Positions 1 to 64,000 of a stretch of DNA of 64,000 nucleotides are shown in pieces. The stretch is from Aphrophora alni. Taxonomy: Eukaryota; Arthropoda; Insecta; Hemiptera; Aphrophoridae. The notes beneath the pieces are model-generated. The model was not told the origin of the DNA. It ran no database searches and saw nothing but the letters and a program-made list of their open reading frames with translations. The position numbers were made by a program, and so were the translations under genes. The stretch covers positions 106,427,797-106,491,796 of the forward strand of contig OY740772.1 in assembly GCA_963513935.1 (NCBI GenBank), in the 5' to 3' direction. Each line of letters starts with the position of its first letter. Position 1 is the stretch's first letter.

Positions 1-1978
1 AAAGTACACGATTCTTTACGTAAACACATTGTACTCAAAATAGCTGATTTTAATTTACATATATTACACACATTTAAATAATTATTTTAAAATTAGATTA
101 CAATTATATTAAATATACGTTAAACAAACTCTACTATAAGTTATTTAAATAACTAATATTTTACATTAATATCATGCTAATAAGGCTATATTACAACTAA
201 TTGTTAGAGGAAGCATGTAACAATACATAAAAAAAATATATTTGAAAGATAATACCATTAAGAAAAATAAATTAATGGTAAAACTAAGATTAATTACTTA
301 AAAATAAAAACCAAAAAACAAACAAAAATGTTTGTTACAAAATACAAAATAAACATTCCATTAAACAAAACTTGACTTACCTCTCTTCAAAATGCAAATT
401 TACTGCGAGAGGCGAAAATCCAACGTTCCAAAAAAGCTGTTTTTATCTCTCGGTATATTTTTGAATTATCATTTATCTAATTGTTTATTATTAAGTTAAG
501 TTATTTTTAAAAGCGAGAAGCTTATCAGTATGAAAAGAAATTGCGAGATAGTTTGACAGGTTTTTAGTTATATAGTAGTTACATATAAAAGAAATAAGCA
601 ATAATTATGTTTATTATATTTAAGCATTTAGTAGACATGTATACAAAAACAAAATGTGGATGATTATGGACCTTTGTAGATAGATAAAAGATGGTTTAGA
701 CATGCCTAACTATATGGTAATATTTTAACTTAGAAAAGATTAAGTTTGTTAAAACCAGAATCAGTAAATGTGGTAAATTTTGAAATTATAAAATAATTGG
801 ACAAACTTCGTTAATCCATGTTATTATTTCACTCATACAAGGTGCCACACATGCCAGGATATTGAACAAAAAATATGGTAAATTGTAAAACTGTCAAATA
901 ATTGGACATACTTTGTTATTCTATTATTATTAAACTCAAAAAAGTAATAACACGTCTGTAAGTTTTATAAGAAATGTGATAAATTGAGGAACTATCATAT
1001 AATTGGATAAACTTTGTTGTTCCATGTTATCATTTCACTCATATAAAGCATAACGCGTCAGGAAATTGTACGAACATAATTAATAAAAGTTTCCTTAGAA
1101 ATAAAATTGGCATAATATTGTTTTAGTTAAGAAAATTTTAAAATTTATACAGATTTGAACTTTTTAATATTCTAAAAAAGATACCATAAGTTTTGCAAAT
1201 TATTCCATCACATTTACTATACAGAATTGTAATAAAAAACAAGTTGTAATTGTTAGACTAAAAATGACAGAAGATGATATGTGTATCTAAGATTTTTAAA
1301 TAAATCATTTTGTTTAAAAAAAAAGTAGCTAAATATAATACCATGCACTGATGCATACAGACTTTACAGGTGTTTACATAACTAAAACTATTGGTGTTGC
1401 TACGTCACATGCCCTTCTGCAAACAAAGGATTTCAAAATTTAATACCATGATTGTAATTCAAAGAAATGTGCAATATAAGATCCGTGCGTTTGTGTCAAA
1501 CTTGAATACAAACTGTGTTCAACTAAGGATGTAATCATTTTAACTTAACTTTGGGAAAAATTAACAACAGATTTGTATCAATTTGGTAACATTTCAACGA
1601 ATAAAGTCATCATACTCAGTTCTTCACAAATTTAAAACTTAAAGACTCTCAGTTTGTCACTAACTGAAGAAATCTGTTGAAAAGTTATTTTGTGGAAATA
1701 AATATGTTGTAATAAAATTATCTAATTAATTAAAAATCAGTAATGAAAAAATTTAAATAAACGTTCAAGTTATTAATTAAATATCTGTGCGAATTTAAAC
1801 ACAAAGACAATCGGTATGAATAAGAACTTTACGTTTTTATGAAAAAAAAAAAAAAAAAAAATCCATCATAAAGAGTCTGTTACAATTAATGTAGAATCAA
1901 TATTTTAAATAATTTACTGTTGAACACAATTTTTCTACAAAGGGGAGATCAAGTATTTGTGTTGATAGTTGAGCTTAC
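1..1978 (-). other. Mhc intron, 3' of the last alternative exon; runs off the window
   Basis: AT-rich intron sequence downstream of the fourth alternative exon. I see no following Mhc exon, so the next coding exon lies outside the window. It holds a 3-unit tandem repeat (766-1072) and an A homopolymer at about 1842-1860. Otherwise I see nothing in it. Confidence 0.75.
766..1072. repeat. Imperfect tandem repeat, three units of about 103 bp
   Basis: Units start at 766, 871 and 972. Each opens with AAATRTGRTAAATT, followed by ATAATTGGA and an ACTTTGTT- or ACTTCGTT-like block. Two of the three also share a CATGTTAT-TTTCACTCATA block. The units are diverged, so the array is old. It is intronic in Mhc. 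Confidence 0.7.
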
Positions 1979-2082
1979 ATCTGTAAGTGAGAATTCTTCT
2001 GCGTCGTCTACACCGGGAATGGTGACTTTCCCTTGTGATACATTGTAGTAATCATAGATATTGTCCCCAAGGAAACAACGGG
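1979..2082 (-). CDS. Mhc: Mhc alternative exon, cluster 2, copy 4 of 4 (residues ~300-334)
   Basis: This is a 104-bp exon flanked by acceptor TATGACAG and donor GTAAGC. It starts with two bases that complete the split codon from the 99-bp exon and ends in phase 0. It encodes an alanine and then 34 residues, beginning RCFLGDNIYDYY and ending DDAEEFSLTD. It keeps the VSQGK motif found in copies 1 and 2. The segment lies on the lip of the nucleotide-binding region in insect muscle myosin. Of the four copies it looks closest to the form I recall from Drosophila muscle (DNIYDY, then a DDAEEFSLTD end). Only one of the four copies can be used per transcript, because all share the same phases and length. 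Confidence 0.93.
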
Positions 2083-2996
2083 CTGTCATATACAATGAGA
2101 AGCATAACAAGCAAATAATAATTATTAAAGCTTAAAGCTAAATATGAAGCTTATGATTAAAATATAAATGCAGACAAATATAATGATATAAATTGCAAAT
2201 GTTATATTTATTTGTTTATATATAAAACAATTATATCATGTAAAATAATAAAGTTGTTATAATTTATGCAAGGAAGCATTATATTTGCCTACATGATAAT
2301 GATCATAGAAGCAATGTTAATAATAAGTGGGATTTGCTAATTCTCTGTACAGCATCTTGAATTCCTAAACACAAATGATTAGAAAAGCGGAATGTTTTGT
2401 CTCTTGAATAACGTCATCATTAGAATCGCAGGAAGATCAGCTGACTAAAGAAAAGATTATAAGAATGGATATAAGCAGTTAAATATAAGAATGAATAGAA
2501 AGGTAAGGAAACATGCACAGTGCATAGAAGAAGCTTCTTAGAGATAAATATATAATATACAACAAATGCTCACATGATTATAATGTTGTGTTTTTTATCG
2601 GCAGACTTATAGAAAAATGTATAAACATTTTATATAGATTAAATTTGAAACACAGATGGTGTTACAATTGGAAACAACTTGGATATTAAAATTGCTTAAA
2701 TAACAACAAATAATAAAATTAAATAAAAATAATTTCAATATTTGTACCGTATTGTTATTATTTAATCATAAACAAGTGTAAAAAAATTGTTATATTATTT
2801 TTAAAACGCAAACATTATTTCAAATAAAATATTATTTAAATCAAGTTCAATATCGCTCTCAATTAATTATTGCACACAATTCGTTCTCGAATTAAACTTT
2901 ATTGTAAAAAATTACGTTTCACAGTACACTATATAGAATTTGAATTCATGTGAGCATTTTGCTTTTGACTTCGAGTGTTTCTAAGCGAACACTTAC

Positions 2997-3100
2997 ATCC
3001 GTAATTTCAAACTCTTCACCATCGTTTACGCCGGGAATGCGAGTCTTTCCTTGGTTTATAAAGGCATAGTCCTCGATTCTGCTACTCAACAATGTTTTTT
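2997..3100 (-). CDS. Mhc: Mhc alternative exon, cluster 2, copy 3 of 4 (divergent variant)
   Basis: A 104-bp exon with acceptor GTGTCTGCAG and donor GTAAGT, in the same phases as its three neighbours. It starts with a glutamate (split codon) and KTLLSSRIEDYAF, and ends NDGEEFEITD. It departs from the others where they have D-Y-Y: it has DYAF, and INQGK replaces VSQGK. The otherwise invariant VDD is VND. The reading frame and splice sites are intact, so it looks functional but specialised. In the Drosophila gene, inclusion of members of this cluster is tissue- and stage-specific; that this copy serves a particular muscle type is inference. Confidence 0.92.
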
Positions 3101-3453
3101 CTGCAGACACATGTCATATTGAACACAACACTCTACTATTCTAACACAAAAACATTTGTTACGCTCTTGTTTCAGTCGACAGCTGAAATAAGTTCTTTAG
3201 TGTTAAAGACAGTGTTAAAAACATTTATTCGGCAAGCACAACTACAGACTTGAAATAATTTTATTTTCAAACTTTGGTTTTTATAAGTAGAAGAAATTTT
3301 TTAATTTAAAAGAAAATGTTATTTTTGAAATATTAAAAAATTATTTCAAGTTCGCATCACATGAGCTGTGAAGCGTATTTCATCTAATCTATTTAATAAC
3401 GACATGAAGATACACTGGCTACCAAGGATTTTGAAGGATTGGGAAAGACTTAC

Positions 3454-3557
3454 ATCTGTAATACTGAATTCCTCTCCATCATCTACCGTAGGGATGGTAG
3501 TCTTGCCTTGGGATACAAAGTAGTAGTCGTTTATGTTGTTGGAAAGGAGACAGTTGT
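3454..3557 (-). CDS. Mhc: Mhc alternative exon, cluster 2, copy 2 of 4
   Basis: A 104-bp exon with acceptor TTGTTCCCTACAG and donor GTAAGT. The split codon gives aspartate; the exon then encodes NCLLSNNINDYYFVSQGK and ends DDGEEFSITD. Phases are identical to the other three copies, so it is interchangeable with them. The open frame continues past the donor into intron sequence, which is accidental. It encodes a surface segment next to the nucleotide pocket (about residues 300-334 of the assembled protein). Confidence 0.93.
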
Positions 3558-4591
3558 CTGTAGGGAACAAAGGTGATCAGTCCCAATTTCACCTCAAAAA
3601 ACAAATTAAGTACTACGTCTACCAATTGTTCCAAATTTGGAGACGTGTGAAAGAGGAAAAGGTTAGGTTAGGTTTTTTTTGGTTGGTAGAAAATGGTAAA
3701 CAAACTAAGAATATTTTAAAGCAAACCACAAAGAGAATTGTTATTGTTATTTGTGAAACATTACTGAAATATCTCCATGAATTTAAGTACAATAATACTT
3801 TTTATATGTTAAAGTTCTTGTATTGGAAAAAGTTTAACAGGGTTTAATAAATCGGAAACGTGTTACGGAATTGATTTTGACGCTTTTATTATTAATTTAG
3901 TTTCTATTTTATGTAATGAACATCATTATTACATTATCCCCCAAGATATGGATTGGTCTTAAATTTATACACGATTTAATCCTACCGATTATGCAATGAA
4001 ATCAAATTCGATGCTCACTAATTTCGGTATAAAGTGTTCTGTAAATAATTAATAAATAGTTTTATTTGTTTTAAACAAAGCTGTTGAATTATTTTTAGAA
4101 TTTATTATCTTTTAAAGAAATATGTTTTTATGTATTCAAATGTATTGTAATTGGAAAAAAAACTCTGTAGTAGAATAACGTAGAACCCGGATTTACAATA
4201 AACGAAAAGAATAAAATAAAGAAAACCAAATTTCATGATATTAGTAATAACAGAATAATAAAATTGAAACGAGTACAGTTTGCAATAAAGTTTCTGGAAA
4301 ATTTGTTAACAAATTTGAAAATAGTATAAAGTTAAAGAATATTTAAATGAAAGGAAATGGAACAGGGTAAACAATTGTATAATATAGCATTCAAAAAACA
4401 AAACAGTGCAATGCCAACATTCCATATTAAATTCCTGTACATTCCATTGAAGTTTACAGTCTGTACAGTGCCAATGCAGTCCTATGCAAGGCATCTGTAA
4501 TACAAAAATCAATCAATACAAAATAAAAGGCGTCTGTAAAGAATATGAATATTAATTATGAACCAGGTCCTGCTAACGAAGCAGGACTTAC

Positions 4592-4695
4592 ATCTGTTAA
4601 TTGACATTCCTCGCCGTCATCTACACCAGGGATTGAAGTCTTTCCCTGGGAAACATAGTAGTAGTCTGTGACGTTGTCGGACAGCAGGCACATGG
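4592..4695 (-). CDS. Mhc: Mhc alternative exon, cluster 2, copy 1 of 4
   Basis: First of the four alternatives in transcription order. It is 104 bp long with acceptor TTTTTACCCTACAG and donor GTAAGT. The split codon gives alanine; the exon continues MCLLSDNVTDYYYVSQGK and ends DDGEECQLTD, with a cysteine where the other copies have phenylalanine. Its spacing to copies 2, 3 and 4 (about 1.0, 0.35 and 0.9 kb) resembles the compact exon-7 array of the Drosophila gene. Confidence 0.93.
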
Positions 4696-5374
4696 CTGTA
4701 GGGTAAAAACAGGTCTACAACTCAGTATTCACAATGCCAATCATTTTAGATTTTAAGATATTTACATTTTAAATTAGTATTAATTATTTATTTTCGCAAT
4801 TAATGTCAATATACAATTTTAATACACATTTAAAACAATATTTTATATATAATTTAAAAAAATCAACAATTAAAAAATAGATTTTTATCGATTTTTATGT
4901 CTACATTATAACAAATATTATCTGAATGTTTTAAAGTTTAAGGATAAATAATATTTATTAACGATAGTAATATTTACTATCTGATATGTATTATAAGTAA
5001 TAAATTAATAAAAACACGGGTGAGTTAATTCATTATATTATTCTTTATGACATTAATTGAAATTAAATCGCTTGAAAATTCATCGTTTTGTTGAATGTCT
5101 ATTGTTTTAACATAAATATAGGTAGACTTTTCTTAAATTTTACTTGCAGTATTATTCCTGAAACTAATTTACTGAAATAATATTTAATTAATTGTTTTTA
5201 AGAAAAGATACGAGTTATTTTTTTAAACAAAACAAAAGTCAGGAAAGAATGAAATTGACAACTACGATAAAAAGAATATTATAATTACAGATGGTCTGAA
5301 AGTTATGAAATATATTCTGTAAATGTTGTATAAACATGCAGTAAATATTGGATCACTCAATATTCTAACACTTT

Positions 5375-5545
5375 TTATAGTGCATTGGAAATGAGGATAT
5401 CTGATATTGTTGGTACCAGCTTTTTCGACTTTATGTGTTCTGAGTTGTCCAGCACTGCTCTGAAATGGTTAATGTAAGACAAGAGGTGTTTATAGAAAGT
5501 TTGTGTGTCCTTGGAAATCCTAATACATAACAACAGAAGTAATGA
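5375..5545 (-). other. Coding-like open stretch inside an Mhc intron, unknown origin
   Basis: The minus strand is open for about 57 codons and ends at TAA (5375-5377). The central part reads KDTQTFYKHLLSYINHF and later SKKLVPTISDILISNAL, which has an ordinary soluble-protein composition. I do not recognise it and it is not part of myosin. It may be a captured or retroposed gene fragment, or a chance opening in AT-rich DNA. Nothing around it supports a complete gene. Confidence 0.25.
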
Positions 5546-5759
5546 AAACTATTCTAGTAGCATAAATATTTGAATAACTTATAAAATAAAATAAAAGAGG
5601 TATCAATTATGTTTTCTGTATTACGATAGAAATATATACAGCTTGTTTCTGAAATACTTCACGCTTAGGAATCGAATTCTTTACATAAAAATAAACAAAG
5701 AATAAACAAAGAAATCGATAAGCAAAAAAGTTATTATAAGCAAAAATAGAATAGTTTTC

Positions 5760-6250
5760 AGACAATTCGCCATTTTGTTATTTACAAAAAATATAGCTTT
5801 AGAAGTTGTTAAGATATTGATTTCATATTTGTCATAATGTTTTGTCTTTTATATTTGTTTTTGTAAAATTAGTGGTTTTTGATGAACCACTACACTAATT
5901 TTTGTTTTGTTTATTTAAAACTAAATTAGTGGTTTTTGAGATATTCTACATTACATTAAAACTTTTAAACGGCGGCCATTTTGAAAATAATACAAATACA
6001 GTCCTAATTATTTGCACACTTATAAGAAATTACACAATGAATGTGTATACCACATCTGAAATCAATATCTTATCTACTTCAAAAGCTATATTTTTTTTTT
6101 GTAAAAATACAAAATGTCGGATTATCTGAAAACGTAGTAGTTTTGAAGACGTATACATATGAACGTTTTATTTATTTTTATGTAATAATTCCGTCTTCGA
6201 AGCTTGTCAAAGTATTTAAGAAACACTCTTTATTTGTCAAGTTTTAAAAT
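5760..6250 (+). mobile_element. Relic of a short non-autonomous element (family E)
   Basis: It contains AAATTAGTGGTTTTTGA twice (about 5866 and 5924), the first forming a hairpin with AACCACTACACTAATTT. The block shares AAATTAGTGGTTTTNGAGATATT with the element at 35570-35995, and both carry a later ATGTCGGATTATCTGAAAAC-like block. No open reading frame of note. Confidence 0.5.
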
Positions 6251-6468
6251 ATAAAATAAGATATGAAAATAATTAAAGTAATTTATACATATTAAATATA
6301 ATTAGTTATATGTAATTGTCATTTATTTGTTGAATATTACTTTTATCAAAATAAATTAGAAATAAAATAATCAACTTTTAAACAATAGATTGTTAACCAT
6401 CATAATGTGGAAAACAAATGAAAACAAGTTGATATTTTTTTTAAAATAATTTTGTGTGCGTTACGTAC

Positions 6469-6567
6469 CTTTTACTCCTTCAACTGAGCCAGACATGATT
6501 TGGTAGAAAATGTGGTAAGATCTTTCCAATGACTGTTGGGAAATGACACGAGCTTTCTCCAACAGAT
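6469..6567 (-). CDS. Mhc: Mhc exon, residues ~267-300
   Basis: A 99-bp exon with acceptor TTTTTGTCCAG and donor GTACGT. It completes the Tyr267 codon and encodes LLEKARVISQQSLERSYHIF, then YQIMSGSVEGVK, a strongly conserved motor-domain block. It ends with a single base that is completed by whichever cluster-2 exon is joined. Confidence 0.95.
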
Positions 6568-6708
6568 CTGGACAAAAATATTATAACATTATAACGAAGA
6601 AAATAAAATTTATCAGTAAAGGATAGTTATACATCTAAGTTTATATTTTACATAAGTTTTCGATAATATATCGTGATAACAACTATTTAAAAATAAACAA
6701 ATACTTAC

Positions 6709-6772
6709 ATGTTTCAATATCAGCTCCGGCCAGTTTTCCAGAGGGGCCAAAGTGAATTCTGATGAATTTACC
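6709..6772 (-). CDS. Mhc: Mhc exon, residues 246-267
   Basis: A 64-bp exon with acceptor TTCTGCTTTAG and donor GTAAGT. It encodes GKFIRIHFGPSGKLAGADIE plus T and the first base of Tyr267. The opening GKF completes the switch-I motif NxNSSRFGKF begun in the preceding exon. The exon size and boundary match the ancient animal sarcomeric myosin pattern as I recall it. Confidence 0.95.
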
Positions 6773-6858
6773 CTAAAGCAGAAGAGAAAGCATAATATCA
6801 GCGGTGGAAAAATATTAACAAATATTTATTAATAGATTGCAAGAGGATAAATACTTAC

Positions 6859-6951
6859 GAAACGTGAGGAGTTGTCGTTACGCACGGTCTTAGCGTTACC
6901 AAAGGCTTCAAGTACGGGGTTAGTTTGGACGACTTGATCTTCTAGTGTACC
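6859..6951 (-). CDS. Mhc: Mhc exon, residues 215-245 (switch I)
   Basis: A 93-bp exon, phase 0 to phase 0, with acceptor TTATCTTTGTAG and donor GTAAGT. It encodes [20 protein letters not shown] and then [11 protein letters not shown]. The NDNSSRF stretch (239-245) is the switch-I loop that senses the ATP gamma-phosphate. The exon lies directly after the loop-1 segment at the end of the P-loop exon. Confidence 0.96.
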
Positions 6952-7541
6952 CTACAAAGATAAAGAGCCCGTGAGACAGTAAATAAAAACAATATTCTTG
7001 AATTAATAACATATTGTACGTTTAAGTCTCAAAAAACTGGATAGTAATTGAACAATTAATTTTACACATTTAATATATTACACTAGCATTTAAATGTTCC
7101 TTATTTTTGAATTCAAATGTTTTTGCTAGTTTTTGAAATAGTTTATGTTTAGAAGAAAAGCAAAAAGTGGAAGTAACAGTGATACAAAAGTACATTAAAT
7201 CATGAATGTGATTCGTATATAATATTTTATGAATTTTTTTTACGTTAATGTTCTTCCACAAATAAATATTATTACGTCTAATTTTAAAGAATATTGAAAA
7301 ATGAAAAGAAAGTTTTTAAATTGAAGAACAAACTACAAAAATTCTTCCTTCGACTTAGATTATCTTTTAGTGATACAGTACTGTTTAACATACACAAAAA
7401 CATTTTTAACAACTTTTTAAATTCGTGCAACAATATTTTTTCTTTAGATTAAAACTGTGATAAAATCTAAGTGGAAAGGTTGTAAACAGTTTTCAGTTGT
7501 AGAATAAAATTTATTTAACGTTATTTAGTCTACCGACTTAC

Positions 7542-7647
7542 CTTCTTTGATTGAGCTTCATCAACTTTCTTTGTGCTGGCGCCGACAGTGGCGAAATACG
7601 CAATTACCTTCTTCGTGTTCTCAGTCTTTCCGGCACCAGACTCTCCT
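7542..7647 (-). CDS. Mhc: Mhc exon, residues 179-214 (P-loop and loop 1)
   Basis: A 106-bp exon with acceptor TTTGCCTCCAG and donor GTAAGT. It begins with the last base of Thr179 and then the Walker A P-loop GESGAGKT (180-187), followed by [16 protein letters not shown]. It ends in the lysine-rich loop 1 ([11 protein letters not shown]), which tunes nucleotide release rate in muscle myosins. All catalytic P-loop residues are present. Confidence 0.97.
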
Positions 7648-8926
7648 CTGGAGGCAAACAATCAAACATTCATTACTATCAAAGTCTAGTAAGAGACGTC
7701 TGGTTTTGGTGAACGTTAAACATATACATCTATATTACTTAGGTTCATATTGGTAATAAAAACAATTTAAATATATTCAACAAAAACTAAGTTTCATCAT
7801 ATACGCGGGAATTCATAATATGGTTCATATACATAAATAGTAAAACACTGAAACTATTCGAAAATATACCCACAACGGTTACAAAAATGTCAAAAATGAA
7901 TTTTCTACTTTATATTATAAAATGTACTATAATGAATATTGTTTTAAAAATAAGGTAAGAAAAGATAAGGTAAAAAATTACCAGAAAAAACCTCAACATT
8001 CCGTCATGTAATTTCCGTTTTAAAGTTACACGATTCAAGTTATCCAGATAATATAATATTATTTATATTAGAGCTTTTACACGTAAATGTCTAACATTGT
8101 CTCTAAACGTGTTCAAAAGGTTTCAATAAGGGCTCTAAAACAAAACCCGAGTATATATGTCATTACTGTACTTATATATGATTATACCCGTTGTTGTTGA
8201 TACATAGTTACATAGAAATATTCTAGTTTCGGGTAGATAAGCTCTCGAAAAAGGTGTATAACTTATACATAAAAAATTAATAAAAAAAATATTATAACAT
8301 GAAAGTATAATAACTGAAATAATATAGGTTGTATAATTTGATTAGTGGTGTATTTTGTACGTAGAAAATGATTAAAAACAAAATTTATACCGTTACATTC
8401 TACATTCTACCAACCCACAGAGTAAAAAAAATAAGATTTTAAAAAGGTGAATTATAAAATTATACACCTACAAGAAAAATAATTAGGATTGACTGTTATT
8501 AAATCCTGTCAGGATTATTTTAATGAATCCTGCCGTACTAAAAAAATAGCTTAGTAATAGTTTTAATATCGAAAGGTGAAAACTTCCTCAACAATAAATT
8601 TGTCGATATTATTATGAAAACTTACGCTTAAGATTTGTGCGCTAGTTTTTGAGGGCAGATTCATCATTCTAATTCGGGGAACGTCTGGTGTCAGTAAATA
8701 AGTATAATTATATATATTTAAGTTTTTTAATTTGAAATATTATTTAATTTTGTTCAGTATAAGAAGCATTTTGTATCACTTTTTATTATTTTATAAAAAA
8801 TGGAATTTTTTGACTGTTATTATTTTCTTAATATAGCAAACAGAAATGAACTGAATTTACTAAATTGATTCATACAAAAATAGTATCGCTAGTTATATTC
8901 TACTGAAATGATATTAAAATACTTAC

Positions 8927-8954
8927 GTGATCAACATAGACTGATTTTCCTTGT
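8927..8954 (-). CDS. Mhc: Mhc 28-bp microexon, residues 170-179
   Basis: A 28-bp exon between acceptor CTTTTTCAG and donor GTAAGT. It supplies the last two bases of Asn170, then KENQSMLI, and the first two bases of Thr179. Without it the frame between MLT in the 157-bp exon and GESGAGKT would be lost, so it must be constitutive. Vertebrate sarcomeric myosin genes have, from memory, a 28-bp exon at the same place, so the intron positions are probably ancestral. It is too short to stand out as an open frame. Confidence 0.94.
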
Positions 8955-9214
8955 CTGAAAAAGAATGGAAAAAAGAAATGAAATTAATAATTTGTACACA
9001 TTGTGAAAATACATTAATTAGATACAATAATTTATTTTATTTAATAATCATTACATTTATTTCATGTGCGTACGTTATTAAAAAACTTTTGTTACAAAGA
9101 AAGATGGTGTTTCATTAAAGATTGAGATTAAAACATTTGTCAAATTTTACCCTTTCTCAAACTTTTCGTTTTTTTAGAGAACCTAACCTTACACAGATTT
9201 GACTTTATTCACAC

Positions 9215-9560
9215 ACTAGCTGATGGTTCCAGTTTCATCTGGGGATATTTGAGATAGTTTTATAAAGAAATAATTTTTTTAGACCAACCATAATGGTGTT
9301 GTCATGGCAAAATTATGCCCAAATACAGCAACACGCCAATTGTGATCAAAATCAACCCATAAATAACAAAGATATGATACTTGTTTTATGGGTAAGAAAC
9401 ACCCTTGGGAGTGAAACATTTTCAAAACCCTTTCTTAGTACTCGTCTACAGACCTACCCCAAACTATGTTAAAAAATTCATAGCTCTAAGCTTCTTAAAT
9501 CCAGAATTTTGTGATCAGTCAGTGGGTATTGACTTTTATACACATAAATTGATCAAGTTG
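9215..9560 (+). repeat. Interspersed repeat family D, single-unit copy
   Basis: Matches 52,905-53,460 over several hundred bases: CATCTGGGGATATTTGAGAT, then TTTTATAAAGAAATAATTTT, and the block ACAGACCTACCCCAAACTATG. It ends GATCAGTCAGTGGG in both places. Only one of the tandem 125-bp modules is present here. The match to a distant locus shows that this is a dispersed element inside the Mhc intron. Confidence 0.75.
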
Positions 9561-9594
9561 GACGAAATCATTCAAACTAAATATGAATTACTAT

Positions 9595-9598
<4 letters not shown>

Positions 9599-9649
<51 letters not shown>
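9599..9649. repeat. (AT)n microsatellite, about 51 bp
   Basis: Uninterrupted AT dinucleotide run at the edge of the family D repeat, within an Mhc intron. Confidence 0.97.
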
Positions 9650-9652
<3 letters not shown>

Positions 9653-9816
9653 TATATTTATCCAACTCTTTAAACATTGAAGATATGAAATTGTTCCATA
9701 TCACCTCTTTACAATACATGTTTCACCTTAAAGTTTAAACATTTTAAAGTTAAATCTTAACTTACTTAATTAAATATAAATTTAAAGTATTAGCCTATAT
9801 TTTGACTTGTACTTAC

Positions 9817-9973
9817 TTGTTAACATGTTTACGTAAGCTCCGTCAGAGATGGCAAAGATGTGTGGTGGAACTTCATTACGCCTCTTGCCTCTGTATAACT
9901 TGGCACAACGGTTGGTGTATACTGGGAAACGCTTGTAAGGGTTGATGGCGACACAGAAAAGACCGGAGTATGT
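9817..9973 (-). CDS. Mhc: Mhc exon, residues 118-170
   Basis: A 157-bp exon with acceptor CTTGTATAG and donor GTAAGT. It encodes [20 protein letters not shown] and then [20 protein letters not shown], ending [10 protein letters not shown] plus the first base of Asn170. This is the conserved start of the motor core. It is constitutive and follows either member of the alternative exon pair at 12.5-12.9 kb. Confidence 0.97.
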
Positions 9974-12506
9974 CTATACAAGTACAACATTCTGTTAGAT
10001 ATGGAAACTATTCAGACTAAAAGAATAATTATTGGTTCTAAGCTTTAAGCTTTGTCTAGAGCTAGCTAGCTAGGAACTATCTTAGGCTTTTACTGAAAAC
10101 TATTAAGCTAATGTAACTACAGGTAAAGCAATGCTTATTTTATGGAATAAATAAGCAATAAAATTATTTTTCAAACATAATTTATAGTTATGTATTTGAT
10201 ACAGCTTTAAATGCGTTTGATTAGGAGTAATTAAAAATTGACATAATTATAAATATTTTCATGATAAAAATGAAATCAATATGTCTACATTAATTTTAAA
10301 TTTAGTTCATTATTAAAAAAAATACTGTATAAAAGATGCTTACGAGAGAAGAATTGTTAAAAAAAAAATCATATATAATGATGCTGAATAACGTTTTATT
10401 ATATATTTTTTAATGGGTTATCAAAATAAATAGATGATACATATTTTATTAAACAAATGTAAGAAAAAATAGTTAATGATATTTTAACGTGTTTTGAAGA
10501 ATACTGTTAAGTTGGCGACATTTAGCTGCAAAATTACGAGACAAGTGATAAAACAGTCCAAACAGATATTTAATACCTCAAAGAGTTTATATTTTATATA
10601 TATTATTTTGTTTTATATTAACGGTATCTTGTAAATTGGATCATATTTAGAGAATAAAAAAAAATGTTAGTATAACTTAAAATATTTATTTGAGAAAAAT
10701 GTATTTTTAAAATAACCTTTCAGGTTTTGAATTCTTACCATGCATGTTGAAAGCAACTATAAGCTAAATAATGACATAGCAAAATAAAAAAACATTCAAA
10801 ACACAAAACATAAGAAAGAAATGCAGTATTTTAAGTACATAGCAAGGATAGAACTCACAAGGCTATGTTAGTAAACATGTTGACAACATGCAAAAACAAT
10901 AAGTTCAAATAACATTATGATAACAGTATAATTTTATCATAAAAAAACTTGAGAGCAAACTTTTCTGTTCATTTTTGTTAAATTAATATATGATTTTATT
11001 ATGAAGATTTTAATTTATAGAGAAAACAACAATGTTTGTTAAAATTTTGCGAGTGATAAAAAATACAAAAATACATTAAATCATGACTGTAATAATTCGT
11101 ATATAATATTTATGAATTTTTCTAATACAACACGATATTCAAAAATTACAGAAAAGTAATTGTTCGACTATGTAATAGTTCGGTTAATTTAAAATCTATT
11201 AACATTATAAAATGTGTCAAAAGAATTTGCTCATTCATACGGTATGTTAAAGAGAAACATTCAAATAGTTTATACAGTTTTTACTGAAACTAAAATAATA
11301 AACTTTTTCAACATTTCTATACATGCTTCAAAATTTTAACTGAGAAGCATTAATAAATCGTAATTATTAATATTTTAGTTTCAATAAGTAACTATGTCTT
11401 ATAATTACATACAAGATTAACCACATAATAGTTAAATCAAGGAATGTGCTGTATTATGCACGATAATATTCCTTAATTATATTTATTCATTCCAAAAAAC
11501 AGATTACACACAATAATAAACACTGACACTGTAGTATGTTCCTTTTTCAGTTGAAGAATATTGTATAGGAAGGGTTGGTGGTGATTTTATTCACCGTTCC
11601 AACGATACAAGGGTGAACTGTGGCTTAGGGTTGTCATTTAACCTTTATCATCCACGTCCATTTTCATAGTAGTTTAACATTCCATGGATACTGAAGACAA
11701 ATCCAATGACGGAAAGATGGATGATATTTATTTGAATTAGAGTTATGGCATGTGCGTGTAAATGTGTGGTGTCATTCTTAATATTTGATAATAATTGTAA
11801 TTTGTAACAAACTTAAAAAAAGTATTGATATTGATTCTAATATTTGAATTTTTACATGTATTTACCTACAGGTCTACTTTTACAGTTTCAAATTGTAGAC
11901 ATTGACCTAACCTATAAAAAATGTTATTGTTAACACATTTTAAGTTCACATTTTTGTAAAAAAGAAAGAATTTGAAATTTAGTTTAAAATGACGGATTCT
12001 CTCAGTAATGACGAGATAAAAGTAACACCGACTAAATAAATGATAAAAGAAGATTAGCATTTTCTTTCACAAAAAAAAGAAGATAAATTAGTGTATACAA
12101 CAATTCTATTCAGCCTTTAAGACACTTGTGACAAGTTTAGAACTGAGTTATTTTTCGTACCTTAAAGGTTATCTTAATACAATTGTAGTATAAACTATTA
12201 TTAAGATAAATTTCTGTATTCTATCAAGATTTATTATAAGTAAATTGATTACTAAACAACTTCATAAATATTAATTTGAAAAAATATTGTATCGTGTACT
12301 GTAAGAGAAAAATGTATACGAATACATTTAATAAAGGATTTAACTTTAAGAAACAAAATTATGTGTACGTTATGTATAGCATAGTTGGAAAGTGTCGATA
12401 ATCGATAAACCATAACTCTTCAACAAATAATGAAACAAGATGGAAAGTGATACAAGAAGGATGAACCGTTCCACAACCAATGCATTCCGGCAATATCGAG
12501 ACTTAC
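9974..12506 (-). other. Mhc intron between the alternative pair and the 157-bp exon
   Basis: A 2.5-kb AT-rich intron. A less AT-rich patch at about 11,520-11,720 is open for some 45 codons on the plus strand but is not recognisable. No other structure seen. Confidence 0.65.
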
Positions 12507-12650
12507 GTAAATTAGCTTATGGTAATATCTTTGCTTCAAGTTATACAATACAGATGCGTCATTGAGGTATGTCAAGTTAGACATGTCCTCGCATTTCTCA
12601 TACTTAGGTGGATTTACTTGTCCTACTTTGTCCTTTTTGAAGTCCTTAGT
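12507..12650 (-). CDS. Mhc: Mhc alternative exon, cluster 1, distal copy (residues 70-117)
   Basis: A 144-bp exon with acceptor TTTTTCTCAACAG and donor GTAAGT, phase 0 at both ends. It encodes 48 residues, starting [20 protein letters not shown] and ending [11 protein letters not shown]. It is the second copy in transcription order and 73 bp from the first. The two differ at several positions (KCEDMSNL against [13 protein letters not shown] against VLWNL; YYHK against YYVK). They code for the same segment near the N-terminal SH3-like domain and converter-facing surface, so inclusion of one must exclude the other. Including both would stay in frame but would duplicate the segment. Confidence 0.95.
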
Positions 12651-12723
12651 CTGTTGAGAAAAACATAATTTCGTTAGACATTTCAATTATTCTAGTAACT
12701 TTTGAACATTGTTAATAACTTAC

Positions 12724-12867
12724 ATAGATCAATTTGACATAATAACGTTGTTTTAAATTCCACAAAACGCTGGCATCGTTCAGATAGGTCAAATCGGCCA
12801 TGTCTTCCACACGTTCGTACTTAGGTGGGTTGACTTGCCCCACAAGGTCCTTCTTGAAGTTCTTGTC
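12724..12867 (-). CDS. Mhc: Mhc alternative exon, cluster 1, proximal copy (residues 70-117)
   Basis: A 144-bp exon with acceptor ATAATGAGCAG and donor GTAAGT, phase 0 to phase 0. It encodes [20 protein letters not shown], then [18 protein letters not shown] and ends RYYVKLIY. Its polypyrimidine tract is poorer than that of the distal copy, which may make it the more regulated choice (inference). It corresponds to the exon 3a/3b pair of insect muscle Mhc. Confidence 0.95.
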
Positions 12868-12964
12868 CTGCTCATTATACAGCGAACAGCATTAGAAATT
12901 ATCTTTATACATAGTTAGTAGTTTTGTTATTTGTAATTTGTTCATGTAACATGAGTGTTTAAAT

Positions 12965-13460
12965 ATTATTGAAGTAACAGGATTGTTTACAGATAATTGA
13001 AGTAACATTGTTTAGAGATAATGGAAGTAACATGATTGTTTAGAAATAATATGATTATTTATAGATAATGGAAATAACATGATTGTTTAGATACAATGAA
13101 GTAACATGATTGTTTGGAGATAATTTAAGTAACACAATTATTTATAGATAATGGAAGTAAACATGATTGTTTAGACATAATGGAAGTAATATGATTGTTT
13201 ACAGTTAATAGAAGTAACACGATTGTTTTGAAATTATTAAAGTAATAGGGTATGATTGTTTAGAGATAATTTAGGTAACGTGATTTTTTAGATATAATTA
13301 AAGTAACATAATTGTTTATTGATAATTAAAGTAACACGATTGTTTAAAGTAAATTGAAATAACACAATTAATTGTTGAAAGACAATTGAAATAATATGCT
13401 TAGAGATAATGAATTAATATAATCCTTAAAGAGAAAATGGAAGTAATATGATTGATAACG
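12965..13460. repeat. Minisatellite, about 28-bp unit, roughly 17 degenerate copies
   Basis: Repeated unit close to GAAGTAACATGATTGTTTAG plus AGATAATG. Units vary by substitution and small indels. It lies in the intron between the ATG exon and the first alternative exon of Mhc. Confidence 0.85.
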
Positions 13461-14136
13461 GAAAAAAATAAACTCAGTTTCGATGATATTTTCTCTCGGG
13501 AATATCACATAATGACAAACATTTCGTAGCTATCACGATATTAATTTTACATCAGGTTTGACATTTAGCTCGTTTTAAGTTGGCGGTACTTGCAATTGTA
13601 AAAGAAAATCGATTAAATTTTGTCTTTAATATACAGATACTCTCAATTTTCCATAAATTACAAATTAATTATTTATTATGCCATTTTACTCAGATGTAAC
13701 TCAGTCAAGTCTGACAAAATGTAGTTAAACTTTTAAACTAAAACCAATTAAATTTTTGAAACAAATTATGTTTATACATTTCTGTGATGTTTTTTTGAGG
13801 GGAGATTGAATTTTGGTACAAACTGCAACTGCTGCCATCCTAATGTATCGATTCTTTGTGTGCTTGCAATGTTTTACATTATATGATATGGTAATGAAAT
13901 AAATTGCATTATTTTATGATTTTGTAGAGAATTAAATACAATCAGAAGTGAGAAAATAAACACAATTTTTTTTGAACTTACTAGTATTGTGTATGACAGA
14001 AAATGTGAGTATTGTATTGTGTTAATTATGAGTCTATAAGATGATTTGTGAATATATTCGGCATTGAATAATATTTCTCAAAATATTGAATTAACTTTAC
14101 AAATTAAGGTTTTTATTTTTAAAGTGAAATACTAAC

Positions 14137-14343
14137 CTCGCCATTGGGAAGAGTGACGGTGACTAGATCTCCCTTTGTGGCCTTGATCTCTCCTTGGAGG
14201 AAACCTTCCGCTTCATCAGGAACCCAACACGCCTTCTTGGCATCGTAGGGCTTTGTCTGATCTATACGCTTCTGTTCTAGTGACACGAACAAGTATGGGG
14301 TTGGGTCAGGGTCAGGGTCGTCACTTTTTACTACCCTCGGCAT
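14137..14343 (-). CDS. Mhc: Mhc first coding exon, residues 1-69
   Basis: The initiator ATG is at 14343-14341. The exon encodes MPRVVKSDDPDPDPTPYLFV followed by SLEQKRIDQTKPYDAKKACW and ends with TVTLPNGE just before donor GTTAGT at 14136. This is the N-terminal extension and the first part of the SH3-like subdomain of a muscle myosin heavy chain, the actin-based motor of thick filaments. The start is chosen because the PTPYLFVSLEQ block is the classic insect N-terminus, and because the exon extends upstream as untranslated sequence to a good acceptor (GTTTTCAG) at about 14393. It joins in phase 0 to either 144-bp alternative exon. No lesions seen. Confidence 0.97.
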
Positions 14344-14392
14344 TTCGGAGTCCTAAGAGAGATCTGAAGCAAGCGAGACGTGGACAGCCCTT
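14344..14392 (-). promoter_or_regulatory. Mhc: Mhc 5' untranslated part of the ATG exon
   Basis: 49 nt between acceptor TTGTTCTTGTTTTCAG and the start codon. It contains no upstream ATG in the transcribed direction. It implies at least one separate non-coding first exon further upstream. Confidence 0.8.
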
Positions 14393-14594
14393 CTGAAAAC
14401 AAGAACAAATATTCTGATGAGAATGATAATACAAATTAATTATATATATATAATAGAGTGTTAATAGTGAAATAGCTCAATTTTTAAATTAGAATTAACG
14501 GAGACAAATTTGTACAGTTTATTAAATGATTATGCATTGATATTACAATTTTGTCCAAGCAGGATAATGAGTTTTAGTTTCTTAGGTGTACATT

Positions 14595-14790
14595 GTCAAT
14601 CCCGAGGAAACATAGCTGAATCTACACTTTTTCTGAAGTCTCGGGTTGATCCCTTTCATTCATCTTTTCTATCATGTCTCTCTTAACGAGCTCTTTGTTC
14701 TTTTTCCAATCCTGATGCTACGGGTTTTTATTTAATGTTTTTTACTTCTTTTTATGATGACCTAGAGGTTTTTCGCCTTAAAACAAGGAA
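14595..14790 (+). repeat. SINE-like repeat family B
   Basis: Carries the family B landmarks in order: AATCCCGAGG, GTCTCGGGTTGATCCCTTTC, TCATGTCTCTCTTAACGAG, and the end block GAGGTTTTTCGCCTTAAAAC. The copy is nearly full length. Confidence 0.75.
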
Positions 14791-15834
14791 ATACTGCATA
14801 TAGATATAACTACATTATATTTTACGGTTGGGTGGGGGGGGGGCGAATTTCACATATGAAACATGGTGTTTCTTGTCATCTCGTAACTTTGAAAAAACAA
14901 ATTCATAAAATATACCATGAATGTCCGAACGTCCGAAAATTTAATACAATTTTACGGCCTTCACTACTAAACTACCGGTTTTTCAGTTTTTCATTGCTTT
15001 TTAAGTTTTTGGAAAATTTACTTTTCATTAGGACTCAGATTTTCATAGTTTTAGGATTGCAACCATAAGCTTAACACCTAAGCCAAAAATACAATTTATT
15101 AGTATAGAATAATATAATATTTACCATAATTCGTTATAAACAACAAATATACACACATATTGGTAAGTAACTGAGGAAACTAATATGAACAATCCATATA
15201 AAACTTTAAAACTAGAACAATTTAGTTCTTAGAAGAAATTCAAAGGCAATCTTTTAAACAAACTAGATTTTACAGCTGTGAGAAACTGGGTTAGACAGCA
15301 GAAATCCTCCTCGGATCTCTCACAACTATGGATGGAGATGTTCCAACGGGAATTGTACTTATGCTTGGATTACACGTTTGACATATTTAAACAATGTATT
15401 AAATGTTTAGCAATTCAAAATTGGTGCATGAAAAATAATGGTTACGTCTTTAGATATTTTATTCGATATAATCAATATGTGTTAAAAATCTTGTTAACAA
15501 TATCTTTTCTTTAATGTATTTCTTTTCTTAATTTTAATGCAAAATAGTGATAAAGGTCTGGTGAAAAGTATTTTACAAATCGAAACGAATTAGGGGATGA
15601 TGAGGGACTTCTTAGGGGATGATGTGGTACTTCTAACCCTCAATGTAGTATGAAAGCTATATTTATATTAGTAGTAAAGTAGTATATATTATAAAGTAGG
15701 AAAGTAATATTATAATTTAATACTGTATTTAGTTGAAATACTGCACCACATTAAACCTTCAAAAGTTTACTTTAAGGTGAACCCCCAGTTGAACTATTTT
15801 AATTTACACTTTTTTTTTCATAATTTCTAACTTT

Positions 15835-15988
15835 AGATTATTCTCTTGACCAACTTCTATTCTCTCCTGACGCTATTAGAGTATTCGAGAGCCACGAATC
15901 TTCATTTTATGTTTTCTTCTTCTTTTTTTTTAAGCGATTATGACCGAGAGGAAGGATTAAGACATCCTTTAAACAACAAGAAAACTGG
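15835..15988 (+). repeat. SINE-like repeat family B, 5'-truncated copy
   Basis: Contains CTCTTGACCAACTTCTATTC, CTGACGCTATTAGAGTATTC and the terminal TTTAAACAACAAGAAA of family B. Confidence 0.7.
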
Positions 15989-16193
15989 ACCGTTATTAAA
16001 CGTTATTTAGTAAAAAATGTACTGAATATAATTTAAATTGGAAGCTTAAAAACGAGACCCAGGTATGTTGTTTTGAACGTACATATGTTGAAACAAGAAA
16101 TTTATTTAAACCATAAATATATCATTTTGTCTATTAACTTCATTTATGTATTTTCAGTTTATGCTCCAAAGCTAAATTTAAATTATCAGTAAC

Positions 16194-16195
<2 letters not shown>

Positions 16196-16239
<44 letters not shown>
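16196..16239. repeat. (TA)n microsatellite
   Basis: Uninterrupted TA run of about 44 bp in the putative first intron of Mhc. Confidence 0.97.
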
Positions 16240-16242
<3 letters not shown>

Positions 16243-18194
16243 GTCGTCTACTTAATTTTATATAAAATATTTTCAGAATAAAAAATATAAATGTAATGTA
16301 ACTGTAAAAAACCTGAATCAGATCTGCATTTCAGTCTCTGTGATACAACTAGATTTAGAGAACTGGTTAAAGTCTTCAAAACTACACAGTATTTTCAATT
16401 TGAACGGTTTTCACTGACTTTTTTAAACTCTGAACTTTTCGAGAGATGGAATTGTTTCTCATTTATTTTTGTTTTAAGGTTTAACCAACGTTAAATCTTT
16501 CTTGAAAATAAAATCAACTGTCTGACGAAAATATTCAGGAAATGAAGAAACACCACGTTTTATACGGTAATCAGAAAGGAAATTTTCACTAAGTATACAA
16601 CTTAAAATGTCTTTAGTATACTATACTAAAGACATTTAGTATATAAACTAACCTATATAAACAGGTAATACGTTTAAATAACTTAAAATATATAATAATC
16701 CAATGATTAACGATATTTAACCTGTTACTTAAAAGGAGAGACATGGTGAGCTATTTTAGAACATGACGTCATTTCTAAAAATAATTCGAGGGTTCTGCAC
16801 ACGGCTCTGATGCACGTGTTGTGAATCTGATTTAAAGTTAAAAAAATATCATAAAGTAAACATAATATACCAGTGTCGAATCCAAGCATCAATCCCGTTT
16901 CACAATAAATAAATAATGATTCATTGTATTGTCCGAGTGCCAATTTGTGTTACGTTGAAACATAGACTTGCGACGACAGAAATGTTTTATAACGTTGCCA
17001 AAGAGTTAAATTTAAATGGTTGAGTTATAATTAAGAAACTGTTTTGTTTATGGAAAGACAATGTTAGATGTTTTAATAGACGCGTGTTATTATAATACCT
17101 CAAATACTACAACAACTTTGAATTTAATTCTTTTATATTAAAGTAGAAAAAATATTGAAAAACTATGCTATAGTTGAGATTATTAGTAACTATATTATTT
17201 ATAATTAACACTCTTAAACTATAAAAAACACAATCTCTCAAAATCAACTACTCAATCACAAAATTACTTAAAACTATTGCATTTGTAATTTTGAAAAAAA
17301 AATCGATTAGTTCCAAAATATATATTTTTAAATATTATAATAACCAATTAAATATGTTAAAATTTATACTATATACTAAATGCAACAATTCATAAGTAAG
17401 TTACAGACTCAATAAAGTACGAAACTCCATATCAGAAAAATAAATTGGTTAACAATTAGTGTGGTTTGGCTGATGGTGATTAGGATGTAATGAACATACA
17501 GTTCAAACATGTGCGAGTTTGAATGTGTTGTAAAATGTTACAAGCGAGAAAAATTCCAAAAAAATTAAGATTACAAATATTTGTTCTCCATTAATAGTGT
17601 CTTATTAATTTGAATTAAAATATACATAACTTTTCTATGGATTAACTATTTAAATTTTATAAATAGTTAAGTTTTGTGTACAATGTATTACATTTATTAG
17701 CTTACTTGTTAATACGTTTATAAACATCTTTAAACTTATACAGTAAATATATGTTTATAAATGAAATTAATGTTAAAAAATTATTTAGTTAGTTCCACCG
17801 GCTCTGCCATTGGATTTAAAAAAATTGGCTGTAAGTTGTGAAACTTAAATTAAGCAGGAGGCAAATTAAATTAAAAAACAGATATATTCATTAATTTGAA
17901 AGAATTACTGATTTTTAAATTTTTAAGTTTTATCGAAAATGGTCAATCTTTAAACCGATTTGTAAGTGAAAAATTTCATAAATGATTTATATTAATAATA
18001 TTTTTTTTAAATCTTGTTTTATTGATTTTATTAATTTAGAAACAAACAAAATAATTTACCCCAAATTTTAACAACTCTTGAAAAATAATAAATCACTTCT
18101 ATTTTACGTTTTTAAAACAGTTGTTTTATTCAAACAACTGAAAACCTCAGGAGGCTATTTTATAGAGAGTACAGGCTTGGCAATCATGAGAGAA

Positions 18195-18364
18195 TCTTTT
18201 TCATGCAGTCTTGGGTTAGATTTCTCTATTTTATTTTTCTTATTAGACTTTCTTGTTATTTTCCGACCTTGGCACTGTAATAGGTTTTATTATAATCCTT
18301 TTTTTTATAAAGCTATGATGACCGATAAGTTTTTCACCTTTAAACAACAAGAAAAATCAAAGGA
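18195..18364 (+). repeat. SINE-like repeat family B, truncated copy
   Basis: Contains TGCAGTCTTGGGTTAGATTT and the end block GATGACCGATAAGTTTTTCA followed by CCTTTAAACAACAAGAAAAA. Confidence 0.75.
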
Positions 18365-18779
18365 TTGAATTATTAACCGGTAGTGATACGACCCTATCAA
18401 TCATGTTGTAGACAACCAGGATATTAACATGAGGTGTAGTTGTTTTTGGAATAGTAAATTTTACCAAAGTAGGGTAGAATCTCAGTTCAATTTATTTTCA
18501 TTATTAAACACTTTTAACTGTAAGTAATTGAGTTTAATTAATTAAATGTAAATAAACATTACTTTATAATTTACCTAAAGCTGTAGTGCCCAGATTTTAA
18601 AACACAATTTTATGTTGGTAGTCAATAAACTGATTTAGTTTTAAAAACAAATTCCATTTATTATCTGTCCTCTAAATTTCTCGAATAAATTATAATGTGA
18701 TAATATATTAACTTAATAGATATAAACTTCACCAAATCTATCAAGCCAACTTGAACAAGACAGTATTAATGTGTGTAGA

Positions 18780-19015
18780 TCTTTTTTTCTTTTTGCTTAA
18801 AGGCGAAAAACCTTGCAGTCATCATCCTTTTATAAAAATAAAATGAAAACAAAAGAGTAAAGACATTTAGTCCTCGAATATTTTAGTAGTGTCAGGTTCG
18901 AAAAAGAACAAGTGTAGGACAAGAGAGACCTGATAGGAAAGATGAAAAAGAGAGATCTAACCCATCACTAGGAGAAAAGTATAGATTCAGCTAAGTACCT
19001 TCAGAATTGTCAAGC
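18780..19015 (-). repeat. SINE-like repeat family B, minus orientation
   Basis: Reverse complement of family B: TTAAAGGCGAAAAACCTTGC, then ACAAGAGAGACCTGATAGGA and GATCTAACCCATCACTAG. Nearly full length. Confidence 0.75.
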
Positions 19016-20889
19016 GCTTGTTTAATATTTATAGATATTTATTATAATAATATATTTATTAAATTTAATAAAGAAAAGACATTATTATTGTTTAGAAAGA
19101 TATACGAGTTATATTTTTAAACTGAAATTAATTTTTAAATCTTTAACGACGTTTATTATATATCACTATAATGTTTGACATAAACACAGATTTAACGATG
19201 GTACGTAATAATTATGATCAACAATTGTAATTAAAGAAAATGTTTAAGCTCTTTCTAAATAATAGAAAGTATTTAATTTATAAAATATTGCAGTGTATTG
19301 TTTCATCGCAATTTAAGTATCTCGGATGTTAAAAGCTTTGTGGTTTAATGAAACATCAAAATTTAAATTATAAAAAACATATTATTATTGATTCAGTATT
19401 AAATTCCTTTGATTAAAACACATTCTGTAATATTTTGTTACATCAAGTAGGTTGGATAATCCTGCAAATATTAGGTTTAAAGACAACTTTAATGTGTGTT
19501 ACTTCGACAGTAAACTGTAGTGGACAATCGTAAAAATATTTAATTTGTAAAACCTCTGGAATTTAAATGTTAAACACGATTATAAAGTAGTCTGTAGTTT
19601 TTTAAAGTATTAAAATATTCAGTTTAAACAGCCTAACGATAAACCTTGTAAGTAATATTTCTAATTTTAATTGTTAACAATATTATTAAAATTATTGATG
19701 TTTTATCAGCAACAAAATATTCACTTAGAGGTTTCATAAATTTGATTTATAGAACATGCTAAGAATGTTCTGTAAGCATGTTTGTCTTTTTAGAGTTCAC
19801 ACGGTCGTTAAAAGTCTTTTAGAATTATATTAGGCTTTATAATATTTAGAATAGAGTAAACTTTGATTGTAAAATATTCTATAATTTGAAAAAGTATTAA
19901 ATAAACAATAAACTCTTTTTATGTTTAATTTATTAGCTTTGGTGTATTAAAAAAATATGCAAGTATGTAACGATGTGAAAAAAACACACTGAGATTTGTA
20001 TTAAGTATGGAATTACTTTGAACAAAAACCTACGTATCAATAATTATTATAACTTAAATAAAGGAAGATAAACCTGAAGGACGATTGAATAATCGTAAAT
20101 TTAAAACGGCAAATAACATTTTATCAACAGAATTAAACATTTTGGTAAGTTATGCATTGAATTATTTTATAAAAACTATTTGAAACTGTAAAGTACAGTA
20201 GAATACCCGTTATAATGTTATAAATATTCAAAAACTCGAAGAAAAGTGGTGTAAGTTTTGTTGAGAATAAACAAGCTGTGTCTATTTTAGAGTTTTATCA
20301 CCCAATAAAAAGTTATTTATTCCAAACTTTAATTTAGTTCTAATATCTATGTATACAACTATACAGAGAGTTAAATGTAAAAAAAAAAATTGAAAAATTA
20401 AAAATATGAAATGTGTCGTTTTATTTTTATTCAAAGTAATTTTATAGTTACAACTCGAATTTAAAAATAATATAGTTTTGTTTTTAAACGAAGTATTGTA
20501 ATAAAAAATATAAAGAGTAAATACACTTTATCTTAAACCTATAATTTGTATAGTTGATTATAATTTATTAGTAAAATTGAAAAACTAAATTCATATAATA
20601 AAAGTTAAAGTATATGTTATTGTATAAAATTACAAATTTAAAAATCTGAAATTAAAAACATACAAGTCGTATGTTTGATAAAAGTAAGGAATTTGATTAT
20701 TACAATAACGTATAATAATACAAACTCTTTAAATCAGTAAACAGTTTCTATGTTATTGAATGAATGTAATTTAAAACCAATACTGAACTTTCATAACTAA
20801 TTTAATTAACGAATAAGCCTATTCAATAACAGATCCTATCAATGACCTTGATGATATAAATTGTAATTAATCTATAAGTTGGATCCTAC

Positions 20890-21001
20890 CTAATGATTGA
20901 AGACCACAAGGAGAGGAGCTGATAGATCTGTAAATCCAAGAAGGATGTGCGACAGACTGACAATGAGAGCTTGAGACCGCAAGCACCTCAGAGCTCATAC
21001 C
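20890..21001 (-). promoter_or_regulatory. Mhc: Candidate Mhc non-coding first exon A
   Basis: A GC-richer island in AT-rich DNA. On the minus strand a TATA box (21032-21027) is followed about 30 bp later by the proposed start near 21001 and about 110 nt of pyrimidine-rich leader ending at ATCATTAG|GTAGGA. The donor is weak, which lowers confidence. The position upstream of the ATG exon and the orientation fit an Mhc leader. It could instead belong to another transcript or be fortuitous. Confidence 0.35.
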
Positions 21002-21026
21002 AAAATAGTACCCCCGGCCCCCTCCC

Positions 21027-21032
21027 TTTATA
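21027..21032 (-). promoter_or_regulatory. TATA box of candidate first exon A
   Basis: TATAAA in the context AGGTATAAAGGGAGGGGGCC on the minus strand, an exact TATA element in an otherwise GC-rich stretch. About 15 bp upstream is ACTATTTGGG. Confidence 0.45.
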
Positions 21033-22444
21033 CCTAGTACACAACCCAAATAGTCGACCCAACCCATGAGATTCTTAAATTAACCACACTAGACGAAAGG
21101 TACTTTGCGATTTCTCGTTGGCAATCTTACCAACTTAACATACAATATTATTGATAAATCACAATTTGAAATTTTGTTGGTTTATAATTTATCCTGGTAG
21201 TAAAATAAAGAAAAATTCTGGATTAAACACACAAATTTTGTACTTAACCTGAATGAAATGAATGAATTACTTATAAATATATTATTGTTGTTATGCCGAC
21301 GTTTTGATACAGATTTTTTACGATATTATTTTTAAAACTAACGCACTCACACAAATGTTTGATATTTGTGCTCATTCTTAGACAAATAATTTAAATTGGC
21401 ACATTTAAAGTAGAAATTTAAAATGAATTATTATTACACTTGTAATAATGATATTGTATTATACATGAATTATTCTACATCATTGTTGATAAAATCTCCA
21501 ATGTGACCAAATTTATTATCAATGTAAAGTTTGTAATATTGGTTAAGATTTATGCTAGTCGTGATGGGAATAATCACGATTTTTAGAACAATTTTATACT
21601 ACCAATTCTGTAATATAAACATAAATCTACTCAAATACTTTAATTTTACAGTATACAAAATTATTATATTTGGAATATTCCTATTATATACGAATTGAAT
21701 TTATCCCATAGAAGAGGATTATTAGAAAATTTGCAATAGTTATTCTGATAATATTTATAACCATTTAATCTGTTGAATCACTTTTGTACTAATTGTTTTA
21801 TATTTTTTAATGCATCTAAATTAATTTTTGTTTTTAATTGCTCCGCGTTTTATTTTCATGTTTAATAAACAGCTAATAGTTAATTTTGTTCATAAATATT
21901 GTCTTAAAAAATAAAAACAAGAATAATTTTGTTAAGTACTTAGTTATAACTTAAACTTATTGAATTTAAAGTAATTATAAATTTTCATTGACGTGATACA
22001 ACTATTTAGAAATATTGTAGTTATGTGTGTGAGAGTGTATGTGTAATTATGTAATTAAGAAGGGCTGCAAAAACGCGTCCGAAAGCCAACCATCAGCCAA
22101 GACCGACAAACCAATGTTTTAATCCATATGATAGATAATAACGCAAGTAATATTACAGGAAAGCCACACACAGTTGTAAAGGCATGAATTCAGTACAATT
22201 TGTAAAAGCTTGATTTGTTTTATTTAAAATATAATTTAATTTCTAAGAAAAACTAAAAAAAAAGTATTATTTTATTTGTCGGGAAATATAGCATTTTATT
22301 TGTTCAAAGTTACACCCTACAGATTGTAATAATTTAAACTTACTATTGGAAGCAAATATGTAATAGAATAGTAGTATTAAAAAAAATTATAAAACATAAA
22401 AAAGTAGAAAGATTGATAAATTGTTTATAAGTGTAAATAACAAA

Positions 22445-22568
22445 CTAATTTGACATTAAAATATCTATCGCCTTGGTGATGTTGGGAACACTGATTTTGT
22501 CCAGCCTAGTGTATATGATGACACCTGTGAAGGCACGTGTACCTGTGGCGGCTTTCACATAGTAACAT
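22445..22568 (-). other. Short coding-like stretch, unknown
   Basis: Minus strand, open from just after a TGA to TAG (22445-22447), about 40 codons, reading KAATGTRAFTGVIIYTRLDK and then ISVPNITKAIDILMSN. It is less AT-rich than its flanks. It overlaps the start of the intron proposed for candidate first exon B, so the two interpretations compete. Not recognised. Confidence 0.25.
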
Positions 22569-22575
22569 CACTTAC

Positions 22576-22735
22576 CGTTATGTATTTATCACACTTATAC
22601 AATTATAACAAACTTATTTTACTTTTCCCGTATGGAGAAACACTTTAATCCACCACTTAATCCACAGACACTAAAACACTCACAAACACTACAGTATCAG
22701 CCACTGCAGACGGACTTACGTATGGAAGCCTAGTG
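22576..22735 (-). promoter_or_regulatory. Mhc: Candidate Mhc non-coding first exon B
   Basis: On the minus strand a leader rich in GTGT/AGTGTTT motifs ends at a strong donor, ACG|GTAAGT (22575-22570). A TATA-like TTTATATT lies at 22760-22768. Upstream are CCAAT boxes (both orientations), a near-MEF2 sequence CTAAAAATGG and a GC-richer region to about 23,000, as expected of a regulated promoter. It could be the main or an alternative Mhc start. It is not proven, because no transcript can be consulted. Confidence 0.4.
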
Positions 22736-23099
22736 TCGGTCGACCTAGCTATCGGTCCCAATATAAACCTATGCAACGTGATCCTAACATATAACGAACG
22801 ATACGATTGGTCAAATATTTTCACCAATAGCGATGAGTTTCATTGGCAGTTCGGAGAGCCCATTTTTAGGCGGGTCCTAGCTGCCAGAAATACCTTGGCC
22901 TGGTCAACAATGAGTGGCCCATTGTCAGTTGCCTGGTCAATGCTCTGCCGAGAATAGAAGTGCGGGCGGAATACAGAGTGTTACGAGCGCTAATTCCCTA
23001 CATTTTCTTCTTTATTTGGAGAAATTTCGGCACACACTTTATTTTGACACGGGGAATGAGGGCTTACAAGGATAAAGAAAAAGTGCGTCGACTAAAATA

Positions 23100-24640
23100 C
23101 TGAACCATTTATTTCTTGGCACCTACGGAATTTCTCTTAAGCCATCTATCACAGCCTCTAAAAAATATAATAGTTTTACCATTTCAATTCTTACTTTTCC
23201 TTCATCGTGTCTTACAGTTTGTGTTTGTGCTAAAATCTGTGCGAGGATGCTTGAACATTTAAATTATTTATAATTTTGTATACAAAATATTTAAAGAAAT
23301 ATTCTTTTCACCATATTTTTATTGTGTTTAAAAAATGACTTAAGTTCTTACAAAAAAGTTATTGACGTATGTATATTCATGTCTTTATACCGACTGTTAA
23401 CGTTTTTGTTTATTAATAGATTTTATACAAAATTGTTACAGTAAAAAATATAAATACAATAAAACCTCCAAATCATCTAAGGGTTATAATTGGAAATGAA
23501 GAATAAAATAAACGTGACACATTTAGTGAAAATTACATGAGCTATTGTAATAATTAGGAAATATCTTTGTTCAACATTTGGAGAGTTTATTTAGGAAATT
23601 TAGATGATTTGAGAAGAAAATATTGAACAATTTACGTAGAAATAATCATAAGTTATTCATTATATATTTTTAGGTTACATTGATTCTAAGAGAAATATTT
23701 ACAAAATATATATTTTACAAAATATTTTCGACCTAGTGGTCGAAAGGAGTTGAGTGACATCTCAAATCGATTCTGCTTAACTAACTTAACTAAAATATTA
23801 AACTGGTAAACCAACTCCTATTTACAAATCATGGTATAATTGTTGAGCGACATTTGCTTCAGATTGATTAAAAATTACTCAAGAAGGTTTCATAAAAAGG
23901 GTATACATACATATAAAAACATAAATTCACTATTTTTTATTTGAAGTTGAAAATGAACAAAATTTTGTTTCTGATCAAACTGCTATTACGTTAAAACAGA
24001 GAGGAGGATTTAAAAACGAAACAAATAAAACTGTGTTACATACATTTTACGTTAAATACACTAAATGAAATATATGTCAGCTTCAGTAGAGACGAGATAT
24101 TTAATTAAGTTTCAATATACAGGGTGTCCCATAAGTAAAGTGCCAACTGATAATATTAAAAGAAGTAGACATATGTAAATCTTCTATGACATTTGAAACG
24201 GTAATCATTCTTTCAGGAAAGGAGTTAAGTTATCAACATTTAAGAAGAAAGTTAAAAAAGATGATCTATGGAACCAAGAAGCGTGTTAAAGGTATCCATA
24301 TCTTTGTGCAAATACAGTTTAATACCGCTGTATTAATACCTAAATAGGAAATTAACAGCTTGATAAGTATAAACATCAAACTTTCCATTTAAGAATCTGG
24401 ACTTTCTCAAACACATTTACATTCTCAGCAAATAAAATTACAAGATGTTAGATACATTACTTAGAATATTATTGTTATGAAAGCCTCACCATATGACAAG
24501 TTGATACTTAGTTCGTCATACATGTAATACAATTAGGTTCTTTAAATGAACGTTGGTTTATGGAGCTTCTAGGAAATGGTAAATTGTATTGGAGATCAAA
24601 TGATAAGAGTTGTAGCAGATTTTCTAAACCACATGATTTT
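23100..24640. other. AT-rich region with no recognised gene
   Basis: No exon or intact element recognised. At 24118-24140 the motif TACAGGGTGTCCCATAAGT resembles the end of a mariner-type element, but no partner end was found. Confidence 0.5.
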
Positions 24641-24644
24641 ATAC

Positions 24645-25230
24645 TGTCACTCGTAGTTGTGTATATACTACAAGTTCTCCACTCGCTTTGCTCGTGTTAT
24701 CGGATGTTTTTTACGAAGATTTTCAACTCGTTACGCACGTTTCGGTACTTAGCCTAGCTGGATCGCGTAACTATACGAATATCACATTTTATCGAGAAGT
24801 AAGGGTTCCAAATTGTATTTTGACAAAAACTTCGGCATCGTAGAAAAGTGAGAGTTGATATCTGCAAATGTTTATCTAATTTAGTGTTTTATAAGTTACA
24901 TGACACACGAGATATGAACAAAAACGTTTTAAAATAACCGCAATTTTGACATTTAGAATTAGATTTTTATGAATTTTAGTAGGAACACACACTATAGTCC
25001 CCTATACGAAATTTATTGTTAATAATCTTATTTTTGTGGTCTCTAACGTTTTTAAGTGCAGGCGACAATAACGAAGGACGAACGGCACGTTCAAAATAAC
25101 TTCTTCAGTTTTATGAGGCATGAAATGTGAAGAACAGTCAAGAAACTAGAGTTTAAAATTTTGGACTTTTACCTAACTTATCTATAATTTGTATACTGGG
25201 CATGTAAAAACAATGTAATTGAAAAAATAA
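24645..25230 (-). repeat. Interspersed repeat family A, minus-strand copy
   Basis: Reverse orientation of the family: CACTCGCTTTGCTCGTG, then CTAATTTAGTGTTTTATAAG, ACACTATAGTCCCCTATACG, TGTGGTCTCTAACG and ACGAAGGACGAACGGC. Each block aligns in order with the plus-strand copies at 26.0, 43.1 and 59.8 kb. Confidence 0.75.
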
Positions 25231-25559
25231 AACGCAATTTAAACTACCTTTGATTCTTTTAATAAGGAATTTATATTTGTATTTGAATGAAATAAAAATT
25301 AGCTCTATTATAAAAGATATTTGTTATAGATCCAACAAACTTAGCAGCATAGCAAACAATCACCTAATTAGGTGCTGTTTTGTTTATTAAAATATTGGTC
25401 TGTTTGAATATATGTTTTCTGGTTATCCAGTCTATTAAAACATTGGATTGTTATTATGAAAGGAATAAAAATATTTGGTGAAACATTTTCGGACCGGATA
25501 TGAACAACTTTGAACAGCTAAAGTTTAAAGCTGTTCGTAATGCTTGTTGTAGCTTACAT

Positions 25560-25745
25560 AAAAAAAGAGAAAACAACATAAATAAAAACTCCTAGCTCTA
25601 GATTACTCTAGTAGCGTCAAGGTTCAAAATATAATAAGAGTTGATCAAGAGAGACCTGATAAGAAAGATGAAAATGAAAGATCTAACTCAAGACTGCACG
25701 GAAAAAGGCGTAGATCCGACTGGGAACCTTGGTATTCCCATGACC
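25560..25745 (-). repeat. SINE-like repeat family B, minus orientation
   Basis: Contains CTCCTAGCTCTAGATTACTC, AGAGAGACCTGATAAGAAAG and GTAGATCCGACTGGGAACC. The apparent 64-codon frame here is repeat sequence, not a gene. Confidence 0.75.
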
Positions 25746-26009
25746 GTAGTCACTAAAGCCCATGAGTTCATAGATTTCATCGCTGTTAATGGTTTCGAAA
25801 ATTATATGGTAGAACGTCTAGTTTGCCGGTCCTAACTAGAATGATTAGGTTAGGATAATGCAGAGAAAATATTGATTTATTGCTCATTTTGTATCCTTGT
25901 AGGAAGAATACAGGGAGCAGAGAAAGAAAAATGTCTGGTATTGGTTTATCTTCAATCTGGAAGTTGAATATATTTAGGTTTAATGTGAGTTTGTTTTTAT
26001 TTAGTCAGT

Positions 26010-26400
26010 ATTCGAGTACAGGGCAAATTTGTTAGTTTTAAAAAATGACGACCTTCGTTTTTGATTGATCCTTCACGTATCATGGTCTCAGGATAAGGAA
26101 AAAGTTAAGTCCGTCCGTCGTTGTTATATATATGTAAACACGATAGCGTTTTTTTTTTGTTTTTTTGGAAAATTGGAAAGAAGATGGAATTTGGTATAAG
26201 GGACTATAATGTGCTCTATTTAAATTTAGAAAAATGTCAAAAATGGCGGCCATATTAAACAGGATTGTGTTCTTATCTTTTATGATACTCAATTTATAAC
26301 ACACTAAATTAGATAAAAATTTTTAGATTTAAATTTTGCATATAATTGTAGCAACAGGAATCTCTGAAAATTGTTGAAAAAATTGCTTCAGTGGTTATGT
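26010..26400 (+). repeat. Interspersed repeat family A, 5' part
   Basis: Blocks in order: GACGACCTTCGTTTTTGATT, CCGTCCGTCGTTGTTA, AAAATGTCAAAAATGGCGGC, TTTATAACACACTAAATTAG. Confidence 0.75.
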
Positions 26401-26959
26401 ACAGTCAAAAACGACGAAGGACATACGGAATGTCGAAATCACTTTTTAGTTTTCCTAAATCCGACAAACGTGAAAATCAATCAAGAAACAGAGGTGGACA
26501 TTTTTGACGATTACTAAACTTACCTTATACTTCGCATACTGAATAATTAAAATGGCAGAAAATAGAAGTATTTTGGTATAACTGTTCCTGTTCGGGAGAC
26601 ACTATTTTTATTATTTTTTTAAACAAAAAAAAAAAAAAAAAATCCAGTTTGTTCATGATTGACTAAATAGTGAGGAATAATAATTGCTCCTGAACATCAA
26701 ACAATAAAAATATAGATCAACATAAAAAACACAAAACAATAATGAACAATAACAAATATAATTAAGAGAAATTTTAAACAAAACAACTGGCTCTGCAAAA
26801 ATAAAAACAAATTTATACATCGTTAACGCAAACAAGTAAAAATCTTATCAAACATCGCCTGAAGTAAGTCAAAAAATTTAAAATCATTCACAATTGTTTA
26901 GCATCTAGTTGGATGTGTTATACTACAATAACAACTTTACAAAATTAATCTTGATTTAC

Positions 26960-27095
26960 CTAAATCATGAGTTAACATAAAATGAAAAGACGAGTAACTA
27001 CACCATCCTGATAACTTGCTCCAATAAAGGAACTCTAGACTGGCATCGTTTTTGATTTCCCTCAATTCATTTACAACAAACTTTTCTTCTTCACA
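26960..27095 (-). other. Possible orphan exon, unknown protein
   Basis: The minus strand has a good acceptor (TTTCTTTCTCCAG) at 27096 and a donor (TTTAG|GTAAAT) at 26959. Between them lies a 136-nt open frame that begins CEEEKFVVNELREIKNDASL and continues EFLYWSKLSGW. The glutamate/lysine-rich start reads like real protein. I do not recognise it and found no companion exon. It may be an exon of an unseen gene, a captured fragment or chance. Confidence 0.28.
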
Positions 27096-27854
27096 CTGGA
27101 GAAAGAAAGAACTTTTAGCTAGAGATAAAATCCGATTACGCCTACTAATTCATGTGTAGCTTAATTTACTGCATTGGCAATGCAGTGTTTCTACTTATTC
27201 CAACAGGATTAGGCATTTAACCTAACAGAACACAATTGAATTAAGGAAATAGTCCAGCCATTGGAACACACAAAATATGAATCATTAGAACCTGAAGAAG
27301 GTGAAAGTACTTAAGTTTCAACTGTAGCTTAGAGTTCAGCAGTGAAGAACTTATGAACCAAGAGTATCTGATAGGACAAATCACAGCTTATTTGATTAGG
27401 CCTATCCACTTTAGAGCCATATATGAAAATATTGTTACTAATTAGTTCAATAGATAGGAATTATGAGGCTTTTTCATTGAACGCTTTAAAGTCTTGCTGG
27501 TAACTTTAAAATGTAATTACCCTCTGGGATTCAGTATAGTGAGTACAGTTGGAAATATAAGTAATTTAGCATTATTTCTCAATTTTTTAAAAAATAATTT
27601 TTTCTATGAGGTTAACATCATAAACATTATTTAAAGGAATTTGTTTAATGCAAGTCAATTCCGTACAAAAATGGGTAATAGACATTGGAATGTTAATGAG
27701 ACGATGCAACATACTATGGAAGGCGGCCATTTTGTGACTAAAAGGATGTTGTGATGTGGAATGTATAATATTGTCAGTAAACGTAGGTTTCCTAAAGTAC
27801 TCAATAATACAATACTTTTCACATCATAGTAAACAATTTTCCCCCTTTTTTACT

Positions 27855-27958
27855 TTTTTATATGCAGCCTTGGGTTAGATCTCTCTCTTTCTTCTCTCAT
27901 ATCAGATCTCTTTTGACTCTGACGTTATTCAGCTGTCGAAGGCTTGGGGTGTTCTCCC
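27855..27958 (+). repeat. SINE-like repeat family B, short fragment
   Basis: Contains GCAGCCTTGGGTTAGATCTC, ATATCAGATCTCTTTTGACT and CTGACGTTATTC. Confidence 0.65.
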
Positions 27959-27974
27959 CTTCCATTTTACTTAC

Positions 27975-28291
27975 CTAGTATACGAATTACAGGGTAAGTT
28001 TGACAATATTATAAAATTTCGACCTCCGTTTTTTGATCGATTTTCACGTTTCATGATCAGAAAATCAAAAAAGTGATTTTCGACATGCCGTCTGCCCGTC
28101 GTTGTTGTCGTCGCTAACGACGACAGCGACCCCCCAAAATTAGGATAGGAACATGAAATTTGTAACAAGTGTATAGTGTTTTCATGTAGAATCATATTTA
28201 AAAAATTGAATTAAAAATATCAAAATGGCGGCCATATTAAAAACGTTTGTTCATATCTCGTGCGTTATTCAACTTATGACAACTAAATTAA
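27975..28291 (+). repeat. Interspersed repeat family A, left half, split by a transposon
   Basis: Blocks GGGTAAGTTTGACAATATT, TCGACCTCCGTTTTTTGATC, CGTCGTTGTTGTCGTCG and ATATCAAAATGGCGGCCAT run up to the Academ-like element. The family continues in the expected order on the far side at 32948. Confidence 0.8.
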
Positions 28292-28870
28292 TAGCCCAGG
28301 CAATGAAGGTTTTATGTCGGAAGAAATTAGAGACAAGCTGAATTTTTTACAGTCGTTAGTACCTATCTAGAGGAGTATTTTCCCAAAAGTCCCCACCCCT
28401 CCCCCTTGAGCTTCTCCCCCCACCCCCCTTTAAAGTCTGAATTTGCAAGCGTTTTTGTTATCGCTTATATCTCTGTTAGTTTAAAACATATCTAATTAAT
28501 TTTGGTACCATGTTGTTTGTCACAAAATTTACTAAAGACAATGTTCAGTAACATTTTCTTATATCTTGTACGGTTATTCAGATTTTTTAAGAAATAGACC
28601 GAAATTTCGGATCAAAAAGTAAATTTTTTAAGGATTTCATTTAATAACTTTTTAGTTTCGGATATTTCGAAAAACAACTTTAGACAAAACTTTTAGAGCA
28701 ACTCTTTAGCTTTAAAAAATGTAATTATAACTAAGAATATATTTATGAAAACGTAGTGAAAACATTGAATAACACGCGGCGCACGGCTGTAGCAACGCCC
28801 GCCGAGCTTTGTGTGTACACTCAGTTGCATACTGAGCATTTACTGCATCGTCCTAACAATAGGGTTTTTT
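28292..28870 (+). repeat. Left terminal inverted repeat of the Academ-like element
   Basis: About 579 bp, ending near AATAGGGTTTTTT. It is the inverse of 32355-32947 apart from a few substitutions and a roughly 10-bp deletion close to the tip. Confidence 0.88.
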
Positions 28871-29289
28871 CAACACTTTCTAATTCTTATTTAATTAGTA
28901 ACTTATAATATTGTTATACAGTAACTTTCTAATAATGCTATTATATAATCTTACACTCTGTTGCCGATCATCAGCAAAGTGCAATCCACAGCATCACGGA
29001 CCTCCCGCCCACCACTGCTGTAAATTAATTGTATGATCTGTATCCTGTAACTTCTGATTTAACTGTCATCTATCTATACTATGGATATTTGTTTAAACAC
29101 CAACATCGTAAAACGATTGTATTGACTTATTTACACCGTATCAATTACAGTAGTCTATTTGCACTTTGTACACGTCTAATCGTCTCCAATTCTATCTTGC
29201 TCGATTTATTTATACATCTCTAAGGTAAACCAGTTTTATTGACTTATTTACACCTGAATAATCTAATATATTTACACTATCATACATGT
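28871..29289. other. Academ-like element, non-coding interior
   Basis: Between the left inverted repeat and the stop codon of the transposase-like frame. No feature recognised. Confidence 0.6.
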
Positions 29290-32174
29290 TTAATCGTCTT
29301 CGATTGTATCTTGCTCTTGCTTATCATTCATGGTGTCTATATTGTGGCAAGAAACTCCATTGCAGTTTTCGCACATGCCTGAGCAGAACAAACCAGACTT
29401 TCTACACCCGCAATAATTCCCACAAGTAGATTTGCAGGCACATGAAACCAGAAGTAAAAGTTCATTTGGAGCAAAAGGTTTTCCACACCTGCACTTGCAA
29501 GTATACTCTTAGTAAGTGTTGTTGGCATGCTTCAGATGTTGGTGGTAATTTTGCTAAATTGAAATTTGACCGTAAATTTGATTTCTTTGCCATGCTCGCA
29601 AATTTGAAATAACGAGCTTCATTTAAGTTTTTATGTTTGTTCATTCCATATAGTCCAAGTGTAAAGTTTTCTCCACTGCCAAGTAGTTCTTCTTTTAATA
29701 TATTTTCTTCCAAATATGTAGAGGCTTGCTGCTTAGCTTCCAAAGACGATTTCAACATTTCGACAGCTTTTATTTTTCCTATACCATAGAAGGACGATGT
29801 TGTGTCGCAGCCGGTCATTGCGTGCACAAACAAAAGTTCTTTTCTTATTCCATTGTGCTGTTCAATCAACCTGTCAATGTCATAGAAAAGCTTAATGCCA
29901 TCTTTTCCACCTGTTGGTTTGCAAAAATATATATAATTTTTCTCGGGAGCAAGAGCCACTAACAAGGCACACAAATCTGTATCCGTATCCACTACGACCA
30001 CTTTCAAGCCCTCCTTGGCCTTTTCAATGGCAACATTTATTATTAGAACATCGGCATCTTCTTCAGCAGTCAGTGTTGATATTCCACGGTTTGTCATTTT
30101 TGAGGCAATTGCGCGTAACAACTTTGTTTTGTTCTTTTTATTTCCTAAAAGATTTTCCTTAGGTGTCGTACATTCTGTGCTTTCATCAAAGTTCATATCA
30201 CAAGAAGTTTTTTGAAGCTCTTCTTCTTTGTTCTTCGCTTTTTGTAGTTGAATTTTCAGGATAACCGTCAAAAACTACAGTTGCATTATTTCCATAATTA
30301 GAGATGACAAAGTCACAGTAGTTCTTGATGATTCCTCCATATGTAGATTTATTCGGCCAGTTCATGTAATGTAGTAAGAATCCACCATCAACTACAAATA
30401 CTGCATCACGAATATCAACTTCGTCTCTTAAACCAGCTTCAAATACCTTCATTAAGGAAGATTTTGTTCCTTTGCGAAGTGAAACTTCATCGAAGATAGA
30501 TGGTGGTCTAGAAGCAAGCTCATATGACATGTACTCTTTTAGTTTCATCGGACTATCACAAACACATAAAATTCTGTTAAACAGCTGTTGTGGGTTGACT
30601 AGAACTTCGTTAGATCGAACTTTCACCTTCTTCGACTTGGCTTGAGTCTGTACTTTGTCTTTCCTGTGTAAATGTAATTCACCGAAGTTCTTTTTGTTCA
30701 CCACTCATTTTGTTCATTGCTGCAATACCTATTTCATATGCCTGATCACAGTTTACCGACTCATCTGATACATATCCAGATGACAATGATACAAGTTCAC
30801 CCGATACTTTGTTAAATGGATTATGTTGTAGGATTCATGAAGTGAACTTTTGTAAATCACACTGGTCTCTCTTCTTTCTTGAATCCCTAACTTCGACATG
30901 TTGTTCGCTGAATGTAATGGAACTTCCCAGAAAGTCTTCTAAAGCTTCATAAATCTTCAAGAAATAAGGGGTGCCATTTATCCATTTTGTTAGTGTACTT
31001 TCCGTGATGCCTCTCCCGTGGGTCAAACCTCCAACAGATTTCATTGGACGCATGAGACATTGCTCAATGCACATATCCGTCCATGTACCCGACCAAAATT
31101 TTCCACTTCGTCTTACTTTAAACATTCCTTTTTTTGTAAAAAGCTCAAATTCCCTCTCTGTCAGTTTCAATTTGATTTCCAGTATTTCTTGAACATATAA
31201 ATGGACCGATTTTGCATAGGGTAGATGTCCAGCTGCATGAAAATACGGCAGCATTTTGATTGTTGTTGCTAAATGCATAGCCCAGTTCCCTGTACGCTCT
31301 GCATAACTAAATTGCAAAATTAGATCAGTGCATTTTATTAAATTTATCCAGAGTTTAGAAGTTCTGTTTGATGATTCTATGCTCTTCAAGGAGTTGTCTA
31401 TTTTACTGCACAAATCAATTATTTCTGGGTCTGTAAGAGTTTGTTCTATGTTTATTTCTTGTTTTCCAACCTGTGAGTGGTACTTCTCCAAAGCAGAAAC
31501 GCTTTCTTTTAAAACTTCATCATGGTCTTTTAATGCGTTTATTAACGCAGATGCGGTTACCATGAACGCTCTGATACATCTTGCATAAGAATGGCCACTG
31601 AGCATATTTTTCACTGTGTTTTGACCATAAACTGTAGCCCATAAACTTTCTAGTCCACTTTCTTCCATAATTTGTCCAACGGATCCCATAAAAGACATCA
31701 GAAGGTGAAAACCCCCAAGCCTTACAACTATCTTCGATATTTCACTTTGACTTTCTGCAGATGCTACGATCTCGGATGCCTTCAAAAACAGTGGCTGGTC
31801 AAAAGTTATTATGCAAGACTGATTTTGTTTCCTACTCTCTTCTGCAGCAAAACACAAAGCAGTAAAAATTGTAGAATAGTTAGAAGCATCCATATTTATG
31901 AATGGTAGAGCCTTGATGTATGTCGCATCAGAGTCCTCTGTCTTGCTGTTAATTATGTTCATGAAGCCATTCCACCCTGGCTGAACATGGACACCAGACA
32001 TCCAAATGTAATTTAAAGGGAATACAGTAATTGTAGTATCAGTGATACGCATTCCAGCTACAGTAGTAACTCATTGTAGTCTTTAATATTGATTTTGCTC
32101 AATCCCTTACGTTTCGTTGTCTGTGGGTACACTTTTTTCCTTATACTTTCTGGGTAGTAGACTTTAAATATGTA
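29290..32174 (-). pseudogene. Academ-like transposon protein with XPG-type nuclease and Cys cluster, disrupted
   Basis: Reading right to left, the pieces are a fragment reading IFKVYYPESIRKK (about 32174-32063); the main N-terminal block 32052-30835 (405 codons, with LGGFHLLMSFMGSVGQIM and WATVYGQNTVKNMLSG); a linker (NPFNKVSGELVSLSSGYVSD); then the nuclease. The XPG N-like part has VFVVDGGFLLHY and VVFDGYPENSTTKSEEQRRR. The I-like part has VVVVDTDTDLCALLVAL and TGCDTTSSFYGIGKIKAVEM, which parallels the GCD-GIG-KA signature of FEN1. The C-terminus has a SCACKSTCG / CGCRKSGLFC / CENCNGVSCHN cysteine motif. Breaks are an in-frame TGA at 30835-30837 and frame changes near 32060, 30691-30695, 30208-30213 and 29465-29477. 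Two of the frame changes fall in homopolymer runs. Intact relatives would cut and transpose the element. Confidence 0.75.
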
Positions 32175-32354
32175 CTACTGCTAGTTTCATTTAAAACTAT
32201 CATCTGACTTTAAATTTAAAATCTGAAAGTATGGAAAAATTTACTGAAATAAATTAGCTATTTGTCCAAAAAAGCAATCACCATAATAGTGTAATTAGAA
32301 AATAAATTTATATAAATTATACTAATAAAATAAATTTAATAGTAAAAAGATTTG

Positions 32355-32947
32355 AAAAAAAAACCCTATTGTTAAGACGATGCAGTAAATGCTCAGTATG
32401 CAACTGAGTGTACACACAAAGCTCGGCGGGCGTTGCTACAGCCGTGCACCGCGTGTTATTCAATGTTTTCACTACGTTTTCATGAATATATTCTTAGTTA
32501 TAATTACATTTTTTTAAAGCTAAAGAGTTGCTCTAAAAGTTTTGTCTGAAATTGTTTTTCGAAATATGCGAAACTAAAAAGTTATTAAATGAAATCCTTA
32601 AAAAATTTACTTTTTGATCCGAAATTTCGGTCTATTTCTTAAAAAATCTGAATAACCGTACAAGATATAAGAAAATGTTACTGTACATTGTCTTTAGTAA
32701 ATTTTGTGACAAACAACATGGTACCAAAATTAATTAGATATGTTTAAAACTAACAGAGATATAAGCGATAACAAAAACGCTTGCAAATTCAGACTTTAAA
32801 GGGGGGTGGGGGGAGAAGCTCAAGGGGGAGGGGTGGGGACTTTTGGGAAAATACTCCTCTAGATAGGTACTAACGACTGTAAAAAATTCAGCTTGTCTCT
32901 AATTTCTTCCGACATGAGGCCGATTTTGGCGTTCATTGCCTGGGCTA
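32355..32947 (-). repeat. Right terminal inverted repeat of the Academ-like element
   Basis: About 593 bp, the inverse of 28292-28870. It contains the purine-rich tract GGGGGGTGGGGGGAGAAGC, and CTCCTCTAGATAGGTACTAA near the tip. Confidence 0.88.
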
Positions 32948-33370
32948 TAAGTCAAAATTTGTAGATTTCAATAATGTATATAACAATACCAACCCCATCT
33001 CTCTAATATAATAGCCAAGTTGACGAAAATGTAATTTCATGCCCTGACCTTTAATTCGTATAGTTATCACATCCGGCACCAGCACGAGCTTAGCGAGTGG
33101 AGGATCTTTCATACATGTTTTAATTCGAGGCCCACCAGGGACGAGTTACTGACACGAGCGAAGCGAGTTGAGATTTTTTTAACATATATAAATCTACGAG
33201 AACCTCGCCATCGTCAAGAAAATAGTGATATACATAATTACAAGAAAACCTGTGTAATAACTGTTTTAAACATACACTTATCCTACTGGGTAAGACAACT
33301 TGATCAACCAGTAAAATTTAAAATTTCCTACAAGGCCCAATAAACCAACGTTTAACGATTTCTTTTACGG
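32948..33370 (+). repeat. Interspersed repeat family A, right half, split by a transposon
   Basis: Continues the copy interrupted at 28291: CCAACCCCATCTCTCTAATA, two copies of a CACGAGC..AGCGAGT quasi-palindrome (33083 and 33151), and the end block CCTACAAGGCCCAATAAACC. Confidence 0.8.
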
Positions 33371-35240
33371 GATTTTTTTTATTATTACCATAATAGCGTC
33401 CACACAATTGTTTACAAAAATAATAATTTTGGAAAAATAAACAATAATAAATAAATACTCTGTTAGATTGCTAATCCCACTTTAATTAATACCCACAATA
33501 GTAGCTCAGTTTACTAACGGTTTCCATGATTTCAATAATAGACATTCTTTTATCTAACATACGTCAGGGGAAAGTTATGCAATATGAGTGTGCAATGCTT
33601 GTAGTATTTTTAAGCGGTAGGGGGTAACGTTGTATTTACTGTAAGTTGTATGAATAAAGATTCAAAATGTAAAAATAATAACAACGATCCACAAATATTG
33701 CACAACCTTTCTCTAATTTTTAAATAACCCAAATAGGCTCGACGGCGTTTTGGGTAAATTTTAATTTTTTTTTTTTAATTAATCACGGAGAGTAGATATT
33801 TACTTACTTAAGATTTATTACGTTGGTTTAAGTTATAAAGGTGCTTCAAATTTCACCGTACTTTGATCGAAATCTCATGGGTTGATTTTAAAATATTTTG
33901 GTATTGAACCATTTAACCTTTTTATTGATAATGACGGAATAAGACATTTTAGGGTAGATAAAAACAAATACATTGTAATCAGTTTTTGAGAGTCGTTATT
34001 TGCGCTCTAAGAAGTTCGATTTTTGTTGTTTTAAAATCACCATAAATAGTCAAAGTGAGTTTTCAAATTATGTCTGTTTGGTATAATTTGTTTGTTATGT
34101 TAGTACACTTCACTATATTTCCAAACTTTTACTTCCCTCCTTCCTGTGTTTATAAATAACTATAAATTACGATTTTCTAAAAATTAGCTATTTTGATGTT
34201 TTACATTACTAAACTGCCTCTAAGGGCAAACACAAAACTTATTGTTCGCAACTCTACAAAAATACCTTTAGGGGTGGTTATTAGTTAAAATATAAAATCA
34301 ACTATGTATACTGTTGTAAAATTCAGATATATAAAAACTCGAGAAATTATGATGAAATTTTAGTCAAATATATTGACCAAAACTACAATCAAAATGTCAA
34401 AAGAATTATTCATAAACGCATAAACGTTCTCCACACACAAACGTGTAGATAAAAGCTACATTCATTTTGCATCATCATCTCAATTAGTGCGGCTTAAAAA
34501 CGAGAAATAACCCAAAATAATTACAATACTCTTAACCTTTTAAGTTAATTATTTACTAACTTTCATCCATCTCTGCATTTATAAATGTCTTTTTTTTATA
34601 CAGGTGTGCCCCAGGAAGGTGTTGGAATGATTAACTTGTCGTGCAACAATAGTTTTTGAACCGATTTGGTTAAAATTTTCCATTAGTTTTTTATATAATT
34701 ATAAATTATACGACAGAATGTTTAAGTAAATATATTGTATACAAACGAAATGGCGCTGGTTTAAAACAAAATAAAGTTTTTGGGGGTGATTATCTTATTA
34801 CTACATTGTTATTAAATCAGAAACTTTACTAATTTTCATTTAGTTTGAAGCTAGTTATAAAGGAAACAACAATAAATCAAAGAAGAAACAATCACCACTA
34901 TCCAAATTGGAAACTATCTACGCTATTCATTGATAGCACAGTCGATATAGTGCTGCTAAAAAACGTATTATGGGATTTTGAGAATTTAATTTTATCTGTA
35001 TTGATGCTGTGGGAATAAACTCGTTCTTTTAAGTAGTTTTAAGTCACTAACGATTACGTCTACTTCAAGACCATTATTAATTGTGATTGCTTTATACTCT
35101 ATTAAAAAAGATATAATTAAAAACATCAAAAAAGTTAACTAATGAATAAGTCTATTTCAAACAGTACAATTTAAAAACTATTCAACAATGCACCATAACA
35201 AACACAACAGGTATTTCTTAAATTAACATAACAGCTGATT
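33371..35240. other. AT-rich region with no recognised gene
   Basis: At 34599-34625, CAGGTGTGCCCCAGGAAGG is followed by generic AT-rich DNA. No frame or repeat that I can place. Confidence 0.5.
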
Positions 35241-35569
35241 TATTTTAAACAGCGGCCATTTTGTTTGCATGCAATATATTTACTAGAACAGTCTGTGGTA
35301 TACTGTTACATAATATATCTACAACATTCTTGCAAAATTTTAACCAAACTGGTCCATTATCTAGGACAAATCAGACATTGGAAGAACGGAGGAGACTGTA
35401 TACAACCAAAATAGTAGATACTCTCACTGTAACTCCAGTTGGCGTTTGTCTATTAAATAAATCACCCATTTAGTTGAGTCTGCTTTAATGTTAACTCAGG
35501 ATTCTGCTCCAACTTCTGACGACTTTGATTAAATATCTCCCAACTTCAAGAAGGCTCACTCTTTTTCAA

Positions 35570-35995
35570 TATACAGAATGTCTACAATGTATTATCCAAA
35601 ATTTCACCAGTTATGTTTTTAGTTTTTAGCTGATAACTTGGTTATCTTTTGAGCTACGGAAAAAACAAAAAAGTTTCGTTTTTCTTAAAAAAAAACTTTT
35701 TTTTGTTTCCTAAAATTTAGTGGTTTTAGAGATATTTGACTTTAAATATTTTAAATATATTAACACTTTTCAATATATACAAAAGTTTTGGTTTTTTGCA
35801 GTGATAAAAAGGCTATGTATTTGAGCTCAATATCTTTTCTATTTTTTCCAAATATATTCAGTGTTTACTGAAAGAAAAAAAATGCCGGATAAATAGAAAA
35901 CTAAGCATTTACGGACTTATGTTTATTGGAACGTTTTTTCCTATTTTCACTTATAAGTAAAATTTAAGACAAGATTTTCTAGACACTCTGTATAT
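35570..35995. mobile_element. Short non-autonomous DNA element (family E) with terminal inverted repeats
   Basis: Ends ATATACAGAATGTCT and AGACACTCTGTATAT are inverted repeats next to TA dinucleotides, as in mariner-type MITEs. The interior carries TTTAGTGGTTTTAGAGATAT, shared with the relic at 5760-6250. No coding capacity. Confidence 0.7.
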
Positions 35996-36440
35996 TTGAT
36001 GAGCATTTCCTAAATATATCATTGACAAAATCTCTTTATAAGAAAAAAATCAAGCTTACACTTAAACTCTTTTACAATCGTATTTGCAAACTGATGGAGA
36101 AATAGTTAAGTGACATCGGGTTTATTGCTTCGAAATTAACCATCTGCTTTGTAAAAAATTATGTATTTTCCATCACTGACAATTAGCAGATCACATTTAA
36201 TTTTGTCCTACAAAATGTCTTTTCCTTAAGTCAGATACTGTTTACAGCGTTTTAATTCCTGACTTGGCACAGACGAATTGTGAATACCTTAAAATCTTGT
36301 AGTATGCCTTAGTCAGTGATTTTAATGTACAACTTGTAGCTAGTTTAGAGAACGCTTTTTCTTAGATCAGTGTGCTTAGGAATAACACGATTATTGTGGC
36401 CATCAACATAATGAAGATTCACTGCTTATTGTTATATATT

Positions 36441-36696
36441 GTTTATATGTGCATATGTATGTATGTGTATGTATATGTGTGTATGTGTATGTATGTATAT
36501 ATATGTATGTTAGTGTGTATGTATATGTATATGTATGTATGTATGTGTGTATGTGTATATAGATGTATATATGTGTATGTGTATGTGTATGTGTATGTGT
36601 GTGTGTATGTATATATATATATGTGTGTATATGTGTATGTATGTGTATATATATATGTATGTGTGTGTGCGCGAGTGTGTGTGTGTGTGTATGTGT
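36441..36696. repeat. Compound TG/TATG microsatellite
   Basis: About 255 bp of alternating TATG, TGTG, TATA and GTGT units, with a single GCGCGAG interruption at about 36668. It creates a spurious 123-codon frame. Confidence 0.95.
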
Positions 36697-36950
36697 TTAT
36701 AGTTTTATTATTGTATTTCTATTTTTTTAGTGTTTTATGTTGATCTGAATTGGTTTGTCATAGAAGCCAAATCCTAGTTTTCTAAATGTAATTTGTGTGT
36801 GTATATGTAGGTTGGACTGGTCGGTCACATTGTTTTTCTCCCATCGAGCTATATTGTTAGAAATGTATAGAGTATTTCATCCCAAACAGGTTTTAACCTC
36901 GGGATGAAGTGACCCTTTGCTATTATCTTGTAATACAGCAGGAAGTATTT

Positions 36951-36954
<4 letters not shown>

Positions 36955-36984
<30 letters not shown>
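36955..36984. repeat. (TTA)n microsatellite
   Basis: Ten TTA units followed by imperfect AT-rich sequence. Confidence 0.95.
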
Positions 36985-36986
<2 letters not shown>

Positions 36987-37229
36987 ATTATTGTTTATTA
37001 TGTTATTATGAATTTTATTTTATATGTATTATTAAGCATATAAGATTGTAAAATTTTTCCTGTTAAAATTATGTATAAAAGAGGGTCAAATAAATAAATT
37101 TTCATTTTTTTTCATATTTATATATGTACTCTGTTACCAAACTTGCCATTTAACTACTGGAGGTATGGTAATAAATCTCTTCAATTAGTAATCAATAAGA
37201 ATTAAGAGAGCTGTCAATATAATTAAAAA

Positions 37230-37310
37230 TCTCTACACGGTACAAGAAACCAACTTTTGGACATTACATTTAGAGGATCTACTTGTTTTACTTGTAATAG
37301 GGCTGGGTAG
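37230..37310 (+). repeat. Interspersed repeat family A, 3' end fragment
   Basis: AAACCAACTTTTGGACATT and TTTAGAGGATCTACTTGTTT match the ends of the copies at 48.5 and 61.1 kb. Confidence 0.6.
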
Positions 37311-37660
37311 GTACGATGATTTCGCAAATCAATTTGTTTCTTAATTGATTTTCTACGTATAAATGTATATTTCTTCTTTTAGCATCCTACAGGTCGTGAA
37401 GAAGTCACGAATTATGACGTGGAATTGAGTACAATCGGTGCCGTTGTTGGATTGTAGCAGTAACATAGCATATTGTAATGTTAGTACAAAAAGAATATTT
37501 CTCTGAATGGATGTTGAAAATTTGAGATTTTTTACAAATAGTATTGTTTTTTTAAGTTAAAGTTTATAAATTCCATATTGTCTTATGTATGCTTTAAAAT
37601 AAGTTTATTACTAAATTACTTACGTCTTAGCAATCTTGTGTTTAGTATTTATTTATTAAT

Positions 37661-37709
37661 ATTTCATTACAGCTGTTTCGGTATAACATATACCATCATC
37701 AGATGAAAC
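37661..37709 (-). ncRNA. Hammerhead-ribozyme-like motif, minus strand
   Basis: On the minus strand, stem I GTTTCAT pairs with ATGAAAT. The core CTGATGA is followed by stem II GGTATA-TGT-TATACC, then GAAA, a palindromic stem III ACAGCTGT and the cleavage-site-like TA. There is one extra U between the core and stem II. Stem III has no loop, so activity would need a dimer. Confidence 0.75.
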
Positions 37710-37922
37710 AACACACTGATACACATTTCACAAAAATAAACAAACATAAAATGTTTGGTACTGCAGTACAAGTCGAAAATAATATAAAATAAAGTTTAGA
37801 TAGTTTAGATAATATAGCCACATCTTTCTAACGTGGTGGTCAACTGTTCACTCTGCAGTACCAAACATTAAATGTTTATTTATTTTTGTGAAATGTGTAT
37901 CAGTGTGTTGTATAAATGTGTT

Positions 37923-37971
37923 GTTTCATCTGATGATGGTATATCTTATACCGAAACAGCTGTAATGAAAT
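37923..37971 (+). ncRNA. Hammerhead-ribozyme-like motif, plus strand
   Basis: Same architecture as 37661-37709: stem I GTTTCAT / ATGAAAT, core CTGATGA, stem II GGTATA-TCT-TATACC, GAAA, palindrome ACAGCTGT, then A before the stem I 3' strand. All invariant core bases are present. The stem II loop differs by one base from the minus-strand copy. Confidence 0.78.
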
Positions 37972-38135
37972 ATTAATGAATAAATACTGAACACAAGATT
38001 GCTATGACGTAAGTAATTTAATAATAAACTTAAAGTTTATTGTAAAATAAACAAATCAATTTATTTTAAAAATCAATATTAATTTTATTCACACCCAATT
38101 TCATTTCCTTTTCAACGTCATAACATCTAGATTTA

Positions 38136-38279
38136 GTTGGGTTAGGTTAGGTTAGGTTAGGTTAGGTTAGGTTAGGTTAGATTAGGTTAGGTTAGGTTAG
38201 ATTAGGTTAGGTTAGGTTAGATTAGGTTAGGTTAGGTTAGTTTAGGTTAGGTTAGGTTAGGATAGGTTAGGTTAGGTTA
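38136..38279 (+). repeat. (TTAGG)n telomere-type array
   Basis: About 144 bp of GGTTA units with scattered single-base variants (GATTAG, GTTTAG). An interstitial copy of the insect telomere pentamer. Confidence 0.95.
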
Positions 38280-38424
38280 TATTTACCCAACTAATTCGCG
38301 AAAGATATTGCGTTGAAATTTATTACTCCAAATGATGACGTCATTTTACCGGAAGTCAAACGACTCAACTTCGCTCTCAGTTAATAGTTGCCAACTGCTA
38401 TCGGGTTTGGAAAGGTTAGGTATT
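38280..38424 (+). repeat. Spacer unit between TTAGG arrays, copy 1
   Basis: Starts ATATTTACCCAACTAATTCG and ends with AACTGCTATCGGGTTTGGAA. It recurs almost unchanged at 38652-38787. Confidence 0.9.
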
Positions 38425-38651
38425 TTAGGTTAGGTTAGGTTAGGTTAGGTTAGGTTAGGTTAGGTTAGGTTAGGTTAGGTTAGGTTAGGTTAGGTTAGGT
38501 TAGGTTAGGTTAGGTTAGGTTAGGTTAGGTTAGGTTAGGTTAGATTAGGTTAGGTTAGGTTAGATTAGGTTATGTTAGATTAGGTTAGGTTAGGTTAGGT
38601 TAGGTTAGTTTAGGTTAGGTTAGGTTAGGTTAGGTTAGGTTAGGTTAGGTT
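38425..38651 (+). repeat. (TTAGG)n telomere-type array
   Basis: About 227 bp, mostly perfect GGTTA units with a few GATTA and TTTA variants towards the end. Confidence 0.95.
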
Positions 38652-38787
38652 ATATTTACCCAACTAATTCGCGAAAGATGTAGCGTTGAAATTTATTACT
38701 CCAAATGATGACGTCATTTTACCGGAAGTCAAACGACTCAACTTTGCACTCAGTTCTGTTGCCAACTGCTATCGGGTTTGGAAAGCT
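38652..38787 (+). repeat. Spacer unit between TTAGG arrays, copy 2
   Basis: Near-identical to 38280-38424, including ATGATGACGTCATTTTACCG and CGGAAGTCAAACGACTCAAC. Together with the arrays it forms a higher-order repeat of about 370 bp. Confidence 0.9.
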
Positions 38788-39057
38788 TAATTATGTCGAA
38801 CGATATTCAAACTATAATAAATGAGTTGACAAATTGTATAAAGGGGCCGTCTATAAGAAAGTGTCGACACCAATAAAAAAGATAATAAATGAGCAAATAC
38901 AACCGTGGTTTGATAGAGATTGTGCTGTAACCAGAAAGCAGGTATTTAAACTTTTAAATTTATTTAGAAATATTAATAGTTATACTCTGATGGTATACAA
39001 AATAACTAAGATGGTAAGACATTAGTAATTTTCCCGATGGGTTCTGGTTGGATCTAT

Positions 39058-39250
39058 ACAAGTAGTCTTAGGTTAGATCCCTTTCTACATCTTTCCTACT
39101 AGCTCTCTCTTCCAACTTTTGTCCATTTTGATGATATTAAAATATTCGAAAGCTAGGGATCTTTATTGAGTAAACTTTTCTTCTTTTTGTTTAATAAAGC
39201 GATGATAACCGAGAGGTTTTACTCTTTTAAACAACAAGAAACAAATTTTA
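39058..39250 (+). repeat. SINE-like repeat family B
   Basis: GTCTTAGGTTAGATCCCTTT, CTACTAGCTCTCTCTTCC, and the end GATGATAACCGAGAGGTTTT with AAACAACAAGAAAC. Confidence 0.8.
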
Positions 39251-39734
39251 AATAAATAGCGCCGATTTGTTTACTGAAATTTAATAGCATCTATGAAAAG
39301 TTAATATAAATTTTCAATGATAGAAGATAAAATTTTGTATATTACATACAATTTAATTATTTTATAATTGTTTGGATGCAATGGCTTCTTGTATAAAATC
39401 CATATTTTATTTTCTCTTATGTTTTATTTGAGTTCCGATAAGTTTAAATACACTATATAAATACAGACTGAAATGTATTTCTTTAGCATGAATTTAATTT
39501 AAAATCCCACACTTTGATAACTGAGGTGTTCTTTTAATAATTATTGTTCAAACGTTTAATTGGTTATTTATTATACATTATATATATTTTTTAAAAAAGT
39601 ATTTATTATAAGACAAATCTAAATTTTAAACACATTTTACAGATTAGAAATTTAAATAAAATAAAAATTTTTAAAATAGGGAAATAATGACTGCCTTCAT
39701 TAAATAATTTTGTCTTAAAAATAAGAAATTATTC

Positions 39735-39990
39735 AATTTTGCACCTTGTTGTTTGAAGGCGAAAAACCTTTTGGTTATCTTCGCCTCATAAAAAAAGAAA
39801 GAAAGAAAAGAACATAAAATAAAGTCTACCCTAACTCTCGAATACTCTAATAGCGTTAGGCTCTGAAAAGAACAAGAGTTGGTCAAGAGAGGATAGGAAA
39901 GTGAAATAGAGGAACCTAACCCAACAAAACATGTAAAAATGTGTAGATTCAGATAGGATTCCTCAGGATTACTAAACCTGTATAAATGAG
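39735..39990 (-). repeat. SINE-like repeat family B, minus orientation
   Basis: Reverse copy: TTTGAAGGCGAAAAACCTTT, CTCTCGAATACTCTAATAGC, AAGAACAAGAGTTGGTCAAG and GTAGATTCAGATAGGATTCC. Confidence 0.8.
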
Positions 39991-40604
39991 CCCCTGAAGG
40001 TAAGTGAAATTAGTTAAAAGATTCATTAAAATTAATAGAAGGGTTTTATCTCCTTTTGGAGTAATAATAGCAACAAAAATACCTTTATAATAGCAACAAA
40101 TAAGTAGTTAAAATGTTTTTTTCTATTCGTCAAAATTTCTCAACCTTATTAAATAAATTATTAAACTTTTTATAGTTTCATAAGTATAAAATAAATCTTT
40201 AGAATCAAAAAATATTTGTCCTCGTAAAAATTATAATTGATATAACTTACAGAAATTTGGCCATTCTACATAAGATACCAATTAGAATTGCAAAAAACTT
40301 TGTTAATAATATACATATTTGTTTCCATGAAATTAACTGATCTCATATAATTCACATGGCAAAATGGAACATCTTAAAGTTATTTTCTGAATAATTTAAA
40401 TATAAATGTATCCATTCTTTGGGATTCCCAATTTTTAAAAAATGTTTTGTATAATTTAGAAAAAAAAATTCTTGATAGTTCATGATATTTTTGCATAACT
40501 TGGAGAAAATGTGGTGCACAGAAATAAAACCTATGAGATCGACTTTCAATAAATTTAAGCATTCTATAATTAAATACAATACAAAAACTTAAAAATAAGA
40601 GAAG

Positions 40605-40825
40605 AAACAACCCTGGGAACTATCGGACCCTAGGGTTCCTAACTGTATCTCCACCTTTCTTCATGTAGTATTGAGTTAGATCCCTCTCTTTTATATTTCC
40701 TATCGTGTCTTTCTTAATCAAAACTTGTTCTCTACCGACCCATTCAATCCTTATTTTGTTATTTTCTTCATTTTATCAAGTCGATTTAGACAAAGAGTTT
40801 TTCGCCTTTTAAAAACAAGGATAGA
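40605..40825 (+). repeat. SINE-like repeat family B
   Basis: CTGGGAACTATCGGACCCTA, TTCTTCATGTAGTATTGAGT, GTGTCTTTCTTAATCAAAAC and the end AGAGTTTTTCGCCTTTTAAA. Confidence 0.8.
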
Positions 40826-40962
40826 AACAAAAATCAAAACAAAATGAAGAGCAACGACACTAATCGCGACCGTAATCGATTAGACAAGTTTAGAAAATTG
40901 AGATTTTGATTTCAGACTGATATGTTTTCAATTAGTTATAGTTTAGTTATTGTAGCTCATGT

Positions 40963-41004
40963 ATCACTGAGGATGGCGACTTTGTCGTTAAAACGGGTTT
41001 GATT
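40963..41004 (+). ncRNA. Degenerate hammerhead-like motif
   Basis: Core CTGAGGA, stem II GGCGAC-TTT-GTCGTT, then AAAA where GAAA is expected, so an invariant G is lost. It is the same subfamily as 54483-54528 and 55086-55130 and is probably inactive. Confidence 0.5.
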
Positions 41005-41149
41005 AAGTAAACAAAATTTTTGTGAGAACTTGTGTTCGAGTTTTATTCTATCTGATAAGTTATCCTGTGATAAGTTAGTGATGATGTACGTATATTGAGA
41101 TTTGTCAACTATTATCATTATTATTATTATTAGTAGTACTGTGTAATAG

Positions 41150-41825
41150 TTATTTGTGCAACTAGTGAGCAAAGTGGCACTTTGCTCACGAATTGCACAT
41201 TATACTTTGTCTACAGTTATTTTGGCAATAAAAACAGTTCATACTGGCGGTCGTACTTTTTCCTTGATTTGACAGGAAGGAGATTTAGTACAACGTTGTT
41301 AGCTTATTCCGCTAATTTAGGCGGGGGTATTTGACAGGTTTTCATCCTCTGAACTGTCCATATTTTAAAATTAACTACACAAAATATAGCAGTAGTGCTA
41401 TACAACGCATCAACACTGAGCAGAAGTTCTCACGTCAAAACTGAGGTTATTTATGAATATTACAAATAACTTAGGTGTATTGTTGAGGAAACGGGATTGC
41501 CAACTTCAAAACTCGGCAAACGAAAAATACTCTCCGTGTACATACACTGTCAATCATCTTCATGAATAATTACTTCCTTTTTCAACTTTAAAACGTTGTT
41601 TTGTTATTTATTTGTGTTATTTTACATGTAAGAATTAATCTAACCTACATACGGGACATTTTCTGTATATTATAAATTAATTCAAATTAACTTAACCTAA
41701 TTTTCGTTTTGTTTGGTTGCTATTCGGAGTGGGCAAAGTGAACCTGTTGAGAAATCAGCTGTTTTGCAAACTAATTTAAATGAACTAAATGCCACTTTGT
41801 CAACAACTATAGACAAAATTCGTTA
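41150..41825 (+). repeat. Dispersed duplication pair F, copy 1
   Basis: Shares long near-identical blocks with 44375-45005: GTGCAACTAGTGAGCAAAGT, GAATATTACAAATAACTTAG, TAACATACGGGACATTT-like DNA and ATGCCACTTTGTCAACAACT. The start is itself palindromic (AGTGAGCAAAGTG / CACTTTGCTCAC). No coding sequence. It may be a non-autonomous transposon. Confidence 0.75.
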
Positions 41826-41885
41826 TTGGATGTATTCCGCAAGAAAACCACAATACAAAAGTTTCTACTGTGCATTTACCCCGTT

Positions 41886-42164
41886 TTATTGTAACGCAAT
41901 TTTCCTATCGTCGCAACTTTGAACGCTCAAAAGCGAAGGATTTATCGAAAAACAGCTTTCACCATCGTTTTTCTTGTCAAATTTTACATGAATATCATGT
42001 ATCACATATCCAACTTCATATTTAAAAAAATATTTGATTCGAGATAGCGGATCCACAATGGTGGACAAAATTTCAAACCTACAAAAAGTATAATTTTTTA
42101 AACTATGTAAATTCCCATTTGTTTCTGCCTCCAAGTACTTCTCAGTTATACAATATAAAGCCAT
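41886..42164 (-). other. 92-codon open frame, unknown
   Basis: Starts at ATG 42164 (MALYCITEKYLEAETNGNLH) and ends DRKIALQ; the TAA stop lies inside CAATAAAA, which could serve as a poly(A) signal. The predicted protein has no signal peptide, membrane segment or motif I recognise. It is longer than most chance frames here, but with no neighbouring exon or homologue I cannot call it a gene. Confidence 0.25.
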
Positions 42165-43085
42165 TTATATACTTAAAAATCACCATATGTAACTTGTTTA
42201 TTTGTTGAATTTATCATGTTTCGCTTGTGCCGGCGAAACAGCTGTTTATGAAAAAATATTAGACAACAAATTTCCTTAGATATTAATTTTATTATATTCT
42301 GTTTAATTATACGGCATAATATTAACTAAGAAACATGTCAAGTTTTGAAAATGATCCAATGATTTTATTTTAGCAAACTACATCACTTTTACTTCAAAGT
42401 GTTAATTTTAAGCAGACGCGTGAAAATACCTATAAGCTTTATTGGCAAGAAAACCTGTCGGTGATATTGTTTATAATCCGTGTCAAACTTGCCCTTCATT
42501 AAAATTTATTTTTAGCTCTACCTACATATTTCTATTTGGTATGGGAAACATTCTTTTGCTTCAATGTTATTCTTTCCGTTCAAATATATAACTAAGACGC
42601 TTGCAGATTTCGTTCACTGATGCCAGATAACGCTTATGTTTCTGTGTTGTATACTCTTGTATTGTTATATATTTTCATATTCTAATTTCAAAATGTTCAC
42701 CATTTATTTTAATCTTAAAGTTTAAGTAAAAAAAGATTAAAATTATAAAATTCGAAAATGTTTTATTTTTGTGCTAATTTTGACAATTACAAAGAAATTA
42801 ATTTTGTTTTTTTTGATAACTTCGTTATGTTTTAACTTATTGAAAACAATGGCTTAAATATTACAGATATTGTGTTCACTAAGATGGTACAAATCTCGTC
42901 TATTTTATAAACGATATTTTTGTTGTTTCAATCAGAAAATGACACTAAATTTCAGTAGTAATGAGCATTTAATAAAAATACACCCATCTCTCGAAAACCG
43001 TTGTAAACTGTTATATAGTGTGTTCGGAAAATCGCTATGAACTGAATTAATTCTTAATTATTTTTCTTTGCAGTTTTCAAAATTA
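42165..43085. other. AT-rich region with no recognised gene
   Basis: No exon, repeat or element could be placed between the 41.9-kb frame and the family A copy. Confidence 0.5.
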
Positions 43086-43089
43086 TTAT

Positions 43090-43600
43090 TATTTTTATTT
43101 ACACAGTTTGGTAATCGACAAAAATTACGATCTCTGTTTTTGACAGATGGCCTCAGGAAACCAAAAAAACCGTCGTCCCTCCGTCGGCATTGTCGTCAGA
43201 AATCACAAAAATGAAAATAGAAATAAAAAATTTGGCAGGGGTATAATAACTGTAGTGATGTAGAATCATATTGAAAATTAGAAAAAAGTAATCAAAATGG
43301 TTAAAACGGCAGCCATTTAAAAATATTATGTTCTTTTGTTATTAAATTTATAACACACTAAATTTGATACAAAATTTCAAGTTTAAATTCTGCTTGTAAT
43401 GGTACCAACCCCATCTCTCTACGATGATAAATAGCGAAGTTATAGACAAAATTGTAATTTGGAAATATGATCACCCAAGAAAATGTAATATTTTTTACGA
43501 GATCCAGGTCCGAGTCGCCGATACGATTGTAGCTCCGTCAAACAGCTTCCAAGGCCGTCAGGGCCGACTCCTCCAACCCAAACTAAAACAGATTTAAGTT
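43090..43600 (+). repeat. Interspersed repeat family A
   Basis: Blocks ATTACGATCTCTGTTTTTGA, AGTAATCAAAATGGTTAAAA, TTATAACACACTAAATTTGA, CCAACCCCATCTCTCTACGA and AGGCCGTCAGGG, in family order. Confidence 0.8.
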
Positions 43601-44296
43601 TTTATGTAATTTTTACAATGGGTGAATTTAACTCCATGTTAAAAATGAAGAGGAAAAAACCATTATACTACGACACAAAAATTTGTAAAGTTAATTATAT
43701 CAAACAAACCTCACGGAAAAAAAAGAAAGTGACTAATTTGTAAAATACTATGAAACTGACAGTCATCATCAATCATTCTGGTAATTTCAATTTTATTTTG
43801 AACAAGGATTCACTTGTTTGAACGCTGTTTGATTCATTTGGATATAAACATTCACTTTCCATAATTTACGTTTGATTTAAATATCACCTCCAATTCAATT
43901 CACTAGAATGGCTTCTACTATTAATTTTTACTTTATGACAGATAACTTTCCAAAATGAAATTTTGTAGTAGATGATAGTCTACTAATGCACTTTCTTTGA
44001 ACCTATGGTGTGAATTTCATGAAAATCGTTAGAACATCTACTTTGGGCGTTTTACACCAATTTTATATAGAAAACTAATACACAACGTTTCGAGAGTGTA
44101 AATCAACTCCCGTTATCAAGTAATAAACCCAGAGCATACAAATTTAAAACACCAACATAGCCTATTAGCTTAGGAAAGACTAGTTTGACATCTTTTGTGT
44201 AATGTAATCGTGTGTTTTAGAGTCCGTAGATAACTTATAACAACACATACCTGTCTGTCCGTCTGTATTTTACTCGTTAACTCAGTTATCCTAACT

Positions 44297-44330
44297 AACC
44301 TAACGACCTAGCCTAACCTAACCTAACCTA
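44297..44330 (+). repeat. Short (CCTAA)n tract
   Basis: Four to six CCTAA units flanked by imperfect units. Confidence 0.85.
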
Positions 44331-44374
44331 CAGAAAAAAAATTAAAATACTATTTTGTTTGTCGTAAAAAGTGG

Positions 44375-45005
44375 AATAGTTATTTGTGCAACTAGTGAGC
44401 AAAGTGGCACTTTTTTAAACGAGAGAAAAATGTTGACGCACGAGACTTGCCGAGTGCGTCAATTTTATCGAGTTTAAAAAAGACACTTTGTTCACGAATT
44501 TCACATTTATACTTTGTCTACACTTGTTATTTTGTGACAAATAAAAAACATACTTTAGCAGTAACACAATTTAATAAAACATTAATTTAATACAATAGTG
44601 TTCAACCTCACGTCAAAACTGAGGTTATTTATGAATATTACAAATAACTTAGGTGTATTGTTGAGGAAACGGGATTGCAAACGAAAAATACTTTCCGTGT
44701 ACATACACTGTCAATCAATTTTATGAATAATTTCTTTTCTTTTCAACTTTAAAACGTTGTTTTGTTGTTTATTTATGTTATTTTACATTGTAAGAATTAA
44801 TCTAACATACATACGGGACATTTCCTGTATATTATAAATCAATTCAAATAAACTTATCCTAAATTTCGTTTTGTTCGGTTGCCGTTCGGAGTGAGCAAAG
44901 TAGCGGGCAAAGTAGTGGGCAAAGTGAAACTGTTGAGAAATCAGCTGTTTTGCAAACTAATTTTAAATGAACAAAATGCCACTTTGTCAACAACTGTAGA
45001 CAAAA
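44375..45005 (+). repeat. Dispersed duplication pair F, copy 2
   Basis: Second copy of 41150-41825. Here the palindromic start holds an extra segment (TTTAAACGAGAGAAAAATG) and a block near 44890 is triplicated (AGCAAAGTAGCGGGCAAAGT). Confidence 0.75.
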
Positions 45006-45839
45006 TAATTTTCCTTAAGTTAACGGTTTTCGAATTATTTGACGTTAAAAGTGTTTGGTACACTTGTAAAACGTAACGTAAACAATTTTTGTACTGAAAA
45101 TGAACTCAGTTTATTTTCAGAGTTATATTGTTTTATGTTAAAAACCAAAATGGCGGATTGACAGAAAACCAAGCGTTTTCGTAGCTACATTTACATGCAG
45201 GTTTTTCTTTATTTTAACGTCATGAAATATTCTACCTGAGTCGTCTTTTATAAACGGAATAGATTTAATTAGTAAAAATACATGTTAAATAAAATTCCTT
45301 TTACTGGTAAAAGAAACTGTAAGTTACTCCAAGTCGGGCAAGTTGGTAACGTCTTCAACAATTTGTTATTTAATAACTGAAGCAATTTGATATCTCTCGT
45401 AATTTATCAAAACTCAAGTCACAGTTATTTAAACGAACGTAGTAGATTAAACGTAAATTCTCACCTTAAAATAAATTACTACCGTGTAGTCATATAATAT
45501 AAATCTGTACTGTGTGTGGAATTTCTTGGCAGAAGAGCTGTTGTCTAAGTTGGAACACGGAACTTCTAACTAAGTTCCTGATTCAATCTAGAATTAGAAT
45601 CACTGAGGTATAATCTTTAGTCTTAAGAACCTACGGTAACGTGAATAATCAGGAGTTATTATTTAAACTTTCTCACTCATTAGAACCAAAAAACAAGTTT
45701 ACAAGCGCCAAATGATACTTACATAGCCCTATCAAACAATATAATACAAGCAGATAATCTAAATGTAATACAGAAAAGTTGGTTTCTTGTACCATCAAGG
45801 GTTTATTCTGAATCTCATAATTATGTATTTACTGCTTTC
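45006..45839. other. Non-coding, relic of family E at 45110-45250
   Basis: AAAATGGCGGATTGACAGAA and the following sequence resemble the 3' part of the element at 35570-35995. Nothing else recognised. Confidence 0.4.
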
Positions 45840-46275
45840 TTGACATTCGCTACGCCCTAACGGACCTGGAAGATGTGTGTATTTTAAATTGTTTCGATCC
45901 TATCAGATCGTCTATACAAATATCTGGATTAAAGACTTAATTTTTGACGATAATTTCGCTATTTGTCATTGTAGAGAAGTGGTGTTGATATCATTACACA
46001 CGGAATTGAAATCCGTATATTTTTTATCTAATTCAGTGTGTTATAAGTTGAATAGACCCTCGAGATACGAACAAAAATGTTTAAAATGGTTGCCTTTTTT
46101 CAAGTTCAATATATTTCTGAGGACACTATTACCCCCTATAGCAAATATCAAGTTACAATCTTAATTTTTGTCGCCGTTGTCGTCCTTACGTATGACGACG
46201 TCGACGGAAAGATTTGTCAAATCGAAGGTGGAAACTGTTTGATATTACTATACCCTATACTTAGTATTCACGACG
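45840..46275 (-). repeat. Interspersed repeat family A, minus-strand copy
   Basis: CGCTACGCCCTAACGGACC, TCTAATTCAGTGTGTTATAA, ACACTATTACCCCCTATAGC and TTGTCGCCGTTGTCGTCC read as the family in reverse. Confidence 0.75.
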
Positions 46276-46322
46276 GCGGCTATAAGGATGAGGGAGTTCT
46301 ACCCGAGCTCTAGCAATTAAAC

Positions 46323-46512
46323 ATGGCCCGGGGAGAGCTCCCTGCAGAATATACCCTCCAACCTCCCAGTTTCAGAGCTGCTAGCATGCTTCTCGCAGAC
46401 TGGGAGGACCGCATGGAAGTAGAGGAAAAGGAATTAATATCCCAGAGACGCTGGCGGAACAAGTAGAACAAGTGGCACAGGGAGCGGAAAAAGAAGAAAC
46501 AAGAGGAGCCTT
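46323..46512 (+). pseudogene. Small GC-rich coding fragment with poly(A) signal, unknown
   Basis: ATG at 46323 opens 47 codons (MARGELPAEYTLQPPSFRAA, then SMLLADWEDRMEVEEKELIS) to TAG at 46464-46466. The same frame stays open for another 15 codons (NKWHRERKKKKQEEP) to TAA. AATAAA follows at 46602. It is GC-rich in an AT-rich setting and very basic at its C-terminus. It looks like the last exon or 3' end of a retroposed gene or transposon protein, broken by one stop. Not recognised. Confidence 0.4.
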
Positions 46513-46979
46513 AACCCTGATAATAAAAACTGTATTGTATTTTTTAATTAAAATGTATTTTTGTATTCATTTAAATCTTTATGTTTGTAAAAATTATTTG
46601 CAATAAATGGTAACCTATACTTAGTATCTTGGGTAAGTTAGAAGGAAAATATACTAAGAATATTACATTTCCTTAGGAAATCACGATTTTAAATTACGTT
46701 ATTTGCTAAACTTCGTTATTTGTCATCGTATAGCTTGGTACCAATACACAAAGAATTGAAATCTATACATTTATTGATTTTTATTTTTATTTTATAGGTT
46801 GTATTTTTTTCAGCTAGTAATACTAATAAAATAATATTTCAAGTGATAAATTTACGAACTAGACTAGGAATTGAATCCAGGATCTTTGGCTTGTGGCTTA
46901 TCTAAATCTTTGTCTTACAATACTATAGTCCAAGGAGAGACATTGTAAAAGCTGGATAAAAGCATTCTAAAATATTATC

Positions 46980-47345
46980 AGAGGTACGTCTCATCAACTA
47001 ACTCGTCACTAAGGCTGAATAGTGGCCAGTTAAAATTAGTTATGGCGTTACTTACTGGACACGACCAATTCAGAAAACATTTGCTAACACTTAGGATCAC
47101 CAATAATGATCCCGTTTGTAGGCAATGTAACAGACTGATGAGGCTCCTAAGTATATCATCTTGGAATGCGAGAAGCATGAGGCTAAAAGAGGAGCCATAT
47201 TACAGCCTGGTGATGATTTCGACGCAAGCATACCTGTAGGACGGAAGCTCTTGAGCCTCATTATGGGTACAGTTATGGGGTTGCCTTGCTAGTAGGAGCC
47301 TGGGGTGTACAATAACTTTAGGCTGATGTACACTGATCTTGAGTC
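46980..47345 (+). pseudogene. Degraded non-LTR retrotransposon, RNase H-like C-terminus
   Basis: The frame at 47042 reads MALLTGHDQFRKHLLTLRIT followed by NNDPVCRQCN. After a frame change it continues APKYIILECEKHEAKRGAIL and LLSLIMGTVMGLP to a stop. The LLTGH...LRKH...DP-CR-C...ECE pattern is the RNase H and zinc-knuckle tail found downstream of reverse transcriptase in Jockey/R1-type LINEs. At least one frameshift. The reverse transcriptase itself is not preserved here. Confidence 0.72.
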
Positions 47346-47394
47346 CCATCCCCCAAAAACATAATAATAACCATCAATCCAATACACGAAGTAT

Positions 47395-47770
47395 AGGATG
47401 AGTTTGAAGATTTTCGACCTTCAATTTTGACTGAGCTTGACGTTTCAAAAAGTGATTTTCATTATTCCGTCTGTCCGTTGTTGCCTGTACGTAAGGACAA
47501 TACCGGCCACAAAAATTTAGATAGAAGTATAAAATTCGGTAAGGGGACTATATTGTGATCATATAGAACCTTATTGAAACTGAGATAAATCTAATTGAAA
47601 GTGTCAAAATGGATGCTGTAATAATGTGTAGTATCGTGTGTTAATCATCTAAATTAAATAGAAATTTCTGGATTACAATTCTGCATATATTGTCAAAAAT
47701 ATTAGACCCCTGATTCTCCAAAGAAAATATGATATTTGTATGACAGCGCCGAAACACAGACACAAGCGTA
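47395..47770 (+). repeat. Interspersed repeat family A, 5' part
   Basis: TCGACCTTCAATTTTGACTG, CCGTCTGTCCGTTGTTG, GAAAGTGTCAAAATGGATGC; the 3' part of the family resumes at 48375. Confidence 0.7.
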
Positions 47771-47933
47771 GTTTTAGAAATTAGGGATAAATTTAGTTAG
47801 GAATATAGTCTTTTTTTTTAAATAAAGAGTAACAACAATTATTGTGACAGATCTAACAAACTTACGAAATTCCTTACCTTGCAAGTACTATGGACGTCAT
47901 TAAGGTGACAGTTGTATATAAACGCTAAATTGA

Positions 47934-48134
47934 AAGAGAACGAAGTCAATCGATCAAGTGGAGAACTGTTGGAGGTTCTTAAGATTACCAGACGTACTTG
48001 GTGAGAAAGAGTTTCTCATTGGATCGAACCTTCATACAAGAATCTGCGAGAGTTGCAAGAAGTTTATGAGGAAAAGAACTTGTAATTATTCAGAGTCAGT
48101 TTATGACATTATTAACGTAGAACAAGGTCAATGA
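47934..48134 (+). pseudogene. 66-codon coding-like fragment with a Cys motif, unknown
   Basis: Open between TGA (47931) and TGA (48132). It reads KRTKSIDQVENCWRFLRLPD, then VLGEKEFLIGSNLHTRICES and CKKFMRKRTC. The C-x2-C pair and basic run suggest part of a zinc-binding domain. There is no start codon or splice site I would defend. It sits between two parts of a family A repeat, so it may be cargo of a transposon inserted there. Not recognised. Confidence 0.35.
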
Positions 48135-48374
48135 GTCACATAGTTATCTAGAGTCATTCTGGATTGTCAATGGTAATAAGATTAAGATATTTGTATTAGT
48201 ATATGACGAAGCTGAGAGAGAAATAATCAAGTTATAATAATTAATAAAGAAGCATTAATTGTAGGCCTAAACGCTGATTTATTTATTTTAATGTGAATGA
48301 ACTCAAACAGAAATATTAGTAAAATTAATTAACATAACAGAACCAAGTTAGTGAAACTTTTTAATATATAAACA

Positions 48375-48595
48375 TCTAGGAGATCCGTCAGGGCCTAGCT
48401 GACGTGACGTCAGGAAATAGTGATATACACCATTACAAGGTAAAGAAATCCTGACTGACAACTGTTTTAAACAAATCAGTGACTTATTGTTTAAAAATCC
48501 CTGTCAACTTAACAACATTGCCTACAAGGCCTAAGAAACCAAATTTTGTGCAGTACATTTAGAGGATCTGCTTGTTTTCTTTTTTTCTAGACCAG
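48375..48595 (+). repeat. Interspersed repeat family A, 3' part
   Basis: GATCCGTCAGGGCCTAGCTG, AATAGTGATATACACCATTA, CCTACAAGGCCTAAGAAACC and TTTAGAGGATCTGCTTGTTT. Confidence 0.75.
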
Positions 48596-48885
48596 ATGTT
48601 GTAATGAATGTAAATGACAAATAAAATTAATAATAAAAACACGTAGTTAAAATCCGGTAAAGTTAATACAAGAAATTTAAATATAGTGACCCTTTTTGTT
48701 AATCCCACTGAATTAAACTTAAAATATCTCTAGGAAATTTACTATTTTATTAATTACTTATTGCGGCGTAAAATGCCGCTTTATATTAAATATAAACGAC
48801 CTCTAGTAGAATCCTAATGGGCTACATTAAAATGTCTTAGTACGTAGTGTTACGAAACGTAAACACGGTAAAACAGCTGTTTAAA

Positions 48886-48983
48886 CTATTCCATCTTGAC
48901 AAGATTTGATGAGAAATTTGATGGAACTGAAGTGGTTGGGGACGTTTCCAATTTGGCAGGAGACGTCGTTGGACCACCATCAT
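48886..48983 (-). other. Possible terminal exon, minus strand, unknown
   Basis: Acceptor TAATAAATTACAG-like context (TTATTACAG) at 48984, then a Ser/Thr/Pro-rich stretch DGGPTTSPAKLETSPTTSVP and SNFSSNLVKME to TAG. It could be joined to the minus-strand frame at 49.7-50.0 kb. A second frame is open as well, so coding status is doubtful. Confidence 0.25.
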
Positions 48984-49700
48984 CTGTAATAAATCACTGC
49001 AGGTGTAGATAAACTGATAAACGACTTCTAATTAATTGTCAGTTAATTCAAACGTTTTTGTAGCCAAATACTACTGTACCGCGTTGCATAGAAATAACAG
49101 GTATAGTAAAATAAATTGATTGCTAAAGTATAGGTTAACAACTGTTGGTGTCTAGAGAAAGAACTAACAAACGTCGCAATTAAAATCTTTATTAGTATTT
49201 ATATACCTGTTAGTAATAAGTGTGGACATTATTTGCCTGGCGTAATGCGTTTATCTGGATACGACTGCAATAATTTTCGGAACAAATCGGTTGCATATTC
49301 CATATCTATCAGCACTTTTTCAAAATGATGAAGTAAGGTTTGTCTTAAATTGATCAACACTGCGTTCAGCAATCATCAAACTTTTCATGGTGTCCTTAAA
49401 AACTATTAAGTTGCCCAAAACTCTTCAGCAACATTCAGATCAGAAGAACCCCTTGGTTAAGTTAATACCTCTTTCTAGTAACCATTGCTAGTCGTTTTGG
49501 ATTTGAAAACAGAAAGCTTTATCAAGAATAAAGTAGATTTCCTGCGAATCAAATACGTTTTGCGGGTCTCTTAGGAATGAAAAAACATGAATTCTTCTAT
49601 ATGAAAGAAGTGATCTCCAAACTAGAAATAAAACACTAAATTGACGTTAGAAAGTCAACGGATAGCTGCCATCCTCAGAGGGGTAGTAACCAATACTAAA

Positions 49701-50011
49701 CTAAGTGTAATCCTGTGACGACTTATAAATAGTCCTGTTAAAGGGATCATTAAACTTTATAATTAATGAATTGTGTTTTATTTGTGGTTTGCCGATTACT
49801 GCTTTCATATCGTTATTAAACACAAGGTTTATTAGATGTTGTACGAGTTCTCCGCGCAGTGAAACTTTGTTCCAATTATCAGTAACCCATCGTTTAACTT
49901 TTGAACTATCATTTTCAGGATTACAATCCGATCCAGCACACATCAACTCCCAATACGCATTAGCTCGTTCGTAGTCAACTTTCTTCTTCGGTGTCGTTTA
50001 TCAGGTTAACC
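49701..50011 (-). pseudogene. Broken open frame, unknown protein
   Basis: ATG at about 50011 starts MVNLINDTEEES and stops at once. The +1 frame continues VDYERANAYWELMCAGSDCN, then PENDSSKVKRWVTDNWNKVS and LRGELVQHLINLVFNNDMKA to a stop at 49701. The protein-like composition over about 95 residues and a single frame change near 49980 suggest a recently broken gene or an assembly indel. No domain recognised. Confidence 0.4.
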
Positions 50012-50544
50012 ATTACTCCTGCATAATAACCTGCAAGACAAAATAAATGTATTTTAGTATGTAAAATCAAGATCTAAATATTTATCTTTTTATTGAAATA
50101 CTGCAGACCCATAGCAAATACAAAGTTACTACACTGTATATTTTGTTTACTTATTAAGTTCTTTATTTCAATTTAAAAATGTGTGAGACAATCAAAGACT
50201 TAAGTCAGGGTGTGGAAGTTCAAGTAAGAAATAATTACGAAGCTATATTGCTTTGTGTTTATTCAAAATTCATGCGAATTGAGAAATTTATTCAATGAAA
50301 TTTTTAAAAAATGCTAGTAACAAAATGAGTTATTCTAAACAAAAAGTAACGAAAGAAAAACTAGAGAGGCGTGTAATTCAATAATTTCTAATGCAGTTTT
50401 ATTTTCCATTGAAAAAAATCGTGAAAATTAGTGGCAGTTTATAGTGATGTGAATTTGAGAGTTTTACCAATAAATATAAAACAAATTCTTTTATTTTTGT
50501 AATATTTTTATTGCTGAGTTTTTCCTACTTGCATTTCTTACAGG

Positions 50545-50800
50545 AGCTATCTCAGAGATCACTTTAGTAAGTATCAGCTAGGCAATCCCGAGGTTACTAG
50601 CTGGATTAACACCTTTTTTCCGTAGTCGTGAGTTAGATCCCTTTCTTTCATCGTTGCCATCAGGTTCTCTTCCGACCTCGACTTTAAGTATCATAGGGAT
50701 AGACGTTTTTATTAATGTTATATATATATATATATATATATTTATACTGTGATGATGACAGAGAGGTTTTTCGCGTTTGAAAAAAAAAAAGAAAAGAAAA
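50545..50800 (+). repeat. SINE-like repeat family B
   Basis: GGCAATCCCGAGGTTACTAG, CGTAGTCGTGAGTTAGATCC, and the end GATGACAGAGAGGTTTTTCG. A (TA)n run (50719-50741) lies inside it. Confidence 0.8.
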
Positions 50801-50992
50801 TTATTACTGTAGAAAAGTAGGTATAGAATAACAACTTTAAAAAAAGGTTTTAATTTTTTTTTTTATGTTTAAAAACAAAATCAGGGTTCTTGGTAAAAAA
50901 AAACTGGATCGCCCAAAGAAGAGCTTAATGAAAAGGAGATGACAATTAGTTCAACATTTTGTGCTGTACAGTGTGTCTCGTTCAGACGGAAT

Positions 50993-51615
50993 CATTTACT
51001 TTTTCTATGGTTTGTATATGTGATAAAATAAAAAACAATGACATTTATAAATTTACGAATATTTACTAATTTTTTAGTTAAACGAAAATGCCCCATTGAT
51101 TAATAAAATTGAGCCTACATTGCTAATTTGAACAAAAAGTTTAACTACCTAAGCGTTTACTTCTTTCACAAATTTACCCCCTCAGGGGCTCACTTACAGT
51201 GAGTACGGGTTTAGCAATCCCGAGGTACCCTAGCTGGATCTACACATTTCTTCACTTAGATCCTTCTTTTTCATCTATTGTATCAACTCTTTCTTTGCCA
51301 ATTCTTGTTTCTTTCCGCCACTGATGTTATTATAGAATTCAAGAGCTAGGAGTATTTAATTTAATGCTTTCTTCAAAAAAGATGATAACTGAAGTTTTTC
51401 GCTTTTAAACAAGGAAAAGTCTACTACATTCGAAATTATTCTATTTTTCAAATTGGTACTCATTTAAAAAAAATCACTAACAATGTTAACTTCTAAGAAA
51501 CATGTGTTGCTATCGAACCATCTGATTAACCAGTTAAATTCATATATGGTTAGAATTCATATATAGTCGATAAATGTATACACAAACAGAGAAAGAAACC
51601 CAACAAAACTGTAAG
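50993..51615 (+). repeat. Large tandem duplication, unit 1
   Basis: Runs from TACTTTTTCTATGGTTTG to the block GTCGATAAATGTATACACAA. It contains a full family B copy (51180-51420). Matched block for block by 51664-52300. Confidence 0.85.
51180..51420 (+). repeat. SINE-like repeat family B, full-length example
   Basis: CTCAGGGGCTCACTTACAGT, GAGGTACCCTAGCTGGATCT, CTATTGTATCAACTCTTTC and the end AAGTTTTTCGCTTTTAAACA. Confidence 0.85.
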
Positions 51616-51663
51616 ACGCAGATTTTGTTTATGGATTTGGTTTTACACAAATTTGAATCAACA

Positions 51664-52300
51664 CTATTACTTTTCTATACTTCGTTTATGGGATAAAATA
51701 AAAGAATGATATTTTTTTAATTTACGAGTATTTACCAATTTTTTTTACTTAAACGAAATTACCCCATTGATTAATAAAAAAGAGCCTACATTGCTAATTT
51801 AAACTAAAAGCAACCTCACATTTAACTACCTAAGCTTTTACTTCTTTCACAAATTTACCCCCTCAGGGGCTCACTTACAGTGAGTACGGGTTTAACAATC
51901 CCGAGATACCCTAGCTCGATCTACACCTTTCTTCACTTAGATCCTTCTCTTTCATCTTTTCTATCAACTCTTTCTTTGTCAATTCTTGTTTCTTTCCGAC
52001 ATTGATGTTATTACAGAATTCAAGACCTAGGGGGGTCTTTATTTTCAAGTTTTTTTTTTAAGAAGATGATTACTGAAGTTTTTCGTTTTAAACGAGGAGA
52101 AGTCTACTACATTCGAAATACTTCTATTTGTAAAATTGGTACTCGTTAAAAAAAATCCACTAACAATGTTAACTTCAAAGGAACATGTGTTGCTATGAAA
52201 CCATCTGATTAACAAGTTAAATTCATATTAAACACATAATGGTTAAAATTCATATATAGTCGATAAATGTATACACAGACAGAGAAAGAAACTCAACAAA
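51664..52300 (+). repeat. Large tandem duplication, unit 2
   Basis: Second unit, with its own family B copy at 51855-52100 and the shared tail TCATATATAGTCGATAAATG. Differences include small insertions (AAGCAACCTCACA at 51810; AAACACATA near 52233). Confidence 0.85.
51855..52100 (+). repeat. SINE-like repeat family B
   Basis: Near-identical to 51180-51420 because it was duplicated with the surrounding unit. Confidence 0.85.
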
Positions 52301-52904
52301 ACATAATTTAAACGTGGTATAAAAATATAAATTTTAACAAGATTCTCTTCATTACTTGACAAACAAGGACTCATGCGTTTATGAACAAGGTAACAACATA
52401 GCAGAGTACAGCCTAGGTCAAGTAATATGCGAGAAGAAACAGAATCAGGGTAAGTATAACAATAACGAGATATATAAATTAAACTGTAGTGATTGTATAC
52501 AACAGAACAAACAAAAAGAACATTTAAAATTAGATTTAAAGAACATCTAATGAAAAGAAACCACAACATAAACAGATCCTCATTTGTTGAACAGCTGATC
52601 GATAACAATCACACCTAAAAATCATTGAAGATTACATGGAAATTCTTCATAAAACACGTAAAGAAATAATTATGAATGTGAAGAATATGAAATTTACAAA
52701 CAAAACCAGAATAAGTTAAACGAAATATTAAATGACAAATTTAATTCAAACAGTTTAAATGACAAGGTCACCCGTTGCTAAACATCGATTAATATTTTGT
52801 TATATATAAATATTGTCAATTTATTTGAAGCTTTCATTCATTAGTCTAATTGTAAACTTCGACTGGCATCCTTAGTGCTCGTTTATGCCCCAACTATATG
52901 ATGG

Positions 52905-53460
52905 GCCCCAGTTTCACCTGGGGATAGTTGAGATAGTTTTATACAGAAATAATTTTTTAGCACAACCCTAATGGTGGTGCTATGGAAATAAATTATGCCG
53001 AAATACAGTAACACACAAATTTTGATCAAAAATTACCCATAAATAACAAATATATGATAATTGTTTTAGAGATACAAATACCCTTGTAGTGGAACATTTT
53101 CAAAAACATTTCTTAGGACGCGCCTACAGACCTACCCAAAACCATGTTAAAAATTTATATCTCTAGGATTCTTGGATCCAGAGTTATGCTTTAGGGGTTT
53201 AAATATTCTTGGAATGGAACTTTTTCATAACTCTTTCTTACTACGGATCTACAGACCTACCCCAAACCATGTTAAAAAAATCAAAGCTCTAGGCTACTTG
53301 GATCCAGAGATATGCTTTAGGAATAAAAACACCTGTGGAGTGGAACTTTTTCAAAAGCCTTTCTTAATATGCGTCTACAGACCTACCTCAAACTACGTTT
53401 AAAAAAATTCATAGTTCTATGTTTCTTGGATCCAGAGATTTCGTGATCAGTCAGTGGGTT
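52905..53460 (+). repeat. Interspersed repeat family D with three tandem 125-bp modules
   Basis: The 5' block matches 9215-9400. Modules start at the TGGAAC at 53090, 53215 and 53341. Each carries TACAGACCTACCYCAAAC and TTGGATCCAGAG. The frame across the modules repeats a 42-residue pattern (VYRPTPN..K..ALG.LDPE), but I regard this as a by-product of the repeat. Confidence 0.8.
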
Positions 53461-54290
53461 TTGACTTATATATATGTTCGTTTCCTCATTTTTAAGTCCA
53501 CACATATTTCCCATGTAGTTGGCGTTGTTTTCAGTTCCCTTTAATTAGAGGCATTGTTATTATTAAAAGTATAATGAGAAACAGTTCAATAAACTGCATA
53601 GAAAAAAACATTGCAAAATCTATTAACAATAAAAAACAATCATTTAAAAACATTGTATAAGCCAGTCAAAACGAATTAATAAATGTTATATTTTATCAAA
53701 AGCACTACAACACTACTAACTAAACTTCTTTAACAAATAACCTCACTTTTGTTTAGTTTGCTTAATTTGTTTTTTTGTTTTATCAATAACAGATGATATT
53801 ATTTGATTTTCGTAAGAACAAATTATTAATATAAAAACAGATGGTTTCAATTACAGATGTTTGTAAATTCCAGATAGATGTTTTAAATTACAGTTATTTA
53901 TAAATTCCTGAATAAAACTTAGCATTGATTTAATGGTAAAAACTTTCACCCTTTCTACTTTTCCTCTCTTATGTTCCTTATTTTCAAAATTTGAACGGAA
54001 ACAACTTCAGACTGAGCCTTATATAACGACACCTCAAACGTCAAAAACTATACCAAGTTTAAATATAAATAATTATAGATTTAATAAACCAGTACAACCT
54101 ATTACGCTCGACAACATATAGAAATTAGAATTACATTAATAAATCTTGTTTTTACTATCTAGTTAAATAGTGGAACCGGTAAACTAAGCTTGTGTCCAAA
54201 GAACCTTATAAAATTATTATAGGTTCATGACACGTAAAAGTGTATTAAATAAAAAATTTAAACAGTATTTATATGTGTGGTAGTGTTTAG
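53461..54290. other. AT-rich region with no recognised gene
   Basis: A 62-codon frame at 53933-54121 has no recognisable content. Nothing else seen. Confidence 0.5.
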
Positions 54291-54309
54291 TACTTTAATG
54301 TCCATTGTC

Positions 54310-54352
54310 ACCTTGAAGATGACATCTGTGTAACGGCGAAACATGTGGAATC
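54310..54352 (+). ncRNA. Degenerate hammerhead-like motif
   Basis: CTTGAAGATGACATC, then CGGCGAAACATGT. It has a core-like GAAGA, a GAAA and the palindrome ACATGT, but an extra base splits the core. Confidence 0.35.
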
Positions 54353-54482
54353 AAATAATTAAGTACTGCTATAAATAAAATATACCCATTTATTTGTAAT
54401 CTTTCGTAAATAAACGTTGAACTTGACTTGTGAGATAATAATAAAACTCAAACACAAGTTCTCACAAAAATTACGTTTACTT

Positions 54483-54528
54483 AATCAAATTCGTTTCAAG
54501 GACAAAGTCGCAATCCTCAGTGATTCAA
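54483..54528 (-). ncRNA. Hammerhead-like motif, subfamily 3
   Basis: Minus strand: stem I GAATCA / TGATT, core CTGAGGA, stem II GCGAC-TTT-GTC.., GAAA, weak palindrome CGAATTTG. Stem II pairing is impaired. Confidence 0.5.
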
Positions 54529-55085
54529 TAACTGAACTATAACAACTCGCTTAGTTGAGTTATATTCTACAATAGAACCATTTCCGGAATATTAATGAAG
54601 AAAGGCCTCCACCTTTGGCTTTTCAACCCCAATACAGAAGAAAACAGGATGCAATACCTAGGAACCAGTCATTTATAGCATAATGTTTGTACAACTAGAA
54701 CTGTTGTAATTTCGTTTTTAGAACATCAAGTTTAGACAAAATCGTTTATTTTTATTTCAGAAAATAATAAAAAGAAATTTATTTTCATTAAAATTTTATA
54801 TTTTTTAGAAATACACAACTTAATAAATACTTACAAGTTTGTAAAAACAATTTTTTTATAAGCTTTTATATCTAAAAAAAACACAATTATACGCCGAATA
54901 AAAGTGTTATTCTAAATAATTTTGGGACAATAATGGGAGAACATGGGAAGTACTTGTCAGTAGGTAAAAGAAATCTCAAATATAAACCAATACTTCATTA
55001 TATTAAATGTTGAGCTTGACTTATGAGAAAAATTATACAGTATAACATACACACAGAACACAATTTTCACAAAAAATACGCCTAA

Positions 55086-55130
55086 GTATCAGACGCGTTT
55101 CAACGACAAGGTCGTCCTCTTCAGTAATAC
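55086..55130 (-). ncRNA. Hammerhead-ribozyme-like motif, subfamily 3, best-preserved copy
   Basis: Minus strand: stem I GTATTA / TGATAC (6 bp), core CTGAAGA, one extra G, stem II GACGAC-CTT-GTCGTT, GAAA, palindrome ACGCGT, C at the cleavage position. All invariant core bases are present. Confidence 0.7.
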
Positions 55131-55399
55131 ACGAGCTACACCAATCAAACTATAACTGAGGTATAGTTCAATCAATACTTTATTATTTAAAATGAGAGAC
55201 ATGTAGGAATATTGTTAAAAGTTTAAAAGAAGTTAAAAAAAAAGTCGCATCGCAATATCATCGTACACTTATTTTTATGAAGTGTTAAGGCGATGAAAGC
55301 AATTAAAAAGTTCATTAAGAAATGGTGGGTGCACTAGGTTTAACACTTGAATAACGAGAGTTGATTTATACAATGGAAATGTTATGGATTAGTATTTTT

Positions 55400-55740
55400 A
55401 TACACAAATGATAGCAAATGTCCGATTAAATCCTATTTAAAAGCTTACTATGGATTAATATATTCTCATTTGAATTATTGTGTGATTCATCAATTCAGAC
55501 GGTGGAAAGGCTTTTTATTTTACCAAAAAAAGCAGTACGATTGATGGCAGGAATAAATAGAAAAGAGACATCCTTTCCAGGAGCTGACGTTATTGACATT
55601 TCCATGTATACGTTTTTTGAAGTAATAATATACATTACAGACCCCAGTCTAAATAAAGAACATGATTATGGTACCCGATACAGAAGCCACTTACAATTAA
55701 ACAAACACAATAAACTAATATACTGGATCATTAAGTGAGT
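55400..55740 (+). pseudogene. Degraded non-LTR retrotransposon, reverse transcriptase C-terminal part
   Basis: KAYYGLIYSHLNYCV in one frame, then VERLFILPKKAVRLMAGINR in the next, then HDYGTRYRSHLQLNKHNK. The order YYxLIxSHLxYC, then LQKKAVRxMxG, then HxYxTR is the thumb-side tail of LINE reverse transcriptases (Jockey/CR1-like). At least one frameshift. No endonuclease or catalytic palm is visible nearby. Confidence 0.72.
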
Positions 55741-56823
55741 ACATTTTATCTAAGAAAATATAAATAAGAAATCAAATAGTTATCATCCTATATAAAATAA
55801 AATGAATTACACAATTTATAATGATAAAAAAAAAATTGTAAACCTTTGTAAATGACTGTGTCATAAAAATGTACATAAGTGTAAAAAAAATAAACATAAT
55901 AGATGTATTATAATCATAGTTTTGTTTCTTGTTTTTGTGGTTCAAGAAATCCCTATTTTCCTGATTGTGAATATCGGCACATTGAACTTTGGGCATTTGA
56001 TCTATATAATTAAAACCCTCATTTTTAATTATTTCTATATTAGTACTTACGTCAAGAAGACTAATTTGGATATTTTCTTTGTTACAACTGTTTCGGTACT
56101 ATCATACCAATGATTGGACGCGAGTAGACCGCAGACAGAACAAGACACAAACAGCTGTGTGTCCATTATATTATTGAACCCGAATATAATATCAAATAAA
56201 TGTTAGAGATAAACATAAATATGAGTTTCATATTATTGTAGAACAATTTATTAGGCCGGCTACACACTAAGATGCGATATTTATCATTGCGATTTTCGAT
56301 TTCTATCTTAAGATAATTTTACTGCAGATCTTTTTTCGAATCAGTTAATCAGGTGTAATAATGAGCTTTTTGAGTGAAAATGTCATTTTAATTTTGTATT
56401 GGTATTTGTAAAACAGGAAGAAGAAGGGAAGGAATTTGTTGGGTGTTTTCGTATAATTTAATGTATGTGCGACACAGTTCTGAAGTAGTTGCAAGAGAAC
56501 TGTTTTAACATTAAAAGAAATTGAAAGAAAACGTGTTTTGAAAGTTTCCATTTCTTAATGCAACTCGTGGCACCTTCCCTTTTGACAATTTGCTATAAGC
56601 AGAGATATTTTTAAATGTAAATCTCCAACGTTACTCATATTTTTGCTTACATTTTTGGACAGAAAACTACCAAATCATCAAATAAACAAGTTGGTTGTAA
56701 AATGTAATATCTTCAAATTATTTTTTTTCGATAGATTTATCTTGTTTGGAGATCCTGATAAGACAACATGGATTCATTTTGGTCAGCATGGCGATCAGCT
56801 CAGCTGGGGGGGAAGTTTTCAGT
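55741..56823. other. AT-rich region with no recognised gene
   Basis: A very degraded hammerhead-like block (TACCGAAACAGTTGTAACA, minus strand, about 56080-56125) is the only structure noted. Confidence 0.4.
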
Positions 56824-56834
56824 TTAAAGAATTT

Positions 56835-57176
56835 CATAAATTCCATATTGCCTTATGAATGCTTTAAAATAAGTTTATTACTAAATTACTTACGTCTTAG
56901 CAATCTTGTGTTTAGAATGAACAGTTGACCACCACGTTAGAAAGATGTGGCTATATTATCTAAACTATCTAAACTCTATTTTATATTATTTTCGACTTGT
57001 ACTGCAGTACCAAACATTTTATGTTTATTTATTTTTGTGAAATGTATCAGTGTGTTGTGTAAACGTGTTGTTCCATCTGATGATGGTATATGTTATACCG
57101 AAACAGCTGTAATGAAATATTAATTAATAAATACTAAAAACAAGATTGATAAGACGTAAGTAATTTAGTAATAAAC
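56835..57176. mobile_element. Hammerhead-bearing foldback element, second copy of the 37.6-kb family, 11-bp flanking repeats
   Basis: Shares its outer ends (AAATTCCATATTG..TTATG and AATAAAC) with 37568-38029. It is flanked by direct repeats TTAAAGAATTT at 56824-56834 and 57177-57187. Only one hammerhead is present. The central block (AACAGTTGACCACCACGTTA onward) is inverted relative to the first copy. Confidence 0.75.
57070..57118 (+). ncRNA. Hammerhead-ribozyme-like motif
   Basis: Stem I GTTCCAT / ATGAAAT with one mismatch, core CTGATGA, stem II GGTATA-TGT-TATACC, GAAA, ACAGCTGT, then A. Confidence 0.75.
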
Positions 57177-57187
57177 TTAAAGAATTT

Positions 57188-58255
57188 GTTCAATGTTTAA
57201 ACACCTAACAGTTCAAAGTATATAATTTAGCTTCGTGAAAAGCCGACATTACTTGACTGATTGAAGATCAAGTTTACAGACATTTAGTAGAGAGAGTAAA
57301 ATCTATTATCAATAGCTTTCAATTTAGCGAAGGATATTTATTTTTGTTTCATGAGTGAAATTTGTAAAAGATGAAGGTTGTGATGTAACCAAGGTTTGGA
57401 ACTCTAGATCTTGTCCGATACCTCGCTATTCTATTTGTGACACAAGGGAACCAGCTAAGCTCAGTATCGCTTGTTTGTCTAACTGCCCTTTTATATTTCT
57501 CACTATTTTTAACAAAACAACATTCAGACAAATAATAAATGTCTACTAAACTATTTAAAGCTGTGTTTCGAACCTTCGCCCAACAGAATTTGGAATTTAT
57601 TTGATTGTGACTAGATTAAATAGGTGATCTGGTTTTAAAGTTATTTGATAATGAAGGATTATTTGTATTGTTTAATCGGGCATTTGCCATAATTTGTGTA
57701 TATAGAAACAAATACACGACGTTTCGAGAATATAAATCAACTGTCGACATAGCTTAATGCGCGGTGATTTTACATTTTGTAACTATTTTTTTAACATCCT
57801 TCTTAAGGAGCAGTTTGAGATCATAAAGTTATATTGTGAACGTTTTACCTGATTTTTCAAAATGGAGGAATCATTAAAAAAAAAAATATGAAATAGTTAT
57901 AAAAATCTGCTTCTACTTTTACATTATATTTTCAGGTAATAAAAATATAAAGATAGAGAAATCAAAAATGATTAGGAGAAAAAACGAAATAAAAAAAATT
58001 ATTTTAGAATAAGTTGATTTCAAATAAGAGAAACATTGGAAGAAAATATACAAAAAAATATTGCGAACAAGAAATAAAACAGTAGGAAAAAATTGTTTAA
58101 GATTTTGAAATTAATCACCGGTGTAAATGAACGCCATCGTTATACTTACGGAGCTCATCATACAATGTAGTACAATACAATTATTACCTTTACAAATAAT
58201 GCCCTTAAGGTGTTTCCTAGACCTTGTAGGAATTATTCAATTGTATTGGTAAACT
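57188..58255. other. AT-rich region with no recognised gene
   Basis: ACGACGTTTCGAGAATATAA at about 57717 matches ACAACGTTTCGAGAGTGTAA at 44091, probably another degraded hammerhead-type repeat on the minus strand. No gene. Confidence 0.45.
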
Positions 58256-58344
58256 AATGGGTCTTATCCTGTAGGGTAAGTTTGTTTAAAACAGATGTTA
58301 CACAGGTTTTCTGAACCACATAATTGTGTATATCACTACATTCT

Positions 58345-58895
58345 GTAGGGTGGACATTGTAGGTCCTTGAAGATGTACATTAATTAAAATATCTCCACGA
58401 ATAACAATTCAACTTATAGCACACTAAATTAGATAAAAAAGATGCAGATTTTAATTCTGCATGTAACAGAATTATCAAACCCACCACCCTTCGAAGGCAA
58501 ATAGCAAAATTATCGTGAAAAAACTAATTTTGAAACCTGACATCCCAAATATGTGATATTAATATAATTACGAGTTTCTCCAGAGCCGAGTAATAGACAC
58601 GATCGTAAACGAATGGAGACGTTTCACATACCAGCAGCTTCGAGGCTCGCCAATGCCGAGATACTGTCACGAGCCAAGCGAGAGAGGACGGTTTACTTTG
58701 TGTACTCATCTACGAGATTCGTTAAGCCCTAACGGACGTCACGAAATTAGTGATTCAATCACTAGATTTAGAAAATCTGTGTACAACGTTTTTAAACTAA
58801 CACCCTACTGGTTAAGACCACTGGATCAATCAAATTTAACATTTCCTACAATGCCCAGGAAACATTTTGGTATTATATTTATAGGATCTAATTGT
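58345..58895 (+). repeat. Interspersed repeat family A, 3' two thirds
   Basis: TATAGCACACTAAATTAGAT, CGAGCCGAGTAATAGACACG-like DNA, GTCACGAGCCAAGCGAGAG, CCCTAACGGACGTCACGAAA and CCTACAATGCCCAGGAAAC. Confidence 0.78.
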
Positions 58896-59810
58896 ATTAC
58901 ATAGATATGGTTACGTAAGTAGCCTACCATGATGTCACCAAAATACTTGTTTGACGAAACGTGCGATGTACGACAGAATTGTGACCTGTACGGCATGGAG
59001 GGGAAAAAGATCTCCGTAAATAAAAAAATAAGTTCTATATTAAACTACCCTACATCTTAAAACCTTAAATTTTAAATTTATTTAGGCTAGCTGATAAATA
59101 ATAGACTTTATTATAGGCCGCATTGTGTACATTCATTTTAGAAGATATCCAATTTTGGGACGCAAAGTCTATAATCTGTTTTATTGAACAAAACTCTCGA
59201 TCAGATTAACTGTAGGACGCAACAAGATTTTACGTTATTGTAATCAAAATTTGGTGTACTTTACAAATAAATTAAAGCAACAAATTAATAAATTATCCTA
59301 TAACTTTCAACAAATTTAGATAAAATAAAATATATTACCCAAGCTAAACCCGTTGACGACATACATAAAGTACTAAATAACTTGCAATGTAGTGGTTTGG
59401 CTGTGAAATACGCAAATAACTGTGTAATGATTCACAAGCGGATATATGTGCAAGAACTAACATGAGTAGTGGGCGAACTGAGAGTGTGTCATCAAGAACT
59501 TTGGTTTCTTAATGAAGAAACTATGTCCAGAGTTCTATATTTAAAATCGGTGCAACATTCTAAAATGTTTTGATAACTTGTTTAACTCGTATTTCATATA
59601 AACTACAAATATTGTTGATCCTTAACTGGATATTAAGGTAAGTTATTTTAGTTCAGGTTGCCAACAAAATAAATTGCTTGTACTGCAATCCAAATTACTA
59701 GACATTCGTTATAAGCTAAAACGAATCGTTCGTTTTCTCAGGCCATCATTTACCTTTCCAAGTCGGCGTAGGCTGCATCATTTGTACATATTTTATTTAT
59801 CCATTAAACG
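58896..59810. other. AT-rich region with no recognised gene
   Basis: Nothing recognised. Confidence 0.5.
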
Positions 59811-59811
59811 G

Positions 59812-60219
59812 GGGGTAAGTTTGATAATCTTAAAAAATTTCTATCTCCGTTTCAAAACTGATAGAAACTCCACGACCTCAAGAAACGAAAAAAGTTATTT
59901 TTGAATATGTCATCCGTTCGTCGTTGTTGTCGTGGTACGTAAACACGATAGCAATCTCAAAAACTGTGATAGGGACATGAAATTTGCTACAGGGCTCATA
60001 TAAAACCCTATTTAATTGATTGAAAATGTCAAAATGGTGGCCGTTTAAACAGTATTTTATCTTGTGTGTTTTCAACTAATAACACACTAAATTAGATTTA
60101 GATACGATTTTGCACATTTCAATTCTACACATACACTACCAACCCCTATACGAGGACAGAAAATGAAGTTATAGTCAAAAATGTAATTTTGAAGCCTTAC
60201 TTCTCAATGTAACCTCTCA
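59812..60219 (+). repeat. Interspersed repeat family A, left part, expanded internally
   Basis: GGGTAAGTTTGATAATCTTA, CCGTTCGTCGTTGTTGTCG, AAAATGTCAAAATGGTGGCC, AATAACACACTAAATTAGAT and CCAACCCCTATACGAGGACA, then it runs into CCTAA arrays. The right part resumes at 60782. Confidence 0.82.
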
Positions 60220-60781
60220 ACCTAACCTAACCTAACCTAACCTAACCTAACCTAACCTAACCTAACCTAACCTAACCTAACCTAACCTAACCTAACCTAA
60301 CCTAACCTAACCTAACCTAACCTAACTTAACCTAACCTAACCTAACCTAACCTAACCTAACCTAACCTAACCTAACCTAACCTTACCTAACCTAACCTAA
60401 CCTAACCTAACCTAACCTAACCTAACCTAACCTAACCTAACCTAACCTAGTCAAAAATGTAATGTTGAAACCTTACCTTTCAATGTAACCTCTCAACCTA
60501 ACCTAACCTAACCTAACCTAACCTAACCTAACCTAACCTAACCTAACCTAACCTAACCTAACCTAACCTAACCTAACCTAACCTAACCTAACCTAACCTA
60601 ACCTAGTCAAAAATGTAATGTTGAAACCTTACCTCTCAATGTAACCTCTCAACCTAACCTAACCTAACCTAACCTAACCTAACCTAACCTAGTCAAAAAT
60701 GTAATGTTGAAACCTTACCTCTCAATGTAACCTCTCAACCTAACCTAACCTAACCTAACCTAACCTAACCTAACCTAACCT
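60220..60781 (+). repeat. (CCTAA)n arrays alternating with a 46-47 bp spacer
   Basis: Arrays at 60220-60449, 60496-60605, 60652-60691 and 60738-60781 are separated by three nearly identical spacers (GTCAAAAATGTAATGTTGAA, then ACCTTACC and CAATGTAACCTCTCAA). The spacer equals the sequence at about 60168-60219, just before the first array, so the whole block grew by tandem duplication. Confidence 0.95.
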
Positions 60782-61100
60782 ATAGCTACGAGATCTAGCA
60801 GGGAAGTCACTGGACACGAGCGTAGTGAGTGGAGTCTTTTTCACATATGTTCAGCTAAGATGGCCGTGTTATTGACACGAGCGAAGCGAGTGAATATATT
60901 TTAATTAGAAACATATTCAAGGCCCTCTAAGGTCTAGCCGATGGAAATGAGTGGTTCGGCATAATTACGAGGTTCAGGAAACTTTTAAACAAGCTTATTT
61001 TACTTATTAAGACCCTATGCTCTACCAATACAATTTAAAATATTCTACCAAAATTTAAAAACATCTTTTAGACATTAAATTTAGAGAATCAGCTTGTATG
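60782..61100 (+). repeat. Interspersed repeat family A, right part
   Basis: GACACGAGCGTAGTGAGTGG (60815), GACACGAGCGAAGCGAGTG (60876), AAGGCCCTCTAAGGTCTAGC and ATTAAATTTAGAGAATCAGC. Confidence 0.8.
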
Positions 61101-61264
61101 ATGGATCTGGGTAAGTACCATGGTTAGCGTCCATCAACAATTGTATTATACCCGATTGTTGATTTTTAAATGAGGATCTTAAAATATAAATAATAAAAAG
61201 ATATACAAGATATAATAGGTATGTAGTTAAAAAAAAAAAAAAAAACTTGCCTAATGAAATAGTT

Positions 61265-61549
61265 ACAATCTTGTTGAGCACTGTGGTGAAATTCACAATA
61301 ATGATTCGAATTTGCCCCTAACCACAATCACTAGAAACTTTAAAATAAAACACAGACTTTTATTTCATTAGTAGATATGTAAGTTTATATTTAGTTTATA
61401 AGCAAGACCCTCCGACGATGATAACCATGTTATCGAAATGTACATCAAGGCATTTAGTGGAAATAATTAATAAAGAACAATTAATCAGCCAACTGTGTTT
61501 TATTTTAAAGTTTCTAGTGATTGTGGTTAGGGGCAAATTCGAATCATTA
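61265..61549. mobile_element. Foldback element, family 2, copy 1, 13-bp flanking repeats
   Basis: Starts ACAATCTTGTTGAGCACTG and ends CGAATCATTA. Inverted arms carry TTTGCCCCTAACCACAATCA / TGATTGTGGTTAGGGGCAAA. The direct repeat TAATGAAATAGTT flanks it at 61252-61264 and 61550-61562. The loop region holds a hammerhead-like motif. No coding sequence. Confidence 0.8.
61408..61450 (+). ncRNA. Hammerhead-like motif, variant core
   Basis: Core CCGACGA (the usual U at position 4 is C), stem II GATAAC-CAT-GTTATC, GAAA, palindrome ATGTACAT, C at the cleavage position, weak stem I CCCT / AAGG. Confidence 0.55.
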
Positions 61550-61649
61550 TAATGAAATAGTTTCAACATCTCTAACAATATTTCTAAATAAGATAATCCA
61601 AGTGATTTATCTTAAGAAATTTTTAAAAAATGCTAACAATTGTTTGTCT

Positions 61650-62065
61650 TCTTCGACTCTACAATGTGAATTTGACGAAGCCCATTGTGAAGCTTGACCT
61701 CACGTACCATTCCTTTCCAATATCCTCTCTCCTTCAATGTATCCACCTATCCTCTCACACTCATCCTTCCTAGATCAACAATCATATCATCTATCTCTTC
61801 ATTACGGCTCCTCTTTTTGTTGTTCTTTCATTTCCTTACCATACCTCTGATCATTCATCCTTTCTAGGTGGCCTAAACACTGAATTCGCTGCGCTTATAT
61901 AAATCTTTATGATTCAATACAATCTTATATTTCTAGTTAATTTATACTCCATGTGATATTTCCAACTAGGTTGCAAATCATAATAATTTGTCTCTTAAAT
62001 CTTCTCTACCCTTCCTGCTCTTTCCTTCCTAGTGTTCATGTCTCACCTCCATAAGTGACAACTAA
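61650..62065 (-). pseudogene. Degraded non-LTR retrotransposon, reverse transcriptase C-terminus
   Basis: The minus strand reads VTYGGET, a stop and TLGRKEQEG; then, across frames and stops, RIQCLGHLERMNDQRYGKEM and finally TLKERGYWKGMVREVKL. The order TYGSETW, then LGHVxRM, then RGxW is typical of the C-terminal region of LINE reverse transcriptases. It has many stops, so it is an old remnant. Confidence 0.65.
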
Positions 62066-62314
62066 TCTAATGAGGATATTTTAGATTGTCATTGTTTTAA
62101 TAATTGTTTGTAGTGTATGTAAGAGTCATTTAATTCTCTTAAATACATTATCTTTTTATTTAATTTCGTTAATTACCATTTAATTTTATTGTCATTTAAT
62201 TATCTTATTTTTAGAAGAAACGAGCTTAAGTTTAGCAATACATCCTAATAGAATTTGTAATTAATATTGTACGTTGAAGATTTGTATTTTATTGTCGTCT
62301 CCAACCATCTTGTC

Positions 62315-62463
62315 TAACCTAACCTAACCTAACCTAACCTAACCTAACCTAACCTAACCTAACCCAACCTAACCTAACTTAACCTAACTTAACCTAACCT
62401 AACCTAACCTAACCTAACCTAACCTAACCTAACCTAACCTAACCTAACCTAACCTAACCTAAC
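62315..62463 (+). repeat. (CCTAA)n telomere-type array
   Basis: About 149 bp with rare CCCAA and CTTAA variants. Directly adjoins a family B copy. Confidence 0.95.
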
Positions 62464-62489
62464 CATCTCGTCTCTTCACCAAAGAACCA

Positions 62490-62757
62490 TAACTCCCACA
62501 GGGGATGATCTATAGTGAGTAAGGGCTTGGAAATTCCTAGGGATCTAACTGCATCTACCTTTTTCATGTAGTCTTTGGTTAGATCTCATTTATCTTTCTT
62601 GTTAGATCTCTATTGACTAACTCTTATTCTTTTCCGACCCTGGTGGTATTAGAGTAATCGTAAGCTATTGGTGTTTAATTTATGTTTTTTTTTTCCTTTC
62701 ATTTTTGTAACACGATTATAACCGAGAGGTTTTTCGCCTTTAAAGAACAAGGAACTA
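62490..62757 (+). repeat. SINE-like repeat family B
   Basis: GGGGATGATCTATAGTGAGT, GTAGTCTTTGGTTAGATCTC, CTCTATTGACTAACTCTTAT and the end GAGAGGTTTTTCGCCTTTAA. Nearly full length. Confidence 0.82.
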
Positions 62758-62949
62758 AAATTAACATATTAATTTCTAACACTCCATATTTCTAAACCCT
62801 CTTCCCTTCTACCATCCACTTTGAATTATATTCAGTGAAATTACTACACGCCCTTTCTTTATCTAACAAAGCGAACCAAGTATTTTAACGAATTTGGCAT
62901 TTTTACACTTCAATATAGGTGCAAGTAATTTTGTTTTACAAGTTTAAGT

Positions 62950-63044
62950 GTCATCCTTTTCCGAGCAATTTTTGTTTTTTTTCCTATTCTAATGCTATAG
63001 TAGTCAAGAGGTAAGGGGTATTTATTTCATGTTCTTTTGTTCGG
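62950..63044 (+). repeat. SINE-like repeat family B, left part, split by a foldback element
   Basis: TCTAATGCTATAGTAGTCAA and GTATTTATTTCATGTTC lead up to the insertion point. The family resumes at 63358. Confidence 0.7.
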
Positions 63045-63357
63045 ATACAATCTTGTTGAGCACTGTGGTGAAATTCACAATAATAATTTGAATTTGCCCC
63101 TAACCACAATCACTGGAACTTAATAAAACACAATTATCTGATTGATTGTTCTTTATTAATTATATCCACTTAATGCCCTGATGTACATTTCGATAACAAG
63201 ATTTAGTTTATAAGCAAGACCCTCCGATGATGATAACCATGTTATCGAAATGTACATCAGGGCATTAAGTGGATATAATTAATAAAGAACAATCAATCAG
63301 ATAATTGTGTTTTATTAAGTTCCAGTGATTGTGGTTAGGGGCAAATTCAAATTATTA
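63045..63357. mobile_element. Foldback element, family 2, copy 2, 13-bp flanking repeats, inserted in family B
   Basis: Arms of about 120 bp are near-perfect inverted repeats, with a loop carrying a hammerhead-like motif. The direct repeat TTCTTTTGTTCGG is present at 63032-63044 and 63358-63370. It is part of the family B sequence interrupted here, which confirms it as a target duplication. The end sequences match 61265-61549. Confidence 0.85.
63220..63262 (+). ncRNA. Hammerhead-like motif, variant core
   Basis: Stem I CCCT / AGGG, core CCGATGA, stem II GATAAC-CAT-GTTATC, GAAA, palindrome ATGTACAT, then C. The only core departure is C for U at position 4. Confidence 0.6.
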
Positions 63358-63435
63358 TTCTTTTGTTCGGTTTTGTTTCTTTTTTATAAAGCAACGATGA
63401 CGGAAAGTTTTTTGCTTCTTAGTAACAAGAAGAAA
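63358..63435 (+). repeat. SINE-like repeat family B, right part
   Basis: TTTTTTATAAAGCAACGATG and ACGGAAAGTTTTTTGCTTC complete the copy split by the foldback element. Confidence 0.7.
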
Positions 63436-64000
63436 AAAATACACATAGTACTGTACGTAATGACAGTGATATCCTTTTAGAATTTGAGGGTGTGCGGTCA
63501 CTTTATTCTTTACCAGCCAAGATCAAGAAATTGTCAGATGTATCGTTGAAGACATTGTCATTTGTACGATCACATCTTCCTTTCTGGACACATCAAGTTG
63601 TTAATTGATTTGTATAAAATCTAATGTTGCGAGTCTCGATTTAGCATGTTTCATAAGTTCCATACAAGATCTGGAAATAAATAGTACCTAGATACAATGA
63701 GGGTATAAAGAATAGTGGTACTGATAGACTCTGATAGTTAATAATCAGTTAAAATTGAACTCATTTAAAAACGCAGTATCATGATCCGTAATTATTCTCA
63801 TTACTCAAGAATGTAATAATATTAATGCACAGGTTTTTCCTAAGTTTTCGTCACTGACAAGTTTAGATAAACGGTGGAGAGTGCCAACTCAGAATATTGC
63901 GCCATTCGCCCCTTTAATTAAAGGAAATTACAGGTAGTACGCAAAAAGGTGAAATATTAATAATTATGTTTTTTATAGGTAAGGGAAATGATCCTTTTTA
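63436..64000. other. No recognised feature to the window end
   Basis: Mixed-composition DNA without a frame or repeat I can place. Confidence 0.5.

Follow-up and report, generated by a model that had tools for sequence, protein, structure and literature searches.

A near-perfect foldback of 313 bp at positions 63045-63357 of a 64,000-nucleotide stretch of Aphrophora alni DNA (the window) raises two questions: what kind of element does it represent, and how did it acquire its inverted form? A reading of the window from its letters alone (the sequence-only reading) had described it as a mobile foldback unit with a 13-bp flanking repeat, lodged in a dispersed repeat, carrying a hammerhead-type motif in its loop and accompanied by a relative at 61265-61549 with a different duplication. 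All of these features were confirmed. The arms (63079-63203 and 63235-63359) are 125 nt long and 98% complementary, with a spacer of 31 nt, and the 13-bp target-site duplication TTCTTTTGTTCGG is present on the left (63032-63044) and on the right (63358-63370). In a comparison with shuffles, the fold of the unit's minus strand has a z value of -30. When the flanks are joined, one other member of the interrupted dispersed repeat (39884-39762, 70%) crosses the junction. The relative, named copy A to distinguish it from copy B at 63045-63357, lies between two copies of the 13-bp sequence TAATGAAATAGTT (61252-61264 and 61550-61562), and an exact 27-mer in the loop is common to both copies.

Because the first 34 nt of copy B (63045-63078) lie outside the inverted repeat, the copy is asymmetric and consists of a tail, an inverted pLTR and a pLTR. 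The tail of 34 nt (minus strand) is restricted to the left end of copy B. It is followed by a tail arm on the minus strand (63079-63198), which is truncated at reference position P72, and by a no-tail arm on the plus strand (63199-63357, P31-P189), which faces the tail arm head to head. In copy A, tail and tail arm (61265-61354, minus strand) are truncated at P138, and the no-tail arm (61358-61549, plus strand) contains a hammerhead-type motif with the core CCGACGA at 61412. Inverted pLTRs, a tail and short target duplications have been published for Penelope-like elements (PLEs; PMC3846280, PMC8969392, PMC11167929). The element had been considered possibly undescribed; this holds for the family, but not for its anatomy. 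The family is new, its kind is known, and its copies are unusually informative. The account of copy B as a short, 5'-truncated PLE insertion with head-to-head pLTRs and one tail is, taken as a whole, very likely correct.

Two interstitial (TAACC)n arrays are located near copies A and B (60502-60800 and 62316-62466); many insects have TTAGG as their telomere repeat. First among the sub-threshold Rfam matches is mir-6095 at 63167-63271 on both strands, with 37.3 and 35.7 bits at a gathering threshold of 100. A literature search on this name was empty, and the identity was rejected. Inverted pLTRs such as 63167-63271 might pass mistakenly for miRNA precursors.

The assembly (1.70 Gb, 388 contigs) was searched with three patterns, for each of which the control gave 0 matches. 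A 39-nt tail pattern matched 2397 times at up to 3 mismatches, a 31-nt pLTR-end pattern 4226 times and a 35-nt end-plus-tail pattern 2130 times, the latter two at up to 2 mismatches. The ratio of end-plus-tail to pLTR-end matches, 0.504, is approximate because the patterns differ in length. Two samples were examined. The first comprises 41 copies, namely the two of the window and 39 further distinct ones (L009-L047) obtained from 40 scored candidates out of 1154, ranked by similarity to the window copy. The second comprises 45 copies with an exact tail from one contig (L079-L108, L113-L127), taken in map order because ranking by similarity would bias the sample. Of the 65 copies with a measurable second arm (86 loci examined), 60 have a target duplication that is 9 bp or longer and contains no more than one mismatch. 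The ranked sample contributed 36 of 38 (3 of its 41 loci having no measurable second arm) and the map-ordered sample 24 of 27 (18 of its 45 loci having none); swapped-flank controls yielded 16/380 and 13/270, respectively. The mobility inferred from the two window copies is therefore real, and the proposed search for copies with duplications of 10-15 bp yielded many: the length ranges from 9 to 19 bp and is 11-15 bp in 53 of the 60.

The tip of a DNA transposon of the foldback or MITE type would likewise have long inverted arms and be flanked by a target duplication. This origin has hardly any probability, since the tail is one-sided, the duplication varies in length (9-19 bp), the inner junctions are variable and relatives of the element possess reverse transcriptase (RT) and GIY-YIG domains.

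The points where each of the two arms breaks off, termed d and v, were determined for the copies. In the map-ordered sample, the second arm was sought within 1 kb for the first 30 copies and within a 621-bp stretch for the last 15. It was in reach in 33 of the 45 copies and absent from this reach in 12. The total length of the 33 copies is 97-607 bp. Breakpoints of the tail arm are scattered in this sample from P174 to P-303, the latter being the end of the ruler, and we claim no clustering at the hammerhead cut site. Both d and v scatter widely and are not anticorrelated (r = 0.32; 16 copies with a second arm ending at P184-192). Among the 65 junctions of both samples, 20 have an overlap, 3 are flush and 42 contain fillers. 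The words that the 21 fillers of at least 10 nt have in common with their surroundings are longer than those of shuffled fillers (mean 9.1 versus 6.4, a weak effect), and their mean tail fraction is 0.26. Since junctions and lengths vary among the 33 map-ordered copies, each foldback was formed anew at insertion. The notion of a stable foldback that replicates as such was thereby contradicted, as arm breakpoints, fillers and length differ between copies. A unit of fixed length was likewise rejected: lengths in the ranked sample cluster at 318 ± 10 bp because its copies were ranked by similarity to the window copy, but the map-ordered sample spans 97-607 bp.

Upstream of the pLTR, the longer copies contain further sequence. 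In a 3-kb piece (L109), the sequence upstream of a copy of the common 3' region is a broken endonuclease C-terminus, consisting of two pieces that are 71-74% identical to the GIY-YIG locus L050; a 76-aa piece of L109 has no Pfam score. The endonuclease piece of L109 gave 150 scored genome matches among 1848 candidates. Apart from L109, 12 places were identified by eye with such a match 107-128 bp upstream of a match to the 3' region, and at C1:34.047 and C1:79.552 Mb it lies on the same strand as a pLTR end, at a distance of 555 and 827 bp. The pLTR family probably has coding members, its 3' region sitting behind broken PLE endonuclease sequence. The link to PLEs suggested by the sequence-only reading is thus borne out by broken GIY-YIG sequence, which at the same time speaks against its notion of a protein-less family. 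Judged from the sequence, copy B is almost certainly an insertion of a GIY-YIG-encoding PLE. RVT_1 and GIY-YIG domains occur together in other PLEs of this genome (L075, L076), and a BLAST comparison of the window-family pLTR with the GIY-YIG loci L049-L078 (1.5-kb flanks, E 1e-3) gave no match.

In a sister subfamily, which is 75% identical in the endonuclease piece, open frames reach 817 aa. Among 23 of its matches picked by eye from the 150, all 8 pairs of opposite-strand copies within 12 kb are head-to-head. One array of this subfamily (C1:20.168-20.186 Mb, about 18 kb) has the strand order ---+++, with three copies pointing outward to the left and three to the right. Inspection by eye revealed a tail of about 30 nt at the left end only, which has TCACCACAGTGCTC in common with the tail of the window family, and a 12-bp target duplication, TACATTAAGTAT. 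The junction of the array lies between coding stretches. The array contains an RT-type frame (L111; RVT_1 4.5e-5, below the cut-off), and RT sequence was seen in the sister subfamily, at this sub-threshold level, and in other families only.

To observe pairs of ends irrespective of the tail, the first 100 listed exact pLTR ends, all on contig C1, were used. Neighbouring exact ends within 1.5 kb form 19 pairs, 17 of which are head-to-head. This orientation bears on a further explanation, in which the foldbacks constitute a stable non-autonomous, retrozyme-like family that replicates via hammerhead-processed circular RNA. Their many copies, near-fixed outer ends and target duplications would suit such a family, as would the hammerhead region (P56-90, 0.020), which is among the best-conserved parts of the pLTR. 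The copies also resemble metazoan retrozymes (PMC7229834, PMC7761336) in having a hammerhead-type motif of type I with a weak stem III and in being short protein-less units. However, these sources describe retrozymes as predominantly tandem in arrangement, with loop contacts and circular RNA, whereas the copies studied here are the head-to-head pLTRs of a probably coding element. Instead of forming tandem units with hammerheads, the close pairs are head-to-head in 17 of 19 cases and the copies vary in length. Neither junction nor size is fixed, and the sequence of longer copies and of relatives continues into PLE endonuclease sequence. The retrozyme-like interpretation of the sequence-only reading is consequently very improbable.

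Three features known from PLEs were observed: a tail of 30-40 bp on one end, pLTRs inverted head-to-head, and a short target-site duplication of variable length (9-19 bp). The tail is distributed asymmetrically. In the 33 map-ordered copies, the end of the second arm falls at P190-199 in 28 cases and earlier in 5, and none of the 33 carries the full tail on this arm. This inner end is not base-sharp: in 9 of these 28 arms the alignment continues for 7-10 nt into the start of the tail (P196-199). In the sample chosen without regard to the tail, the 17 head-to-head pairs have one exact tail in 13 cases, none in 4 and two in 0. Two counts speak against the account of paired pLTRs with one tail: only 37 of the 100 exact ends carry an exact tail, and 18 of the 45 map-ordered copies have no measurable second arm. 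For independent ends with p = 0.5, the absence of doubles among 13 has a probability of 0.005. A one-tail rule for PLE insertions is possibly new; the titles and abstract beginnings of a partial literature set state neither such a rule nor a genome-wide survey of junctions. Unlike the usual head-to-head pairs, three pLTR ends at C1:75663273, 75663972 and 75664671 are arranged in direct tandem with a period of 699 bp.

The two arms of a copy mostly agree at subfamily-diagnostic sites, which suggests a common template source. The arms within 54 copies show 25 shared-state differences; when arms were re-paired between copies, the mean of the permutations was 213 and the minimum 168. An origin of the arms from random, different source copies is ruled out by these numbers. 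Private differences amount to 140, compared to 156 in the permutations, and look like later decay. One copy, L107, has differences at 4 of the shared sites and is perhaps an exception. A cruder measure of divergence gave means of 0.042 within a copy, 0.072 between copies and 0.011 to the nearest arm, and in 39 of 55 copies the two arms differed more from each other than from the closest arm elsewhere; this test is ambiguous because each gap base was counted as a difference. The origin of both arms from one template source is, like the one-tail rule, possibly new.

Single-source arms would also follow from self-copying. A first-strand cDNA or an antisense transcript might fold back on itself and be copied, which would create a head-to-head foldback from a single template; for rotifer Penelope, self-priming on an antisense template has been offered as a view (PMC3846280). 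Besides the template states common to the arms of a copy, near-symmetric junctions with fillers of 19-34 nt (L012, L028, L081, L090, L096, L097, L108/L113) agree with this mechanism, and the hammerhead contributes a small hairpin of its own, stem II. The values of d and v are within 3 nt of each other in 8 of the 65 copies (3.4 expected, P 0.012). This count includes L108 and L113, which are one segmental duplicate with a common duplication and junction. Such near-equal values hint at a common RNA 5' end or at snap-back in some copies. On the other hand, copying back predicts a second arm with tail and flank, but this arm stops at P190-199 in 28 of 33 copies and never has the full tail. Moreover, the no-tail arm often extends further 5' than the tail arm (L080, L013 and L016, with d 105-109 and v 0-7), and the tail arm can therefore not have been its template. 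We regard snap-back as a rather unlikely origin of the foldbacks.

The reading that we prefer is reverse transcription primed from both nicks, which fits the one-tail rule and the single-source arms. A PLE protein would nick both target strands, and each target 3' end would prime reverse transcription of the element RNA. One cDNA would start at the end of the tail (P225) and the other near an inner site (P189). Both cDNAs, which are antisense, would be extended to unequal lengths and then joined at their 3' ends by microhomology or by end-joining with fillers, leaving a foldback inside the target duplication. Long reverse transcription along tandem RNA could produce multi-kb head-to-head arrays by the same process. 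The hammerhead-type motif is located in the pLTR, as in other PLEs, and might serve in the processing of multimeric RNA or as a structural signal. The step of bidirectional priming is somewhat favoured by us. The general proposal, that PLE integration is bidirectional target-primed reverse transcription with a staggered nick, one RNA source and an outer and an inner start, we hold to be evenly balanced between right and wrong; a single step would then account for the duplicated target site, for the one-tail rule, for pLTRs in head-to-head order and for palindromic arrays of about 0.1-18 kb.

Among the closest known systems is Poseidon of Anolis carolinensis (PAc), described in PMC11167929. In vitro, PAc cleaves and extends both strands and uses two adjacent start sites; its tail is the stretch between these two sites. 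The A. alni copies are alike in the proposed nature of the tail, in the proposed extension of both target strands, in their AT-rich targets, in the location of the hammerhead-type motif at the start of the pLTR-ORF and in a start codon that opens stem II. They differ in three respects. The PAc hammerhead cleaves in the presence of the protein, whereas 77 of 82 arms here have C at position 4 of the core; the ATG frame ends after 13 codons in copy B; and PAc shows no apparent difference between top and bottom strand in the choice of start site, whereas none of the insertions examined here has two tails. This asymmetry counts against the account of two-nick priming. The later steps of PLE integration are, in the words of that source, "yet to be validated experimentally". 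With respect to the Penelope elements of Adineta vaga (Pen2a and others, PMC3846280), the differences are that many copies here are pLTR pieces alone, that 53 of 60 duplications measure 11-15 bp, and that a hammerhead-type motif is present; the word "hammerhead" is absent from that paper. Short insertions that preserve the two start points together with the junction amount to a natural archive of the integration reaction, and they are numerous in this genome. The one-tail rule, the single-source arms and the variable, end-joined junctions constrain any model of PLE integration.

Minimal hammerheads are known in PLEs (PMC7761336, PMC7229834). The minimal hammerhead-type motif of copy B (63220-63262, plus strand, stems assigned by eye) consists of stem I CCCT/AGGG (63220-63223 and 63259-63262), the core CCGATGA with U4 changed to C (63224-63230, found by the descriptor), stem II (63232-63246), GAAA (63247-63250) and a palindromic stem III, AUGUACAU (63250-63257), with the predicted cut at 63258/63259. 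The descriptor, which allows at most one core change, finds it at 63224 and has zero hits on both strands of ten Markov-resampled windows; Rfam at the gathering threshold gave no match in the 64-kb window. Motifs that pass the descriptor are present in 48 of 84 loci. The variability of the hammerhead region (P56-90) is 0.020, compared to 0.061 upstream and 0.047 downstream. It ranks fifth of 155 windows, the lowest being at P59; the conservation of the tail is not comparable, because the tail was used for the selection of copies. The change of U4 to C weakens hammerhead cleavage. Self-cleavage of the copy B motif is uncertain. The sister subfamily has CTGAAGA/GTAA, that is, GTAA in place of GAAA. 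Given these two deviations, catalysis may have been lost or may be protein-assisted while the stems were kept. In a predicted dimer of the sister motif, stems I and III are intermolecular, the core is open and stem II is in register, which resembles a double hammerhead. In that predicted for family I, stems I and III are intermolecular as well, and stem II is shifted and pairs with the core. No double-hammerhead dimer was predicted for the other two hammerhead families. The letters of stem III differ among the four families, and the stem is palindromic in each.

A second family in the window is, by its anatomy, a candidate PLE. An inverted pair at 37568-38029 is flanked by the 11-bp duplication TTAAAGTTTAT (37557-37567 and 38030-38040) and contains hammerhead motifs with a canonical core at 37930 (plus strand) and 37702 (minus strand). 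A second copy at 56835-57176 lies between the direct repeats TTAAAGAATTT (56824-56834 and 57177-57187) and has a motif with the core CTGAnGA/GAAA at 57077 (plus strand). Rfam at the gathering threshold misses the motifs in both stretches (37557-38040 and 56824-57187). CTGAnGA/GAAA motifs at 37930, 57077, 37702 and near 55124 have a control count of 0 in ten resampled windows. A short GIY-YIG-like fragment, QTKRTFKIRFKEHL, with a weak match is found at 52496-52606 (plus strand). At 29462-32070 (minus strand), three consecutive open frames, one with a weak DUF6589 match below the cut-off, are a broken gene or element. The motif near 55124 (minus strand; CTGAAGA...GAAA, stem III CGCG) represents a third hammerhead family, and it also occurs in the GIY-YIG locus L069.
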